A DNA stretch of 64,000 bases. Origin: Lautropia sp. Its GTDB lineage: Bacteria; Pseudomonadota; Gammaproteobacteria; Burkholderiales; Burkholderiaceae_E. This document shows, piece after piece, positions 1 through 64,000 of this stretch (the first letter of the stretch is position 1; every line of letters begins with the position of its first letter). The notes under the pieces were generated by a model. The model was not told the origin of the DNA and did not search any database. It saw nothing but the letters and a program-made list of their open reading frames with translations. The position numbers and the translations under genes are program-made. The stretch spans positions 1,385,891 to 1,449,890 of the forward strand of contig JAUNAC010000001.1 in NCBI GenBank assembly GCA_030527825.1, read 5' to 3'.

Positions 1-2220
1 GTGAAGATCCCGCGCTTTGCATTCGAAAAATTCCCGCAGGCCGACAACCGTCTGACGACGCAGATGAAATCGGTTGGCGAGGTCATGGCCATGGGCCGGA
101 CCTTCCAGCAGGCGCTGCAAAAGGCCATGCGCGGTCTGGAAATCGGGGTGGATGGTCTCAATCAGATGACCACCGATGTTGAAGTCATCGAAAAGGAGCT
201 GGGTGAGCCGGGATCCGAGCGCATCTGGTATGTGGGCGATGCCTTTGCCGTCGGGTTCTCCATTGAACAGGTGCACGCGCTGACGAAGATCGACCCCTGG
301 TTCCTTGCCGAAATCAAGGAAATCGTCGATATCGAGCTGATGCTCGATACCATGGTGCTGGGCGATCTGGATGCTGACACATTGCGCACCCTCAAGCAGA
401 AAGGCTTTTCCGACCGCCGGCTGGCCTACCTGCTGGAGACGACCGAACACGAGATCCGCAAACTGCGTCACAGCCTGGGTGTCCGGCCGGTCTACAAGCG
501 CGTGGATACCTGTGCAGCTGAATTTGCCACGAATACCGCCTACCTGTATTCCACTTACGAAGACGATGCACCGGACAGCTGCGAGGCTGCGCCCACTGAC
601 CGGCGCAAGGTGATTGTCCTGGGCGGTGGGCCGAACCGGATTGGCCAGGGCATCGAATTTGACTATTGCTGCGTGCATGCTTCCTTTGCACTGCGCGACG
701 ATGGTTACGAAACCATCATGGTCAACTGCAATCCGGAAACCGTTTCCACCGATTACGACACCTCCGACCGACTCTATTTCGAGCCGGTGACGCTGGAAGA
801 TGTGCTGGAAATCGTCGAGCTGGAAAAGCCCGTTGGTGTGATCGTGCAGTACGGTGGGCAGACGCCGCTGAAACTGGCCCGCGCCCTGGAGGTGGCCGGC
901 GTTCCCATCATCGGGACATCACCCGATTCCATCGACATTGCGGAAGACCGCGAACGTTTCCAGAAACTGCTGCATCGTCTCAATCTGCTGCAGCCGCCCA
1001 ACCGCACGGCACGAACCGAGGCTGAGGCGATCCAGATGGCCAACGAGATTGGCTATCCGCTGGTAGTGCGGCCGAGTTACGTGCTGGGTGGTCGTGCCAT
1101 GGACATCGTGCACGAGCAGCGCGACCTGGAACGCTACATGCGCGAGGCGGTCAAGGTTAGCAATGATTCGCCCGTTTTGCTTGACCGGTTCCTGAACGAT
1201 GCCATCGAGGTTGACGTGGACTGCCTCTGCGATGGCGAGCGGGTGGTCATCGGCGGCGTAATGGAGCATATCGAGCAGGCAGGCGTGCATTCTGGCGACT
1301 CCGCTTGCTCGCTGCCACCCTGGTCGTTATCGCCGGCGATTGTGGAGGAAATCAAGCGTCAGACCGTGTTGATGGCCAAGGCACTGAAGGTCAATGGCCT
1401 GATGAACGTGCAGTTCGCTATCCAGACCGGATCGGCCAGTGATGACGAGCCAGGCGGCGGCGAGCGCGTTTACGTGCTGGAAGTCAATCCGCGGGCTTCA
1501 CGGACGGTGCCCTTCGTTTCCAAGGCGACCGGAGTGCCGCTGGCGAAAGTGGCAGCGCGCTGCATGGCAGGAACTTCACTGGCTGAGCAGGGTGTGACGG
1601 AAGAGGTCGTACCTGACTACTTCTCGATCAAGGAAGCGGTCTTTCCGTTCAACAAATTCCCCGGTGTGGACACCATCCTGGGGCCCGAGATGAAATCCAC
1701 CGGTGAGGTGATGGGGGTGGATTATTCCTTTGGCGCCGCCTTCATCAAGTCGCAGGTAGGGGGGGGAGTGCGCATGCCAACCGGTGGCACAGCCTTCATC
1801 TCGGTCAAGCACATCGACCGGCCCAAGGCCATTCGTGTGGCCCGCATTCTTCACGACATGGGCTTTGAGCTGGTGGCTACCCGTGGCACAGCCGGAGCCA
1901 TTGCCGAGGCTGGCATCCCCGTTACGCCAGTCAACAAGGTGCAGGAGGGCCGGCCGCACGTGGTCGATATCCTGAAGAATGGCGGGATCTCGCTGCTCAT
2001 CAACTCCGTCGAAGAGCGCCGCAGCGCCATTCAGGACTCCCGTGCCATTCGGACAACCGCGCTGGCCCAGCGCGTCACGTTCTATACAACCATTGCCAGT
2101 GCTCTGGCGGCGGTTGAAGGCATGCAGCTCGAAAGCCGAGGGGCACCGGCGGTCTACGCCCTGCAGGAGCTGCATGCCAGCCTGAAGAGCAAGGCCGGGC
2201 AGTCCCGCGCTGGCGGCTGA
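1..2220 (+). CDS. carB: Carbamoyl-phosphate synthase large subunit, 5' end outside window
   Basis: CarB makes carbamoyl phosphate from bicarbonate, ammonia (channelled from CarA) and two ATP for arginine and pyrimidine synthesis, in the cytoplasm. The 739 residues seen correspond to roughly the last two thirds of a protein usually about 1,070 residues long, so the real start lies upstream; the GTG at base 1 is an internal codon. Residues 208-217 ([10 protein letters not shown]) open the second synthetase half. Its ATP-grasp region follows, with [12 protein letters not shown] near residue 495. The C-terminal allosteric MGS-like domain occupies about the last 140 residues ([20 protein letters not shown] onward). 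It stops at TGA 2218-2220 and converges on a broken GST gene. Identity is certain; only the 5' truncation by the window limits it. Confidence 0.97.
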
Positions 2221-2247
2221 GCGCGCAAGGAGAGGTTCTGTGCCTGT

Positions 2248-2835
2248 TCAGCCCCGCTGCGTACGATCAGGTTCACCAAAGGGTACGAAGTCCTGCTGTG
2301 CCAGGGCGGTCTGCACCCAGGACTGCACAGCGGGCAGCGGGTACACGCTCCGCAGGTAAGCGGCAATCTGGTCGGGCACGGGCAGCGCATAGCGCTTCAG
2401 GCGCATGACGACTGGCGCAAAGTAGGCGCCGGCGATGTTGAATCCGCCAAAAAGCAGCGGGCCGCCATGCGCTGCCAGCAGTGACTGTCACAGTGTGGTG
2501 ATACGCGCCACGTCAGTGTGCAGCCCGGGATGTTCGTGCCAAAGACGGCTGGCCTGTTTCGCTCAGGTTGGCCTCAATATTCATCGGGCAATGCTGGCGG
2601 AGATGGTTAAAACCGCTGTGCATTTCTGCACAGATCGAGCGTGCCCAGGCTCGCTGGCAGGGATCCTCTGGCCAGAGTTGCTTCTCGGGGAAGCGCTCGG
2701 CAAGGTACTCGGCAATGGCGAGCGTGTCCCACACTACCAGGGGTTAGCGTGCTGCGGATGCCGTACCCGCTCGCGGCTCGTCATCCATCAGGATGAATAG
2801 TTCCGGTTACCGTTACCGATATAAAGCGTGAGCAT
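2248..2835 (-). pseudogene. Decayed glutathione S-transferase gene (YfcF/Ure2-like)
   Basis: Three GST-like pieces lie in different frames on the minus strand. From ATG 2835 the N-terminus reads MLTLYIGNGNRNYSS and then hits TGA. A second piece (about 2734-2560) reads WDTLAIAEYLAERFPEKQLW and then CAEMHSGFNHLRQHCPMNIEA, the typical end of the thioredoxin-like domain and start of the helical domain. A third piece (about 2490-2250) reads AAHGGPLLFGGFNIAGAYFA and then FVPFGEPDR, the usual C-terminus, ending at TGA 2250-2248. About 30-35 N-terminal residues between the first and second pieces are missing. The gene is therefore broken by an internal deletion and frameshifts, and no intact product is expected. 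The family assignment rests on remembered GST motifs. Confidence 0.8.
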
Positions 2836-2849
2836 GGAAAGGGGCTCCT

Positions 2850-3275
2850 TCAAAGGGGCTGCCTGGAGCGAGTGTGTCGTCCCACGGCCGTCGTGTGGTG
2901 TTCAGCCGCCAGCGGGGTGGTCAATGGGCGGTATCTTCTGATGCAGCCCGGGCAGACCTGACCAGCAGGGCAAGGGCTGGCGGCAGGCACGCCATGCATG
3001 ACCTGCTTGCGCACGTCGGTGAACTTCCACCAGGGTTGGGCCGGGGCACCCGCCATGAACCGGGTGATGGACATGAACACATCGATCACACAGGGGTCGT
3101 GCATCTTCCCTGTGCTCGCGCATAGCCTGTCATAAAGGCAGAATGGGCATTGACCGACGAGGTCGACAGGATGATGGATGCCGACCTGCCTCAGGTCCGC
3201 TGCAGCCGCGGCGCCAACATTGGGCAGGTCGGTCAACTGTTCTACATGGGTGCGATCGGCCTTGGCAGGGTTCAT
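2850..3275 (-). CDS. Helix-hairpin-helix protein, Cdd1/mitomycin-resistance family
   Basis: A small cytoplasmic protein of unproven biochemical role. Proteins of this family (Pfam 'Pathogenicity locus'/Cdd1) are often annotated as mitomycin resistance or helix-hairpin-helix proteins. The diagnostic stretch is residues 14-97: LTDLPNVGAAAAADLRQVGI is the HhH turn, followed by HHPVDLVGQ, the cysteine-bearing CPFCLYDRLC, HDPCVIDVFM and PWWKFTDVRKQ. ATG 3275 was chosen because the family similarity begins just after it; no strong ribosome site is visible. Family members are usually about 90-110 residues, whereas this frame runs to 141. The last about 45 residues do not resemble the family and may be read-through past a lost stop. 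It sits between a dead GST gene and a gene-poor stretch, so decay is possible. Confidence 0.6.
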   Translation of the reverse strand: MNPAKADRTHVEQLTDLPNVGAAAAADLRQVGIHHPVDLVGQCPFCLYDRLCASTGKMHDPCVIDVFMSITRFMAGAPAQPWWKFTDVRKQVMHGVPAASPCPAGQVCPGCIRRYRPLTTPLAAEHHTTAVGRHTRSRQPL

Positions 3276-4049
3276 GACAGGATTGTCTCGAGAGGGGGGC
3301 GCTGCGTTTTCCCGCGCGGGACGTGTGACAGCGGTCCAAGAGTTCGTGACGTGATTTCGTGAAGGCAACGCTGCCGTGCGTTCTGGCGTTGACAGGATGG
3401 CCACCAGAGCCATGACCAGCGCACCGGACAGCGTCGGATAGAGCAGGCAAGATGGCGATGAGCACCCCGAGTCCGGCCAGCAGCCTGGCCCAGACAGGTG
3501 ACCGCGGAGGCACTGCACCTCTCTCCACGGAATCGGGCCAGGCCCTTCCGTGGGGCTAGGCTGGCCTCCTTGGGGGGAAGGCTGTGGTGTGCCTCATTGT
3601 GATCTCTTCTGGTTATCGGGACAACACGGGGTTAACAATATCCAAACGATCGGTATTTTCCAGGATTAAGGGAAAACCCAAGATCCTGCGGCAACCACAG
3701 GCATACCCGAGTGTGGTGGTGTCAGGTAAGGGGAATCCGTATTGGCAGACGCTGGTGGGGGCGCTACAACGCATCCGGTTGTCCGGACGGGCGTACATCA
3801 GAGGCAGAGCCATGGAGGGCCGCCGCTAGCGTGTCTTCGGCCTGGGTCCTGGCAGGCGTGGGAACACTGCCGGCACCATTGCCCGTGTCAGGGACGGTCC
3901 TGGCGAGGCCGCCCTTGTGCAGACAGGCGGTCGCGTGATCGAGAGCCTGCGCGTAGCAACGTTGTCAGTCTGAGGAGAAGTGACGAATTCGCTGGGTGAA
4001 GGCTGGATTGGTCACATCAAGACGCGTGGGGGCCGGTCGGATGAAAACG

Positions 4050-4078
4050 TATGTCGCGGTCGGGCTTTCGTGTAAACT
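4050..4078 (+). promoter_or_regulatory. Possible greA promoter
   Basis: TAAACT at 4073-4078 is a reasonable -10 box. The hexamer 17 bases upstream (TATGTC at 4050-4055) is a poor -35. The position would give a leader of about 95 bases with the hairpin at 4100-4125 inside it. This is a weak match, offered mainly because of that leader. Confidence 0.3.
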
Positions 4079-4099
4079 GTCAGCATCGACCGATCATGG

Positions 4100-4130
4100 A
4101 CCCCGGTGCCTGTTGTGCCCGGGGTTTTGT
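4100..4130 (+). terminator. Terminator-like hairpin in the greA leader
   Basis: ACCCCGG (4100-4106) pairs with CCGGGGT (4119-4125) around a 12-base loop and is followed directly by TTTT and further T-rich sequence. The structure lies about 50 bases upstream of the greA ATG on the coding strand. It resembles an attenuator that would release a short leader RNA. Confidence 0.5.
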
Positions 4131-4180
4131 CATTTGTTTGTTCCAGTCCTGACAGGACCGACCTTCCGGAGATTTTCGAC

Positions 4181-4660
4181 ATGGCCACCTCCGTCCCGTT
4201 GACCAAGTATGGTGCCCAACTGCTCAAGGACGAGCTGCAACGCCTGAAGTCGGTCGAAAGGCCGAATGTGATCAATGCCATCGCCGAGGCGCGTGCCCAG
4301 GGGGATCTGTCGGAGAATGCCGAGTACGAATCCGCCAAGGAGCGGCAGAGCTTCATCGAGGGGCGTATCGCCGAGCTTGAGGGTAAGCTGTCTGCCGCCC
4401 AGGTCATTGATCCGGCCACGCTGGATGCTGAAGGCCGGGTGGTTTTCGGCGCCACGGTGCAGCTGGAGGACATTGAGTCGGGAGACAAGGTGACCTACCA
4501 GATCGTCGGCGATGATGAAGCCGATATCAAGCAATCCAAAATCTCCATTTCCAGTCCGCTGGCCCGAGCTCTTATTGGCAAGTATGCCGGAGACGTTGCC
4601 TCCTTCCAGGCGCCGGGAGGCGAACAGGAGTACGAAATTCTCGAAGTTGTCTACCGCTGA
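4181..4660 (+). CDS. greA: Transcription elongation factor GreA
   Basis: GreA enters the secondary channel of stalled, backtracked RNA polymerase and stimulates cleavage of the nascent transcript 3' end. At 159 residues the protein is the normal GreA length. The N-terminal coiled coil carries the acidic tip in GDLSENAEYESAKERQ (residues 42-57, with the D/E pair needed for cleavage). The C-terminal FKBP-like domain includes ISSPLARALIGK near residue 123. An in-frame start at 4106 exists, but ATG 4181 matches the family N-terminus (MATSVPLTKYGAQLL) and has a GGAGA-type site just upstream. The leader contains a hairpin that may attenuate expression. Confidence 0.97.
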   Translation: MATSVPLTKYGAQLLKDELQRLKSVERPNVINAIAEARAQGDLSENAEYESAKERQSFIEGRIAELEGKLSAAQVIDPATLDAEGRVVFGATVQLEDIESGDKVTYQIVGDDEADIKQSKISISSPLARALIGKYAGDVASFQAPGGEQEYEILEVVYR

Positions 4661-4838
4661 AGCGATTGGGGAGCGGCCTGTAGCGGGCGGCTACAGAAAG
4701 ACTGACCGCGGTCGGTGACTGGCGGTGCAGTGTCTGCTTTAGCGCCGTGACCGCATGACCGTGTGGTCTGCATCATATCCAGCGCGGCATCCGTGCCCGA
4801 TTGGGAAAATCAGGCGGTAAGTTCCGCCAGGCCCGCTA

Positions 4839-5135
4839 TCATCGGGAGGCTTCATCCTCCGGCCTGGGACGATACAGCACCAGCATGCTGCCGATCAGTT
4901 GTACCGTCGCGCTGCAGGTGTCGTGGCTGATCTGTTCACTGGCTGTCTGCCGGGCTTCGCGATCCATCCCGGTCAGGCGTACCTTGATCAGCTCATGGGC
5001 CGTCAGCGCCCGGTCGATTTCCTGCAGAACTGCAGGGGTCAGGCCGGCGGCACCTAGCAACACTACCGGGTTCAGCGCATGAGCATGAGCCGAAAGCGCC
5101 TTGCGCTCGGCTTTTTCCAGCAATAGAGAAGGCAT
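4839..5135 (-). CDS. yhbY: Ribosome assembly RNA-binding protein YhbY
   Basis: YhbY is a small CRM-domain protein that associates with pre-50S ribosomal particles. The 98 residues form one CRM domain. LSAHAHALNPVVLLGAAGLT contains the GxxG-like loop, and HELIKVRLTGMDREARQ follows. An upstream ATG (5189) would add 18 residues, but homologues start at about MPSLLLEKAERKAL, so ATG 5135 was chosen; its ribosome site is weak. It is divergent from rlmE, which modifies 23S rRNA, so the pair shares a 107-base promoter region and a ribosome-maturation theme. Confidence 0.93.
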   Translation of the reverse strand: MPSLLLEKAERKALSAHAHALNPVVLLGAAGLTPAVLQEIDRALTAHELIKVRLTGMDREARQTASEQISHDTCSATVQLIGSMLVLYRPRPEDEASR

Positions 5136-5242
5136 ATTTCTTTGTGTCGGTCGTTTTTTGGGGGGGCGGAGCGCCGTTCCGGCGGCCATCCATTTTAGAA
5201 CGTGTCTGCGCCGTGTGGGCGCGAAGGGGCAGGTGAATCGTC

Positions 5243-5953
5243 ATGCACAGCAGTCGCAGCAAAAAAGTAAACAGGGCCTGGCTTCATGACCATCTCAATG
5301 ACCCCTACGTCAAACTGGCCCAGCGCCATCATTATCGGGCACGGGCAGCCTTCAAGCTGATTGGTATTGACGAGCAGGATCACCTGATACGGCCAGGCAT
5401 GACGGTGGTGGATCTTGGTGCGGCACCGGGCAGCTGGTCGCAGGTAGTGCGCCGCCGCCTGGCAGCGCCCGGCCTGTCAGCCGATGTCCGTCAGGCTGAT
5501 GACATGCGTAGCGAGGCGCCCCAGGTGTCCGTACAGGGGCGGATCATCGCGCTGGATCTGCTGCCCATGGAGCCGATTTCCGGTGTGGACTATCTCCAGG
5601 GGGATTTCCGTGAGCAGTCCGTGCTGGAGAAACTGGAAAATCTGCTCGATGGTGCATCTGTAGACCTTGTTTTGTCCGATATGGCCCCCAACTTGAGTGG
5701 TGTCGGGGTTGCCGACGCGGCCCGGATGCAGGATCTGGCCGAACTGGCCGTAGAATTCGCCACGAAATGGCTAAGTCCGGAAGGGGCTTTGTTGATCAAA
5801 GTCTTTCATGGTAGTGGCTACAGTCAGCTGGTCAGGCTGTTCAAGGATCACTTCGCGGTGGTTCAGCCACGCAAGCCCAAGGCATCGCGGGATCGGTCGG
5901 CGGAAACCTACTTGTTGGGCCGGCGCCCCAAAGTGTATACCGCAGGCGTTTAG
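5243..5953 (+). CDS. rlmE: 23S rRNA 2'-O-methyltransferase RlmE (FtsJ/RrmJ)
   Basis: RlmE methylates the 2'-hydroxyl of U2552 (E. coli numbering) in 23S rRNA using S-adenosylmethionine, a late step in 50S assembly. The SAM-binding loop is [13 protein letters not shown] (55-67). The catalytic K-D-K-E set can be seen as K38 (AAFKLI), D146 (LSDMAPN), K186 (LIKVFHG) and E221 (SAETYLLG). At 236 residues it is slightly longer than the E. coli enzyme (209) because of an insert around residues 75-100. The start has an AGGGGCAGGTG site upstream. ftsH follows, as in many proteobacteria. Confidence 0.96.
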
Positions 5954-6062
5954 GCGGCGGCAGCCCGGGCAGGCCATCCTGCCGGTCCCTGTCCGTCGGG
6001 GTGAGCGGCCTGCTTGCAGATGAACGGTATCGGGTGGCTGTGTAACGTCCGGTACAAAAACA

Positions 6063-6090
6063 CGGACAATTCAGCGCAACGGCGTAGAAT
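6063..6090 (+). promoter_or_regulatory. Possible ftsH promoter
   Basis: CGGACA (6063-6068) and TAGAAT (6085-6090) are separated by 16 bases, about 50 bases before the ftsH start. This is a partial match to a sigma-70 promoter; a heat-shock promoter cannot be distinguished by eye. Confidence 0.35.
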
Positions 6091-6138
6091 TAACCGGCCA
6101 CAGGCGTCCCGATCTGTGTGCCTAACGAGGAAGAGCAG

Positions 6139-8043
6139 GTGAACAACGCGTTTTCCAAAGCAGCCGTCTGGGTGATCATTGCCCTGGTCCTGTTTACAGT
6201 GTTTCGGCAGTTCGAGACACGGCAGGGGCGTGTCGGGGATGTTCCATACTCCCAGTTCATGAAAGAGGCCGAAAATGGCCAGATTGACAGTGTGCAGATA
6301 GATGGGCGCTCCGTTCGGGTGCGCACCAAGGATGGACGAACCATGTCCACCTATGTACCGTCGACAGGCGACATCTGGATGGTCAGTGATCTGATGAAGT
6401 ATGGCGTTCAGGTCAATGCCAAGCCCGAGGAAGAACAATCTGTCCTGATGCAGATTTTCATCTCGTGGTTTCCCATGTTGCTACTGATTGGCGTATGGAT
6501 TTTCTTTATGCGCCAGATGCAGGGCGGGGGACGTGGAGGGGCCTTTTCATTTGGTAAAAGTCGGGCCCGCATGCTGGATGAGTCGAATAATCCGGTGACC
6601 TTTGCGGACGTCGCGGGTGCAGATGAGGCCAAGGAAGAAGTCCAGGAGATGGTCGAGTTCCTGCGTGATCCCTCTCGTTTCCAGAAGCTCGGCGGACGGA
6701 TTCCGCGTGGCGTGCTGATGGTTGGTCCTCCCGGAACTGGCAAAACGCTGCTGGCACGCGCCATTGCCGGCGAGGCCAAAGTGCCGTTTTTCTCCATTTC
6801 CGGTTCGGATTTCGTCGAGATGTTCGTTGGTGTGGGCGCTGCCCGTGTGCGTGACATGTTCGAGAATGCCAAGAAACATGCGCCCTGCATCGTTTTCATC
6901 GACGAAATCGACGCAGTTGGGCGTCAGCGGGGCGCTGGTCTGGGGGGGGGCAATGATGAGCGTGAGCAGACGCTGAACCAGCTTCTGGTCGAAATGGATG
7001 GTTTCGAGACTGGCCAGGGCATCATTCTGATTGCGGCCACCAACCGCCCGGACGTGCTGGACCCCGCGCTGCTTCGCCCAGGCCGCTTTGACCGGCAGGT
7101 GGTGGTGTCACTGCCCGACATTCGGGGCCGTGAACAGATCCTGACGGTTCACATGCGCAAGGTTCCGGTGGGGCCTGATGTGAAGGCGGATGTGCTGGCG
7201 CGCGGCACGCCGGGCATGTCCGGCGCCGACCTGGCCAATCTGGTCAACGAGGCCGCCCTGTTTGCCGCCAGGCGCAATGCGCGGCTGGTGGAGATGATTG
7301 ATTTCGAGCGGGCCAAGGACAAGATCCTGATGGGTACAGAGCGCCGCTCCATGGTCATGACGGAGGATGAGCGCCGCAGCACGGCTTACCACGAGTCGGG
7401 CCATGCCGTCCTGGGCCGGCTGCTGCCCAAGGCTGATCCGGTGCACAAAGTCACCATCATTCCTCGTGGCCGGGCTCTGGGGGTCACGATGTCGTTGCCG
7501 GAGCGTGATCGCTACAGCTATGACCGGGTATACATGCTGAGCCAGATTTCGATGCTGTTTGGTGGCCGGATCGCTGAAGAAGTCTTCATGAATGAGATGA
7601 CCACAGGGGCCTCCAATGACTTTGAGCGCGCTACACACCTCGCCCGCGATATGGTGACCCGCTACGGGATGAGCGATCGTCTTGGGCCAATGGTGTACGC
7701 GGAAAATGAAAGCGAGGTATTTCTGGGCCGCTCCGTGACCAAGACCAACAACGTGTCGGAAGAAACGATGCGTCAGGTCGATCAGGAAATCCGCCGGATT
7801 ATCGACGAACAGTATTCGCTAGCCCGTCGCCTGATCGAGGAAAATGCCGACAAGATGCACGCCATGGCCAAGGCGCTGCTGGAATGGGAAACCATCGGTA
7901 TCGAGCAGATTGACGACATCATGGCGGGCCGTCCTCCCCAGCCACCCAAGGACTGGACGCCGAAGGCGGACAATGGGCCAAGGACGCCGCCCGCCCAGCC
8001 ACCTGCACTGGAATCAGAGCCGAATCCTGCGGCGTCAGCCTGA
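6139..8043 (+). CDS. ftsH: ATP-dependent zinc metalloprotease FtsH
   Basis: FtsH is a membrane-anchored hexameric AAA protease that degrades misfolded membrane proteins and regulatory proteins. It has two N-terminal membrane segments (about 5-22 and 104-124) flanking a periplasmic domain. The AAA module has Walker A GPPGTGKT at 196-203 and Walker B IVFIDEID ending near 258. The zinc site HESGH lies at 418-422. An in-frame GTG at 6118 exists, but GTG 6139 gives the usual beta-proteobacterial N-terminus ([10 protein letters not shown]) and has a GAGGAAGAG site just upstream. The C-terminal tail is proline-rich. A run of eight G near 6943 encodes part of GLGGGND. A strong terminator follows at 8058. 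Confidence 0.97.
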
Positions 8044-8057
8044 GTCTGGTGTCTTTC

Positions 8058-8090
8058 AGAACCGGCCCCCCCAGGGGCCGGTTCTATTTT
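8058..8090 (+). terminator. Rho-independent terminator after ftsH
   Basis: A perfect 12-base-pair stem (8058-8069 with 8074-8085, AGAACCGGCCCC against its complement) has a 4-base loop and is followed by ATTTT. It starts 15 bases after the ftsH stop. Confidence 0.9.
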
Positions 8091-8266
8091 GGACACCGGG
8101 TAACGCTATGGTGGACCCGCTGCTCCTGGAATCAGTCCGATCATGACAAATTGCCCATGGAGTGGATCATGGTTCAACACCGCTTTTTCCAGGAAGCGTT
8201 AAGCTAAGATAATGCATCCGGTCTGGGCACCATCCTGCCCACGAGCACTTCCAGACAATTGCCAAG

Positions 8267-9190
8267 ATGTCTTTCTCTTCTCCGCATTCGTCCCCTTCTG
8301 GCAATCCAGGGATCTGGGATTGCGGCCGATATCGTCTTTCCCTGACCAGGCCACTGGTCATGGGTATCCTGAATCTCACGGATGACTCGTTTTCGGACGG
8401 AGGGCTGCATCGTGACCCGGTCGCGGCCATTGATGCAGCCCGGCGTATGGTTGAAGACGGGGCCGACATCATTGATATCGGTGCAGAATCCACTCGACCC
8501 GGCGCTCAGGCAGTTTCACCCGAGGAAGAATGGCGCCGTCTGGCGCCGGTCATGGAGCACCTGGATCGTCTGGATATCCCACTTTCTGTTGATACCCGCC
8601 ACCCGGATACCATGGCAAGGGCCATAGCAGCCGGTGCCAGTATCATCAACGATATCAGTGGCTTCCAGTCAGCCCGTGCACGGAAACTGGTGGCCGCCAG
8701 TCAGGTCGGCCTGGTGACCATGCACATGCAGGGGAATTCGCCCGCCACCATGCAGACCAACCCGGCTTATCGGGACGTCGTGGCCGAGGTGGGGCAATTT
8801 TTGCTGGACAGCCGCCAGGCGCTGCTGGATGCAGGGGTCTCTGCTGGGCGTATCTGTCTGGATCCTGGTTTTGGCTTTGGCAAAACACTCGAACACAACC
8901 TGGCGCTGTACCGGGGTATTGCGGAGTGGGCGCGGCTGGCGCCCGTGCTGGTCGGGGTGTCCCGCAAATCCATGTTGGGTGCACTGACCGGACAACCTGT
9001 CGAGCGGCGGCTGGCAGCCAGTCTGGCTGGTGCGCTGGCCGGGGTACAGGCGGGTGCATCCGTCGTCCGGGTGCACGATGTAGCAGAGACCGTCCAGGCG
9101 CTGGCCGTCTGGACGGCGATAGGACTTCCGGCACAGGCCGGAGGTGTTCAGACCGCAGACGGCCATGATGGCCGTGCTGCAGAGGAGTAG
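8267..9190 (+). CDS. folP: Dihydropteroate synthase FolP
   Basis: FolP condenses 6-hydroxymethyl-dihydropterin pyrophosphate with p-aminobenzoate to give dihydropteroate in folate synthesis, and is the target of sulfonamides. The 307-residue TIM barrel shows the family signatures VMGILNLTDDSFSDGG (residues 31-46), IDIGAESTRPGA (69-80), SVDTRHPD, INDISG, DPGFGFGKT and VGVSRKSMLG. The N-terminus before the signature is ordinary and the C-terminal 20 residues are not conserved. It is followed 9 bases later by glmM, the standard folP-glmM pairing, so the two are probably co-transcribed. Confidence 0.96.
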   Translation: MSFSSPHSSPSGNPGIWDCGRYRLSLTRPLVMGILNLTDDSFSDGGLHRDPVAAIDAARRMVEDGADIIDIGAESTRPGAQAVSPEEEWRRLAPVMEHLDRLDIPLSVDTRHPDTMARAIAAGASIINDISGFQSARARKLVAASQVGLVTMHMQGNSPATMQTNPAYRDVVAEVGQFLLDSRQALLDAGVSAGRICLDPGFGFGKTLEHNLALYRGIAEWARLAPVLVGVSRKSMLGALTGQPVERRLAASLAGALAGVQAGASVVRVHDVAETVQALAVWTAIGLPAQAGGVQTADGHDGRAAEE

Positions 9191-9199
9191 ATACAGATT

Positions 9200-10531
9200 A
9201 TGGGACGTCGCTATTTCGGCACGGATGGTGTGCGGGGCAAGGTTGGTGAATCGCCTGTCACACCAGAGTTTGTCATGCACCTGGGCTATGCCGCCGGGCG
9301 GATATTTTCCGAAGGTGCACGCGGCAAGCCAGCCGTCCTGTTGGGCAAGGACACCCGCATTTCCGGCTATCTGCTGGAGGCCGCATTGACGGCCGGTTTC
9401 ACTGCGGCAGGTGTTGACGTACACGTCACCGGCCCGATCCCCACGCCGGCCATCGCCTACCTCACGCGTGGCCTGCGCCTGAGTGCTGGCGTCGTGCTCA
9501 GTGCCTCGCACAATCCCTATGAAGACAATGGCATCAAGTTCTTTTCGGCTGATGGCAACAAGCTGCCTGACGAAAAGGAAGAGGCCATTGAGGCTCTGCT
9601 GGAAGAGCCCATTGTCTGCGTCGATTCCAACCGGCTGGGAAAGGCGCATCGGGTGGACGGGGCTGCCGGCCGCTATATTGAGTTCTGCAAAAGTACTTTC
9701 CCCTATAGCCTGGACCTGAAGGGGCTCAAGCTGGTGGTTGACTGCGCCAATGGTGCGGCCTACCACACGGCACCCCATGTCTTTCACGAGCTGGGCGCAG
9801 AGGTCATTGCCATCGGCACCGAACCCAATGGCACCAATATCAACGACGGCGTGGGGGCAGTTCATCCGAAGGCCATGGCCTCCGCGGTGCTGCGTCATGG
9901 TGCCGATCTTGGCATTTCACTTGACGGCGACGCCGACCGGCTGATCATGTGTGATGCATCCGGTCGCATTTTCGATGGTGACGAGCTGCTCTACATCATG
10001 GTGATGGATCGGCTTGCCCGTGGCAAGGTCGACGGCGTGGTGGGCACACTCATGACCAACTACGCCTTCGAACGCGCCATGGCCGACAAGGGCATTCCGT
10101 TCGAACGCGCCAAGGTCGGTGACCGCCATGTGCTGGAGCTTCTCCAGCAGCGCGGCTGGTTGCTGGGTGGGGAGAATTCCGGTCATCTGCTGGCGCTGGA
10201 TGCCCACAGTACCGGAGACGGCACCATCAGTGCGCTGCAGGTACTCGCCGCAGTTCAGCGCACCGGATCCACGCTGGGCGAGCTGATAGGCGACCTGCAG
10301 CTTCTGCCACAGAAAATGATCAACGTGCGCGTGAAAAAGGGCTTTGATTGGCAAGGGCATGAAGCACTGACGGCCAGCATCGCGCAGGCCCGGGAGCGGC
10401 TGGGCAACGAGGGCAGGGTGCTGATCCGTCCTTCGGGAACCGAGCCGGTGTTGCGCGTCATGGTCGAGGCCAGCTCACCATCCCTGGCAACCGAATTGGC
10501 CCAGATGATGGCCAACTCGTTGAATCGCTGA
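9200..10531 (+). CDS. glmM: Phosphoglucosamine mutase GlmM
   Basis: GlmM converts glucosamine-6-phosphate to glucosamine-1-phosphate for UDP-N-acetylglucosamine, the precursor of peptidoglycan and lipopolysaccharide. The phosphoserine loop [15 protein letters not shown] places the catalytic serine at residue 103. The magnesium loop DGDADR has D242, D244 and D246. The sugar-binding loop GENSGH lies near 326, and the phosphate-binding [15 protein letters not shown] near 413. Its length of 443 is normal. GAGGAG lies upstream of ATG 9200. The gene is coupled to folP. Confidence 0.97.
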
Positions 10532-10647
10532 CCGCCACGCGGCGTTGCGTCAGGGGGCCCGGCAGGGAGATGCCTGCCACCCGTGCCATCTGGTGTGGCG
10601 CCGTCTGGGCGGGTTTCCTGGATGTGCCAGCGTCTTTTGGATCAGAC

Positions 10648-10676
10648 TTTGCAGTTTCCGGAAATCGCGTTATACT
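10648..10676 (+). promoter_or_regulatory. Promoter of the tRNA cluster
   Basis: TTTGCA (10648-10653) and TATACT (10671-10676) are spaced by 17 bases. The -10 box ends 8 bases before the first base of tRNA-Pro, as expected for a tRNA promoter. Confidence 0.65.
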
Positions 10677-10684
10677 GCGTCATT

Positions 10685-10761
10685 CGGGGTGTAGCGTAGC
10701 CTGGTAGCGCGCCTGGTTTGGGACCAGGATGTCGGGAGTTCGAATCTCTCCACCCCGACCA
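10685..10761 (+). tRNA. tRNA-Pro (UGG)
   Basis: Cloverleaf folds by eye. The acceptor CGGGGTG pairs with CACCCCG. The anticodon stem CCTGG/CCAGG holds loop TTTGGGA with anticodon TGG at 10719-10721. The T arm contains GTTCGAATC, and the CCA end is encoded. Confidence 0.95.
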
Positions 10762-10770
10762 GACAGCAAT

Positions 10771-10798
10771 GGCAGATTGTGTATAATCAGAATCTGCC
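10771..10798 (+). promoter_or_regulatory. Inverted repeat enclosing a -10-like box between tRNA-Pro and tRNA-Arg
   Basis: GGCAGATT (10771-10778) is exactly complementary to AATCTGCC (10791-10798). TATAAT lies in the loop at 10782-10787. There is no good -35, so this may be a second promoter or simply a processing hairpin in the tRNA precursor. Confidence 0.4.
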
Positions 10799-10824
10799 TG
10801 GTCTTCAGATTCGGCCGGATAGAA

Positions 10825-10901
<77 letters not shown>

Positions 10902-10912
10902 GTTGTACCAGT

Positions 10913-10989
10913 GGTGGCTGTAGCTCAGTTGGTAGAGTCCCGGATTGTGATTCCGGTTGTCGTGGGTTCGAGTCCCATCAGCCACCCCA
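10913..10989 (+). tRNA. tRNA-His (GUG)
   Basis: The acceptor GTGGCTG pairs with CAGCCAC. The extra G at 10913 can pair with C73, the G-1 identity element of histidine tRNA. The anticodon stem CCGGA/TCCGG holds loop TTGTGAT with anticodon GTG. CCA is encoded. Confidence 0.95.
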
Positions 10990-11205
10990 TTTGCCTGTTT
11001 TATCGTTCCCGCCCGTTTCTTCCTCCTGCCTTGGTTCATGTCATGGCCGCAGGAGCGACTCCCCGCAGGCCAGTGCTGGCCCCTGCGTTCAGTTATTCCC
11101 CTTTTGATTCTGAGACCGAGTGCCGATCAGGGACGCTTCCCCGCGCTTTCCCGCTCTCAGGTATCTTGCATCTGGTGTTGAGATATATCGGAAGGGAGAC
11201 TTGAT

Positions 11206-12489
11206 ATGAGCGGAAAATCGCTGTCCGAGCGACGTGCCCACGCCATTGCCCGAGGTGTGGGCGTGGCAACCCCCCTGTTTGCGGAAAGCGCCAGCAATGC
11301 CGAGCTGTGGGATTCCGAAGGGCGGCGCTACATTGACTTTGCTGCTGGCATCGCCGTGGTGAATACCGGGCATTGTCACCCGCAGGTGATGGAGATGGCC
11401 CGTCAGCAGCTGGATCAGTTTACACACATCTGCCATCAGGTCGTGAGCTATGAGAGCTATGTCAAGCTGGCTGAACGCCTGAATGAGCTTGTCCCTGTCG
11501 CCGGCCCGACGAAAACCGTTTTCGTCACCACTGGCGCCGAGGCGGTCGAGAACGCGGTCAAAATTGCCCGGGCGGCCACCGGGCGCAGCGGTGTCATCGC
11601 CTTCAGCGGCGCCTTTCATGGTCGGACTTTCATGACCATGGCCCTGACAGGCAAGGCCGCCCCGTACAAAACCGGTTTTGGCCCCTTGATGGGAGATGTC
11701 TGGCGTATCCCGTTTCCGGCGCAGTCCCAGGGTGTGTCGGTGGCAGAAACCCGGATCGAACTGGACCGACTGTTCAAGACCGACATTGCACCGACACGGG
11801 TTGCAGCCATGATTGTCGAGCCCGTGCAGGGCGAAGGTGGTTTCCATCCAGCGCCGCCAGAGTTGATGCGCATGTTGCGCGAGGTGGCCGATGAACATGG
11901 CATCGTATTGATTGCGGATGAAATCCAGACTGGCTTTGGTCGGACAGGCAAACTGTTTGCCATGCAGCACTTCGATGTCCAGCCCGACCTCATCACCATG
12001 GCCAAGGGACTGGCCGGGGGCTTCCCGCTTGCCGCCGTGACCGGCCGCGCCGATCTGATGGACGCGCCGGTACCAGGGGGGTTGGGAGGAACCTTTGCGG
12101 GCAATCCGGTGGCAACGGCTGCCGCCAATGCCGTGCTGGACGTCATGGAGCAGGAGCAGCTGCCAGCACGGGCAGAGCGGCTTGGCAGCCAGCTTGTCGC
12201 GCACCTGACAAAAATACGTCCCCAGGTGCCACAGATATCGGATATTCGCGGGTTGGGACTGATGCAGGCCGTGGAGTTCACCCACCCAGGCAGCAGCGAG
12301 CCTGACGCGTCATTTGCTGACACTGTTCGTGCGCAGGCGCTGGAAAGTGGATTGATTCTGCTCAATTGCGGCACCTATGGCAATGCAATCCGCTTCCTGC
12401 CTCCCCTGACAATCGAGCAGAGCACCTTCGATGAGGCACTGAAGATACTCGAAGCCGTACTGATCCGTCTGGCCGGCGAATCACGCTGA
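11206..12489 (+). CDS. gabT: 4-aminobutyrate aminotransferase (GabT family)
   Basis: A class III, PLP-dependent aminotransferase that moves the amino group of 4-aminobutyrate to 2-oxoglutarate, giving succinate semialdehyde and glutamate. The 427 residues include FVTTGAEAVENAVKIAR (phosphate cup), GAFHGRT, VEPVQGEGGF, the PLP aspartate D238 in IADEIQTGFGRTG and the Schiff-base lysine K267 in MAKGLAGGFPL. A GGAAGGGAG site precedes ATG 11206. No gabD or gabP lies beside it; the gene stands alone after the tRNA cluster, so the substrate assignment rests on whole-protein resemblance. A related omega-amino acid transaminase is the alternative. Confidence 0.88.
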   Translation: MSGKSLSERRAHAIARGVGVATPLFAESASNAELWDSEGRRYIDFAAGIAVVNTGHCHPQVMEMARQQLDQFTHICHQVVSYESYVKLAERLNELVPVAGPTKTVFVTTGAEAVENAVKIARAATGRSGVIAFSGAFHGRTFMTMALTGKAAPYKTGFGPLMGDVWRIPFPAQSQGVSVAETRIELDRLFKTDIAPTRVAAMIVEPVQGEGGFHPAPPELMRMLREVADEHGIVLIADEIQTGFGRTGKLFAMQHFDVQPDLITMAKGLAGGFPLAAVTGRADLMDAPVPGGLGGTFAGNPVATAAANAVLDVMEQEQLPARAERLGSQLVAHLTKIRPQVPQISDIRGLGLMQAVEFTHPGSSEPDASFADTVRAQALESGLILLNCGTYGNAIRFLPPLTIEQSTFDEALKILEAVLIRLAGESR

Positions 12490-12608
12490 TTGTCCTGTCT
12501 GCCGAAAAACTGCTGGCCGGATTTGACGGGATTTACATTCCCTTGCCAAAATGTCGTCCCGCGCTTTCAGGCGCCCTGTTGTCCGATCTCGACGACCTCC
12601 ATTTATCT

Positions 12609-12983
12609 ATGGCTTTCATTCACTTTCTGGCATTGCTGGCCGTTATACAGTACCTGTATTTTGGTGCCAAAGTCGGTCAGGCGCGCAACCGCTATCACGT
12701 CAAGGCACCAGCCGTCACGGGCGACGAACATTTCGAACGTGCCTATCGGGTACAGATGAACACGCTGGAGCAGCTGGTCGTTTTCCTGCCGGCCCTGTTC
12801 ATTGCGGGCAGCCAACTCCCGGGCGTCTGGGTGTCACTGCTCGGGATTCTTTATCTGGTGGGACGCATGGTCTACGCGCGTGCCTATGCGCGTGATCCTG
12901 CGTCGCGCGCCCCCGGATTTCTGATGACCGTATCGGCCAATATCCTTCTGATTCTGACCGGCCTGCTTGCCATCATTTTCTGA
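12609..12983 (+). CDS. MAPEG-family membrane protein
   Basis: A 124-residue membrane protein with about four hydrophobic helices, of the MAPEG superfamily (microsomal glutathione transferase-like). The family motif is FERAYRVQMNTLEQLVVFLP (residues 43-62), followed by AGSQLPGVWVSLLGILYLVG and a final helix LMTVSANILLILTGLLAIIF. An upstream in-frame ATG at 12543 would add 22 residues without hydrophobic character, so ATG 12609 was chosen. The substrate of bacterial members is mostly unknown. It converges with bioB across a shared hairpin terminator. Confidence 0.85.
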   Translation: MAFIHFLALLAVIQYLYFGAKVGQARNRYHVKAPAVTGDEHFERAYRVQMNTLEQLVVFLPALFIAGSQLPGVWVSLLGILYLVGRMVYARAYARDPASRAPGFLMTVSANILLILTGLLAIIF

Positions 12984-13021
12984 CGGGCAGGATGCGGCCG
13001 CGTCCTGATCCGTCTGCTATG

Positions 13022-13052
13022 GTACCGGGGCAGAATGCCCTGGCCCCGGTAC
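13022..13052. terminator. Bidirectional hairpin between the MAPEG gene and bioB
   Basis: GTACCGGGGC (13022-13031) and GCCCCGGTAC (13043-13052) form a perfect 10-base-pair stem between two converging genes. No long T run flanks it on either side, so it may work with Rho or protect the 3' ends. Confidence 0.55.
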
Positions 13053-13077
13053 GGCCTTCACCCTTATTGCCAGCGGG

Positions 13078-14106
13078 TCAGGAGGCAGGTTCATCGCCAG
13101 GCCCATCCGTCATGGGCAGCTCCACGGGCAGCAGATCCAGTTTCTGCATCAGCGCCCGGTCCCCGTCTTCATCCGGATTCTCCGTCGTCAGCAGGCGGTC
13201 GCCATAGAAAATGGAGTTTGCGCCGGCCAGAAAACACATCGCCTGCATACTTTCCGGCATGTCCTGCCGCCCGGCCGACAACCGAACCAGACTACCTGGC
13301 ATGGTGATGCGGGCAACCGCTACCGTGCGTACAAATTCCGTCCAGTCCAGCACCTCGGCGTCTGCCATGGGAGTACCTGGTAGACGTACCAGCTGATTGA
13401 TCGGCACAGATTCGGGTTGTGGATCAAGGTTGGCCAGACTGGCGATCAGCCCGGCCCGATCCCGTCGGGTCTCATTCATGCCGATAATGCCGCCACAACA
13501 CACCTTTAGCCCGGCGTTACGTACCTTCCCTAAAGTGTCCAGCCGGTCATCGAACTGACGGGTGCTGATTACTTCGCCATAATGCTCTGGGGCCGTATCA
13601 AGATTGTGATTGTAATAATCCAGGCCAGCCGCTCTGAGATCTTCGGCCATGCCATCTTCTAGCAGGCCGAAGGTTCCGCAGGTTTCCAGTCCCAATGCCT
13701 TGACCGCACGGATCAGCGTTTGCAGTTTTTCCATGTCGCGGAGTTTGGGCCCCCGCCAGGCAGCTCCCATGCAGAAGCGGCTGGCACCACGTGCCCTGGC
13801 TACTCGCGCGCTGGCCAGCACCGTTTCCACATCCAGCAGTTTCTGGGCCTTGACACCCGTGTCGTAACGGGCTGCCTGGGGGCAGTAGCCACAGTCCTCC
13901 GGACAGCCTCCGGTCTTGATCGACAACAGTGTCGAGAGCTGGATACGCCGTGCATCAAAGTGCTGTCGATGAACACTGGCTGCCTGGAAAACCAGATCAA
14001 GAAAAGGTCGCTCGAATAGCGCCTCCACCTTGCATACACTCCAGTAGGCCAGTTCCGGATGCGGGGTAGCGTGTCGAAAATGTATTGCCTGTGCCGTATC
14101 GTTCAT
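13078..14106 (-). CDS. bioB: Biotin synthase BioB
   Basis: BioB is a radical-SAM enzyme that inserts sulfur into dethiobiotin to make biotin. The [4Fe-4S] motif CPEDCGYC has cysteines 68, 72 and 75. Other signatures are [45 protein letters not shown] and the arginine-containing [11 protein letters not shown] that holds the [2Fe-2S] cluster. ATG 14106 gives 342 residues, close to the E. coli length, and has GGAAGAG just upstream. The frame stays open to ATG 14172, but those residues are not family-like. No other bio genes are nearby, so biotin synthesis is split across the chromosome. The leader contains CTGTC/GACAG repeats (near 14140-14155) of unknown meaning. Confidence 0.96.
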
Positions 14107-14479
14107 GAACTCTTCCATGTGGATGGTTTGTAAGACATCTGTCCTTTGTGACAGGAGAGCTGTTATGGACATTGCTTACGATGTTCATCTCCCATGCAGA
14201 TACAGTGAGTTGTATGGACCCCGATAGCACAACTCTGTGTAACTATAAGGTAAATGATTCGTCGCTTATCCTCACTGACAGGTACAGTGAACTCCGATTA
14301 ACCGATAATAGATCGTGTTTTCGGATTGTGAACGGATAGCGGTTTTCGTTTTCCCCAATACCGCAGCGCCATCCTCGGAAAGCATGCCGAGACAGCAGCG
14401 CACGTGCCCTGTCAGGAGACGACCGGGGCAGTACCCTTTGGTATGGATTTTGGCATTTTGACTACGGTTTTTCATCCAC
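14107..14479. other. Divergent intergenic region between bioB and the FecR-like gene
   Basis: About 370 bases, visibly richer in A+T than the flanking genes. It must hold the promoters of both genes, but I see no convincing sigma-70 pair and no clear BirA-type operator. No coding remnant such as a lost sigma factor was found. A TGA at 14459-14461 blocks upstream extension of the FecR-like frame. Confidence 0.5.
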
Positions 14480-15322
14480 ATGGCCACTCCCAGACTGGAT
14501 TTTCTTCATGATGCTCTACCGGCAGGTAATGGAGTAGGCCGGGCACCGGGTACCTCGCTGTCCTTTTCATCTTCCGGCGCCGCGCAGCGACGCCGTTTTG
14601 TCCGGCAGATGGGTGTACTTGCCATGGCCGTGGCCTCGGCCGGACTGGTAGATGAGGGCGTGGCGTGGCGGCGCTGGGTGGCGGACTACCAGACGGGGGT
14701 TGGCAAGCGGCAGGAAGTGGATTTCGGCCCACACACCAGACTGCTGCTGAATACGCGCACTGCAGTCAATGTTGGCAGCCAGGACAACGTTCGTCACATC
14801 CGGCTGCTGTCAGGCGAATTGCTGGCCCGTCAGGATGGCCAGGCAGATCCAGTGATCATTGATACCCATGATGGGCATGTCGCAAGTGACGATGCCCGTC
14901 TGGTGGTGCGCCGCCTGGGCGGCCAGACAACCATCAACGTCCTGCATGGGCAGGCTCGCGTCTTTCCCGCTGCCGGGCGGGCAGGGGCCGCACAGCAGCT
15001 GTATGCCGGCCAGCGCCTGGTGCTGGACAGCCATGGGGCAGGACAGATCCAGCCCATCCGCGACGCAGAGGTCGCCTGGGTGAATGGCCAGATCGTTGCG
15101 CAGGACATGAAACTGGCAGACTTCATCGACGAACTGCAACGCTATAGCCCCGAAATTCTGCGCTATGACCCGGGCGTTGCCAATCTGCTCGTGAATGGCC
15201 GGTTTTCCCTGGCGGATGTCAAAGGCGTGTTTCGCTGGCTCTCCAGCAGTCTGCCACTGCGCGTTGACATCGTCGAACATCGCTGGGGATCGTCCTCTCT
15301 GATGATTCACGCCCTGGGCTGA
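14480..15322 (+). CDS. Orphan FecR-like periplasmic protein
   Basis: Resembles the FecR family, membrane proteins that normally transmit a TonB-receptor signal to an ECF sigma factor. The FecR core begins at about residue 64 (WRRWVADYQTGVGKRQEVDF). LLLNTRTAVNV and the beta-rich repeats LLSGELLARQ and INVLHGQARVFP follow. The C-terminal domain includes DFIDELQRYSPEIL and VNGRFSLADVKGVFRWLSSS. The usual cytoplasmic sigma-binding domain of about 85 residues is absent: only about 36 residues precede a twin-arginine-like RRRFVRQ and a hydrophobic segment. No sigma factor or TonB receptor is adjacent. It may be a detached FecR domain protein with another partner; its function is unknown. Confidence 0.75.
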   Translation: MATPRLDFLHDALPAGNGVGRAPGTSLSFSSSGAAQRRRFVRQMGVLAMAVASAGLVDEGVAWRRWVADYQTGVGKRQEVDFGPHTRLLLNTRTAVNVGSQDNVRHIRLLSGELLARQDGQADPVIIDTHDGHVASDDARLVVRRLGGQTTINVLHGQARVFPAAGRAGAAQQLYAGQRLVLDSHGAGQIQPIRDAEVAWVNGQIVAQDMKLADFIDELQRYSPEILRYDPGVANLLVNGRFSLADVKGVFRWLSSSLPLRVDIVEHRWGSSSLMIHALG

Positions 15323-15476
15323 CTGTCTTCCCGCCCAATGTGGGGGCTCTGGCGGTCGGCTCATGGCAGCCGGCATGTCTGGGTCACCGGGTTTTGTCCA
15401 GCGGCAGTGGTCAGCCTGTCCGGCGGTTGCTATGATCCCTGGCATGAATCCAGCAAAATCGAATGGTGGACGCGGC

Positions 15477-16130
15477 ATGAGCTGCCTTCCCCTGCGCATG
15501 GCCATCCTGTTGTGCCTGATGTTGCCTGTGTCGGCAGCACACGCCGAACGGCGCGAAATTCGCCTGACCGGCCCTCAGATCACCCGTCAGCTTGCCAGCG
15601 CCTTTCCGCTGCGCCGCTGCCTGTTCGGGGAGCTGGCCTGCATTCAAGTCAGGCAGCCCAATGTGACCATGGAGGCAGGCGATGCACGGCTGTTCGTCTC
15701 GGTCGCTCTGGGCTTCCAGCCCGTGCCCGGTGAGGAAGCCCAGCATGGTACAGCCCGTTTTGCTGGACAGCCTGTTTATGATGTAGGTCGTGGCGCCTTT
15801 TACCTGAAACATCCCAAGTTACTGGGGCTCTCGCTACCAGGGGTGAGCGCTCAGGACAGTCACACGATTTCCAGTGTCATTTCCGGCCTGCTGGAGGATG
15901 AATTTTTCAGTCGTCAGCCCTTATGGGTATTGGATGAATCTGACCCCCGGCAGGCGCTGGCACGGCTGTCGCTGCGTAGCCTGAGCGTCCAGCAGGGGGC
16001 ACTGGTCATTACCTTCGGTGATGATGACCCGACTACGGATGATAATCACGGAACACCTGGCGATGACGCCCTCGCAGAGCCATCCGCTCCACACAAGGCC
16101 AGTCCCGCAAAACCATCCGTCAGCCTTTAA
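15477..16130 (+). CDS. DUF1439 family exported protein
   Basis: A 217-residue protein with a clear signal peptide (hydrophobic MAILLCLMLPVSAAHA, cleavage near residue 24). It then matches the DUF1439/YceB-like pattern: IRLTGPQITRQLASAFPLRR near 29-48, QVRQPNVTMEAGDARLFVSV, a GxPxYD-like GQPVYDVGRGAFYLKHPKLL, and LSVQQGALVITFG near the end. E. coli YceB is a lipoprotein, whereas no lipobox is seen here, so it is probably soluble in the periplasm. The function of the family is not established. ATG 15477 was chosen because it starts the signal peptide and has GGTGGA upstream. The acidic, proline-containing last 30 residues look disordered. Confidence 0.75.
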   Translation: MSCLPLRMAILLCLMLPVSAAHAERREIRLTGPQITRQLASAFPLRRCLFGELACIQVRQPNVTMEAGDARLFVSVALGFQPVPGEEAQHGTARFAGQPVYDVGRGAFYLKHPKLLGLSLPGVSAQDSHTISSVISGLLEDEFFSRQPLWVLDESDPRQALARLSLRSLSVQQGALVITFGDDDPTTDDNHGTPGDDALAEPSAPHKASPAKPSVSL

Positions 16131-16142
16131 CTGGGTAGATTG

Positions 16143-17060
16143 CTAGAGCGAAAAGCGGAAGGCGCCTCCAGCCAGCAGAGATGGCATCAGGTGGCGTTTG
16201 ACGATGGGGCTGCGGGCAGCCGGGCCCGTCAGACGTACCAGGCTGGCACGTACAACCCAGATCCAGTGCTCATTTGGCTCACCCGTGAGCGTCACCGAGC
16301 TGCCGACCTCCCGCATTCCGGAAGCGGGCTCATAGAGCGGCAGTCCACTGGCCTTGTGTTCAGGATTGCCAATGCCGTAACTGTTGCGCATAGCTGTCCG
16401 GTTGGCCCAGGTGAAACCAGTGTCGGCACTCAGCAGTAGCCTTTTGCTCAATGGATGTTGCCACGCTACTCCGACCGGAATTTCAAAGCCCCCCTGACGC
16501 CCGAGAACATCCCCGACCAGCCGTGTTTGTATCTGGATTGACTTGGTCAGATCGTAGCGTATCCGTACCCGGCCAATCAGCGTGCCGCGCAGCGGCCTTA
16601 GCCCCTTGGCCTGGTCGGCGTCGCTGACGTCCCGGCCATGATTCAGCGACAGACCCAGACCAAAACTGAAGCGGTCCAGGTGCCAGAGCGGGCCTGCCAG
16701 TCCGGTTTCAGAGGCACGGTGGCCGCGAGAACTGGCCCGGGTCACGCTGGAGCGGCTGATTGAATAGCCTCGCCAGTCAATGCGGGCCGCCGGCGCGAAT
16801 GCATGCCCCATCCGATCTGAACCACTGTATTCTGGAGAATAATTGCTGACCAGCCCAATGGCGAGATGCCAGCGCTGATCGCTTTCGCCGGGATGGCCCA
16901 ACTCGTCCTCGGCTCGTGTGACGGCCCGGGTGGCACGCTGTCCAGGACTCAGCTGTCCCTGCGACAGCGCGGGGCCGGCGGTAGTGCATAACAGACCGAT
17001 CAGCAGCAGTTGGACTGACAGGACGGGGGATTTCGGACTAATGTTGCGCTTACGAGTCAT
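16143..17060 (-). CDS. MipA/OmpV family outer membrane protein
   Basis: MipA/OmpV proteins are outer-membrane beta barrels; E. coli MipA scaffolds the murein hydrolase MltA with PBP1B. After a signal peptide (hydrophobic SVQLLLIGLLCTTAGPALSQ), the mature N-terminus carries the typical HLAIGLVSNYSPEYSGSDRM. Alternating beta strands follow (RFSFGLGLSLNHGRDVSD, YDLTKSIQIQTRLVGDVLGR), and the protein ends in aromatic AFRFSL, a barrel C-terminus. The start is uncertain: ATG 17060 gives the most normal signal peptide, while ATG 17084 and 17261 are in frame and none has a good ribosome site. It is divergent from the REC-GGDEF-EAL gene. A neighbouring MltA gene is not present. Confidence 0.8.
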   Translation of the reverse strand: MTRKRNISPKSPVLSVQLLLIGLLCTTAGPALSQGQLSPGQRATRAVTRAEDELGHPGESDQRWHLAIGLVSNYSPEYSGSDRMGHAFAPAARIDWRGYSISRSSVTRASSRGHRASETGLAGPLWHLDRFSFGLGLSLNHGRDVSDADQAKGLRPLRGTLIGRVRIRYDLTKSIQIQTRLVGDVLGRQGGFEIPVGVAWQHPLSKRLLLSADTGFTWANRTAMRNSYGIGNPEHKASGLPLYEPASGMREVGSSVTLTGEPNEHWIWVVRASLVRLTGPAARSPIVKRHLMPSLLAGGAFRFSL

Positions 17061-17245
17061 GGGTGCATTCGGTAAGACGGCCATCAGAGATTCAGACAAG
17101 TCTGTAACAAATTGGACACAAATGTTCCCTGCAACAGACGAACGGATCTTGGAAGCAGTCCAGGCCAGCAATTCAGCGATACGGACATTGCTCTGGCGGG
17201 CGCAGACCGATCGCATGTCATGCAAGACGTTTCGGGTAAACCATC

Positions 17246-19096
17246 GTGTTAAAAACAGCATTGGGTGATCTGCGGGTACTTCTGGTGGAGGACGATCCTG
17301 CCTGGCAGCACATGATCTCGGTCGGCTTGGGCGAACGAGGCATTGATGTTCAGGTGACAGATCAGATTTCCAAAGCTATTCCGCTCCTGGAACGTTTCAT
17401 GCCGGATGCCGTCATGGTCGATGATTCCCTACCGGACACCGACTGTGCCGCTTCCGTACAACAGATGCGGGAGGCTATCGGCAGTCGCCAGATCCCCATC
17501 ATTGTCCTGTCCAGCCATGATGATGACGCCGTTGTCCACAAAGCCTTGACGGCCGGCGCTACAGACCATTGCCAGAAGTCTCAACAATGGACCCAGCTGG
17601 CTGAGCGCATCCTGCATGGTATCAATCTTGCCAAGGTCCAGTCGGCAAGTCCTGATGCTGCTTCGGCCACTGCGGTGTCCAGTATGGGAGAGGGTATCCT
17701 TGCCACTTCCCTGGATGCGATCCGCAGCCAGCGCGAGCAGGCTAATCGTGATCCTCTAACAGGGCTGTTCAGTCGGGCAGCCTTTATGCAAAAAGGTCAA
17801 ATATTGTTGCGTCGTCGCCGGCCTGCCGGTCATGTTGCTGCGGTCATGATGCTGGATATCGATCGTTTCCGGCGGATCAATGAAGCCTTTGGACAGCGAG
17901 CAGGCGATCGTGTTCTACAGCATGTGGCGACCAGTTTGCAGCATGCCTTTCGCAATCTTAGCCAGGCAGACCCTGCACGGGCGACAGATGATCTGGACAT
18001 GCCAGATCTGCTGATAGGGCGTTTGACTGGTGATGAATATGCACTGGTCTTTTCCAATTTGCCCAATGAAGCAACAGCCTGTAAGGCGGCAGAAATTATT
18101 CAGGCCCACATGCGACGCGCCTTTCAGATCGATGGCCTGGATTTGATGCTGCGTACATCAATCGGTGCCGCATGGTTCCCTCGCCATGGTCGAAACTTCG
18201 AAATGCTGCTTGCCAAGGCAGATGTCGCCATGAGTGTTGCAAGACAGCAGGGCGGTAATCGTCTTCTGGTTTACGACGATGCGTATGGGGAACAATTGCG
18301 GGGCGATTTTGAGATGCAGTCAGCATTGGCTACCGTGCTGGACCGTAACGAGCTGGTTCTGCACTATCAGCCAATCATTGACACCCGTTATAACCGGGTC
18401 GTCGCTGTCGAAGCGCTCATGCGTTGGATGCGGGGTGCACAGATGATTTCTCCGGGCAAGTTTATCCCGCTTGCCGAAGACAGTGGTCTGGACTTTCGCA
18501 TGGGTGAGTGGGCCATATCAGAAGCCCTGCAGCAGCTCAGACGCTGGCAGCTGGCGGATGTGCCCATCCCGGGCGTTTCTGTGAACGTTGGTGTACGTCA
18601 TCTCTCCCAGCCTAGTCTGCTGCGTTCGATCCAGCAGGCACTGGTAGCGACCAAGATGCCGGCATCTTCTCTGACCCTGGAACTGACGGAAATCGATGTG
18701 ATGCGGGATATCGAAAATATCCTGCCGATGCTGTGGGCGCTCAAAAAAGCGGGTATCCGCATTGCCCTGGACGATTTTGGTTCCGGTTTTTCATCGGTTT
18801 CCTATTTAACCCGCATGCCGATCGATACGCTCAAGATCGACCGGGTTTTCGTCAGTGAGCTGGAAAACGATATTGGCCAGCTCAGGGTTGTGCGCAGCAT
18901 TATTGCACTGGCCGGTGCATTGGATTTGCAGATTGTGGGGGAGGGGATCGAGCGCCCTGAAGAAATGACCACCCTGCAAAAGCTTGGCTGTCAGGATTTG
19001 CAGGGCTACCTGTTCAGCAGGCCCATGACAGCCGCTCAGTTGGAACGCTGGTTGCTGGAGCATCCCCCAACCAATGGGACGACGTCGGCCGGATAG
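17246..19096 (+). CDS. Response regulator with GGDEF and EAL domains (c-di-GMP phosphodiesterase candidate)
   Basis: Domain order is receiver (about 9-125), GGDEF (about 165-345) and EAL (about 365-605). The receiver shows the acidic pair D16-D17 and the probable phospho-acceptor D59 in VMVDDSLPD. The GGDEF signature is degenerate, TGDEY at 261-265, so cyclase activity is doubtful. The EAL domain looks intact: E389-A-L, the asparagine in NVGVRHLSQ, ELTEIDV, DDFGSGFSS, KIDRVFV and EGIE. The protein is therefore probably a phosphodiesterase controlled by phosphorylation and perhaps GTP binding. It starts at GTG 17246. No histidine kinase is adjacent. With YcgR and the cyclase at 26382 it points to c-di-GMP control of motility, though direct linkage is inference. 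Confidence 0.88.
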   Translation: MLKTALGDLRVLLVEDDPAWQHMISVGLGERGIDVQVTDQISKAIPLLERFMPDAVMVDDSLPDTDCAASVQQMREAIGSRQIPIIVLSSHDDDAVVHKALTAGATDHCQKSQQWTQLAERILHGINLAKVQSASPDAASATAVSSMGEGILATSLDAIRSQREQANRDPLTGLFSRAAFMQKGQILLRRRRPAGHVAAVMMLDIDRFRRINEAFGQRAGDRVLQHVATSLQHAFRNLSQADPARATDDLDMPDLLIGRLTGDEYALVFSNLPNEATACKAAEIIQAHMRRAFQIDGLDLMLRTSIGAAWFPRHGRNFEMLLAKADVAMSVARQQGGNRLLVYDDAYGEQLRGDFEMQSALATVLDRNELVLHYQPIIDTRYNRVVAVEALMRWMRGAQMISPGKFIPLAEDSGLDFRMGEWAISEALQQLRRWQLADVPIPGVSVNVGVRHLSQPSLLRSIQQALVATKMPASSLTLELTEIDVMRDIENILPMLWALKKAGIRIALDDFGSGFSSVSYLTRMPIDTLKIDRVFVSELENDIGQLRVVRSIIALAGALDLQIVGEGIERPEEMTTLQKLGCQDLQGYLFSRPMTAAQLERWLLEHPPTNGTTSAG

Positions 19097-19240
19097 AAGT
19101 GGAGTTTGTCCGAGTAAATTCTCCTGTTTATGATGTAAAGACGTGACAGGCGCGCAGCTGCGCGTTGCGTATGAAGTCGCATACCCGCTCACAAAGGGTT
19201 ACGATACGGGCCTTTAATTCTTCTACAGAGACAGTAACAG

Positions 19241-19930
19241 ATGGACGCGGCAGAGAAAAAGGCTCGCCAGGACGAGCTGAAACAGGCGGCAGCCGAGAAA
19301 GCTCTGGAATGGCTCACACCCGGTCAGGTCGTGGGCGTCGGCAGTGGATCCACCGTGGGCTATTTCATCGAAGCACTGGGACGGCGCCGGCAGGACTTTC
19401 CCCAGGCAGTCTCCAGCTCCCTGCGCAGCACTGAGCTATTGCGTGAGGTCGGTATCGAAGTGCTGGACCTGAACCAGATTGACGAAATCGACTGCTACGT
19501 TGATGGTGCGGATGAGGTCGACCCGGGGTTTGCGCTGATCAAGGGAGGCGGTGGCGCATTGACCCGCGAAAAAATCGTTGCCGAAGCGGCGCGCCATTTT
19601 GTTTGTATCGTTGACGAAACCAAATACGTATCCGTGCTTGGACAGTTCCCGCTCCCGGTAGAAGTCGTTCCCATGGCCCTGCACCTGGTTAGCCAGCGAC
19701 TGGAAAAACTCGGTGGCGTTGTGCGGGAACGCAATGGATATATTACTGACAATGGCAACCCTATTTTGGATGTATCAGGGTTGCATATCGATGACCCGCT
19801 GGCACTGGAAGAGCACATCAACCAATGGCCGGGGGTAGTCACTGTGGGACTATTTGCCCGCCGCCGCCCGGACACAGTACTGCTTGCCACTATGGATGGT
19901 GTGCAGATCCTGGGCAAGAACAGAGACTGA
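19241..19930 (+). CDS. rpiA: Ribose-5-phosphate isomerase A
   Basis: RpiA interconverts ribose-5-phosphate and ribulose-5-phosphate in the pentose phosphate pathway. The 229 residues show the phosphate-binding VGVGSGSTV (31-39) and the active-site DGADEVD (88-94). [12 protein letters not shown] follows, with K101 and the catalytic base E110. Length and all key residues are normal. The start ATG 19241 follows a weak purine site. It converges with yggX across a hairpin. Confidence 0.97.
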
Positions 19931-19961
19931 TTGGCCTCTTTTGATCAGAGGTGCCAGCAGC

Positions 19962-19983
19962 TGCCAACCCGCCTGGGTTGGCA
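19962..19983. terminator. Hairpin between rpiA and yggX
   Basis: TGCCAACCC (19962-19970) and GGGTTGGCA (19975-19983) form a perfect 9-base-pair stem with a 4-base loop between converging genes. There is no T run, so its efficiency as an intrinsic terminator is doubtful. Confidence 0.55.
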
Positions 19984-20002
19984 AACTGGTAAAGTAAATT
20001 GT

Positions 20003-20275
20003 TCAGTGGCCAGTCGGTACATAACCAGCTGGTCGATCGGCGCCTTCACCAAAGAAATAGTTTTCCATCTGCTGCACCAGGTATTTGCGCGCTCGGATAT
20101 CAGCCAGATTCAGTCGGTTTTCGTTGACTAGCATGGTCTGATGATTGATCCAGCCGGCCCATGCCTCCTTCGAGACATTTTCCCAGATTCGCTGACCAAG
20201 TTCCCCTGGATAGGGGGGGCGCTCCAACCCCTCGGCTTCCTTCTTGAGCTTGATGCAATTGACGGTGCGTGCCAT
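20003..20275 (-). CDS. yggX: Fe(II) trafficking / oxidative damage protection protein YggX
   Basis: YggX is a small cytoplasmic protein linked to iron traffic and protection of iron-sulfur clusters. The 90 residues follow the family closely: [17 protein letters not shown] with the single conserved cysteine, [20 protein letters not shown], and [18 protein letters not shown]. An upstream in-frame ATG (20299) would add eight residues and is not family-like. It is 61 bases downstream of argA on the same strand, so co-transcription is likely. Confidence 0.95.
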
Positions 20276-20336
20276 GACAATCCATTTCGGTAAGGGCATT
20301 GAATCGTCGGATTTTACCGCGATCAGTAGATACCAC

Positions 20337-21770
20337 TCAAAGCGTCTTCAGCAGAATCTGTGAGCGTCGTTGCCAGTTGTAGAGGTTTCGGCGTGAGCCC
20401 GGGAGTTCATCAACCGTCGCCCGGACAAAGCCATGCTTCAGGAACCAATGGGCTGTGCGTGTCGTCAGCACGAACAGCCGCTGGATGCCGGCCTGCCGGG
20501 CCCGCTGCTCGATACGCTGCAGCAGCCGCTCGCCATCCCCCTGACTCTGGGCCTGCGGGCTCACCGCAAGACAGGCCAGTTCCGCCATGCGCTCGTCGGC
20601 GAAGGTATACATGGCGGCGCAGCCAAAAATTACCTGATCGTGTTCGATGACGGTGAAATTGCCAATTTCGGCTTCAATCAGGGCCCGATCACGTTTCACC
20701 AGGGTGCCGTCCGCCTCAAGGGGCTGAATCAGGGCAAGAATGCCGCCGACATCCTCAATCGTGGCTTCGCGCAAGGCTTCCAGCGTTTCTTCCACCACCA
20801 TGGTGCCCACACCATCGTGAAGAAAGCATTCAAGCAACACGGAGCCGTCCACGGCAAAGGGGATAATATGGGACCTGGCTACCCCTCCCTCACAGGCTTT
20901 CAGCGCGGCAGACAGGTAAATGCGCAGTGCTGCTGACAGATCCGGACTGTTCAGCAACGCCTGCGCCCGTGCCTCCGAAATCTCGGTCTGGATACGGCCA
21001 TCTTCACCCCGAACGCCAGGGACTTCCGCCAGGAAAACCAGCTTGTCAGCATCCAGAGCCATGGCGGCGGAAGCCGCCACTTCCTCCATCGCCAGATTGA
21101 AGGCTTCGCCGGTGGCTGAATGCCCGATATTGGACAACAGGACGATTTGCTGACTGTCCAGGGCATGGCGGATGGCAGCGGCATCCACCTTGCGCACCAC
21201 GCCGCTGTAGATGAAGTCAACCCCATCGACAATGCCAACCGGGCGGGCTAATGTAAAGTTTCCCGATACTACACGTATGCCCGCGTTAGCCATTGGTGTA
21301 TTGGCCAGACCTTGGGAAAAACCCGCCTCCATGTCGTAACGGATCGCCCCGGATGCCTCCTTGGCACATTCCAGCGCTATGGCGTCGGTAATGCGTAGTC
21401 CCTCGTGATATCGCGGCGTTTCCCCACGCAGACGCAACTGTTCGTTGATCTGTGGGCGGCAACCGTTGACAATAACTATGCGGATCCCGATTGAGTGCAA
21501 AAGGCTCAAATCCTGAATGAGCACATTCAGCGCGTGCCCATATGCCCGCATTTCCCCTGGAATGCCGATAACGAATGTCTGCCCCCTGAACTTATGAATA
21601 TAGGGCGCAACCTGTCGCAGCCAGCCTACGAACTGGCGATGATGTGGCTCTTCGTCAGCATGCTTGCCGGGCAGACGATCCAACGCCGCTTCCTGGGGTT
21701 GCACTGTACTGCAAGTTGACGATTCATGGGGGGGCGCTTGATCAGCAGCGGGAAACGGCGGGCGCGACAT
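20337..21770 (-). CDS. argA: N-acetylglutamate synthase ArgA
   Basis: ArgA acetylates glutamate with acetyl-CoA, the first step of arginine synthesis, and is normally feedback-inhibited by arginine. It has the classical two-domain form. An amino-acid-kinase fold covers about residues 45-300 ([44 protein letters not shown]). A GNAT acetyltransferase domain follows ([37 protein letters not shown]). ATG 21770 gives 477 residues; an ATG at 21881 would run through the divergent hrpA promoter, so it was rejected. The first 40 residues are variable. carB at the left edge serves the same pathway, but there is no operon link. Confidence 0.94.
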
Positions 21771-21861
21771 CTCGGTCAGTCCATGGAAAGTTTCATCATA
21801 ACAACGGCCACCGCAGATCGCCAGATCAAGAATCAAGATCCTGGGTGGCGCGTGGCATCCC

Positions 21862-21888
21862 TTGCCGGGTGCGGGGGACATTTATAAT
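21862..21888 (+). promoter_or_regulatory. Candidate hrpA promoter
   Basis: TTGCCG (21862-21867) and a consensus TATAAT (21883-21888) are separated by 15 bases. Transcription would begin at about 21894-21896, practically on the GTG start of hrpA, which would make the mRNA leaderless or nearly so. The spacer is short, so this needs a mapped 5' end. Confidence 0.45.
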
Positions 21889-21894
21889 TTTCTC

Positions 21895-24800
21895 GTGAAT
21901 ACCGAGACCTCTTCCCTTACTTCCCAGAGCCCGGCCCTGCAGTCCGTGATCGATGCCCTGCCGGTGACCGAACATCGCGAGCAGATCATTGATGCCATCT
22001 GCCGTCACCGCGTTGTCATCGTCGCGGGTGAGACCGGCTCGGGAAAGACGACGCAGTTGCCAAAATTTTGTCTGGAGGCTGGCCGTGCCCTGCGCAACCA
22101 GAAGAGTGGGCGGGGAGGTCTGATAGGCCATACACAACCACGCCGTATTGCAGCCAGCAGCGTGGCCGCCCGGATCGCTGAAGAATTAGGTACGCCCCTG
22201 GGTACTGACGTTGGCTACAAAATACGCTTCAATGAAAAGGTCTCTGCCCGAACCCGTATCAAGCTGATGACGGACGGCATTCTTCTGGCAGAAAGCCAGC
22301 ACGATCGCCTGCTATCCGCCTATGACACCCTGATCATCGATGAAGCCCATGAGCGCAGCCTGAACATTGATTTCCTTCTGGGTTATCTCAAGCAACTCAT
22401 TGACGGGCCGCGCCGTGACGATCTCAAGCTGGTCATTACCTCTGCCACGATAGATGCGGCCCGGTTTGCGGAGCATTTCGGCACACCGGGTCAGCCGGCG
22501 CCGGTGATCGAAGTATCCGGCCGGCTCTTCCCGGTAGAAATGCGTTACCGTCCACCGGAGGAAATCCGCGGTCAGGACGAGGATGATGAAACCGACCTGC
22601 CGTCCGCCATCGAGGCCGCGGTGCGCGAGCTCTGGGACGAGAAGCCTGGCGACATTCTGGTGTTCCTGCCTGGGGAGAGGGAGATTCGGGAAACGGCCGA
22701 ACACCTGCAGCGTGCGGCAACACGCAATGGTGTGGGCTCCCGTACCCGGGCGGAGCTGCTGCTGGCTCACGCCGAGATCGTATCTCTTTATGCGCGTTTG
22801 CCTGCCACCGAGCAACAGAAGGTTTTCCACCCTGGTAACGCACCGCGGATCGTGCTGGCCACCAACGTGGCAGAAACATCCCTGACCGTACCTCGCATCC
22901 GCTACGTGATCGATTCAGGGCTGGCCAGAATGCTGCGGTACCGCATTCGCGGCAAGGTGGATCAGCTGCTCATCGAGCCGGTTTCACGGGCGGCGGCCAA
23001 CCAGCGGGCAGGCCGTTGCGGCCGGGTGGCCGAAGGCGTCTGCGTCCGCCTGTATAGTGAAGAGGACTTTCAGCAGCGGCCGGCATTCACTGATCCGGAG
23101 ATCCTGCGCTCTTCACTGGCTTCCGTCATCCTGCGAATGAGCACCCTGGGGTTGACGGACATCGGCGCATTTCCTTTTCTGGACCGTCCGTCTCCCAAAG
23201 CGATTGCGGATGGATATGCCCTGCTGAATGAACTGGGGGCCATGGACGGGCGACAGAAACTGACCCCGATTGGCAGGCAGCTTGCCCGTCTGCCGGTCGA
23301 TCCGCGTCTGGCCCGGATGTTGCTGGCCGGTCACCGGACCGGATGCCTAAGCGAAGTGCTTGTCATCACGGCGGCGCTGTCGGTGCCGGACCCCCGGGAT
23401 CGTCCCCCTGCGGCACAGCAGGCAGCAGATCAGGCACATGCACGTTTCAACGTGCCACAGTCGGATTTTCTGTCCTGGCTGAAACTGTGGCGTTACTGGC
23501 AGACACAGCAAAATGAACGGAAGCAGCGGGGAGAGTCGCATCGGGCGCTGGCCAACCGGATGACCCGGGAGTTCCTGTCAATACGCCGGCTTCGTGAATG
23601 GGCGGATGTCATCGGACAGATCACTGAACTGGTGCGCAGCCTTGGATGGACACTGGAGAGCGACGAAGCCGCGCCGGACACCATCCATCGTGCACTGCTG
23701 ACTGGTCTGCTCGGCAACGTGGCCCATCGTCTGCCTGAAGGGCCGGGGTGGCAGGGCACATATCAGCAAAAATTTCTCCTTCATCCATCGTCCATTCTCA
23801 ACCGACGGCAGTCCCGCCCAAATGACTTGCGGGCGCAGGAGGCCGCATCAGCCACTCAGAAACAGAAAGGTGGCCGTTGGCTGATGGCTGCGGAACTGGT
23901 GGATACCGGCAGATTGCAGGCTCGCACTGCTGCCATCATTCGCCCCGACTGGATCGAATCCGCCGCAGGCGATCTCGTACAGCGCTCATGGAGTAATCCT
24001 CACTGGGAAAAGAGAGGGGGCAGGGCCGTGGCGCTGGAGCGAGGGGTGCTCTACGGTCTGGTCTTGTACAGTGGCAGACGTGCGTCCTACGAAAAAATCG
24101 ATCCTGCACTGTCCCGCCAGCTGATGATCCGGGATGGTCTGGTGGGGGGGGAGTGGCCTGCCGATACCGCCTTCATCAGACACAATGCCCGGGTCATCGC
24201 AGATATTGAAAGACTGGAACACAAGATCCGGCGTCAGGATCTGCTGATTGACGAGGATGCGCTGGTCAGCTGGTTTGATGCGCAGATACCGTCGGATATC
24301 TGTAACGCAGCGGCACTCCAGCGCTGGTACCAGCAGGCTGCCAAGGAAAATCCGGATCTTCTGAAACTGTCTCGCGAGTCCCTGCTCAGAAAGGATGCCG
24401 ACGGGGTCGATGAATCCCGTTTCCCGCGTCTGCTGCGCATGCGTGGCATCGACTTTACCCTGTCCTACCATTTTGAACCCGGTGCTGCAGATGATGGTGT
24501 CACATTGACGGTGCCCCTGCATGCTCTTAACCAGGTGGACGCAGATCGTTGTGAATGGCTGGTGCCGGGCATGCTGCCGCAGAAAACAACACTGCTGCTC
24601 AAATCCCTGCCTCAGCGCTGGCGCCGCCATCTGTTGCCACTGGAAGGTAGCGCGGCAGAATTCCTGTCATATCTTTCATCTGCCCCGGCCAGTGAGATGC
24701 CATCGACACATTCCGGCGAACGGAATGCGAATCTTGCGACAGGGACAGCGTCCGCTCCCATTCCGTCGGGCATTCCACTGATCGAGTCCTTGCTGGGGTT

Positions 24801-26058
24801 CTTGCGCCATAAAGGAGGCTGGCGCCTGTCCGCCACGGATTTCCGTCTGGAAAACCTGCCGCCTCACTTATTGATGAACTTTCGCCTGGTGAACGAACAT
24901 GGCCGCGTACTGGCTGTGTCCCGTCATCTGGCAGAATTGCAGGCCGCTTATGGTCATCAGGCCCAGTCCGCATTCCAGGCGGAGTTTTCACGCATTGCCG
25001 GGCAAGTCCGCGCGCAGTCGGAGCAGCGCCAGTCGTCTGCGGAGCCTCCTTCTGCATTGCGCGAACGACCGGCCTCCAGTGGCAAGGCGATACAACAGCC
25101 CAAAAACGGTTCTGAGAAAACACGCATAGACCAGGGCGCCACACCGGCTGGCCGTGTCCGTGGTGACCAGGCGGAAACCGTCATGCGTGCCGGTCAGCGT
25201 CATACCACATGGGACTTTGGTGCCTTGCCGGAACTGCTTGAGCTGGAAACCACAAGTGGTGAGCGGCTGATAGGTTTTCCTGCCTTGCTGGACAAGGGCG
25301 ACGCAGTTGAAGTGGCGGTATTTGACGACCCATCGGTGGCCGCCCGACATCATCGCCAGGGGGTTGTTCGTCTGTTCGCACTGGCCATGAATGAGGCCGT
25401 CAAATCCTTGGCACGTGACATCAAAAAGAACGCGAGCCTGGAGCTCGGCTTCACGGCTTTACCCGGTCAGGGATCCAGATCAGGCTCTTTGGTGGACCAA
25501 TTGGTTCATGCGTCCATCGGGCGCAGTTTTCTGCAGCAGGAAGTCCCGCAGAGTGCTGCGCATTTTCAGCGACTGCTGACAGAGGGCAAGCCGCGTATGC
25601 TGCTCACGGCGCAGGAAATCGTCAGACTGCTGCAGACCATAGTTAACGAGCATGCACAGATTCGACGAAAAATGACCGGCCTGCGGGCCGATCGCGCGGC
25701 GCTGGATGACATGAATGCCCAGCTGGCGGCGCTGTTTCCGCCTGGCTTTTTGCACCATATAGGCCATGAGCACTTACAGCATTATCCCCGCTACCTGAAG
25801 GCGCTCGTCATGCGGCTTGAGAAATTGCGTGAAGATCCCTCCCGGGATCGGGCACAGATGCTTTCCATGGCCCCTATTCAGCAGCGCTGGCGACAATGGC
25901 AGCGGGACATTGGCATGCAGTTCGATCGAGACGCGGAGTCCTTTCGGTGGCTGATGGAGGAATTGCGTGTTTCGCTGTTTGCCCAAAGTCTCAAGACACC
26001 CATGCCAGTGTCCGTCAAACGTCTTGCCAAGGTGTTGGACAGGCGGGAACATGGATGA
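21895..26058 (+). CDS. hrpA: ATP-dependent RNA helicase HrpA
   Basis: HrpA is a large DEAH-box RNA helicase; in E. coli it resolves stalled ribosomes by pulling on mRNA. With GTG 21895 the protein has 1,387 residues. Walker A GETGSGKT is at 45-52, DEAH at 149-152, then the SAT motif and QRAGRCGRVAEG (motif VI). The HA2 and OB-fold regions and a long DUF3418-type C-terminal half follow. It lacks the about 75-residue N-terminal arm of E. coli HrpA. The region around residues 1045-1090 is rich in Gln, Ser and Ala and looks like a linker. It is divergent from argA with 124 bases between. A run of eight G occurs near 24143 within coding sequence. Confidence 0.93.
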   Translation: MNTETSSLTSQSPALQSVIDALPVTEHREQIIDAICRHRVVIVAGETGSGKTTQLPKFCLEAGRALRNQKSGRGGLIGHTQPRRIAASSVAARIAEELGTPLGTDVGYKIRFNEKVSARTRIKLMTDGILLAESQHDRLLSAYDTLIIDEAHERSLNIDFLLGYLKQLIDGPRRDDLKLVITSATIDAARFAEHFGTPGQPAPVIEVSGRLFPVEMRYRPPEEIRGQDEDDETDLPSAIEAAVRELWDEKPGDILVFLPGEREIRETAEHLQRAATRNGVGSRTRAELLLAHAEIVSLYARLPATEQQKVFHPGNAPRIVLATNVAETSLTVPRIRYVIDSGLARMLRYRIRGKVDQLLIEPVSRAAANQRAGRCGRVAEGVCVRLYSEEDFQQRPAFTDPEILRSSLASVILRMSTLGLTDIGAFPFLDRPSPKAIADGYALLNELGAMDGRQKLTPIGRQLARLPVDPRLARMLLAGHRTGCLSEVLVITAALSVPDPRDRPPAAQQAADQAHARFNVPQSDFLSWLKLWRYWQTQQNERKQRGESHRALANRMTREFLSIRRLREWADVIGQITELVRSLGWTLESDEAAPDTIHRALLTGLLGNVAHRLPEGPGWQGTYQQKFLLHPSSILNRRQSRPNDLRAQEAASATQKQKGGRWLMAAELVDTGRLQARTAAIIRPDWIESAAGDLVQRSWSNPHWEKRGGRAVALERGVLYGLVLYSGRRASYEKIDPALSRQLMIRDGLVGGEWPADTAFIRHNARVIADIERLEHKIRRQDLLIDEDALVSWFDAQIPSDICNAAALQRWYQQAAKENPDLLKLSRESLLRKDADGVDESRFPRLLRMRGIDFTLSYHFEPGAADDGVTLTVPLHALNQVDADRCEWLVPGMLPQKTTLLLKSLPQRWRRHLLPLEGSAAEFLSYLSSAPASEMPSTHSGERNANLATGTASAPIPSGIPLIESLLGFLRHKGGWRLSATDFRLENLPPHLLMNFRLVNEHGRVLAVSRHLAELQAAYGHQAQSAFQAEFSRIAGQVRAQSEQRQSSAEPPSALRERPASSGKAIQQPKNGSEKTRIDQGATPAGRVRGDQAETVMRAGQRHTTWDFGALPELLELETTSGERLIGFPALLDKGDAVEVAVFDDPSVAARHHRQGVVRLFALAMNEAVKSLARDIKKNASLELGFTALPGQGSRSGSLVDQLVHASIGRSFLQQEVPQSAAHFQRLLTEGKPRMLLTAQEIVRLLQTIVNEHAQIRRKMTGLRADRAALDDMNAQLAALFPPGFLHHIGHEHLQHYPRYLKALVMRLEKLREDPSRDRAQMLSMAPIQQRWRQWQRDIGMQFDRDAESFRWLMEELRVSLFAQSLKTPMPVSVKRLAKVLDRREHG

Positions 26059-26381
26059 TCCACTCACTCTGTGAAGTGTTGTCAGGGAAAAACGCCTGCG
26101 TCATTCCGTCAACACAGAAAGGGGCTTCCTGACTGCCACTGGTCTGCCTCAATCGACCGCCTTTCAATTTTTTCGGATAGCAGCCCATTTCTGTCATCTG
26201 ACCGGAAGCAGCAAGGGTATAAATTTCTGTGTTCCTCAGTTCTAATGAGGGAAATGGAGGGTGAGGCGGTTGTACCCCTGAAGGACCCTTGTTCATGTTG
26301 CGATCCGAACCATGTTGTTCATCGCAGGGAAGTAGTCAGCATATGTAATTGGTACCCATACTGTGAGGGGGAGGGGGAATC
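26059..26381 (+). other. Intergenic region between hrpA and the diguanylate cyclase gene
   Basis: About 320 bases. A small hairpin CCTCA-N7-TGAGG lies at 26234-26250. No T-tailed terminator for hrpA and no clear promoter were found. The last 20 bases are the purine-rich ribosome site GAGGGGGAGGGGG of the following TTG start. Confidence 0.4.
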
Positions 26382-27650
26382 TTGGAGACTGAAAGTGAAC
26401 GCAGACGACAAGTCAGTCTTGCCAAGGCGACCCTGATTCACCTGTCTCAGGCGCGTTTGCCTCCTACGCCAGAAAACTATGCCATGGCGTGGCAGGAAGT
26501 TGAGCAGCAGTTTGATCCGCCCACCGTGCCGATGATTCGCCCTGGTCGACGTTTTCCCGAAGGGATCGTTGAATCATACGAAGACAGCGAGCTTGCTAGC
26601 GTCAGACGTCTGGCGGAGCGCCGCCATCGTCTGATTGTCTCGCTGACCTCATTGCTGGAAACGATCTGTGATGTCGTGCCGGTATTGGCGGGCGAGGAGT
26701 CCTGGATCATTGAGCAGTTTTCCGTCATCCGCCGTGTCATCGGCACACATGCGGAAACGGTGGATCGAGGCGAGCTGGAGCAGGTTAGACAGACTGTTAA
26801 AAACAATCTTAAAGAGCATGGCAATCTGCTCAATATGCGTCGAACCGCGCTGGCTGATCTGAAGCGGCTGCTGATGCAATGGGTTGGAAATCTGTCGGAT
26901 CTTATGGAGTCCAGTGTGTCATATTCTGACTCACTGGATGGCTTTGTTGAACGTATAGAAGGCGTCTCGGATATAGATGGTCTTGCGCAGGTGCTCGGTG
27001 ATATTGTTGGCCAGACCATTGCCATGAAAAAGCATATCGCCGATACGCGTAGTGAATTCGAAGAGACATGCAGGCGAGCCGATGAATTGGAGCGTTGCGT
27101 TAATGAGCTTTCCCTGGAGCTCGATGAAACCAACGCTATGGCTGTCACGGATCAGCTTACCGCACTGCTGAATCGTCGTGGATTGGGCATGGCATATCAG
27201 GATCTTATGAAGGAGTGCAGCGACAAAAACAAACCTATGTCAGTAGCCCTCCTGGACCTGGATCATTTCAAAAAAATCAATGATGCGCAGGGGCACCTGG
27301 CGGGTGATGATGCCCTGCATTTCTTTGCTGCAGCAATTCAGGGGCAGCTGCGGCCTAGCGATCGTTGCTGTCGCTATGGAGGGGATGAATTTGTACTGCT
27401 GCTGCCCGGCGTGGACACGGAAGTGGCTATTGATATACTGAAACGCTTGCAAAGAGTGGTGGTGGAAAGAACCTTGATCTACAACAATGGCGAGATTAAT
27501 CTGAGTTTTTCTGCGGGTGTTTCCATGGCTGACAGCAAGCTGTCTCTGGAGGAGATCTTGCGTCAGGCGGACGATGCTTTATATGAGGCCAAGCTGGCAG
27601 GACGGAATCGGATTTGCGCTTATCGTGGGCAGCACGAAACTGTTGCCTGA
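26382..27650 (+). CDS. Diguanylate cyclase (GGDEF domain)
   Basis: A 422-residue cytoplasmic protein likely to make c-di-GMP from two GTP. The C-terminal GGDEF domain starts with DQLTALLNRRGL near 250. It carries LLDLDHFKKIND and the intact signature GGDEF at 333-337. The inhibitory I-site RxxD is R324-D327, exactly five residues upstream, so product feedback is expected. The N-terminal 240 residues are mostly helical, with a coiled-coil-like stretch at about 215-245 before the cyclase domain; no known sensor domain was recognised. The start is TTG 26382, preceded by a strong purine-rich site; no ATG or GTG in frame fits. It ends 35 bases from the convergent fliR stop. Confidence 0.88.
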   Translation: METESERRRQVSLAKATLIHLSQARLPPTPENYAMAWQEVEQQFDPPTVPMIRPGRRFPEGIVESYEDSELASVRRLAERRHRLIVSLTSLLETICDVVPVLAGEESWIIEQFSVIRRVIGTHAETVDRGELEQVRQTVKNNLKEHGNLLNMRRTALADLKRLLMQWVGNLSDLMESSVSYSDSLDGFVERIEGVSDIDGLAQVLGDIVGQTIAMKKHIADTRSEFEETCRRADELERCVNELSLELDETNAMAVTDQLTALLNRRGLGMAYQDLMKECSDKNKPMSVALLDLDHFKKINDAQGHLAGDDALHFFAAAIQGQLRPSDRCCRYGGDEFVLLLPGVDTEVAIDILKRLQRVVVERTLIYNNGEINLSFSAGVSMADSKLSLEEILRQADDALYEAKLAGRNRICAYRGQHETVA

Positions 27651-27685
27651 TGCCTTATTCCGTACGCCTGATGGGGGCTGCTCAT

Positions 27686-28447
27686 CTAAAATCCCAGAAT
27701 GGAAAAGAGTGTCTGGTGCAATTCCGCAATGGGTTGGGACAACGCAGGTAAATTCAGTGTCAGCAGTAGCAGACCGGCGCTGATTGTAATGGGAAACCCG
27801 ATGGCGAATATGTTGATCTGCGGGGCAATCCGTGAGATCAGGCCCAGGCTAAGATTGATAAACAGAAGTAAGGCCATATAGGGCAGCGCCATTAACAGAC
27901 CAAGTTGGAATATCTGGCTAAGGACTGCCGCAATATCGATCCTGCCAAGGAATTGTCGTGCATCAATCCCGGACGGCAGCACTTCGATGCTTTTCATGGT
28001 GGTCGCAATCAGAAGTAAAGGTCCGTTGAGGGTAGCGAAACATGCTAACGATATCGCGTTGAACAGACGACCGATAGCATTGGCATTGTTATTGGTGCTG
28101 GAGTCGAAGAATGAGGCAAAGGAAAGGCCCATTTGCAATCCAATGATTTCACCGGCCATCTCCATGGAAACCAGCAGAACCCGGGAGATCAGACCGATTG
28201 CAAGACCGGTTAGAACCTCATTGGCCAGCACCAGAAACAGATTGGGATCATCGAGATTGGGGGTGTTGCCATGGACGATGGGGGCAGCCAGAAGGCTCAG
28301 ACTCAGAGCAGCGACCACCCGGTATCGAACTGGAATACTTCTGGAAGATAGAAGAGGGGCGGAGCTAAACAGCCCTAGTAGCCGAAACAGGGGTAATAGA
28401 AGTGCCAACAGCCAGCCGATAATCTGGGCTTCAGTAAATGTGATCAT
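27686..28447 (-). CDS. fliR: Flagellar export gate protein FliR
   Basis: FliR is an inner-membrane component of the FliPQR pore of the flagellar type III export apparatus. The 253 residues contain about six hydrophobic helices (for example WLLALLLPLFRLLGLFSSAP at 12-31 and GFPITISAGLLLLTLNL near the end). The conserved region LANEVLTGLAIGLISR and ETIGLQ-like AGEIIGLQMGLSFASFFD are present. It is the last gene of the fliLMNOPQR operon, 15 bases after fliQ, and converges with the cyclase gene. Confidence 0.96.
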   Translation of the reverse strand: MITFTEAQIIGWLLALLLPLFRLLGLFSSAPLLSSRSIPVRYRVVAALSLSLLAAPIVHGNTPNLDDPNLFLVLANEVLTGLAIGLISRVLLVSMEMAGEIIGLQMGLSFASFFDSSTNNNANAIGRLFNAISLACFATLNGPLLLIATTMKSIEVLPSGIDARQFLGRIDIAAVLSQIFQLGLLMALPYMALLLFINLSLGLISRIAPQINIFAIGFPITISAGLLLLTLNLPALSQPIAELHQTLFSILGF

Positions 28448-28462
28448 GGGCTGGTGAATACA

Positions 28463-28747
28463 TCACAAGGAGGGTTGGCCATTGATGACCGAGGGAATGG
28501 ACAGGATCATGCGGGTGATAAAGTCAGTCAAGTTTGAAAGCATCCATGGCCCAGCGACAATCAGAATTATGGCTGACAGTACCAATTTGGGCACAAATGA
28601 CAGTGTTGCCTCGTTGATCTGGGTCAGAGCCTGGAAAATACTGATGACAAGTCCTGCCGCCATGATGATGCCAAGCATCGGGGAGGCAGTTGTCATCAGG
28701 GTTTCCAGGGCCTGTCGGACGATCGTCAGTACGGTTTCAGGTGTCAT
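28463..28747 (-). CDS. fliQ: Flagellar export gate protein FliQ
   Basis: FliQ is a small two-helix membrane protein of the FliPQR export gate. The 94 residues start [18 protein letters not shown]. They have two membrane segments (about 18-40 and 50-72), with the conserved [22 protein letters not shown] between them (near 32-53). Its ATG overlaps the fliP stop by 4 bases, which indicates translational coupling. Confidence 0.96.
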
Positions 28748-29493
28748 GATGAAAAACTGGCGACTAGGGATCCGACCAGCAGGTTCCAGCCGTCAGCAAG
28801 AACAAACAGGACAAGTTTGAAGGGAAGGGCGACCAGTACGGGTGACACCATCATCATTCCCAAAGACATCAAGACGCTCGCACAGATCAGATCGATCAGA
28901 ATGAAAGGGATAAAAATCATGAAACCAATCTGAAAAGCGGTTTTGAGTTCACTGATGACAAATGCGGGAACCAGTGCACGAAACGGAACCTCTTGCGCGG
29001 TCGGAGCATGGTTGTCTTTGGACTGTATGTTGGCTATGTGTGCAAATAGCGCGAGATCGGTCGCTCGCGTCTGTTTCAGCATAAACGCCCGGAGTGGTTC
29101 GCCGGCTTTTTGTAGAGACGTGCCGAAATCGATGCGATTTTCCGCGAACGGGCGGTAGGCATCGGTGTAAATGCTGTCCAGTGTCGGTGACATGATAAAG
29201 GCAGTCAGAAATAACGATATGCCAACCAGGACCTGATTAGGTGGGGAGGATTGAAGCCCAAGCGCCTGCCTAAGGAGCGATAATACGATGATGATACGCG
29301 TGAAGCTGGTCATCAAGAGGAGCACTGCCGGAATGAACGAAAGTGCGGTGAAGAACAGCAGGGTCTGAATGGGCACTGACCATGTTGTATTGCCGTTGGT
29401 GGCTGTGCTGCTTTGCAGGCTAAAAGCTGTATCAGCCATTGCAGTCAATGGCATGGAAGTCAACAGGCAGGCCACGCAGCGACTGAATTTCAT
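28744..29493 (-). CDS. fliP: Flagellar export gate protein FliP
   Basis: FliP forms the core of the export pore. The 249 residues begin with a cleavable signal peptide (to about residue 20, PLTAMA). A short polar stretch and the family body follow: [56 protein letters not shown] and a C-terminal half with [20 protein letters not shown]. It overlaps fliO and fliQ by 4 bases on each side, so translation is coupled. Confidence 0.97.
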
Positions 29494-29840
29494 CGGGATT
29501 CCCTGTTTTTCAGAAAGGTGAACAGCGGCTGGAAGGCATGAGGTTGCAACTTTGGATGTGTTGAGCCATCTGACGTCGTGGTCGTTGATTCCGCCCTACG
29601 TTCAAGTTCAGCAAGCAGACTGACGGATTGACTGGTGACGCCAATCAGAAAATACCTGTCCCCTGCCTGCAGTATGGAGATTCTCTCTCTGGGACCAACT
29701 GACAGCGTTGCCGCGATGGACAGCTGGCCAGACTGATGTCTGCCGGGAAGCAGCGAAAGTCGTTTGACCAGCCATAAAACCAGAGGAATAGACAGAACTA
29801 CCAGAAATAGAACTGCCATGGATGACAAAGTAGCACTCAT
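29490..29840 (-). CDS. fliO: Flagellar protein FliO
   Basis: FliO helps FliP assemble during biogenesis of the export gate. The 116-residue protein has one N-terminal membrane helix (about 6-26, [20 protein letters not shown]). A short cytoplasmic domain follows, with [20 protein letters not shown] and [12 protein letters not shown], the only well-conserved part of this variable family. The assignment rests on that motif and on its place between fliN and fliP. Confidence 0.92.
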
Positions 29841-29856
29841 GGAATGAGGAAATGGT

Positions 29857-30264
29857 TCAGCTGCGGTTCAGTCTGCGCATTCGTTCTGAAGGAGTAACAA
29901 TATCAGTGAGTCGGATGCCAAAACGGTCATTAACGACGACGACCTCTCCTTGGGCGATCAGATATCCATTGATCAGAACGTCCATTGGGGAGCCAGCTTT
30001 TGCATCTAACTCGACAACAGACCCGGGGGACAGCTGCAAAACGTTGTTGATGGTTGTTCGTGTGCGTCCGATTTCAACCGACAGTTGAACGGGAATATCA
30101 AGAATGCGTTCAATGTCCGCTGCGCTGTCTCGACCGCGTACACTTTGGTCCGGAGAAAGGTTTTCCTGTGACGATTCCTCGGGAAAGGACGTAGATGTGA
30201 TCTGCGCATCTGTCTCTACGTCTGATTGCGCGGTTTCAGGGTGTTCTATAGTTTGGTCTGACAT
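29857..30264 (-). CDS. fliN: Flagellar motor switch protein FliN
   Basis: FliN forms the lower rim of the C-ring, binding FliM and the FliH-FliI export complex. The 135 residues have a variable acidic N-terminal half. The SpoA domain at the C-terminus runs LDIPVQLSVEIGRTRTTINN, SPGSVVELDAKAGSPMDVLI, and NDRFGIRLTDIV. It lies 3 bases after the fliM stop and 16 bases before fliO in one operon. Confidence 0.97.
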   Translation of the reverse strand: MSDQTIEHPETAQSDVETDAQITSTSFPEESSQENLSPDQSVRGRDSAADIERILDIPVQLSVEIGRTRTTINNVLQLSPGSVVELDAKAGSPMDVLINGYLIAQGEVVVVNDRFGIRLTDIVTPSERMRRLNRS

Positions 30265-30267
30265 GAG

Positions 30268-31320
30268 TCAATCCTGAAATGAGTCCGTATACGTATGCAC
30301 CTTGTCAATGCGTACTGCATACCGGTTGTTGTGTTCTCCGTATCGCCCGCTGAAAATGGGTACTTCGCCTATCTTCAGTGTTGCATCGGGGCCGGGTTCA
30401 ATTTCTATGACATCTCCCTTGCTTAATCCTAGAATCTCTCTAACGGTCAGGGTAGCCGTTGTGAGCTCCGCTACCATGTCCACCGCAGTTGGCTGGAGCT
30501 CCCGCGATATCTGTCCGGTCCAGGCGCGCTTGTCAGTGGCACCCTGAGTATTAAGCGGAGAGGATAAAGTGTCCCGGATGGGTTCAAGTACCGAGTAAGG
30601 AATGCATATGTACATGCTGCCTGACAACTCGCCAAAACTGAGCGTGAAGCTTGTGCCCACCACCATCTCGGTGGGAATCGCAATGTTTGCAAAGTGTGGA
30701 TAACTCTCCGACCGGGAAAAGATCATTTCGAATGGATGAATGCTCTGCCAGGCACGACAGTATTCCATGCAGCTCAGTTCAATCAGCTTTTGAATGATGC
30801 GCTGCTCTGTTAGGGAAAATTCACGATTTTCCTGTTTTTTGGGTAATCTGCCACTGCCACCAAACATGACATCCACGATTGTGCTGACCAGGTTTCCGTC
30901 CAGAACAAGGAGGGCTGATCCAGCAAGTGGCCGGGTCTGCATGACATTGATGCTGCTGGGAATGGGGATCGCCTGCAGAAAATCGCTGTAACGACTTACA
31001 TTGGAAGGAGTATGGTTGATTTCCGGATTGCGTTGCATGAATCTGAACATGGCCAGTCCGAGACTGCGTGCAAACCGCTCATGGATCAGCTCAAGGGCAG
31101 GCATGCGCCCCCGTATGATGCGTTCCTGTCTTGCCAGGTCGTATGCCTTGATTTCCCCGGACGCACTTGGAGTGATTTGTCCAGACGCAGACTGATCAAG
31201 ACTTTCGCCAGCGGTGGATTCTGGAGCAGGGCTTGTTTGTGCAGGTGTATTCTGCGATTCGCCTGTTTGAGTGTCCAGCAAGGCGTCAATCTCGTCTTGT
31301 GACAGGTACTGCTCGCTCAT
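30268..31320 (-). CDS. fliM: Flagellar motor switch protein FliM
   Basis: FliM is the C-ring subunit that binds phospho-CheY and passes the switching signal to FliG. The N-terminal SQDEIDALLD (about 7-16) is the CheY-binding peptide. A linker of about 45 residues rich in Ser, Thr and Gln follows. The middle domain includes QERIIRGRMPALELIHERFA, and the SpoA domain ends with VEIEPG-like DVIEIEPGPDATLKIGEVPI. Its length of 350 is usual. The retained CheY-binding peptide implies that a chemotaxis system exists elsewhere, because no che gene is in the window. Confidence 0.97.
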   Translation of the reverse strand: MSEQYLSQDEIDALLDTQTGESQNTPAQTSPAPESTAGESLDQSASGQITPSASGEIKAYDLARQERIIRGRMPALELIHERFARSLGLAMFRFMQRNPEINHTPSNVSRYSDFLQAIPIPSSINVMQTRPLAGSALLVLDGNLVSTIVDVMFGGSGRLPKKQENREFSLTEQRIIQKLIELSCMEYCRAWQSIHPFEMIFSRSESYPHFANIAIPTEMVVGTSFTLSFGELSGSMYICIPYSVLEPIRDTLSSPLNTQGATDKRAWTGQISRELQPTAVDMVAELTTATLTVREILGLSKGDVIEIEPGPDATLKIGEVPIFSGRYGEHNNRYAVRIDKVHTYTDSFQD

Positions 31321-31322
31321 GG

Positions 31323-31892
31323 TTATTGCACCAGTAGCTGATTGAAGTGCACTGCGACGACAGGGCCGGGAATAACGATCAGAGGAGCGCCGCGGCTGGC
31401 CAATGCCGAAGGTCCTGGTGTTTTGGTTGCTTCAGCAGCTACCGCGGCACCAGGCATATCCCAGTGAATGATCTCGGTCGCACGCGTTTTGATGGAGTCG
31501 GCCAGTTTGTCTTTGCCCTTTTCGCCAAGCAATTGATCTGACTTTTGGGAGGACAACAGCTTGAGTACATCGCTACGCACGACCGGAAGCATTTTTTTGA
31601 GTGCTTCTTCAGCATGTTTGTTCTGCATCTGAAGCACAATGGACACTTGTGCCATGCGTTCACCCCCTTCATCTGCGAGGTTCACTGTGAACGGGTCAAG
31701 TGTGACAAATACGGGCTCCGGATCAGGCTTGTATAGAGCAAGCTTTTCCGCTTCTGGATCATGTGGTGGCTTTAGGAAATACCATCCTGCGCCGCCACCT
31801 CCTGCCAGAACGACAGCCAGAATGCCTATCAGAAGCCCTTTTCCACCTTTCTTCTTGCCTTCTTCGGTCGGTTCAGTTGGTTTGCCTGACAT
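31323..31892 (-). CDS. fliL: Flagellar basal body-associated protein FliL
   Basis: FliL is a single-pass inner-membrane protein around the stator that supports motor torque. The 189 residues begin with a basic cytoplasmic tail (TEEGKKKGGKG). A membrane helix (about 20-40, LLIGILAVVLAGGGGAGWYF) and a periplasmic domain follow, with FVTLDPFTVNLADEGG and VSIVLQMQ. An Ala/Pro-rich stretch around 148-172 is longer than in most FliL proteins. It is the first gene of the fliL-R operon; 151 bases separate it from fliK, so it may have its own promoter, though none was recognised. Confidence 0.94.
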   Translation of the reverse strand: MSGKPTEPTEEGKKKGGKGLLIGILAVVLAGGGGAGWYFLKPPHDPEAEKLALYKPDPEPVFVTLDPFTVNLADEGGERMAQVSIVLQMQNKHAEEALKKMLPVVRSDVLKLLSSQKSDQLLGEKGKDKLADSIKTRATEIIHWDMPGAAVAAEATKTPGPSALASRGAPLIVIPGPVVAVHFNQLLVQ

Positions 31893-32043
31893 GGAGAAAT
31901 CCGAATGAATGAGTCTACGGGGATGACGCTATTTTCGCCTCTACCGGGCAAAGTTGATTGTCTGGAAAACGTGGAATAGTCGACTTCCCCACATTGATCT
32001 GACCAGCGGTCATTAGGTGTTGATACGTCATTAACCGTGTTGT

Positions 32044-33912
32044 TTATGCAAATAGGTCAACACGACCATTTGTTGTCCTCACTGATACCCTTTCTCGACC
32101 GCCCGTTCCCTGAATACCAGCCATTTGTCCGGTGTGCGACGTTTCAGTGCCTTGGTTTCTGCGTGAGCCTGGCGTTGTCGGAGGCTCCCCTTGTGATGAG
32201 TTTCCGCTCTGACCAAAGCCAGGGCCGGATTGTTGTGCACTGAAAGCGCTGTCATGGTGAGGCTGACGGTGTTGTGACAGAAACGAAGGATTGTTGTTTT
32301 GCTCCATGCGACAGTCAGCTAGGCGCAGTCCATGGTCTGCTAGCATTTGCTTCAAAGTAGACATGGACGATTCTATTGCCGAGCGGGTTGCAGCGTGTGC
32401 GGCGGAAATATCCAATGTCGCATCTTCCGCGTTTAGTGAAACCCTGATGCGGATCGGGCCAAGTTCCGCAGGTGTCAGACGGATTTCAGCCCGATCTTGT
32501 CCTTGTACGACTACACTGGCTACCTGTCTTGCAAACTGCTCCCTAAACTCTGGATTTGTTAGCGGTGTGTCGATGCGACTTGCCAGTAATGGGCTCCCAT
32601 CCATTCTAGATGCGGTTCGAGTTGCGGCTACCGCTGCAAACGTCAAACCCGTACTGGATGGTGCGGACTCCATTGACGATTCTGTTTCCGCGCCCATAAG
32701 GTGGCTGACGAGGGGAGATCCTTCGTCAATAACAGCACCCAATCCCGTAGGGATTTTTTCATTGCTGACACGACTGAATCTTGCTGAACCGCCACCCGGA
32801 GAATCTATAACAGCTTCAGGTGCCTTCCCATCTGGTTTGGATGCGCTGTCCATGGGAAGTTGCTGACGCAGGAGTGAGTGAGAGAGATGAGATCCATGTG
32901 GGTTGGTCCTTATATCATGTTCCCCATGCAGATGCTCATTCTGTGCAAGGGCTGCTGATAGAAATTGATCGTCGGTGTTCTTGCCAGGCGTGGAAACTAC
33001 GGACCGATCCCTGGATTTAGAGGGGATGTTGCCCGTTTCCTGCTCTATTGCTGGATCTGTTTCAAGAATTTGTTGCGCAAGTTGTTCAATGTCCTTGTCA
33101 TTGACGTTTTGCGCGTTTTTCAGTGGCGCAGGAGCAGGTTTGGCGGCTGTCCTGCTAGCCGCCTGATCTGTTGCGTGGGGCCGTACAACGCTATTTCCGT
33201 GCGCCGCTGAGTGCAGATTCAATGAATCCGGCAGTGTTGTCTGCAACGAATCCGATTCATTCTTGCCGTATTTCCCTGCGTCGGTCTTGATATCTAATTT
33301 TATTTTATTGTCATTCTTCTGTGCAGTGGCAGACGCGGACCCAGGAATTCCTTTGTGCTCTGCATTTTCTGATACAGGATCATGTGATCCACTGTCTTTA
33401 TGGTGCACACTGGCCTTGTGTGTCGATGCATGAACGCGTGAGTTTTCAGTGGATTGGGATTTTTTATGCGATTCCACCGGATCAGATGTGCGTTCTGGAC
33501 GCTGTGAATTGCTTTCCGACTGGCGGCTTGTTTGCCTTGCCAGTTGAGCTTCATGTGCAATGGTAACAGTCTGACCATCCCGATGAGGATCCCGGGCAGA
33601 TCGGTCGACATGTATGTCCCTAGGTTTTGTTACCTGGCTTGCTGCCATAGAATACGGATCATGTTCGAGCGTGGTGCGTTTTGCAGATCGTTCTGTTTCA
33701 CGGCGACGCAGTTCTTTTCGTCTTTCTTCGTATATTTCTTCTGATCGGTCGTGACTGGTGGGTTTGGTTTCGTTAAACAACGACTGAAAAGTGAACTGCG
33801 GGAAACCGGGTCTGCCCGGATTCAGGCTGTCGTTTGGTTGAGTAGCAGCATCCAGCAGGATCTTTGTTGCAGAGATCTGGGGCTTTATTTTGAAAGAAAG
33901 TTCGGTTTTCAT
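32044..33912 (-). CDS. fliK: Flagellar hook-length control protein FliK
   Basis: FliK is exported as a molecular ruler and switches FlhB from hook to filament substrates. At 622 residues it is long for the family. The first about 450 residues are low in hydrophobics and rich in Ser, His, Asp, Lys and Gln, as expected of an unfolded ruler. The C-terminal switch domain follows at about 450-560: QFARQVASVVVQGQDRAEIR, LTPAELGPIRIRVSL, LKQMLADHGLRLADCRM. A Gly/Gln-rich tail ends the protein. Its start overlaps the fliJ stop by 4 bases. The gene is visibly richer in A+T than the housekeeping genes to the left. Confidence 0.93.
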   Translation of the reverse strand: MKTELSFKIKPQISATKILLDAATQPNDSLNPGRPGFPQFTFQSLFNETKPTSHDRSEEIYEERRKELRRRETERSAKRTTLEHDPYSMAASQVTKPRDIHVDRSARDPHRDGQTVTIAHEAQLARQTSRQSESNSQRPERTSDPVESHKKSQSTENSRVHASTHKASVHHKDSGSHDPVSENAEHKGIPGSASATAQKNDNKIKLDIKTDAGKYGKNESDSLQTTLPDSLNLHSAAHGNSVVRPHATDQAASRTAAKPAPAPLKNAQNVNDKDIEQLAQQILETDPAIEQETGNIPSKSRDRSVVSTPGKNTDDQFLSAALAQNEHLHGEHDIRTNPHGSHLSHSLLRQQLPMDSASKPDGKAPEAVIDSPGGGSARFSRVSNEKIPTGLGAVIDEGSPLVSHLMGAETESSMESAPSSTGLTFAAVAATRTASRMDGSPLLASRIDTPLTNPEFREQFARQVASVVVQGQDRAEIRLTPAELGPIRIRVSLNAEDATLDISAAHAATRSAIESSMSTLKQMLADHGLRLADCRMEQNNNPSFLSQHRQPHHDSAFSAQQSGPGFGQSGNSSQGEPPTTPGSRRNQGTETSHTGQMAGIQGTGGRERVSVRTTNGRVDLFA

Positions 33913-34409
33913 GAGCTATATATCTCATCCGAATGAAAGGGCTCCTGATTGTGGAGCGGACCGATCAATGCATTGTCTATATTATTCAGGTGACGGATAG
34001 CAGCTTGTTCGTCTGCTTCCATACGTTCACGTTTGGCTGCTGATTCCGCATATGCATCGCGTTGTTGCCGGATGATGACTTCCATAGCCTTCAGGCGCTT
34101 TTGATGGTCAAGGAGTACATCGCGTTTTCGATTTGCTCGTTTGGTCGCTTGCTCAATGAAGCGCAGTTGCTGCTGAATTGCACTGTCTATCCGAGTTGAC
34201 AGATGCGAGTCCATTTGTAGCGTTACGGCTTTCTGTGAGGCTCCGAAAGGAGCTCGTCGCCTGGCTTGTAGGTTATCTCTATAGCTTTCCAGTGTGGACA
34301 GGGTATTCCGAAGAGATGTCAGCTCTTTCTGGGCGTGAGCTAATGCAGCAGCTGCCTCGTCACGGAGGCGCTGATAGTTTTCGACGGCAAGTTCCAGTGC
34401 AGGTTTCAT
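33909..34409 (-). CDS. fliJ: Flagellar export chaperone FliJ
   Basis: FliJ is the coiled-coil stalk of the FliHIJ ATPase complex and an escort for export chaperones. Almost all of the 166 residues are helical and charged, with heptad-like stretches (YQRLRDEAAAALAHAQKELT, LRFIEQATKRANRKRDVLLD). It overlaps both fliI (4 bases) and fliK (4 bases), so it belongs to the fliFGHIJK operon. The assignment is by position and coiled-coil character more than by strict motifs. Confidence 0.9.
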   Translation of the reverse strand: MKPALELAVENYQRLRDEAAAALAHAQKELTSLRNTLSTLESYRDNLQARRRAPFGASQKAVTLQMDSHLSTRIDSAIQQQLRFIEQATKRANRKRDVLLDHQKRLKAMEVIIRQQRDAYAESAAKRERMEADEQAAIRHLNNIDNALIGPLHNQEPFHSDEIYSS

Positions 34410-35836
34410 ACAATTTCTGAGTCAATCATTCTGTTCGAGCCTCCTTGGTCCAGGAGATCCTTCATGGCGTTCATGGTTGCAGCCAAGGTCGTCTGGTCAT
34501 TGACGTCCTGGCACAGGAATGATTCAATGCCGGGCATTAAGGCAATGGCTCGATCAATCCGGGCATCACTTCCCTCTGTATAGGCTCCAATCGTGATGAG
34601 CTCGCGGCTCCGACGATAGGCAGACCACAGCGATTTAAGTTCTCTTGCAAGTTGTTGGTGTTCTTTTGATGTAATCCCAGTCATGACCCGTGAAATTGAT
34701 TTTTCAATGTCAATGGCTGGATAGTGTCCTGCGTCTGCTAGTTCCCTGGTTAATACAATATGCCCATCCAGGAAAGATCGGCTCGCATCCGCTACAGGGT
34801 CGTTCTGGTCATCTCCTTCGGCAAGGACGGTATAAAAGGCAGTGATGGAGCCAGATCCTGATGGTCCCATTCCAGTGCGCTCAATTAACGCTGGCAGGCG
34901 TGCAAATACCGAGGGAGGATAGCCTTTGGTGGCAGGTGACTCCCCGATTGACAGTGAGATCTCCCGCGAGGCCATGGCGTATCTGGTCAGCGAGTCCATC
35001 AGAAACAGGACGTTCAGGTTTTTATCTCGAAAATATTCTGCTATAGCGGTTGCATAATGTGCACCTTGTATGCGTAGAATCGGGGATATATCGGAAGGGG
35101 CCGCAACAATGACTGCCCTGTCGCGATGTCCAGGGCCAAGAATGTCATCCAGAAACTCCTTGATCTCCCTGCCACGTTCGCCAATCAGACCGACCACAAT
35201 GACATCTGCATCCGTGTAATTGGCCATCATTCCCAGCAATACACTTTTCCCCAGGCCAGCACCAGCGAAGAGACCGATGCGCTGTCCCCGACCAATTGTC
35301 AGTAGTCCATTGATTGCCCGGACGCCGCTATCTAACGATTGACGGATGGGCTGACGCTCCATGGCATTCATGATGCGCCCTTGTATCGGGGAGTTCCTGA
35401 CTGACTGCAGGTGACCTCGGCCATCCAGTGGCTGACCGCAAGCATCAACTACCCGCCCAAGCAGTCCATCACCAATGGGTAGCTGGCGCATTCGGTCTGA
35501 CTGCCTGCGCCAGGGATGGCTGAGCCTTGATAGGGTAGGGGTAATGACTTCAGGTTCCAGTGGACAGACCCGCGTATCAGGGGAAAGTCCATTGGTGTTT
35601 CCAGAAGGCATCAGGAAGGTATGGCCGTGGCCGAACCCAACAACCTCTGCCTCAATCGCCTCACCACTGGGTTGTCTCAGCAGACACAACGCACCTACGG
35701 GAAGGGAAATTCCTGATGCCTCTACCAGCATGCCCGATACCTTCACCAGACGCCCCTCAATCTCGACCGGATCAATGTGAGCTGCTAACTGCTGACAATT
35801 GCCAAGAAAGGCAGATATCTGATCGGCAAAATGCAT
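34406..35836 (-). CDS. fliI: Flagellum-specific ATPase FliI
   Basis: FliI is the F1-beta-like hexameric ATPase that energises flagellar type III export. With ATG 35836 it has 476 residues. The P-loop GAGLGKS is at 192-198, with GLIGERGREIKEFLDD and Walker B VLFLMDSLTRYAMASRE following. The family regions TKGYPPSVFARLPALIER and DGHIVLTRELADAGHYPAID are intact. A TTG at 35860 in the same frame would overlap fliH; neither start has a clear ribosome site, and ATG was preferred. Confidence 0.97.
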   Translation of the reverse strand: MHFADQISAFLGNCQQLAAHIDPVEIEGRLVKVSGMLVEASGISLPVGALCLLRQPSGEAIEAEVVGFGHGHTFLMPSGNTNGLSPDTRVCPLEPEVITPTLSRLSHPWRRQSDRMRQLPIGDGLLGRVVDACGQPLDGRGHLQSVRNSPIQGRIMNAMERQPIRQSLDSGVRAINGLLTIGRGQRIGLFAGAGLGKSVLLGMMANYTDADVIVVGLIGERGREIKEFLDDILGPGHRDRAVIVAAPSDISPILRIQGAHYATAIAEYFRDKNLNVLFLMDSLTRYAMASREISLSIGESPATKGYPPSVFARLPALIERTGMGPSGSGSITAFYTVLAEGDDQNDPVADASRSFLDGHIVLTRELADAGHYPAIDIEKSISRVMTGITSKEHQQLARELKSLWSAYRRSRELITIGAYTEGSDARIDRAIALMPGIESFLCQDVNDQTTLAATMNAMKDLLDQGGSNRMIDSEIV

Positions 35837-35846
35837 GGTTCGAAGT

Positions 35847-36725
35847 CTAATCTGTAGCAAAAATGGTGGGTGGTGAGTTGTTGGGTGACGGTGCTGTATT
35901 GTCTATGCAGAAAGCGCTGGGTTGAACAGAACCCTTTTGAAGTTCGCTGTGATCTGCTGGTGCATTCTGTTCCTGTTGGGGAGGCGCTGTGTCATCGCAG
36001 TCAGAAGGATGATGTCGCGTGCTGGCGTTATGAACTTCTTTCATTCCGATTGCAGCAAATGCCCGTCTAACACGGGTTTCCAATTGACTGTCTATACGTG
36101 TGCTGCCTGCAGCCAGTGTGCAGCCGCCCACGGAAATCCGGGTAGCTGGCAGTACCTTGACGGTGATTTCCGGATGATTGGCGGTAAACCACTGTTGTGC
36201 CCTTTCAACATCCGAAGGGTTGACGCTGATTTCCAGATATCGGTAACGATCGCTGATATGCGTCATGGATTCGGCTAGCACCGATTCCAATGCATCCTTT
36301 GCGATAACAACGTGTTCACAGGCTATACGTTCCGCTACCGTTAATGCCAATGTAAGCACTTCATGGGCAAGGTCTTCCTTGATCTTTTTCAGGCCAGCGT
36401 CATAGTCCGCCAGCAATGCGCCCGCACGTGCGCGTACAGTCATGCCATGCTGTTGTTCTTCCTGACGAAATTTTTCGGCAGCCTCTGATAGACCTTCTTT
36501 CCGGCCGATTTCACGCCCAGCATGCCATGAAGCCTCCATCTGTCTGGCCATTTCTGCCGTTGAGCGACGTTGCCTTTCTTCTTCGGTTTCGGCAGATTCC
36601 TCTTCGAGCTTGGGGTCTAGCACAGAAAATGAAGGAATTGTCACTGGCCTCCATGCCTCCTGCTGGCTGATTCGGGCCGGGCGCGATTTGTTAAGGGATG
36701 GGGTGAGCACCTCAGACGACGGCAT
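35847..36725 (-). CDS. fliH: Flagellar export regulator FliH
   Basis: FliH dimers bind FliI and dock it to FliN at the C-ring. ATG 36725 was chosen because AGGAGG lies directly upstream (36730-36735) and the start overlaps the fliG stop by 14 bases. A further in-frame ATG at 36761 has no such site. The 292 residues contain the glycine-spaced helix AMARQME-SWHAGREIGRKEG region (about 80-115), and the conserved C-terminal domain LALTVAERIACEHVVI to LPATRISVGGCTLAAGSTRI. The last about 60 residues are a non-conserved Pro/Gln/Ser tail. Confidence 0.93.
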   Translation of the reverse strand: MPSSEVLTPSLNKSRPARISQQEAWRPVTIPSFSVLDPKLEEESAETEEERQRRSTAEMARQMEASWHAGREIGRKEGLSEAAEKFRQEEQQHGMTVRARAGALLADYDAGLKKIKEDLAHEVLTLALTVAERIACEHVVIAKDALESVLAESMTHISDRYRYLEISVNPSDVERAQQWFTANHPEITVKVLPATRISVGGCTLAAGSTRIDSQLETRVRRAFAAIGMKEVHNASTRHHPSDCDDTAPPQQEQNAPADHSELQKGSVQPSAFCIDNTAPSPNNSPPTIFATD

Positions 36726-37716
36726 CTGCTCCTCCTGTACTGACCACGATAGTTCCTTCATCGGCCAAACGTTTCACTGTTTTCAGGATTTCTTTCTGTT
36801 GCGTTTCTACCTCAGATAATCGTACCGGGCCACGGGACTCCAGGTCTTCTTTCAGGGTTTCCGCTGCGCGGGAACTCATATTTTTGAATATCTTGTCTCG
36901 AAGCGCTGGCTCGGCACCCTTGAGGGCAACGATGAGCTGGTCGTTCTGAACTTCACGAAGTACCACCTGAACTGCGCGGTCATCTAGGCTCAGGAGATCA
37001 TCGAAGGTGAACATCAGATCTTCGATTTCCTGGGCAAGTTCTGCATTTTCAGCGCGGAGTGTCTCAAGTAGAATTGCTTCTTCTCCACCACCAAGGAAAT
37101 TAAGAATTTCTGCGGCTGCTTTGCTGCCACCCAGGCGTGGACGTTTGACCCGGTCCCCACCCGTCAGGACGCGAGACAGGACATCATTGAGTTCCTTGAG
37201 AGCGCTCGGCTGAATGCTGTCCAGTGTGGCAATTCGAAGCATCACGTCGGATCGGGTATCTGCGGGCAGTTGCTGAAGAATGCCCGAAGCATGATCCCGT
37301 TCAAGATGCACCAGAATTGATGCGATGATTTGGGGATGCTCCTGCCGGATTAATTCGGCTACTGACCCGGCATCCATCCAGCGAAGGCTTTCGATACCAG
37401 ATACGTCACTGCCTTGAACAATACGTTCGATCAGCATGCTTGCCTTGTCATGACCTAGCGCTCGTTTGAGTACGTCACGGACATAAGCCGCCGGATCATG
37501 CACCAAAGTGCTCTGCTTGGATGCCTGCTGTTGAAACTTTTCCAGGACCTGTTCAATGTGCTCTTTAGTTGTGTATTGAGTGCGGGCCATTACCTCGCCC
37601 AGTCCCTGAACCTCTTTGGGTGTCAGATGTCTAAATACCTCGGCAGCCGTTTCTTCGCCTAGGGCGAGCAACAGTACCGCAGCGTCCCGGGTACCGGATT
37701 CGTCAAAATTGCTCAT
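36712..37716 (-). CDS. fliG: Flagellar motor switch protein FliG
   Basis: FliG is the C-ring protein that contacts MotA and generates torque. The 334 residues have the normal three-domain layout. The N-terminal domain binds FliF (AAVLLLALGEETAAEVFRHL). The middle domain has the EHPQ motif in RQEHPQIIASILVHL (near 128-142). The C-terminal domain carries the charged torque ridge (DLLSLDDRAVQVVLREVQND, and LRDKIFKNMSSRAAETLKED). Start and stop overlap fliF and fliH, so it is tightly coupled within the operon. Confidence 0.97.
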   Translation of the reverse strand: MSNFDESGTRDAAVLLLALGEETAAEVFRHLTPKEVQGLGEVMARTQYTTKEHIEQVLEKFQQQASKQSTLVHDPAAYVRDVLKRALGHDKASMLIERIVQGSDVSGIESLRWMDAGSVAELIRQEHPQIIASILVHLERDHASGILQQLPADTRSDVMLRIATLDSIQPSALKELNDVLSRVLTGGDRVKRPRLGGSKAAAEILNFLGGGEEAILLETLRAENAELAQEIEDLMFTFDDLLSLDDRAVQVVLREVQNDQLIVALKGAEPALRDKIFKNMSSRAAETLKEDLESRGPVRLSEVETQQKEILKTVKRLADEGTIVVSTGGADAVV

Positions 37717-39440
37717 GCTGGATTGTCCGGATTGATGCCATTGACCCAGTTTCGAACCACGGTGGCAACGGCCGTCGGGTCAGTTCTGGCCAGTTGCAGT
37801 GCATTGTGCTGAGCAATAGTCATGCCCATGCCTTGGTTTTCGGCCGTTTCGATGCGTTTTATCGCATCTGTTGATGAATTTTCGGCCGGGAGAGGCAATT
37901 CCAGTGGGTCGTCAATTTTTTCGCTTACCTTCTTTCCAGGACCTTCGGCGGGCTTCTTGATCGCCTGAAATGCAGGACGAATCAGCATGATCATGATCAT
38001 GATCGCCAATACAACAAAACCGAACTGTTTCCCGATGTCTTTTGCCAGCGAAATGGTTTCGGGGTCCTTCCAAAGGGGAGTTTCAGGTTCTGCTGTTTCA
38101 GCGTGTTGTGTGAACGCCGCGTTTACAACCTGTACGCTATCGCCGCGATTTGATGAAAAGCCAACGGCCTGTTTTACCAGCGCTTCAATGCTTTGAATCT
38201 CCATAGCGGAGAGCGGGGTTGATATAACCTTTCCATCATCGCCTTTCGTCTGCTTCTGGTTAACGAGGACAGCAACTGATAGTCGACGAATGGTTCCTGT
38301 TTGATTTTTTGTAAATTTTACAGTTCTGTCGACCTCATAATTGGTGACCGACTCCTGTTTGGTATTGACTCCGCCTGGCGTTTCAGATGCGGAAGCGCTT
38401 CCTGCAGCACGAGTAGCCTGCGCTGATCCATTGATGGGTGCAGAAACGGTAGCAGGTGGTTGGTTGCTTAGTGAACCAGGAATACCACCTACGGCTTCAT
38501 TCGCACCAGAAGCATCTCGACTGGCGAGCATCTGTTGGCTGCGCATCGCCGCCGATCCCGGATTTTGGTTCGGTGCGTATGTTTCAGCGGTAGCTTCGCT
38601 TTGAGTGAAATCAATATCAGCAGCTACCTGGGATCTTATGTTCCCATCGCCGACAATCGGTTCCAGGAGCTCACTGATTCGGCGAGAAAGCGTACTTTCG
38701 ATCTGATTACGGTAGTTGATCTGGGCAGTATTCATTTCACTGCCATCTCCGTCCAGATCAGACAGCAGCTTACCGTATTGATCGACTACCGATACCTGTT
38801 TGGGTTGCATGTCTGGCACAGATGACGCAACCAGATGAAGGATGCCCTGGACTTGGCCTCGATCGAGAGTCCGCCCAGAATACAGCGTCAACATCACTGA
38901 AGCGGATGGCTTTTGTTGTTCGCGCAGAAATCCCGTCTGAACGGGCATGGCCAGGTGAACTCTGGCAAGCTTGACAGGTGACAGCGCTTGAATCGATCGC
39001 GCCAGCTCGCCTTCCAGGCCGCGCTGGAAGTTTAGTCGTTCCTGAAATTGGGTAGTTCCGAATCGTTGTTTTTCCAGAATCTCATAGCCCGTAATTTCGT
39101 TCCCCGGTAACCCTTGCGCTGCTAGTTTCAGGCGGGTGTCATTCACCATGTTCGCTGGTACCATGATTGCACCGCCGCCGTCAGTATATTTGTAGGGAAC
39201 ATTCATTTGGACCAGCTGCGCGATGACGGCACCGCCTTCTCTATCTGGCAAGTTGCTGTATAACATCTTCCAGTCTGGCTGTTGGGACCACAGCCATGCA
39301 GAAACGGCTACTGCACCGAGCGCAACAATTCCCACGCCCGCCTTGATCTTGGTGGCAGCAGGCATTTGGGAAAATGGGCTGGCAGATGTGGGTAATGTGT
39401 TTGTTGCCATGGCAGGTGTCGATGTGCTCATAGCAGTCAT
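37713..39440 (-). CDS. fliF: Flagellar MS-ring protein FliF
   Basis: FliF forms the MS ring in the inner membrane, the foundation of the basal body. It has two membrane helices (about 35-55, VGIVALGAVAVSAWLW; and near 460-480, FVVLAIMIMIMLIRPAF). The secretin-like RBM domains lie between them, with LPDREGGAVIAQLVQMNVPY, GNEITGYEILEKQRFGTTQF and the LYSGRTLDRGQVQGILHLVA region. The cytoplasmic tail ends in QLARTDPTAVATVVRNWVNG, which binds FliG. ATG 39440 gives 575 residues; TTG 39473 is also in frame. It is the first gene of fliFGHIJK, with fliE divergent. Confidence 0.96.
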   Translation of the reverse strand: MTAMSTSTPAMATNTLPTSASPFSQMPAATKIKAGVGIVALGAVAVSAWLWSQQPDWKMLYSNLPDREGGAVIAQLVQMNVPYKYTDGGGAIMVPANMVNDTRLKLAAQGLPGNEITGYEILEKQRFGTTQFQERLNFQRGLEGELARSIQALSPVKLARVHLAMPVQTGFLREQQKPSASVMLTLYSGRTLDRGQVQGILHLVASSVPDMQPKQVSVVDQYGKLLSDLDGDGSEMNTAQINYRNQIESTLSRRISELLEPIVGDGNIRSQVAADIDFTQSEATAETYAPNQNPGSAAMRSQQMLASRDASGANEAVGGIPGSLSNQPPATVSAPINGSAQATRAAGSASASETPGGVNTKQESVTNYEVDRTVKFTKNQTGTIRRLSVAVLVNQKQTKGDDGKVISTPLSAMEIQSIEALVKQAVGFSSNRGDSVQVVNAAFTQHAETAEPETPLWKDPETISLAKDIGKQFGFVVLAIMIMIMLIRPAFQAIKKPAEGPGKKVSEKIDDPLELPLPAENSSTDAIKRIETAENQGMGMTIAQHNALQLARTDPTAVATVVRNWVNGINPDNPA

Positions 39441-39572
39441 TATTGGATAGCTGGTTCTTTGTGAGTTATTCAAATACCGGGTTGGATACCTGCTATTTCA
39501 TCGAAGCATCGACTTGGGGAAGGGTAGGATCAACAGGAACGGCAAATATTGCTATTTGATGGAGTAGGGATA

Positions 39573-39923
39573 ATGCATATAGAGTTTCCCCGTTCTGCCC
39601 TTGAATCGGCTGCTCACGCAGCCGCGTTGGCCGCCCGTCCTGTTGGTGTAGGGAATGTTGGCTCGGAGGTGCTGCCCCGTGAGGTTGGGTCCGCCGGGAG
39701 CGGTTCCTTTGGTGATTTGTTGTTGGATGCGCTTCGAAGCGTTAACCAGACACAGTCTGTTGCTGAAGGCCAGCAGCGTAGCTTTGAGCTAGGTGGTAAC
39801 GACGCAACACTGGAAAGCACGATGCTTGCGATGCAAAAGGCGCAGATTGGATTTCAGTCGGCAGTAACAGTCCGAAATCGTCTGGTTCAGGCTTATACCG
39901 ACATCATGGGTATGCAGGTTTGA
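39573..39923 (+). CDS. fliE: Flagellar hook-basal body complex protein FliE
   Basis: FliE links the MS ring to the proximal rod. ATG 39573 follows GGAGTAGGG and gives 116 residues. The N-terminal half is Ala/Gly-rich, and the conserved C-terminal half runs GSFGDLLLDALRSVNQTQSV, TLESTMLAMQKAQIGFQSAV and VRNRLVQAYTDIMGMQV. It is divergent from fliF, so the 132 bases between them must contain two promoters, probably FlhDC-dependent, but I could not identify a binding site. Confidence 0.96.
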   Translation: MHIEFPRSALESAAHAAALAARPVGVGNVGSEVLPREVGSAGSGSFGDLLLDALRSVNQTQSVAEGQQRSFELGGNDATLESTMLAMQKAQIGFQSAVTVRNRLVQAYTDIMGMQV

Positions 39924-39943
39924 TTCAGTGGCGACTAAAGAGT

Positions 39944-39979
39944 GGGTCCTGGACCGGATGTCTACTCTGTCCAGAACCC
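39944..39979. terminator. Hairpin between fliE and ycgR
   Basis: GGGTCCTGGAC (39944-39954) and GTCCAGAACCC (39969-39979) pair with one mismatch around a 14-base loop, between two converging genes. No T run follows closely. Confidence 0.45.
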
Positions 39980-40022
39980 CTCACCATTGACAAGAATCTT
40001 GGGAGTGCAATGTTGCTCAAGG

Positions 40023-40799
40023 CTATGTTCGTGTAGACCGAAGACGTCGTTCGACGTCCATGACATATATCTGGATTTGCCTTGATATATTTTCCGGCAG
40101 GTTCTGGAATCTGCAACTGACAAGCACCTCCCCTGATGCTCCCTGTGGGGTGGCACGGATAAGCTTTAGGTTGCAGGGTAGTGGCGCGGAACGAGCGCGC
40201 TCGATTCGGCTGTGAGGTAATGTCTGGCCGATTGCGGGAATGTCATGACCGGATGGCCAGGAAAAGCAAAGCCCTCCCGCCGATATGTCATGAAGTTTCC
40301 CCCTTGCTTCCCTGGATTCCGGTAGACGAATGACGACAGTTGCAGAATCCCCTTCTGGAGGATTGACGCGGTATGCATCACGTCGTTGGATGCGCCATCC
40401 AGTATTTGGGATTCCGGCAATTAAATAGTAGTTTCCCTCTTCTTCACGGACAGAAAGTGATGATATGGTTAGCTGGATCTTTACTGATCCGGTCATACCG
40501 ACAAGCGTCAGTTCAGGAGACTCGACTAGCGCATCCAGATGTTGCTCGTCTCCGTCATAAAGCATGCGAAAATCGTTTGCCTCAAGCCCGATGACGCGGC
40601 TGATAAGGGTAGGCGTATGTTCATGGTGCCGGTACAGCACGATATGCTCCTTTGCCCCTTGCAACTCACGCAGCATGGATCGGACCGCCATCGTGCCGTT
40701 TACCTGGAAGTCATTCAGTTCGTCACCGGGGGAAAGAGGCAGGAATCCGGGCATCGTGTTGTGCTGATGTGGGGCCGCTGGTGTGCTGGTAGTCATCAT
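40023..40799 (-). CDS. ycgR: Flagellar brake protein YcgR (c-di-GMP receptor)
   Basis: YcgR binds c-di-GMP through a PilZ domain and then acts on the motor to slow swimming. The N-terminal YcgR domain (about 20-130) is followed by the PilZ domain. That domain carries the RxxxR motif in RRDAYR (139-144) and the D/NxSxxG motif in DISAGG (171-176), both intact for ligand binding. The start is uncertain between ATG 40820, 40799 and 40796; 40799 avoids overlap with fliT. It is the last gene of the fliS-fliT-ycgR group and so probably under the sigma-28-like promoter at 41706-41732. Confidence 0.93.
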   Translation of the reverse strand: MMTTSTPAAPHQHNTMPGFLPLSPGDELNDFQVNGTMAVRSMLRELQGAKEHIVLYRHHEHTPTLISRVIGLEANDFRMLYDGDEQHLDALVESPELTLVGMTGSVKIQLTISSLSVREEEGNYYLIAGIPNTGWRIQRRDAYRVNPPEGDSATVVIRLPESREARGKLHDISAGGLCFSWPSGHDIPAIGQTLPHSRIERARSAPLPCNLKLIRATPQGASGEVLVSCRFQNLPENISRQIQIYVMDVERRLRSTRT

Positions 40800-40801
40800 G
40801 A

Positions 40802-41164
40802 TCAAATTTGAGAAGTGCATGCAGCGTCTACGGTTGGGCCAGATCGAGGGCGGGTGGTCATCCAGGGGATTATCCGTTTATAGGCAGGGGTGTTGCCTAA
40901 CTGGCGAATCTGTTCATCTACCTGAAGGATTTCCCGAATCATTCTGATGCGTTGTGACTCCAACGCGATACCGGCGTCTGGATATACGGATCGCAATTCC
41001 TGCCAGGCGTTTTCCAGTTCTTGGGCTATGCTAGGAAGCGATTTCCTGATCCGCCTGACCTCGTCCCAGTTTGTGAGCCGGGCCGCCTGCAGCATCTGTT
41101 CTGCCAGTTGTCTGGCTTGATCGTATTGTGGTGGCAATTTCATGTCTGAATGCCCGATATCCAT
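40802..41164 (-). CDS. fliT: FliT-like flagellar export chaperone
   Basis: FliT chaperones the cap protein FliD and, in enterics, also inhibits FlhDC. The 120 residues are mainly helical (QARQLAEQMLQAARLTNWDE, IRMIREILQVDEQIRQLGN), with the family pattern of a short four-helix protein. The last 20 residues are polar. Sequence conservation in FliT is poor, so the call leans on size, helicity and place directly after fliS (14 bases). Confidence 0.8.
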   Translation of the reverse strand: MDIGHSDMKLPPQYDQARQLAEQMLQAARLTNWDEVRRIRKSLPSIAQELENAWQELRSVYPDAGIALESQRIRMIREILQVDEQIRQLGNTPAYKRIIPWMTTRPRSGPTVDAACTSQI

Positions 41165-41178
41165 TGCTCTTCGCTTGA

Positions 41179-41595
41179 TTAGGCCACGGCGCGTGTATGA
41201 GATACCTTTGGCCGAATTTCCTGCCAGGTTTCGCGCAGATCTTTCAGCATCTTCGCTACTTCTTCGTATTTGGCAAGATCATTATTCATGTTCGCCTGCA
41301 ACAGAGATTGGTTCATGTAGTCGTACAGCATAGCCAGATTCGCAGATATTTCACCAACTGAAGGGTCCAGAGCTGCTTTGAGTCCTTCGTCGATGATGCG
41401 GATCGCTTTACTGGTTGACTCACCTTTTGCGGAGAGATTGCCTTGCTTCAGAGCGATGGCAGCTTTCATGACTGCAGCGACTGCACCGTCAAACAGCATC
41501 TCAATCAAATGATGGGGATCAGTGAGGTGAACCGTGCTCTCGATATCCACGGTGTGATAGGTCGCGGCAGACGGTCGGTGCATGGACGCAAACAT
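41179..41595 (-). CDS. fliS: Flagellin export chaperone FliS
   Basis: FliS binds the C-terminal D0 region of flagellin and prevents early polymerisation before export. The 138 residues show the family core: LTDPHHLIEMLFDGAVAAVM, KGESTSKAIRIIDEGLKAAL, GEISANLAMLYDYMNQSLLQ and the helix KYEEVAKMLKDLRETWQEI. AGGAT lies 6 bases before ATG 41595. A near-perfect sigma-28 promoter sits about 110 bases upstream. Confidence 0.96.
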   Translation of the reverse strand: MFASMHRPSAATYHTVDIESTVHLTDPHHLIEMLFDGAVAAVMKAAIALKQGNLSAKGESTSKAIRIIDEGLKAALDPSVGEISANLAMLYDYMNQSLLQANMNNDLAKYEEVAKMLKDLRETWQEIRPKVSHTRAVA

Positions 41596-41705
41596 GGAAC
41601 GATCCTGACAGGGTGGTGAGGCTTGGCCTTGAGGTGGAACGGTATCTGCATACTGCCACTTCGGAATACCGGCCAGTCCTCTGGTCCGAAGGTGTCTTTC
41701 CTTCT

Positions 41706-41732
41706 TTATCGGCGCACTGGATTCAGACTTTA
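41706..41732 (-). promoter_or_regulatory. Sigma-28 promoter for fliS-fliT-ycgR
   Basis: Read on the minus strand, TAAA (41732-41729), 15 bases, then GCCGATAA (41713-41706). This is an exact match to the enterobacterial FliA consensus, upstream of fliS. Confidence 0.85.
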
Positions 41733-41823
41733 GGGTGTTTCGGATATAGCCAGTTTTACTCCCTTGTTTGGCATAAAGGATACAAAGTCGGCAGTAAGTA
41801 TAAAAAAGAGGAGGTCAGGGCGC

Positions 41824-41850
41824 CTGAATCATGTGGATCTCATGACTCAG
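41824..41850 (-). terminator. Possible terminator after fliD
   Basis: On the minus strand CTGAGTCATG and CATGATTCAG form a 10-pair stem with one G-T pair. CTCTTTTTTA follows about 15 bases later. It lies 36 bases past the fliD stop. The distance from stem to T run makes it a weak intrinsic terminator. Confidence 0.4.
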
Positions 41851-41885
41851 ATTCTCTGCCCCCCCTTGGGGACGATATTTCCTGG

Positions 41886-43400
41886 TTACTTCAGAAGAGC
41901 CGCAATGGATGAAAACGAGCCCGTAATTTTGCTCAAATTGGCATCAAGCGCCGCATATTGTTTGAGCAACCTATCCTCCGTCCGCTCCAGTTTTTCGTTC
42001 ATTCGGTCTATGCGCGAGGTACTGGCGTCCAGACTGCGACGCAATGCCTTGGTCGTTCCGTTCAGGCTGCCATCGGAGTCCAGTATTTCCCGCAGGCGTT
42101 CACTCAGTTGCCGGGCAACGCCTTCGCGATGGACAAGAGAGCTGCCAGGCGTTGCGCTGCCATGACCATGGGATGATGGACCAGGGGTTGCTGCGTTGGG
42201 CGCGCCAGCAGGGGGCGATCCTGCGGGTGACGCTTCCCGTTTGACGAGAGACCCCGGTGTCAGACTGCCTTCCCCGGAAAACAGGTTTCGAAGTTTGTCG
42301 GGATTGTTCAATAAGTCATTCAGGCGGGACTCCTTGATGCTGAGCGCTCCATTTCTGTCCAGTTCAAAGCCGGCGCCCGACAGGCCACTTCCATCTTCCT
42401 GAGCTCGTACCAGCGCACGTACCTGCTGATGGATGCGCACCAGAGTTGCATTGCCTTGCAGGGTACCAGCTGTCTTGGTTGCCGGATCGTACTTGGTCTG
42501 TTCCGCAATCAGACTGTTGACTTTATTGTAGGCTTTGACAAATCCTTCAATATCTTCCTTGAGGCTGTCTTTGTTCGTTTCCACGGATACGTTGACGGGA
42601 GATTTGTCCACTTTCTTCAGGTTCAGTGTCACCCCGTCAATCATGTCGTTGATCTTGTTGGTGGATGCTGATACTGCCAGTCCGTTGACCTCGATATTTG
42701 CATTGGTTGCGATTTGGGTCAGCTGGCTTCCATTGCCATGACCACCCTTCACGGCTTTGGTGGCCAGAGCTTCCAGTCCGTTGCCGCTGGTTGTGATTTC
42801 GAAGGCACTGTCAGCCCCGGTCTTTGATCCGGTCAACATGATGCGAACACTGTTTCCATCATGAATCAGGTTGGCATTGACGCCGGCATTGCTTCTATTG
42901 ATGATGTCACGCACATCTTTGACAGTCGCATTTTCAGGAATGGAAATTTCCAATGCTTTGCGATTTGCATCCGGGTTGAACTGAGTGCCGTCGACGTTCA
43001 CGGTACCCAGCTGTATCCGGAGGGTTCCGCTGCCTAGTTTTGCATCTTCACTTGCAAATCCCGCGGTTGTTACGGTCTGGCTTTGGGCCAGCGTTTTCAC
43101 CAGTATGGAGTAGTTTCCGGTTGCCCCGCTTTTGGCGCTTCCGCCGCTGGCCTGAACTTGATCTTCATTGGAACTGCTGGCTGTGGTGGATCGCCAGGTA
43201 TCCTGCTTGGTGAGCTTGTCTGCTGCGGTCTGAAGCTCGGAGAGTGCAGATTTGACAGTTCCCCAGGCAGATAGCTTGGTATTGATGCCGACCTGTTCTT
43301 TTTGCAGTTTGGCCAGCGGAGCACGTTCAACGCTCATCAATTGGGATACGATGCTGTTGACATCCAGTGTCCCACCCATTGCGGTGATTTTTCCAGCCAT
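41886..43400 (-). CDS. fliD: Flagellar filament cap protein FliD
   Basis: FliD (HAP2) forms the pentameric cap under which flagellin polymerises. The N-terminal D0/D1 part (DVNSIVSQLMSVERAPLAKL, 14-33) and the C-terminal coiled part (RIDRMNEKLERTEDRLLKQY to SSIAALLK) are typical. In the C-terminal third, at about residues 385-425, there is an unusual Pro/Ala/Gly/Ser/His-rich stretch (SPPAGAPNAATPGPSSHGHG) that looks like a surface loop insert. AAAGAGGT precedes ATG 43400. A weak sigma-28-like site is upstream. Confidence 0.95.
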   Translation of the reverse strand: MAGKITAMGGTLDVNSIVSQLMSVERAPLAKLQKEQVGINTKLSAWGTVKSALSELQTAADKLTKQDTWRSTTASSSNEDQVQASGGSAKSGATGNYSILVKTLAQSQTVTTAGFASEDAKLGSGTLRIQLGTVNVDGTQFNPDANRKALEISIPENATVKDVRDIINRSNAGVNANLIHDGNSVRIMLTGSKTGADSAFEITTSGNGLEALATKAVKGGHGNGSQLTQIATNANIEVNGLAVSASTNKINDMIDGVTLNLKKVDKSPVNVSVETNKDSLKEDIEGFVKAYNKVNSLIAEQTKYDPATKTAGTLQGNATLVRIHQQVRALVRAQEDGSGLSGAGFELDRNGALSIKESRLNDLLNNPDKLRNLFSGEGSLTPGSLVKREASPAGSPPAGAPNAATPGPSSHGHGSATPGSSLVHREGVARQLSERLREILDSDGSLNGTTKALRRSLDASTSRIDRMNEKLERTEDRLLKQYAALDANLSKITGSFSSIAALLK

Positions 43401-43441
43401 AACGACCTCTTTGCAATACCTGACGGTTTTCGATGTTCATC

Positions 43442-43468
43442 ATATCGGTCACGGCAGGCGATGCGTAA
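43442..43468 (-). promoter_or_regulatory. Weak sigma-28-like promoter for fliD
   Basis: Minus strand: TTAC, 15 bases, then ACCGATAT. The -10 half is good; the -35 half matches TAAA poorly. It lies about 45 bases upstream of the fliD start. Confidence 0.45.
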
Positions 43469-43690
43469 GCGTTATTCCGACAGGAGGGGGGAAGGAAATG
43501 CCTGCCGGCAAGTATGGCTTTTTGTTTAATTTGGATGAGCAACCGCGGGTTTGAATCTACATGATTATCCTAAATATTTCCGGATACGACGCAGTCCTTT
43601 GACACAACAGATAATTGGCGTACGACTGCTATTGCAGGCTATGCACAGGGAAAGACAAGCAGGAAGCGAGAGTGGCATTCCAGAATGAAT

Positions 43691-43754
43691 CAGGCCGGAC
43701 AACCTCCGGAAGGAGGGGGCCGGCCTGTGGGGTGGGGCAGGCGACTGCCTGCCC
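43691..43754 (-). terminator. Tandem hairpins after flagellin gene 1
   Basis: On the minus strand, 10 bases after the stop codon, GGGCAGGC-AGTC-GCCTGCCC (43754-43735) forms an 8-pair hairpin. A second follows with CAGGCCGG/CCGGCCTG (43727-43691, 8 pairs, long loop). There is no T run. The same two-hairpin plan follows the second flagellin gene. Confidence 0.6.
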
Positions 43755-43763
43755 GAGGATGTA

Positions 43764-44618
43764 TCAACGCAGCAGCGAGAGGACGTTGTTGGGGATGGAG
43801 TTGGCCTGGGAGAGCATGGCCGTACCGGCCTGCTGGAGAACTTGCGAGCGGGTCAGGTTGGCGGTTTCCGAGGCAAAGTCGGCGTCCATGATCCGGCTGC
43901 GGGCTGCGGTCTGGTTCTCGGCACTGACCTGCAGGGTCTGGATGACGGCCTCGAAGCGGTTCTGGGTGGCACCGAACTCGGCACGCTTGGAGTTGACCGT
44001 GGTCAGCATGGTGTCGATCTTGGCAAGTGCATCGGTGGCGAAGGTGAAGGACGAGATGCCGGGGGCTGAGGCTGGTGCGGAACCCATAGCTCCTAGTGCT
44101 TTGACGAACGAGTCATCAGCAGTCAGGGTAGCGAGGTTGACGGTGATCTGGTCGGTGGTGGCGTTGTTGGCACCGACCTGGAAGGTCAGCGCAGCTGCTG
44201 CGGCGAAGAGCTTGGTGCCGTTGAAGGAGGTGCCGGCGAGGTTGCGCTTGATCTCCTCGGCCAGGGCCTGGTACTCCTGGTTGAGGCTTGCACGGTCGGT
44301 GTCGCTGTTGGTGGCGTTGGCGGACTGGACGGCGAGCTCGCGCATCCGTTGACCCATGTCGTTGATCTTGGACAGGGCGCCTTCGGCGGTCTGAGACAGG
44401 GAGATGGCATCGTTGGCGTTGCGGATGGCAACGTTCATGCCGCGTACCTGGGTGTTCATCCGTTCGGCGATGGCCAGGCCGGCAGCGTCGTCCTTGGCAC
44501 TGTTGACCCGCAGGCCGGTGGACAGGCGCTGGACCGAGGTGGCCAGCGAGCTCTGTGTCATGCTCAGATTGCGCTGGGCATTGAGCGACATGATGTTGGT
44601 GTTGATGATCTGGGCCAT
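43764..44618 (-). CDS. fliC: Flagellin, copy 1
   Basis: Flagellin is the secreted filament subunit. The 284 residues have the conserved N-terminal D0/D1 (MAQIINTNIMSLNAQRNLSM to INDMGQRMRELAVQSANATN). The central domain is short (about 130-190, Ala/Thr-rich). The C-terminal D1/D0 runs from NRFEAVIQTLQVSAENQTAA to QANSIPNNVLSLLR. With almost no D2/D3, the filament should be thin and smooth. AGGAG lies 7 bases before ATG 44618, and a sigma-28 promoter is upstream. The protein is identical to copy 2, and the DNA is identical from 43876 through the 5' leader to 44665. Confidence 0.97.
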   Translation of the reverse strand: MAQIINTNIMSLNAQRNLSMTQSSLATSVQRLSTGLRVNSAKDDAAGLAIAERMNTQVRGMNVAIRNANDAISLSQTAEGALSKINDMGQRMRELAVQSANATNSDTDRASLNQEYQALAEEIKRNLAGTSFNGTKLFAAAAALTFQVGANNATTDQITVNLATLTADDSFVKALGAMGSAPASAPGISSFTFATDALAKIDTMLTTVNSKRAEFGATQNRFEAVIQTLQVSAENQTAARSRIMDADFASETANLTRSQVLQQAGTAMLSQANSIPNNVLSLLR

Positions 44619-44705
44619 GTCAGGGACTCCTGTGAGGGTGAAGAGTGGTTGTCCTGTTCCCGCTCGATTCGGTCTGGACGGCGGGAAACGTTCCCGTTGC
44701 TGTGA

Positions 44706-44732
44706 ATATCGACCCCTGCCGGGGGGGCTTTA
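44706..44732 (-). promoter_or_regulatory. Sigma-28 promoter for flagellin copy 1
   Basis: Minus strand: TAAA (44732-44729), 15 bases, GTCGATAT (44713-44706). It differs from the FliA consensus in two bases of the -10. The leader of about 80 bases contains the hairpin CGGGAA-CGT-TTCCCG at 44696-44682. Confidence 0.8.
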
Positions 44733-44946
44733 AGACAGGTCATGAGCGCCCAGGTATCGGGCGTGACCGTTCATCGGTCCATGCTGATGCAGGGAGGTTG
44801 GCCGGGCATGCGGATGGAGAGATGGGTCAGCAGAACTCGATGTGTCGGATGCTCCAAGTGGAACAGGCCATAGGCATCATGCTGACGGCCGGTGGAATCG
44901 GGGTTCATGCTGCTGGCTTTCCTGATGAATAGGGGCGGAGAATGCA

Positions 44947-45014
44947 CCAGGCCGGGCCCCCCGAGAAGGCGGGAACCCGGCCTGGCGTGGGGCAGGTGGC
45001 CCCGGCCACCTGCC
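44947..45014 (-). terminator. Tandem hairpins after flagellin gene 2
   Basis: On the minus strand, GGCAGGTGGC/GCCACCTGCC (45014-44991) forms a 10-pair hairpin. A second follows with CCAGGCCGGG/CCCGGCCTGG (44985-44947, 10 pairs). No T run follows. The arrangement parallels flagellin 1, although the sequences differ. Confidence 0.6.
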
Positions 45015-45025
45015 TGGGGTGTCGA

Positions 45026-45880
45026 TCAGCGCAGCAGCGAGAGGACGTTGTTGGGGATCGAGTTGGCCTGCGACAGCATGGCGGTGCCGGCCTGCTGGAG
45101 CACCTGGGAGCGGGTCAGGTTGGCCGTTTCCGAGGCGAAGTCGGCGTCCATGATCCGGCTGCGGGCTGCGGTCTGGTTCTCGGCACTGACCTGCAGGGTC
45201 TGGATGACGGCCTCGAAGCGGTTCTGGGTGGCACCGAACTCGGCACGCTTGGAGTTGACCGTGGTCAGCATGGTGTCGATCTTGGCAAGTGCATCGGTGG
45301 CGAAGGTGAAGGACGAGATGCCGGGGGCTGAGGCTGGTGCGGAACCCATAGCTCCTAGTGCTTTGACGAACGAGTCATCAGCAGTCAGGGTAGCGAGGTT
45401 GACGGTGATCTGGTCGGTGGTGGCGTTGTTGGCACCGACCTGGAAGGTCAGCGCAGCTGCTGCGGCGAAGAGCTTGGTGCCGTTGAAGGAGGTGCCGGCG
45501 AGGTTGCGCTTGATCTCCTCGGCCAGGGCCTGGTACTCCTGGTTGAGGCTTGCACGGTCGGTGTCGCTGTTGGTGGCGTTGGCGGACTGGACGGCGAGCT
45601 CGCGCATCCGTTGACCCATGTCGTTGATCTTGGACAGGGCGCCTTCGGCGGTCTGAGACAGGGAGATGGCATCGTTGGCGTTGCGGATGGCAACGTTCAT
45701 GCCGCGTACCTGGGTGTTCATCCGTTCGGCGATGGCCAGGCCGGCAGCGTCGTCCTTGGCACTGTTGACCCGCAGGCCGGTGGACAGGCGCTGGACCGAG
45801 GTGGCCAGCGAGCTCTGTGTCATGCTCAGATTGCGCTGGGCATTGAGCGACATGATGTTGGTGTTGATGATCTGGGCCAT
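45026..45880 (-). CDS. fliC: Flagellin, copy 2
   Basis: The amino-acid sequence is identical to copy 1 over all 284 residues. The start was set at ATG 45880, which has the same AGGAG site as copy 1; the frame is open further upstream, but that part is the 5' leader. The last about 110 coding bases (45026-45137) differ from copy 1 only at synonymous positions. From 45138 through the leader to 45927 the two are identical. The -35 of its promoter is weaker than that of copy 1, so the copies may be expressed at different levels despite identical products. Confidence 0.97.
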   Translation of the reverse strand: MAQIINTNIMSLNAQRNLSMTQSSLATSVQRLSTGLRVNSAKDDAAGLAIAERMNTQVRGMNVAIRNANDAISLSQTAEGALSKINDMGQRMRELAVQSANATNSDTDRASLNQEYQALAEEIKRNLAGTSFNGTKLFAAAAALTFQVGANNATTDQITVNLATLTADDSFVKALGAMGSAPASAPGISSFTFATDALAKIDTMLTTVNSKRAEFGATQNRFEAVIQTLQVSAENQTAARSRIMDADFASETANLTRSQVLQQAGTAMLSQANSIPNNVLSLLR

Positions 45881-45967
45881 GTCAGGGACTCCTGTGAGGG
45901 TGAAGAGTGGTTGTCCTGTTCCCGCTCTGTTCGGTCTGGACGGCGGGAAACGTTCCCGTTGCCTGGA

Positions 45968-45995
45968 ATATCGTCCCCGCATGTGCCTCGCTTGA
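45968..45995 (-). promoter_or_regulatory. Sigma-28-like promoter for flagellin copy 2
   Basis: Minus strand: TCAA (45995-45992), 16 bases, GACGATAT (45975-45968). The spacing is one base longer and the -35 poorer than in copy 1. Confidence 0.6.
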
Positions 45996-46154
45996 CCACC
46001 ATAGGAGCCGTCTGGCCTGTTGTCTGTACCCTTTTGTCTGTTTTGTCTGAACCGCATGACCTGTGTCTTTTTTGATGAATGCCGCTCTTATCAAGGTTTT
46101 TGTGAGGACGAGGTTGGGCAGAATGGCAGCGGATTCAAATTCGTTTGTACGGTG

Positions 46155-46166
46155 CAACATATGTTG
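46155..46166. promoter_or_regulatory. 12-base palindrome upstream of flhD
   Basis: CAACATATGTTG is perfectly self-complementary and lies about 300 bases before flhD in the region that should control the master operon. It may be an operator, but no known site is recognised. Confidence 0.35.
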
Positions 46167-46421
46167 TGTGATGTCCACTTTCAATCGTGAAGTGGTGGTT
46201 CGCCATTCAATCTCCATCGCCCGCCGTCCATCCGCGCGAAGAAAAGGAGGAGAGGGCAGAACAGGATGAGAGGCGGCTTTGGTCTGACAGGTGCATCTAT
46301 AAAGACCGAGCTGGTCGGTCACATGCTTTCCTATTGCATGTGCCGCTCACTCCATTTGTCGGACTGTTATGAGTGGTCAATGTCATCAGGCGGCATAGTC
46401 TGTCCCGAGCCGGGTAATGTG

Positions 46422-46431
46422 GTGCCGGCAC
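46422..46431. promoter_or_regulatory. 10-base palindrome just upstream of flhD
   Basis: GTGCCGGCAC is perfectly self-complementary and ends 36 bases before the flhD ATG. It lies in the leader or core promoter region and could be an operator or form a small hairpin. Confidence 0.3.
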
Positions 46432-46467
46432 GTTATGGGATGTGGACTCCATTAGGACTGGACTGGT

Positions 46468-46818
46468 ATGAACGAAGAACGAATCCTTTCGGAAATCAGA
46501 GAGACGAATCTGTCGTATCTGATCCTTGCTCAGTCGCTTATTCGTACCGATCGGGTGCAGGCGCTATATCGTTTAGGGCTGTCGGAAGAGGTGGCAGATC
46601 TACTGGATCAGTTATCACCAGCTCAAATGATGCGCATTGCTCAAGGCAATATGCTGTTGTGTCGATTCCGGTTCGACGATGCCATGCTATGGTCGTTACT
46701 CGCCGATCATGGTGAGTCAGGCTCGAAAAATGATGAACACGGGCGTAGTGCGTCAGGTCTGCATGCGGCCATTCTGCGTTCGGGGCGTTTTGAGGAGACG
46801 TTGGATGAGCACGCGTAG
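46468..46818 (+). CDS. flhD: Flagellar transcriptional regulator FlhD
   Basis: FlhD with FlhC forms the FlhD4C2 activator that turns on class II flagellar promoters. The 116 residues match the family (ILSEIRETNLSYLILAQSLI, RVQALYRLGLSEEVADLL, LSPAQMMRIAQGNMLLCRFR). The start ATG 46468 has no strong purine site (GGACTGG upstream). It overlaps flhC by 14 bases. The long upstream region and its palindromes suggest several inputs. Confidence 0.96.
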   Translation: MNEERILSEIRETNLSYLILAQSLIRTDRVQALYRLGLSEEVADLLDQLSPAQMMRIAQGNMLLCRFRFDDAMLWSLLADHGESGSKNDEHGRSASGLHAAILRSGRFEETLDEHA

Positions 46819-47335
46819 CCTATTGGAAGACAATCGCCAGATTGTCAAGGCGATCCGCATGATAGAGCTCGGCGCCAGGCTGCAAATGTTGCAGTCCGAA
46901 ACAGATCTGCCTTATGAACGTTTGTTGAAGCTCTATAAGGAAGTAGCAGGGAAGTCTCCATCAAAAGGACAGTTGCCGTTTTCAACGGACTGGTTCATGA
47001 CGTGGCAACCGAACATTCATGCTTCGCTGTTTTATAACATTCACACGTACTTGATGAAAAGTTCGCCGATTGACGATTCTGAGGCAATCATCAAGGCATA
47101 TGAGCTTTATTGTGCGGAAGTAAAGAGTTATGGGGTCGAGCCCATGATGAGTCTGACCAGAGCGTGGCGTTTGGTTAGATTTGTTGAGAGTGGTTTGATG
47201 ACAGCTATGAAATGCAACAAATGCAAAGGACATTTCATAAATCATCCATATGAGCTGGAAGACCACTTTGTATGTGGCCTGTGTGAGCCGCCGGCACGTG
47301 CGGGCAAGGCGCGTAAGGCGGGTTCAATTCATTGA
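46805..47335 (+). CDS. flhC: Flagellar transcriptional activator FlhC
   Basis: FlhC is the DNA-binding, zinc-containing partner of FlhD. The 176 residues show VKAIRMIELGARLQMLQSET and LYKEVAGKSPSKGQLPFSTD. The C-terminal zinc site CNKCKGHF...CGLC supplies four cysteines. ATG 46805 lies inside the end of flhD, so translation is coupled. A strong terminator follows about 80 bases later. Confidence 0.97.
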   Translation: MSTRSLLEDNRQIVKAIRMIELGARLQMLQSETDLPYERLLKLYKEVAGKSPSKGQLPFSTDWFMTWQPNIHASLFYNIHTYLMKSSPIDDSEAIIKAYELYCAEVKSYGVEPMMSLTRAWRLVRFVESGLMTAMKCNKCKGHFINHPYELEDHFVCGLCEPPARAGKARKAGSIH

Positions 47336-47412
47336 TTGAATAGGTAAGGCGCTGGTATTACTTATCGTTCCCATAAAAAGGAAGATAGGGTTCAGGGCAA
47401 CATACAAGGTTT

Positions 47413-47459
47413 GGGCATTCAGATGGGTTCCTGAGGATCCGGATGAATGCCCTTTTTTA
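47413..47459 (+). terminator. Rho-independent terminator after flhC
   Basis: GGGCATTCA (47413-47421) and TGAATGCCC (47444-47452) form a perfect 9-pair stem, with further partial pairing inside, followed directly by TTTTTT. It separates flhDC from motAB. Confidence 0.9.
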
Positions 47460-47534
47460 TGCCAAACTGTCATGCGGTTCATCCTTTTGAGGGGCCCGTT
47501 CAGCAGTCGGTCATGTAAAGTCCCATGATGCTGT

Positions 47535-47561
47535 TTAAGTATAGCCGGCGCCAACCGAAAT
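47535..47561 (+). promoter_or_regulatory. Possible sigma-28 promoter for motAB
   Basis: TTAA (47535-47538), 15 bases, ACCGAAAT (47554-47561). Three or four positions differ from the FliA consensus. It is supported by its place between the flhC terminator and motA. Confidence 0.4.
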
Positions 47562-47614
47562 GAAGGTGAGCGTTCGGGTAGTGCCTGGCGTTAACCAGTC
47601 AAGGGATATACAGC

Positions 47615-48472
47615 ATGTTTGTCATAATTGGTTATGTCGTCGTTCTGGGGTCCGTCATTGGTGGTTATGCCATGTCGGGTGGCCACATTGCTGCGCTATT
47701 CCAGCCATTAGAGCTTTTAATGATCGGCGGCGGAGCGCTCGGGGCATTCATCGTTGCCAACCCAGGGAAGGATCTGAAAGCCTCACTGAATGCACTACCA
47801 TCAATCTTTAAGGGATCAAAGCACACGAAAGAGCGCTATATGTCCGTAATGGCGATGCTTTATGACATCCTCATCAAAGCCAGAAAAGAAGGGTTGATGG
47901 CCATTGAGAATGATGTGGAGCAGCCAGAGGGTAGTCCGCTGTTCACACGCTATCCCGAATTGTTATCGGATCATCATTTGATAGAGTTTGTCACCGATTA
48001 TTTGCGGATGATGATTTCCGGAAATCTCAATGCACTGGAAATCGAAAACCTTATGGACAACGAGATGGAAACCCATCACCATGAGGCTCTTGCGCCTGCC
48101 CATTCCATCCAGAAAATGGCTGATGGACTGCCTGCGTTTGGTATTGTGGCAGCGGTGATGGGGGTTGTGCACACCATGGGATCGGTGGGGCAGCCTCCCG
48201 CATTGCTAGGTCAGATGATTGCTCACGCATTGGTGGGAACTTTTCTTGGCATTCTGATGGCTTATGGATTTGTTGGCCCCATTGCAGATCTCCTGACCCA
48301 GAAAACCAATGAGGCCGCCAAGGAGCTGCAGTGTGTCAAAGTGACGCTTCTAGCCAGCATGCAGGGATATGCACCAGCCATATGCATAGAGTTCGGTCGT
48401 AAAGTTTTGTATTCAACAGAGCGACCAAAATTTGCAGAGCTTGAAGGGCATGTCAAGCAAAAGAGGGCTTGA
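47615..48472 (+). CDS. motA: Flagellar stator protein MotA
   Basis: MotA with MotB forms the proton-driven stator. The 285 residues have four membrane segments. The cytoplasmic loop keeps the torque residues R90 (IKARKEG) and E98 (AIEND), at the same numbers as in E. coli. ADGLPAFGIVAAVMGVVHTM contains the conserved proline-helix region. It is followed 3 bases later by motB. Confidence 0.97.
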   Translation: MFVIIGYVVVLGSVIGGYAMSGGHIAALFQPLELLMIGGGALGAFIVANPGKDLKASLNALPSIFKGSKHTKERYMSVMAMLYDILIKARKEGLMAIENDVEQPEGSPLFTRYPELLSDHHLIEFVTDYLRMMISGNLNALEIENLMDNEMETHHHEALAPAHSIQKMADGLPAFGIVAAVMGVVHTMGSVGQPPALLGQMIAHALVGTFLGILMAYGFVGPIADLLTQKTNEAAKELQCVKVTLLASMQGYAPAICIEFGRKVLYSTERPKFAELEGHVKQKRA

Positions 48473-48475
48473 GCC

Positions 48476-49378
48476 ATGTCCGGTCCTGCCGCCAAGAAAG
48501 TTCAGCCAATTGTTGTTAAGCGGATAAAGAAGGCTGCACACGCTCACCATGGCGGAGCGTGGAAGATCGCCTATGCAGACTTTGTCACGGCGATGATGGC
48601 GTTCTTTCTCCTGATGTGGTTATTGAGTTCCGCAAGCGAAAATACCCTGAAAGGGATTTCAGAATATTTTCAGCAGCCATTGAAACTCTCGTTGATCGGT
48701 GGAAGTGGCGTAGGGGATGCAACAGCTCCAGTGCCCGGAGGTGGAACCGATCTGACACGCAAGGATGGACAGGTAAATAAGGGGATCACGAAAGGTAAAG
48801 ATCCGAAAAAGGATGTCAAACTGCAAAAGCTAAAGGAAAGGCTTGAGGCGTCCATCATGCAGATTCCTGCGCTCCAAGCGCTGAGGGATCAGATCCGTAT
48901 GGAAATGACGGTTGATGGCCTCTCCATCCAGATAGTTGATGCCAACAAAAAACCGCTGTTTGCATCGGGAAAAAGTACGGTCTTGTCACCGAACATGAGA
49001 GACCTCATGCGGACTATCGGCAAGTTGTTGAATGATGTGGATAATCCGGTCAGTCTGACTGGACATACGGATGCGACTCCTTATGCTGGTGGCGCGACCG
49101 GAGGATATTCCAACTGGGAGTTATCCACAGAAAGGGCCAATTCTTCGCGCCGTGAGCTGATACTTGGGGGGTTAGCTCCAAACAAGATTCTTAGGGTTCA
49201 GGGGCTTGGCGCGGTGGTTCCTCTGGATCGAACAAACCCCAACGATCCAATGAACCGTCGGATAGCTATCGTGGTGCTTAATGAAGCTGCCCAGGCCAGA
49301 ATCCTGAGTGGCGTCGAAGCGCCGGTATCAGATCCGGAGGGCATTGTGAAGGAGGTAAAGAGCGCATCCGGGTTGTAG
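48476..49378 (+). CDS. motB: Flagellar stator protein MotB
   Basis: MotB anchors the stator to peptidoglycan and carries the proton path. The N-terminus is basic (KKVQPIVVKRIKKAAHAHHG). The membrane helix AYADFVTAMMAFFLLMWLL contains the essential aspartate D35. The OmpA-like peptidoglycan-binding domain includes SLTGHTDATPY and NWELSTERANSSRRELI. At 300 residues it is normal. In many Burkholderiales che genes follow motB; here a hairpin region and flhB follow instead. Confidence 0.97.
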   Translation: MSGPAAKKVQPIVVKRIKKAAHAHHGGAWKIAYADFVTAMMAFFLLMWLLSSASENTLKGISEYFQQPLKLSLIGGSGVGDATAPVPGGGTDLTRKDGQVNKGITKGKDPKKDVKLQKLKERLEASIMQIPALQALRDQIRMEMTVDGLSIQIVDANKKPLFASGKSTVLSPNMRDLMRTIGKLLNDVDNPVSLTGHTDATPYAGGATGGYSNWELSTERANSSRRELILGGLAPNKILRVQGLGAVVPLDRTNPNDPMNRRIAIVVLNEAAQARILSGVEAPVSDPEGIVKEVKSASGL

Positions 49379-49411
49379 CCAATTGGGGCGGGAGGTTCGG
49401 CATCGCGTTGA

Positions 49412-49434
49412 GAAATTTCCTAAACGGAAATTTC
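49412..49434. repeat. Inverted repeat after motB
   Basis: GAAATTTCC (49412-49420), TAAAC, GGAAATTTC (49426-49434): a perfect 9-base inverted repeat in the motB-flhB gap. No T run follows at once. It could be a hairpin in the motB 3' end or an operator-like site upstream of flhB. Confidence 0.5.
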
Positions 49435-49479
49435 ACCTCTTATTAGCGAATTGGGAAAGTCCCTGTGGGAAATAATGAC

Positions 49480-49509
49480 GGCTTCATTTTTATGAAGCCT
49501 GTTTTTTTG
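49480..49509 (+). terminator. Strong terminator immediately upstream of flhB
   Basis: GGCTTCAT (49480-49487), TTTT, ATGAAGCC (49492-49499), then TG and seven T (49502-49508). The T run ends three bases before the flhB ATG at 49512, so the structure fills the space where a ribosome site would be expected. Confidence 0.85.
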
Positions 49510-49511
49510 TC

Positions 49512-50672
49512 ATGGCTGAAAGTAGTAGGGACGATCGTCAATTACCAGCCTCAGAAAAGCGTCTGAAACAGGCGCGAGGGGAAGGCAATGTTCCCCGTTC
49601 ACGCGATGTGTCGAATTTGTTGGTTATGCTTTGTGGTTTAAGCATGCTGTGGTGGATGGGAGGTGCGCTGGCAGAAGGCTTGCGCCATCTGCTTGGGACA
49701 TCCTTTTTGTTTGATGCGAAGATCAAATATGACTATACAGATGCTGTTCATGCCATTCTAGGTGCTTTCGGGCAGGTGGCCTGGCGGCTTTTGTCTATTC
49801 TAGCGGTAATTTGCTTGGTAGCTATACTGGCCAGCGCAGTACCAGGTGGGTTTAACGTTAGTACGAAGGCTATTGGCCTGAAGGTTTCGAGGCTGAATCC
49901 GGTTTCTGGATTGAAGCGCATTTTTTCATTACGAAACCTGGTGGAGTTCTTGAAACTGTCATTGCTGGCAGGTGTGATGGGAGCTATTAGTGGCTGGTAT
50001 TTATTAAATAAACTTTCACAATTTTCAATATTGTCCTTCATGTCGCTTGGGGAGGGTTTGATCCATGCGATCACACTGGTTTCAGGTGGGATGAAGTGGT
50101 TGCTGCTGTTATTGGCGGTGCTGGCCGCGTTTGATGCGCCTTTTCAGTGGTTTAGGCATCGTGCGGATTTGAAGATGACCCGGGAAGAAGTCAAACAGGA
50201 GAACCGGGATCAGGATGGGGACCCACATCTCAAGGGACAGATACGTTCGAGACAACGTGAGGCCGCCCGTCGGCGGATGATGTCGGCGGTCCCCTCGGCA
50301 GATATCGTTATCGTCAACCCGACGCATTATTCAGTGGCGATTCGCTATGACGAAACCGCCGGGGGAGCGCCAAGGGTTGTCGCAAAGGGTGTGGATGAGA
50401 TGGCCATGAGAATCCAGGCGATTGCAAGAGAGTCTGGGGTTCCTGTTCTGTCTGCACCGCCGCTTGCTCGGGCGCTGTACGCATATGTCGACTTGAATCA
50501 TGAGATTCCTCAGGCGCTATATGTGGCTGTGGCACAAGTGCTCGTATATGTGTATCAACTCAAGCGCTGGGTGCCAGGTCAGGCGCCGGCGCCACGTGCG
50601 CCGGATGATCTCCCTGTCCCGTCAGAGATGGATCCTAAAAGCGCCAAGCATGGAAGGAATGAACAGGTATGA
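49512..50672 (+). CDS. flhB: Flagellar export switch protein FlhB
   Basis: FlhB is the export-gate protein whose self-cleavage switches specificity from hook to filament substrates. The 386 residues begin with the family pattern SEKRLKQARGEGNVPRSRDV. Four membrane helices follow, then the cytoplasmic domain with the cleavage motif N269-P-T-H in IVNPTHYSVAIRYD. The Pro/Ala-rich tail after about 355 is variable. No Shine-Dalgarno sequence is visible because a terminator T run abuts the ATG. No downstream start would keep the conserved N-terminus. Its stop overlaps flhA by 4 bases. Confidence 0.97.
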   Translation: MAESSRDDRQLPASEKRLKQARGEGNVPRSRDVSNLLVMLCGLSMLWWMGGALAEGLRHLLGTSFLFDAKIKYDYTDAVHAILGAFGQVAWRLLSILAVICLVAILASAVPGGFNVSTKAIGLKVSRLNPVSGLKRIFSLRNLVEFLKLSLLAGVMGAISGWYLLNKLSQFSILSFMSLGEGLIHAITLVSGGMKWLLLLLAVLAAFDAPFQWFRHRADLKMTREEVKQENRDQDGDPHLKGQIRSRQREAARRRMMSAVPSADIVIVNPTHYSVAIRYDETAGGAPRVVAKGVDEMAMRIQAIARESGVPVLSAPPLARALYAYVDLNHEIPQALYVAVAQVLVYVYQLKRWVPGQAPAPRAPDDLPVPSEMDPKSAKHGRNEQV

Positions 50673-52810
50673 GTACATCATTGACGGATGATCAACAGGG
50701 GAATGCGCCAGGAGGACGGTGGCTGAAGCTGCCTGATGAGCTGCGTGTTGGTGGTCAACGTTTGACTCTGCCACCACTGCGGTCACTGACGGTGCCTCTG
50801 ATCGCAGTGGTGATCCTAGCGATGATGCTGCTGCCTTTACCGGCGCCTCTTTTAGACTTTCTTTTCACATTCAATATCGCTTCATCCCTACTGGTGCTGT
50901 TGGTTGCGGTCTACACAGTGAAAGCATTGGATTTTGCTGTCTTTCCCACCGTATTGCTGGTTACAACATTGATGCGATTGTCATTGAGTGTTGCATCGAC
51001 GCGAGCTGTACTGATGTATGGCCATACCGGTACGGATGCGGCAGGGAAGGTGATAGAGGCATTTGCAAATTTTCTTATTGGTGGGAATTACGCTGTCGGT
51101 ATTATTGTTTTCGCCATTCTGACTGTAATCAACTTCATGGTGGTGACAAAAGGGGCTGGGCGCATCGCGGAGGTGTCAGCACGATTTGCGCTTGACGCTA
51201 TGCCAGGCAAGCAAATGGCGATTGATGCGGATTTGAACGCTGGCCAGATTGATCAAGCTGAGGCTCGCCGTCGCCGCCAGGAGGTCAGCAGAGAGGCAGA
51301 TTTTTATGGCTCCATGGATGGTGCATCGAAATTTGTTCGCGGTGATGCTCTCGCCAGTATTCTCATACTGGTGATCAATCTTTTGGGAGGTTTGATAATT
51401 GGGGTCGTCCAGCATGGCCTGTCTGTGGAGACGGCGGCCAGCAACTATGTACTTCTGGCAATTGGGGATGCGTTGGTTGCGCAGGTGCCATCGCTGGTGA
51501 TATCCGTTGCTGCGGGACTGCTGGTGTCGCGAGTTGGAGATGGTCATGAAGATATCGGTGAGCAGATAGCCAGTCAGCTATTTTCGCTGCCAAGGGCACT
51601 TGGGCTGGTTGCTTTCATTGTAGCCATATTAGGCGCGATTCCAGGTATGCCGCACATAGCGTTCCTTTCGCTGTCAGCTATGCTGGCATATACCTCTTTC
51701 CGATTGTCGGTTGCAGTTAAATCGAAAGCGCCAACAAATGAATTGGTGCCAATGTCAGGTGTCAACGAAGGAGATGCATCCTGGGATGATGTTCAACCTG
51801 TAGATGTATTGAGCCTTGAAGTAGGTTACAAGTTAATCCAGCTAGTCGACAGAGCCAGCGGTGGAGATCTGCTCATGCGGATCAAAGGAGTTAGACGGAA
51901 GTTTGCACAGGAAATTGGTTTTTTACCGCCTAGTGTGCATGTGCGGGACCAACTTGATCTGCGTCCAAATAGTTACCGAATCGGTTTGAAAGGTGTTGTG
52001 GTAGCGCATGGAGAAGCATATCCAGGCATGTGGCTAGCAATTGATCCAGGTCATGCGGATAACAAGCTGACAGGGATGCAAACGAGAGATCCCGCTTTTG
52101 GTCTAAATGCTTACTGGATACAGCCATCTGAGAAAGACATGGCCCAAGCGTCTGGGTACACAGTGGTGGATGCATCAACTGTGGTAGCGACTCATCTTCA
52201 CCATATGATGCAGACTTATGCGTGGCGACTGCTTGGTCGCGGCGAGGTGCAGCAGCTGCTTGATCACCTGTCGCAATATGCGCCCAAATTGGTGGAAGAG
52301 GTGATACCCAAGGTGATCCCGGTGCCGGTGTTTCAGAAAGTTCTGCAGAATCTCCTAGAAGAGGCTGTGCATATACGTGATCTGAAATCCATTATTGAAT
52401 CACTTTCAGAAAATGGCGTAAAAATTCAGGATCCTGAGGGGTTGACTAGAGAGGTTCGCGTGAGCATTGCGCCGGCGATCATCCAAGGGATATTCGGACC
52501 TTCATCAGACATTTCGGTGGTTGCGCTGGATCCAGCCCTAGAGTCGATGTTGATGCAGTCATTTGGGCCGGGAGCAAACGGGGCTCTTGATCCCTCCGTT
52601 TCAGATTTCCTTGCTACTGAGGCGGTAAGGATATGTCAACAGCAAGAAGCAGTAGGGCAGCCTGCCTGTTTGTTGGTTCCTGACAGGATCCGCTTCCCTG
52701 TCGCTACGATGGTCCGGAAATCAGCCCCAAGACTGGCCGTTATCTCGCATTCGGAAATTCCTGATACCCATACCATTCGTATAGGTCAATTGATTGGGAG
52801 CAATCGATGA
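50669..52810 (+). CDS. flhA: Flagellar export gate protein FlhA
   Basis: FlhA forms the nonameric export ring that receives substrate-chaperone complexes. The 713 residues have about eight N-terminal membrane helices. The FHIPEP-region motif ALDAMPGKQMAIDADLNAGQ lies near 173-192. The large cytoplasmic domain runs from about 370 (VDVLSLEVGYKLIQLVD) to the end, with PEDLRVS-like GLTREVRVSIAP. It overlaps flhB and flhF by 4 bases each, so the three are translated together. Confidence 0.97.
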   Translation: MSTSLTDDQQGNAPGGRWLKLPDELRVGGQRLTLPPLRSLTVPLIAVVILAMMLLPLPAPLLDFLFTFNIASSLLVLLVAVYTVKALDFAVFPTVLLVTTLMRLSLSVASTRAVLMYGHTGTDAAGKVIEAFANFLIGGNYAVGIIVFAILTVINFMVVTKGAGRIAEVSARFALDAMPGKQMAIDADLNAGQIDQAEARRRRQEVSREADFYGSMDGASKFVRGDALASILILVINLLGGLIIGVVQHGLSVETAASNYVLLAIGDALVAQVPSLVISVAAGLLVSRVGDGHEDIGEQIASQLFSLPRALGLVAFIVAILGAIPGMPHIAFLSLSAMLAYTSFRLSVAVKSKAPTNELVPMSGVNEGDASWDDVQPVDVLSLEVGYKLIQLVDRASGGDLLMRIKGVRRKFAQEIGFLPPSVHVRDQLDLRPNSYRIGLKGVVVAHGEAYPGMWLAIDPGHADNKLTGMQTRDPAFGLNAYWIQPSEKDMAQASGYTVVDASTVVATHLHHMMQTYAWRLLGRGEVQQLLDHLSQYAPKLVEEVIPKVIPVPVFQKVLQNLLEEAVHIRDLKSIIESLSENGVKIQDPEGLTREVRVSIAPAIIQGIFGPSSDISVVALDPALESMLMQSFGPGANGALDPSVSDFLATEAVRICQQQEAVGQPACLLVPDRIRFPVATMVRKSAPRLAVISHSEIPDTHTIRIGQLIGSNR

Positions 52811-55032
52811 AAACCATGTCGTTTAATGGCCGCACCATGCGGGAGGCGATTGCTCTCGCCAAGGCCAAATTTGGTAGTGACATTGAGATCCTTGACAGCG
52901 GGATGTCTGGTGATGAGGTGCAGGTTACAGTGATAGTGCCGCTGGCAAGGTCAGAGCGAAAGCGCAGGGCGATTGCGAAGGTGTCTGCATGCATTACCGC
53001 TAGAAATGATGTGTCCAGTAGAGAAAAATCTGGAGATGGTGGGTCTCGTGTTGTCAACCCAGATATTGATCCGGTTCAGGTTGTCTCTGAAAGAGGCAAG
53101 GAACCTCATAAATCTTCAGTACCTGAAGAGGTATCCGAGGCGTTGCGGAGTTTTGAGAAAAGTGCTCTGGACAGCAATGTAAGCCGAAATAGCAGAAGTG
53201 TTATCGGCAAGGCAGATAAAAATAGAATTGTGCATCACAAGAACGCTCCTGGCGCAGAAACGACCAGGAAAGACAAACGACGGGCAGTGCGAGCACGTTC
53301 GTCAGGACATGTGGCGGCTTCCACAAGTGAAACGGAAAAGATTTCACAGCAGGAGGCAAGCAGCATCTCCTTGACTACACATGGCCCAGAGAAAGTAGTC
53401 AAGGATGCTGCAGAAGCGGGAGTAAACGTGGTAAAGCCTGCAGTGGTAACGTCCACGAGTCTAGAGGCGGCTAATGATGACCTAGTGACTGTTTCGACTG
53501 AGCATGTGCAGACCGGCAAGGCGGAGCCAGTGTGTCACGGCGACTCGCAGACGGGTAGTACACTGGAATTTCAGCGTCTTCGGCAGGAGCGAATGGCATC
53601 AGTCCTGACCGAGGCTGCCCCCAGAAGCGAGCACAGTGCTGATCTCGGTGGTGTTGCGAAAACTGGCAAGGCGAGCCGAACAGGAGAGGCGATCAAGCTG
53701 GAGACAGACGAAAAACAGGCCAGTGCCACTATCGATCTGAGGTCATATCGTTCCGGTAGTGAAGTACCACAAGAAAGCCTTTGTACTCATGTAGATTCCA
53801 GTACCAGCATTTTGTCAAGTGGTACGGCAATTACATACGATGGTGCTATTTCCAGAATTGTCAATGTTCTTCATACGGCCAAAAAAAAACTTGGACTTGG
53901 ACGTCGCAGACGTATATGGGATGTCACTCAGAACGTCTCGCTAGAGGCTGTTTCAGGTTCAGTAAACCCGACTCTGTCTGGTCGGGTCAGTATTCAAGAA
54001 GGAAGAATCGACGGATTTGTGCGGGCAGAACCCTTGCCCCTCGCATCTATTCTAGACAGCCGGCAGCAACTGTCATGGCCAGATCTGTCCGCTGATTTAC
54101 ACGCCGATACGGCAGCTGCATTGCCAGCTGAACGGATGTCAGGGATCGGTTGGTTCGAAGAGATGCGTCGTAGACCTGCTCAAATGCGTTTGATCAGAAA
54201 CTTGCTGAAGAATGGATTTTCTCCATTGCTGAGCAGGACATTGGTTGAATTATTGCCAGCAGAATTTGGTGAGGTTCAGTCAGATGAGTGGCTTCGACAG
54301 ATGTTGATACGTGCACTGTCGTCTATCAGCCTGGATTCAGGAATGGATGCAGGGGCATCCGAAACTGTGTTCGACAAGGGGGGAATATATGCACTTGTCG
54401 GACCGACGGGGGTTGGAAAGACCACGAGCATTGCAAAAATTGCGGCCCATCATGTTCTGAAATATGGTCCTCGCTCCCTCGCGTTAATTACTGCAGATAT
54501 ATACAGAATTGGCGCTCAGGAACAATTGCGTGCTTTTGGACGGATGCTTGGAGTGCCTGTACACGTGGCTCAGGATCGAAATGTTCTGGATAAGCTGTTG
54601 CAGGAACATGAAAGTTGCCGTCTTGTCCTGATAGATACTGCTGGTGTCAGCCAGCGCGATCAGCGAGTGGGTCAATTAACGACGTCTCTGGAATTGGCAC
54701 AGGTTCAGCGGGTGTTGGTGATGAATGCCGCAGCCCAGTCCAGCAGCTATGAAGAAGTCATTGAATCGTTTGGAAAGTCTCGAACATCTGGTGTGTTGAT
54801 TTCAAAAACTGATGAGGCTATCGGGCTTGGGGCGTGCATAGATGCGTTGATACGTCATCGTCTGCCTATTCTTGGCTATACGGATGGTCAGCGCGTACCA
54901 GAAGATTACCATCCAGCTTCATTACTAAGGTTGGCTGACCTTGCGCTTGATGCAAGCGTTGTGTCCCAGTTTCCCGCCTGGCAGATGACAGACAGTGAAT
55001 TGCGCAATATGTTCGAGGGACCAAATGTTTGA
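52807..55032 (+). CDS. flhF: SRP-like GTPase FlhF
   Basis: FlhF is the SRP-family GTPase that controls flagellar placement and number with FlhG. At 741 residues it is much longer than the about 400-500 of typical FlhF. The N-terminal domain (1-60, MKTMSFNGRTMREAIALAKA) is normal. Residues about 70-440 are a low-complexity linker rich in Ser, Thr, Lys, Glu and Ala. The NG GTPase domain follows, with P-loop GPTGVGKT at 532-539, ITADIYRIGAQEQLRAFGR and DTAGVSQRD. The linker DNA is visibly A+T-richer than the flanking genes. Confidence 0.95.
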   Translation: MKTMSFNGRTMREAIALAKAKFGSDIEILDSGMSGDEVQVTVIVPLARSERKRRAIAKVSACITARNDVSSREKSGDGGSRVVNPDIDPVQVVSERGKEPHKSSVPEEVSEALRSFEKSALDSNVSRNSRSVIGKADKNRIVHHKNAPGAETTRKDKRRAVRARSSGHVAASTSETEKISQQEASSISLTTHGPEKVVKDAAEAGVNVVKPAVVTSTSLEAANDDLVTVSTEHVQTGKAEPVCHGDSQTGSTLEFQRLRQERMASVLTEAAPRSEHSADLGGVAKTGKASRTGEAIKLETDEKQASATIDLRSYRSGSEVPQESLCTHVDSSTSILSSGTAITYDGAISRIVNVLHTAKKKLGLGRRRRIWDVTQNVSLEAVSGSVNPTLSGRVSIQEGRIDGFVRAEPLPLASILDSRQQLSWPDLSADLHADTAAALPAERMSGIGWFEEMRRRPAQMRLIRNLLKNGFSPLLSRTLVELLPAEFGEVQSDEWLRQMLIRALSSISLDSGMDAGASETVFDKGGIYALVGPTGVGKTTSIAKIAAHHVLKYGPRSLALITADIYRIGAQEQLRAFGRMLGVPVHVAQDRNVLDKLLQEHESCRLVLIDTAGVSQRDQRVGQLTTSLELAQVQRVLVMNAAAQSSSYEEVIESFGKSRTSGVLISKTDEAIGLGACIDALIRHRLPILGYTDGQRVPEDYHPASLLRLADLALDASVVSQFPAWQMTDSELRNMFEGPNV

Positions 55033-55729
55033 TTTGACCTCAGATCAGGCGTCTGGCCTACGTCGTCTGTTTAGATCTTCCTGCATTCGCATGATACCTG
55101 TTGGAATACTGGTTTCGGATAATGCAGCACAATCTCTTGTTGGTACTCTTTTTCGTAGTGCAGTCGGTCAGTCTGACGACTTGAAAATCATCAATGATCT
55201 ACCACAGATCGGTCGCGATCAAGTCGGAGTCGTTCACGCAACGGCTGGTGCGGGGATCGATCATATGGTTGGGGCGATTCGCAGTGAAGGGGGGAAATTA
55301 TCCGACGCAGAGACAGTTGTGCTGCTATGGATAAGTGATCCGCTAGAAGTTACCAAGTGGGTGAAGGATCAGGGTGGTACACGTGTCCTATTGGTATTGA
55401 GTCAGAAACGTAGTTTGATGACTGAACAATATGCGCGGATTAAGAGTTTTTACTTCGCAACCGGCATAAGACGGTTTGGCGTGGTGTTTTCAGATATCGA
55501 TGATGAACGGTGTGCGCGTGAAAGCTTTTTGACACTTGCTAGTTGCGCTCGCCGATTTCTCAACATTCAGCTGGACGTTGTTGTAGGCAGCTTCAGAGAT
55601 GAAGACGCGTTAAGAATGTGGTCTGGCCTGTCTGTCACTGCCATCTCTCAATATACGTGGTCTTCATTATCAGGGGTTTGGCAAATAGATGGGAGCGAGC
55701 CATTTCAGGAATACGAGGTGAAGCATTGA
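55025..55729 (+). CDS. FlhG-position protein lacking a P-loop
   Basis: The gene lies between flhF and fliA, where FlhG (FleN/YlxH), a MinD-like ATPase that limits flagellar number, is normally found. ATG 55025 follows GAGGGA and overlaps the flhF end. The 234 residues keep the MinD-like C-terminal pattern (LLVLSQKRSLMTEQYARIKS, GIRRFGVVFSDIDDERCARE, ASCARRFLNIQLDVVVGSF). The N-terminal KGGVGKT-type Walker A is absent: the corresponding region reads MIPVGILVSDNAAQSLVGTL. It is either a degenerate FlhG that no longer binds ATP or a distant paralogue. The role is inferred only from position. Confidence 0.65.
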   Translation: MFDLTSDQASGLRRLFRSSCIRMIPVGILVSDNAAQSLVGTLFRSAVGQSDDLKIINDLPQIGRDQVGVVHATAGAGIDHMVGAIRSEGGKLSDAETVVLLWISDPLEVTKWVKDQGGTRVLLVLSQKRSLMTEQYARIKSFYFATGIRRFGVVFSDIDDERCARESFLTLASCARRFLNIQLDVVVGSFRDEDALRMWSGLSVTAISQYTWSSLSGVWQIDGSEPFQEYEVKH

Positions 55730-55746
55730 AACTGGAGGAAAAATCA

Positions 55747-56466
55747 ATGTATACACCGCGTGGCACCCTAGATCGAGACTCGGTTATTGAGCGATATGGA
55801 AAAATGGTGCGCTATATCGCGGTAAAACTTGCTGCCAGGTTGCCGGCCAGCATTGAGCTCGATGATTTGATCCAGGCCGGGATGATTGGTCTGGTCGATG
55901 CGGTTTCCCGTTTTGATTCTTCAGTTGGAGTCCAGTTTGATACCTTTGCCATGCAACGTGTCAAAGGAGCCATGCTAGATGAGCTGAGGCAAGCAGACTG
56001 GATGCCAAGGTCGGTGCGAAAGAGTCAGCGCACAATTGAGAAGGCTATTCATTCAGTTGAGCAGCGGCAGGGCAGGGCGGCCCTGGAGGCGGAAATTGCC
56101 GCTGAAATGAATATTTCCACGGATGAATATTATCGTCTTCTATCTGCAGCCAAAGGGTCACAGATAATTTATCTGGAAGATGTTTTTGGAGATGATGATG
56201 ACGGACGTATTGAGCAGGATATACCAGATGAAGCACATACGCCCGAGCAACGCCTTGCAAGTATTCGTTTTAGAGAAGACCTGGTAAATGCCATTGATGT
56301 CTTGCCGGAGCGTGAGCGTCTGGTCATGAGCCTCTATTATACCGAGGAGCTTACCCTTAAGGAGATAGGGGAAGTTCTAGGTGTCACGGAATCCCGGGTG
56401 TCTCAGTTGCACAGCCAGGCTATTGCCCGACTGAGAGCAAAGTTGAGGGATTGGACACAAGCGTGA
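55747..56466 (+). CDS. fliA: Flagellar sigma factor FliA (sigma-28)
   Basis: FliA directs RNA polymerase to late flagellar promoters and is held inactive by FlgM. ATG 55747 follows GGAGGAAA and gives 239 residues, the same as E. coli FliA. Region 2 includes LDDLIQAGMIGLVDAVSRFD and FDTFAMQRVKGAMLDELRQA. Region 3 has PRSVRKSQRTIEKAI, and region 4 the helix-turn-helix LTLKEIGEVLGVTESRVSQL. The frame is open upstream, but that part is the end of the preceding gene. Its targets here appear to be the TAAA-N15-GCCGATAA type sites. Confidence 0.97.
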   Translation: MYTPRGTLDRDSVIERYGKMVRYIAVKLAARLPASIELDDLIQAGMIGLVDAVSRFDSSVGVQFDTFAMQRVKGAMLDELRQADWMPRSVRKSQRTIEKAIHSVEQRQGRAALEAEIAAEMNISTDEYYRLLSAAKGSQIIYLEDVFGDDDDGRIEQDIPDEAHTPEQRLASIRFREDLVNAIDVLPERERLVMSLYYTEELTLKEIGEVLGVTESRVSQLHSQAIARLRAKLRDWTQA

Positions 56467-56684
56467 TCGTTATTGCTCCTGTGTGTAGCCAGCGTTCTGA
56501 TGATTCGGAAGGTAGCTACCAAACATGAGTCGATGTCCTGATATTTAAGCGCTTTAGATATGCTCATCCATGATGACAGTGGCGAATAGATCACTGTTCA
56601 TTTTCGCATGATTGCGTTGTTATTTGTTGAGTTAATGTCCTGTTATTGGATTTGTAAAGATAGGAAATATCCCTGATTCAGGGA

Positions 56685-56999
56685 TTACCTGCTATAGATT
56701 AGCGGTTGAGTGTTGAAAATAGTTTCCAATGCTCTGCGGTTGTGGTCCGATAGCCTCAGCATGATGGTCCTGTTGTCCAGGAGCATCTGGGCAATCTCAG
56801 CTGTCTTGCGTCTGTCGAGATTGATGGGGGCTGAATCAGCAGTTCGCCGACCCAGTGGCTGCATGTGTTGGAGATGTTTGTTTAGTTCTGCATGGACGGC
56901 GTCCAGCCGTTCCACCGACCCAGACGCCTGACTGCTCAGGGCTGCTTGTTGCCGTTTAAGCAGATCCAGAATGCTATCAAGGTCTGGGGTCTGCATCAT
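56685..56999 (-). CDS. flgN: FlgN-like flagellar export chaperone
   Basis: FlgN chaperones the hook-filament junction proteins FlgK and FlgL. The 104 residues are helical and charged (LDSILDLLKRQQAALSSQ, VHAELNKHLQHMQPLG, KTAEIAQMLLDNRTIMLRLS). This is shorter than E. coli FlgN (138). The assignment comes mainly from size and from overlap (4 bases) with the upstream flgM. It converges with fliA across about 220 bases that hold only a weak 7-pair repeat (56669-56685). Confidence 0.78.
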   Translation of the reverse strand: MMQTPDLDSILDLLKRQQAALSSQASGSVERLDAVHAELNKHLQHMQPLGRRTADSAPINLDRRKTAEIAQMLLDNRTIMLRLSDHNRRALETIFNTQPLIYSR

Positions 57000-57460
57000 G
57001 CCTTGAATGATAGTGTTGAACGGGAATGTTCTTGTATGTGGTATACAGGATCTTCCGCGTCTTTGTTGGAGGTATTGCTGGATGATGATGCAAGCGAATT
57101 TGTAGCGGTTCGGTCATCCGAGGACGGGTCTTCTGGGTATCCTGTCAACGTGCCCAGTAGCTCGGAGGCTTCCTGCAATAGCTTTTCAGCAATTTTTCGG
57201 CTTTCAATGTGATAACGCTTCTCTTCAATAGCCTGCTTGATAGCCTGTACTTTTTCTGACCGGGCAGGGTCGACATTGTCGGAAGTATCGGCTATGAAAC
57301 TGACCCCGGCATCAGAAAGGTGCGTTGTATCGGTCTTCCGGATGGGGGAAACATTGGTTTCAGCACCGGAGAGGGCGGAAGACGCGCCTGCAGTCGCCGT
57401 GTTGATGGGGCGATTCAGCAGTGACACGGTACTGATATAGGGTGTCTTTCCGGTAATCAT
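56996..57460 (-). CDS. flgM: Anti-sigma-28 factor FlgM, with C-terminal extension
   Basis: FlgM inhibits FliA until the hook is complete and then leaves the cell through the flagellar channel. The sigma-binding segment is ARSEKVQAIKQAIEEKRYHI followed by ESRKIAEKLLQEASELLG, near residues 67-104. FlgM usually ends there at about 90-110 residues. Here about 50 more follow, rich in Ser, Asp, Asn and Thr (DDRTATNSLASSSSNTSNKD). The extension is in a clean open frame and ends at the flgN overlap. AAGGAG precedes ATG 57460, and a sigma-28 promoter lies upstream, giving feedback control. Confidence 0.9.
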   Translation of the reverse strand: MITGKTPYISTVSLLNRPINTATAGASSALSGAETNVSPIRKTDTTHLSDAGVSFIADTSDNVDPARSEKVQAIKQAIEEKRYHIESRKIAEKLLQEASELLGTLTGYPEDPSSDDRTATNSLASSSSNTSNKDAEDPVYHIQEHSRSTLSFKA

Positions 57461-57520
57461 GAGGGTAACTCCTTGCCAGTGATTCGATCATGTGACGACA
57501 TGAGACGATCTCTATAGGCG

Positions 57521-57547
57521 TTATCGGACTCCGGAGAGGAAACTTTA
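57521..57547 (-). promoter_or_regulatory. Sigma-28 promoter for flgM-flgN
   Basis: Minus strand: TAAA (57547-57544), 15 bases, TCCGATAA (57528-57521). Only one base differs from the FliA consensus. It lies about 60 bases upstream of flgM and would let FliA raise the level of its own inhibitor. Confidence 0.85.
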
Positions 57548-57564
57548 GGCGAGAAAGACGCCGG

Positions 57565-58362
57565 CTATCGGGAAATTCTCACAGTTTGGTGTTCCACCGT
57601 TCCAGCCAGGACCTTTCCGTTGGGAACCCGGATTCTGACGGTTTGGCCCTCACCGGCGCTGCCGAGGGCGATGCCATCAGTGGCTATTTTATATCCAGGC
57701 CCTTCTGCAATGACCATGACTGTCTGACCTGAGCGGATGCTTGGCGCATCTTGCAGATAGCCGGTCAGAAGAGGTTGTCCAGCGGATACTGATCGTGACA
57801 ACACTTTATTGCTAATGACAGTCTGAGGAGATTCCGGAGGAGATGGGTACGAGGACCAGTCAACTGACTGGATCTTGAAGTCGTCAATGCCTGGTTGACT
57901 GCCGGCTTTGAGAAATCGACGGGCGATCAGCGCCAGTCTTTCAATGTGAACGACAACGGTATGCCATATGGTCCATCCTGCCCCCTGGACGCAGTGTTCT
58001 GAAACATTGATGCGACCCCAGGCATGTTTTCGGTCTGGTAATCGATACTCTGTTCTAGAGCAGGGTTGCAGCCTGGACTTGACAGGCGAACGGATGATTT
58101 CCAGTCTGACCTTGCCTCCGTCTTGATCCTTAAACGTCAGTCTGCTCAGAAGCCATTTTTCCAGGTCGCGGTTAGCTGAGGGGGCGGACGCATTGGAGGA
58201 ATCCGTTGCCGTGGCGCCGGGGTTGGCGACAAGGGGTCCGGCGCTAGGTGATTGGCTGAACGATAGCAAGACCAGAACAATCATGAAGCCAATGGCTCTT
58301 TTCAGTTTGTCCCGTCGATGAGTCAGGAGATGCTGCAGCGCGTGTCTCGTAACAGTGTTCAT
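57565..58362 (-). CDS. flgA: Flagellar P-ring assembly chaperone FlgA
   Basis: FlgA is a periplasmic chaperone for P-ring protein FlgI. ATG 58362 gives 265 residues with a basic N-terminus and a signal segment (about 30-46, GFMIVLVLLSFSQSPSAGP). A Ser/Ala/Asn-rich stretch follows, then the FlgA body. The SAF-like part reads VLSRSVSAGQPLLTGYLQDA, SIRSGQTVMVIAEGPGYKIA and GEGQTVRIRVPNGKVLAGTV. It is divergent from flgB with 173 bases between. Confidence 0.93.
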   Translation of the reverse strand: MNTVTRHALQHLLTHRRDKLKRAIGFMIVLVLLSFSQSPSAGPLVANPGATATDSSNASAPSANRDLEKWLLSRLTFKDQDGGKVRLEIIRSPVKSRLQPCSRTEYRLPDRKHAWGRINVSEHCVQGAGWTIWHTVVVHIERLALIARRFLKAGSQPGIDDFKIQSVDWSSYPSPPESPQTVISNKVLSRSVSAGQPLLTGYLQDAPSIRSGQTVMVIAEGPGYKIATDGIALGSAGEGQTVRIRVPNGKVLAGTVEHQTVRISR

Positions 58363-58535
58363 ACGATAGCCGAGGGTGGAGGCACTGGATGGGTCGTTGC
58401 CTGGGAAGCATAGATATATAGGTGTTTCTGTAACCACCAAGAAGCAGGCGATTTCCCTATTTATTCAACATACCCAGACAGGGACATGAGCTTGAGAATG
58501 CCATGGCTCACATATCGCATACCACGGAGGTCTAT

Positions 58536-58994
58536 ATGTTGGGGTCCATGACAGATGCACTGGAGTTTCATGGCAAGGCGCTGCAATTGCGTGCGACTCG
58601 CCAAGAGGCGATCGCCTCCAATATAGCCAATGCAGACACTCCACATTTCAAGGCAAAAGACTTTGATTTCTCTGCCGCCATGCGTGAGGTGGCGGGCAAG
58701 GACGGTGGGGGTGTTTCCGAGCGGCTGTCGGTGTCGTCATCTGCCGGGGGTCTGCCCACGGTGAGTCTGCACAGAACGCACAGCGGACATCAGCGCCTGG
58801 GTGGTTATGGGATGGGGGAGGGGCGCCCCGGACTGAAGTATGTTCAGCCAGAACAGGCAAGCATGGATGGCAATACGGTTGATCTAAATCGGGAGAGAGC
58901 CGAGTTTTCACAGAACGCTGTGGGTTACGAGGCCAGTCTGAGATTCATCAACAGTCAGATCAAGACAATGATGACCGCGATTCGCGGGGAATGA
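58536..58994 (+). CDS. flgB: Flagellar proximal rod protein FlgB
   Basis: FlgB is a proximal rod subunit exported through the flagellar gate. ATG 58536 has CGGAGG just upstream and gives 152 residues. The signature ASNIANADTPHFKAKDFDF lies near 27-45, and the C-terminal helix near GYEASLRFINSQIKTMMTAI. A Gly/Ser-rich loop separates the two. It is the first gene of the flgB-H operon. Confidence 0.96.
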   Translation: MLGSMTDALEFHGKALQLRATRQEAIASNIANADTPHFKAKDFDFSAAMREVAGKDGGGVSERLSVSSSAGGLPTVSLHRTHSGHQRLGGYGMGEGRPGLKYVQPEQASMDGNTVDLNRERAEFSQNAVGYEASLRFINSQIKTMMTAIRGE

Positions 58995-59009
58995 ACAGGG
59001 AGCTTCTAG

Positions 59010-59459
59010 ATGCCTTCATTGATGAACATTCTTCCGCTGGCAGGAAGTGCATTGTCCGCACAAAGTCAGCGTCTCAATACAGTCGCTTCAAATCTGGCGA
59101 ACGCGGACACCGTGGCCGGCCCGGATGGGCAGGTGTACAAGTCCCGTCAGGTGGTATTCAAGCCGATGGTCATTTCGGATCGTCATGAACTGTCGTCCAT
59201 GAGCAGCGTGGCGGCCGGACATCGCGGGTCTGTGGGTGTTCGGGTGGTGAATGTTGTGGAGGATCAGGCACCTGGCAAGCAGACCTATGATCCGAAAAAT
59301 CCGGCTGCAGATGAATCGGGATACGTAACCCACAGCAATGTGAACGTTGTCGAGGAGATGGTGAACATGATTTCGGCATCCCGCTCCTATCAGAATAACG
59401 TTGAAATGATGAACACGGCCCAGCAGCTTGCATTGAAGACGTTGTCTATTGGCCAATGA
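59010..59459 (+). CDS. flgC: Flagellar proximal rod protein FlgC
   Basis: FlgC is another proximal rod subunit. The 149 residues carry the N-terminal rod motif [20 protein letters not shown] followed by ANADTV. The C-terminal [20 protein letters not shown] is nearly invariant in FlgC. It starts 15 bases after the flgB stop; ATG 59022 is a possible alternative four residues later. Confidence 0.96.
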
Positions 59460-59487
59460 CAGTGCAAATGACAACAGGAGAAAGGCG

Positions 59488-60255
59488 ATGCTGAAAAGTT
59501 TGACAGGTGTGATGAGCTGGCCGACTGCCGCTAAAGGTGAAGATCCGTCGAAGAACTTCAAAACTGCTGACGACATGGGGGATGGCGGCGTCAAGGCATC
59601 CGCCGGTTTGATGGATGGAGTTGCGGACAGTGTTGGCAAAACTGACGAAAGTACAGCTGACGGCACTGAAGATAGGTTCCTGAAGCTGCTTGTTGCACAG
59701 ATGCGTAATCAGGATCCGATGAATCCGATGGAGAACGCGGAAGTGACGTCTCAGCTGGCGCAGATCAGCACGGTTCGTGGAATAGAGTCATTGAACAAGT
59801 CAATGGCCAGTTTTACAGCGAGCGCAGCACAGAATACGGCACTTGCCTCCATCAGCATGATCGGCAAGAAAGTGCTGGCGCCCGGTGACAGGTTTGCGCA
59901 TGATTCCTCTGCAAAAGGGGAGGATCGTCTGGGTTTCGAACTGAATGCCAAGGCGAGCAACGTACGTGTTGACCTGCAAAACGACCGGGGGGAGATCATC
60001 TACAGTCAACAAATGAGCAACCTGGATGCCGGTGCTCACAGCCTTGCCTGGGACGGGAAAGATGGAAATGGTCGGGCAGTGGGGAGCGGCATGATGCGTA
60101 TGTCCGTTACAGCAACAGATGATGGGACAGCGGTCGAGTCCAAGACATTGGTGCCGGTGACGGTGACCGGCGTGGCACAGACGAATACTGGCGCCATGCT
60201 GGAGCTTGACCACGCAAAGCCGGTATCGCCGGCAGATGCCCGTCTTATCATTTGA
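59488..60255 (+). CDS. flgD: Hook assembly cap protein FlgD
   Basis: FlgD forms the temporary cap under which hook protein assembles. ATG 59488 follows AGGAGAAAGG and gives 255 residues. The conserved N-terminal core EDRFLKLLVAQMRNQDPMNP and MENAEVTSQLAQISTVRGIE is intact. The C-terminal FlgD Ig-like/Tudor part includes LDAGAHSLAWDGKDGNGRAV. The first about 55 residues are variable. Confidence 0.96.
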   Translation: MLKSLTGVMSWPTAAKGEDPSKNFKTADDMGDGGVKASAGLMDGVADSVGKTDESTADGTEDRFLKLLVAQMRNQDPMNPMENAEVTSQLAQISTVRGIESLNKSMASFTASAAQNTALASISMIGKKVLAPGDRFAHDSSAKGEDRLGFELNAKASNVRVDLQNDRGEIIYSQQMSNLDAGAHSLAWDGKDGNGRAVGSGMMRMSVTATDDGTAVESKTLVPVTVTGVAQTNTGAMLELDHAKPVSPADARLII

Positions 60256-60381
60256 TCAACATGTGGCACATTGCCGTATCGTGCATGCTGTCTGATTTAA
60301 GGTTTCCAATGGTTCGTGTTGTCTGAAAGGGCCACGGGAATTCAATTCAACAGATTGCCATTTTTTTGAGGAGTCTGATCC

Positions 60382-61647
60382 ATGGCATTTCAGCAGGGTC
60401 TGTCCGGCCTGAATGCAGCGGCCCGTCATCTGGACACGATTGGTCATAACGTGGCCAATGCCAGTACGGTAGGTTTTAAGGCATCGCGCGCGGAGTTTGC
60501 CGACGTATATGCAACCACTGTGTATGGTGTTTCTAATGTTTCCCCGGGTATAGGAACAGAGGTTGCGGCGATTGCGCAACAATTTTCGCAGGGGGCGTTG
60601 ACGACCACAAACAACTCGCTCGATCTGGGTATCAATGGTGGCGGTTTTTTCCGATTGTCTGAAAATGGTACGGTGACGTATAGCCGCGAAGGCCAGTTCA
60701 AGCTGGACAAGAGCGGTTATATCGTCAATGCATCCGGCAAGCGGCTCACCGGATATCCGGTTGACAAAAATGGGGTGGTTACCAATGGGACCGCGCTAGA
60801 GCTGAAGCTGGATTCCACAGACATCGCTCCCAAAGCCACTACATCTGCCTCGGTGCGAGTGAATGTTGATGCGCGTTCGGTGAAGCCGGCCAACGCATTT
60901 ACGCTGACGGATGCGAAAACGTATGATGGAGGTACGTCTATCAGTGTTTTCGACTCATTGGGTCGGGAGCACGTGATGGCGATGTACTTCAGAAAAAGTG
61001 GCGAAAACGCCTGGGATGTTCACGGGACACTCGACGGTGAGCTGATGAGCAATGGCGCGGCCATCGGAAAACTCACCTTCAACACCAACGGTACATTGCA
61101 GTCAGCTGCAGCGGCTGGTGCTGGTGCTGGTGGAGGCGGGGGGACCCCGGCTGTCAACACTCAGTTCGATGTCACGGTGGATATGGGTGCTGATGCCGGT
61201 GGAAACCAAAAAATCAGTGTGAATTTTGCGGATACGACCCAGTTCGGGACGAGCTTTACGGTTGCCCACCAGGAGCAGAACGGGAATGGCTCCGGAAAAT
61301 TGGCCGGGTTCTCGGTGGGGCGGGATGGCAGCCTCATGGCCCGCTATACCAACGGACAAACGGTGAGCAGAGGTCGGGTGGCACTCGCCAACTTCACCAA
61401 TCCGCAGGGCTTGCAGCCGCTGGGGGGGAATCAGTGGGGAGAAACGGCTGATTCAGGCGCGCCATTGGTCGGCTCCCCCTCAACGGGAACATTGGGGGTG
61501 ATTCAGTCGGGTGCACTGGAGTCTTCGAACGTCGATCTGACGCAGGAGCTGGTCAACATGATTACGGCACAACGTGTCTATCAGGCCAATGCGCAGACGG
61601 TCAGAACGCATGATCAGTTGTTGCAGACAATCGTCAACCTGCGCTGA
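60382..61647 (+). CDS. flgE: Flagellar hook protein FlgE
   Basis: FlgE polymerises into the hook. The 421 residues show the N-terminal MAFQQGLSGLNAAARHLDTI and NVANASTVGFKASRAEFADV. The central D1/D2 domains contain a Gly/Ala-rich loop (about 243-256). The C-terminal SSNVDLTQELVNMITAQRVY and DQLLQTIVNLR complete the family pattern. GAGGAG precedes ATG 60382. The 126 bases upstream hold no obvious gene or terminator. Confidence 0.97.
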   Translation: MAFQQGLSGLNAAARHLDTIGHNVANASTVGFKASRAEFADVYATTVYGVSNVSPGIGTEVAAIAQQFSQGALTTTNNSLDLGINGGGFFRLSENGTVTYSREGQFKLDKSGYIVNASGKRLTGYPVDKNGVVTNGTALELKLDSTDIAPKATTSASVRVNVDARSVKPANAFTLTDAKTYDGGTSISVFDSLGREHVMAMYFRKSGENAWDVHGTLDGELMSNGAAIGKLTFNTNGTLQSAAAAGAGAGGGGGTPAVNTQFDVTVDMGADAGGNQKISVNFADTTQFGTSFTVAHQEQNGNGSGKLAGFSVGRDGSLMARYTNGQTVSRGRVALANFTNPQGLQPLGGNQWGETADSGAPLVGSPSTGTLGVIQSGALESSNVDLTQELVNMITAQRVYQANAQTVRTHDQLLQTIVNLR

Positions 61648-61702
61648 TTGTGGCGTGAGTAACTGATCTGGCGGTTTCCTGAAGTTGTCCAAGGAGTGAA
61701 AT

Positions 61703-62440
61703 ATGGACCGGATGATTTATCTGTCAATGACGGGAGCAAAGGCCCTGATGGAACGTCAGGATGCGTTGACTCACAATTTGGCCAACGCGTCCACAGACGG
61801 ATTTCGAGCGGACTTGTCGCTTGCCAGGGCAGTACCGATTCGTGAGAGAGGTACAGCAACCACCCGGGTGTTCAATGTGGAAACCACGGCTGGTTTCGAT
61901 GGTAAATCCGGTCCAATTCGCGAAACAGGCAACCCGCTGGATATTGCCATCCGGGATTCCGGATGGCTGGCGGTTCAGGCTGAGGACGGCACTGAGGCAT
62001 ACACCCGGGATGGAGGTTTGGTCGTGGATGAGCAGGGAAATATACGGACGCGGCGTGGTCAGACATTGCTGGGCGATGGTGGCCCGATCAGTGTGCCGGT
62101 CGGGGCAGACATCCAGATCGCAGATGATGGCAGTGTCATGGTCCGGGTTGGTCAGCAAAAGCCCAGTCAGGCGGGGCGAATCAAGCTGGTCGATCCGGAT
62201 TTGAAGGATATGAAAAAAGGTGATGATGGCTTGATGCGGATGAAGGATGGCAGTGATGTATCTGCATCCGATAGCGTTCGCATCGTGCAGGGGGCGCTGG
62301 AAGGCAGTAATGTCAATGTAGTCGAATCGATGGTCGGGATGATCGAGGTGTCCAGACAGTTCGAGATGCAGATGAAGTTGCTGCAATCGGCAGAAAGTAA
62401 CGATCAGCGAGCCAGTCAGATTCTGGCACTGCATAGTTGA
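61703..62440 (+). CDS. flgF: Flagellar proximal rod protein FlgF
   Basis: FlgF is a proximal rod subunit. The 245 residues contain MDRMIYLSMTGAKALMERQD, HNLANASTDGFRADLSLARA, the YTRDGGLVVDEQGNIRTRRG region and the C-terminal GSNVNVVESMVGMIEVSRQF. AAGGAGTG precedes ATG 61703. It lies in the usual order between flgE and flgG. Confidence 0.97.
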   Translation: MDRMIYLSMTGAKALMERQDALTHNLANASTDGFRADLSLARAVPIRERGTATTRVFNVETTAGFDGKSGPIRETGNPLDIAIRDSGWLAVQAEDGTEAYTRDGGLVVDEQGNIRTRRGQTLLGDGGPISVPVGADIQIADDGSVMVRVGQQKPSQAGRIKLVDPDLKDMKKGDDGLMRMKDGSDVSASDSVRIVQGALEGSNVNVVESMVGMIEVSRQFEMQMKLLQSAESNDQRASQILALHS

Positions 62441-62492
62441 TGGACATTACAGGTCATGTTGTACAAAGGTAGGCATGAGGAGGTTTTAGAAA

Positions 62493-63275
62493 ATGATTAG
62501 ATCATTGTGGATTGCAAAGACGGGCCTGGATGCGCAGCAGACCCAGATGGACGTGATATCCCATAACCTGGCAAACGTCAGCACCAATGGATACAAGCGC
62601 TCTCAGGCGGTCTTTGAGGATCTGATTTATCAGAACATGCGTCAGGTAGGGGCCCAGTCCTCTGCGGACACCCAGCTGCCCACCGGGTTGCAGCTTGGTA
62701 CCGGGGTCAGGCCGGTGGCGACTTCACGTCTGTTTACTCAGGGCAATTTGCAGCAGACCAGCAATAGCTTTGATCTGGCTATCAGCGGTCATGGGTTTTT
62801 TCAGTTGCAGATGCCTGATGGGACAACCGGCTATACCCGCGATGGCTCCTTTCATCCGGATGCTCAGGGACAACTGGTGAATTCCAACGGGGTGCCGCTG
62901 TCGCCCCCGATCAGCATTCCGCCGGGTACCAAGGAAGTGACCGTTGGCAATGATGGCACTGTTTCTGTTGCGGTAGCCGGTCAGGAGGGAGTCACCGAGA
63001 TTGGTCAGATCCAGCTGGCCATTTTCCAGAACGCAGCTGGTCTTGACCCTCAAGGGCAGAATGTCTTTAAGGAAAGTGATGCGTCGGGCTCCCCGACGTC
63101 TGCAACGCCTGGGGTCAATGGCGCGGGTATGCTGCAGCAGGGATATCTGGAGACATCCAACGTCAATGTCGTTGAAGAGCTGGTTTCGATGATTCAGACG
63201 CAGCGGGCGTATGAAATCAATTCGAAAGCCATTCAGACTTCTGATCAGATGCTGGCCAGAATTTCACAGCTTTAA
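62493..63275 (+). CDS. flgG: Flagellar distal rod protein FlgG
   Basis: FlgG forms the distal rod that passes the P and L rings. The 260 residues match the strongly conserved family: [76 protein letters not shown], and the C-terminal [27 protein letters not shown] lies upstream of ATG 62493. Confidence 0.98.
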
Positions 63276-63306
63276 ACCGGACAAGACAACGGTGAAGGGG
63301 ATGGTC

Positions 63307-64000
63307 ATGCCTAGAATCTTGGCAGTTTGCATGAGAAGTGCATTCATGTGCATTCTGATGGGGACGGGCGCCTGTTCCTCGATTTTGCCGCCCGCGGCGA
63401 ATATCGAGACACCAATGGTTGATCATAATCGCCTGGCATCATTGCGTTCGGTGCCTCAGAAGGAGGCAAACGGGTCAATTTTCCAGGCCGGGGGTCAGCG
63501 CAACATGTTTGAGGACAGGCGCGCGCGGCAGCCCGGCGATATGCTCACTGTTTTGATACAGGAGCGGCTGGTAGCCAAACAGAGCTCAAACAGTGCGCTG
63601 GACCGCAAGGGAGGGGGGGCGGCCAAATTTGGTGCCATTCCTTTCCTGAAAGGGGAAAACCTGGGAAAACTTGGTCTGGATGCAACGACCAGCAACAGCT
63701 TCGAAGGCAAGGGAACTGCCGGCAATGAAAATCAGTTTGCCGGAACCATTACGGTGACGGTAGTGGAGGTGTTGCCGAACGGTAACCTGGTGGTGAGTGG
63801 TGAGAAGCAGGTTGGCATCAACCAGGGGGTGGAAACGCTGAAGTTTGCCGGGGTAGTCGATCCGCTGACGATCATGCCGGGCAATACCGTCAGCTCGACG
63901 CAAGTGGCGGATGCCCGTATGCAGGTACGGGATGGGGGTGATATTGATCACGTGCAGACTACCGGCTGGCTGACCCGGTTTTTCCTGTCCTTCATGCCTA
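63307..64000 (+). CDS. flgH: Flagellar L-ring protein FlgH, 3' end outside window
   Basis: FlgH is an outer-membrane lipoprotein that forms the L ring. ATG 63307 was preferred over ATG 63301 because AAGGGG lies at a normal distance. A signal sequence ends with the cysteine at 23 in MGTGACSS; the lipobox has T at -3, where Leu or Val is usual. The body shows MFEDRRARQPGDMLTVLIQE, FAGTITVTVVEVLPNGNLVV and VVDPLTIMPGNTVSSTQVAD. The window stops after 231 codons without a stop codon. FlgH is about 230 residues, so only a few codons should be missing. Confidence 0.96.
   Translation, partial: MPRILAVCMRSAFMCILMGTGACSSILPPAANIETPMVDHNRLASLRSVPQKEANGSIFQAGGQRNMFEDRRARQPGDMLTVLIQERLVAKQSSNSALDRKGGGAAKFGAIPFLKGENLGKLGLDATTSNSFEGKGTAGNENQFAGTITVTVVEVLPNGNLVVSGEKQVGINQGVETLKFAGVVDPLTIMPGNTVSSTQVADARMQVRDGGDIDHVQTTGWLTRFFLSFMP

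Follow-up and report, generated by a model that had tools for sequence, protein, structure and literature searches.

The greA leader in Lautropia

The window, by which we mean the whole stretch of 64,000 nucleotides that was analysed, comes from the genus Lautropia: among the matches listed, its GreA is 94% identical to that of L. dentalis over 159 residues. The elements of the greA leader are listed in Table 1. Upstream, carB ends at position 2220, 1.9 kb before the greA hairpin, whereas in most loci with a recognised carB its end lies less than 200 nt from greA. In the carB-greA interval (2221-4097), an ORF on the opposite strand encodes a Cdd1 domain (2850-3518), and at about 2251-2487 there is a broken GST-like remnant with a Pfam E-value of 0.037, below the Pfam cutoff. 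On the other side of greA, three tRNA genes (Pro tgg, Arg tct and His gtg) are clustered at 10685-10989.

Table 1. Elements of the greA locus, in coordinates of the window
Element	Position	Strand	Basis or remark
-10-like element CGTGTAAACT, with hexamer TAAACT at 4073-4078	4069..4078	+	motif in 7 of 9 Lautropia loci
Terminator hairpin, core ACCCCGG/CCGGGGT, one bulge	4098..4127	+	sequence, folding
U-tract TTTTGTCATTTGTTT	4125..4139	+	sequence
Extra stretch between U-tract and Shine-Dalgarno (approximate limits), with small GTCCTGACAGGAC palindrome	4140..4166	+	window only
Shine-Dalgarno GGAG	4168..4171	+	sequence; GGAG or GGGAG at matching place in sisters
greA coding sequence	4181..4660	+	Pfam GreA_GreB_N and GreA_GreB; NCBIfam GreA

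The hairpin is built on a core of 7 bp (4100-4106 with 4119-4125), followed by a bulged T at 4107, inner GC/GC pairs and the loop CTGTTGT; it runs into TTTTGTCATTTGTTT, a U-tract interrupted by GTCA. Its stem core ends 56 nt before the greA ATG. The segment 4094-4130 has a minimum free energy of -18.5 kcal/mol (z -3.1), and equally good folds were obtained in 2 of 200 shuffles; the stability of the full 96-nt leader is ordinary (z -0.7 against shuffles). We scored terminators by U-tract and stem energy, with our own code. The window hairpin reaches 12.2 and, scored in this way, the proven GraL terminator of E. coli reaches 8.5. The value of 12.2 was attained by none of 230 other gene starts of the same genome on the forward strand and by one of 230 on the reverse strand. 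Taking the best site per overlapping 140-nt segment, this hairpin is the sole site above -10 on either strand from the end of carB to greA. A simple promoter and terminator scan called neither the hairpin nor a promoter just upstream of it, its one promoter being placed at 3632-3659; we think that the bulged stem falls outside the loop and stem rules of such a scan, and the -35 region is poor. The preliminary description had placed a terminator-type hairpin with a T run between a likely promoter and greA. Folding and score confirm the hairpin, and the stop-signal hairpin in front of greA is real.

The promoter itself is a prediction. Of the 9 Lautropia loci, 7 have the motif CGTGTARACT no more than 260 nt before greA, and it does not occur once in 800,000 strand-bases sampled from the genome of the window; of the two remaining loci, L011 has the related TACACT in its place, and in L006 the -10 motif is absent. 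No good -35 accompanies the candidate in the window, where transcription is predicted to start near 4085. If the start is taken 7 nt after the -10-like element, the RNA of the window would measure 53 nt to the end of the U-tract. The corresponding predicted length is 45 to 62 nt in six of eight Lautropia loci, 95 nt in L005 and 112 nt in L007, which has a long structured leader with some 72 nt ahead of the hairpin. Over a broader set, 35 of 97 loci have a promoter-like score of at least 8 in the 85 nt that precede the hairpin, compared with 17.5% of shuffles and 5% of segments further upstream.

Conservation of the hairpin

Folding recovers the hairpin in all nine greA loci of the genus, and the score is at least 0 in eight of them. 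L005 scores -17.4, its arm being too long for the scorer, and folds as a hairpin. At 1408-1475 of that locus, a much longer apical arm is carried by the same hairpin base, and both the base stem and the U-tract are kept. A paralogue in the window's own genome gave a best score of -60 in a single scan; its start codon is not fixed, so that it provides no test. In the eight other Lautropia loci, the stem core ends 27 to 31 nt before the greA start, and the extra stretch at 4140-4166 is missing from all of them. All nine loci keep a T-rich stretch behind the stem, and in seven of the eight sisters the U-tract reads TTGTCTTTTT, with further Ts on one or both sides.

The outer five pairs of the stem (CCCCG/CGGGG) are invariant in Lautropia, and are for this reason uninformative on pairing. 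Pairs 6 to 8, on the other hand, occur as GC, AT, GT, CG, TA and TG across the genus, and are mostly still paired. Pairs were counted with both arms anchored at the stem base, because MAFFT alignments misplace the 3' arm. Permutation of the 3' arms gave P values of 0.015 to 0.046 for compensating pairs (8 or 6 sequences, with L005 left out and relatedness uncontrolled), which lends modest support to compensating changes in the inner stem. The structural conservation on which the preliminary description had made its proposal depend is thus found in the genus, modestly so as regards the compensating pairs.

To look beyond Lautropia, we took 214 distinct loci, 4 of an initial 218 having been dropped as duplicates, and scored the 140 nt that lie before greA in each. 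They comprise 136 loci placed in the Burkholderiales, some given and some chosen with the aim of at least one per family, and 78 named matches, mostly titled betaproteobacteria, which are biased to near relatives, since they are the best of the matches listed. A score of at least 0 was reached by 81 of 214 greA loci, against 10 of 1,070 shuffles, 6 of 214 loci on the reverse strand and 2 of 230 other gene starts of the window's genome (a control drawn from 400 kb of 2.8 Mb, with start codons assigned mechanically). The excess over shuffles is present in each of five GC bands. By part of the sample, 50 of 136 order-placed loci pass (7 of 680 shuffles), as do 31 of 78 named loci and, when Lautropia is removed, 73 of 205. 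When only loci of 3 kb or longer are taken, the hairpin precedes 55 of 131 greA starts and 1 of 372 starts of other genes.

Within the 136 order-placed loci, 18 of 46 families have the hairpin at a score of at least 0 and 19 at a score of at least -10, and the remaining 27, often sampled by a single locus, show none at the latter threshold; of all 214 loci, 116 lack a hairpin even when the threshold is lowered to -10. The family to which Lautropia belongs contributes 46 loci from other genera, and 14 of these reach 0 or more. Hairpin sequences differ between families: the stem arms are CAGAGGTCAC/GTGACCTCTG in Noviherbaspirillum, CCACGCTC/GGGTGTGG in Methylophilus and CGCCCCGG/CCGGGGCG in another genus of Lautropia's family. 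Of the conserved mode of control suggested earlier, the conservation of the hairpin is borne out, in the genus (9 of 9) and in a good part of the Burkholderiales (50 of 136 order-placed loci).

Probable attenuation of greA and other readings of the hairpin

The reading that we favour, and consider fairly probable, is that hairpin and U-tract together make up an intrinsic terminator that acts as an attenuator within the 5' UTR of greA, which would release an RNA of some 45-55 nt and whose likeliest purpose would be feedback by GreA. RNA polymerase would start near 4085 and transcribe about 13 nt before the hairpin. At the U-tract it would either stop, freeing the short RNA, or continue into greA. 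Partial termination is the best reading of the score, the direction and the conservation of the element. In the window and most sisters there is no room before the hairpin for a sensor, a leader peptide or an antiterminator, so that the share of read-through would most likely depend on the state of the polymerase during elongation. Because GreA, the product of the gene itself, acts on this very state, a homeostatic feedback like that of GraL in E. coli would be the likeliest purpose, and a plausible one.

The most serious alternative is that the hairpin terminates the upstream carAB unit, acting as an insulator against carAB transcription running into greA, with any effect on greA being incidental. 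Where the carB-greA gap measures at least 60 nt, the hairpin is present in 85 of 127 loci, against 1 of 51 where the gap is shorter (36 of the 214 loci, 12 of them with a hairpin, gave no recognisable carB), and in the 85 wide-gap hairpin loci a median of 41 nt separates the carB stop from the hairpin. Moreover, of the six Lautropia loci in which carB was found, five show no further terminator above -18 on the way from carB to the greA hairpin, and the window shows none above -10; transcripts of carAB may thus well reach the greA hairpin. The hairpin, however, stays close to greA when the gap widens. In the window, carB is 1.9 kb away, beyond the Cdd1 ORF and the weak GST-like remnant, whereas in other genera the hairpin often lies shortly after the carB stop. 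In six Lautropia loci the carB-greA gap varies from 215 to 442 nt, and yet the hairpin stays 29-31 nt from greA; one of the sisters, L006, has, in addition to the greA one, a strong terminator (score 33) some 36 nt beyond the end of carB. Among the 85 wide-gap hairpin loci, extra gap length accrues mainly on the carB side (rho 0.84, versus 0.44 on the greA side).

The position of the hairpin bears on the same question. It ends at most 36 nt before the greA start in 60 of the 98 loci that have a hairpin at a score of at least -10, which leaves too little room behind it for a promoter and a Shine-Dalgarno sequence. Since no greA promoter fits there, such a hairpin must attenuate greA too, and this geometry makes it part of the greA transcript. 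We therefore hold it unlikely that the hairpin belongs to carAB with only an incidental effect on greA, and suggest that, where carB adjoins, it may serve both carAB termination and greA attenuation.

A second alternative, less likely still, is that the hairpin is a 5' UTR stem which protects the mRNA or governs ribosome access, without any termination. In the sisters the U-tract almost directly adjoins the Shine-Dalgarno sequence, and in the window the read-through RNA can refold around it. Neither the T-rich stretch, kept in 9 of 9 Lautropia loci, nor the strong strand direction (81 versus 6 of 214 loci) would be required of a stabilising stem, though, and the refold was not found in the seven sisters folded, the leader region being no more stable than shuffles. 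As for the refold itself, the stretch 4140-4166 lets the 3' arm of the terminator and the U-tract pair downstream, up to the Shine-Dalgarno sequence, and when the read-through RNA of the window is folded, the terminator core forms with a probability of only 0.23, against 0.92 to 1.00 in the seven sisters. We considered this window-specific structure as a candidate and set it aside: its absence from the sisters and a stability no better than that of shuffles led us to take it as probably due to chance.

Classical attenuation, by a leader peptide or a ligand-binding leader, is very improbable: an 18-codon frame does run over the hairpin from an ATG at 4096, but this ATG lacks a preceding Shine-Dalgarno sequence and is missing at the same place in all eight sisters, so that a leader peptide at 4096 was rejected as not conserved. 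A riboswitch or antiterminator was rejected likewise: there is no Rfam match at the greA leader of the window, only about 9-23 nt precede the hairpin in seven of eight Lautropia loci, and in the RNA as far as the U-tract nothing competes with the hairpin (its core pairs with a probability of 1.00 in 8 of 8 Lautropia loci).

Relation to known greA leaders and origin

Attenuation of greA is already known, from GraL, from the Rfam family RF01769 and from the survey of premature terminators in PMC2965389, and the leader of the window is a Burkholderiales variant of it. The E. coli greA leader and its small RNA GraL, of 37-59 nt, are described in PMC6829880, which cites Potrykus et al. 2010; there, about two thirds of transcripts end at the leader terminator. 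According to the same source, GreA seems to raise leader termination in vivo, an effect not reproduced in vitro, and the mechanism of GreA feedback through GraL is unsettled. Both leaders have a terminator in the greA 5' UTR soon after the transcription start, a predicted one in the window, with a GC-rich stem and a U-tract, a similar terminator score (12.2 in the window, 8.5 in E. coli) and a similar predicted RNA length. As judged from sequence, the window has an intrinsic terminator in the greA 5' UTR. A greA promoter just upstream is a candidate from the -10-like element kept in 7 of 9 Lautropia loci, and the predicted 45 to 62 nt of six Lautropia loci (53 nt in the window) are near the GraL lengths.

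The two leaders differ in that the upstream neighbour here is not dacB and that no covariance model matches: RF01769, the Enterobacteria greA leader, gave no match in window positions 4000-4300 at E<=5, while the E. coli control scored 127.5 bits. The leader of the window is thus no member of that family, although gene and kind of element are the same. They also differ in the distance from hairpin to start codon, which is 56 nt in the window and 27-31 nt in the sisters, against 103 nt in E. coli. The preliminary description is supported in part: its GraL-like layout in different sequence is borne out, with the hairpin nearer to the start than in E. coli. The figure of PMC2965389 shows greA leaders of enterobacteria and bacilli, together with rnk leaders; antiterminators are reported in that survey, whereas none was found in the leader of the window. 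In searches of an open-licence paper library, we found neither a report of a greA leader terminator in the Burkholderiales nor transcript data on greA from this order.

For comparison, we scored 68 loci that belong to the class but to other orders, some given and some selected by ourselves with the aim of at least one per family (68 of 93 genomes from outside the Burkholderiales; L242 was removed as a Burkholderiales repeat). None of them scores at least 0, and one scores at least -10. Of the 69 loci L241-L309, which still include the wide-gap repeat, 60 have fewer than 60 nt between greA and the end of the closest frame upstream. In 55 of these 60 that frame ends in a carB-like motif by our own recognition pattern, and in 45 greA overlaps it by 4 nt. 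This overlap with a mostly carB-like frame suggests translational coupling. In agreement with this, operons of carAB and greA have been reported in Xanthomonas and, as cited in the same paper, in Pseudomonas aeruginosa (PMC4619228). Since greA mostly abuts or overlaps the upstream frame in these loci of the class, having a leader of its own looks like a derived state of greA, and the terminator in the Burkholderiales leader probably has an origin separate from the enterobacterial one. The simple idea that greA, once freed from carB, always gains a terminator was not supported: only one of the eight wide-gap loci outside the order has one, and a weak one at that (-1.9), so that freedom from carB is not enough to bring one.

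A more specific scenario may be put forward, albeit as a doubtful one. greA would once have been the last gene of the carAB operon, in overlap with it, and the lineages in which it was freed, Burkholderiales and enterobacteria, would each have gained a terminator of their own in the leader, unrelated in sequence, because a bare terminator, as RNA polymerase reads it, would in itself gauge GreA activity. The attenuator would then be a sequence-independent, repeatedly invented GreA thermostat.

GreA sets fidelity and the rescue of stalled RNA polymerase. The conserved hairpin probably lets only part of the transcripts into greA, and a leader without visible sensor, as in the window and most sisters, suits a signal at the level of the polymerase. 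A second leader of the same layout, without detectable kinship to the first, present in many genera and fast-changing in sequence, amounts to a set of natural variants, which let one ask whether the terminator alone, and not its sequence, carries the feedback.
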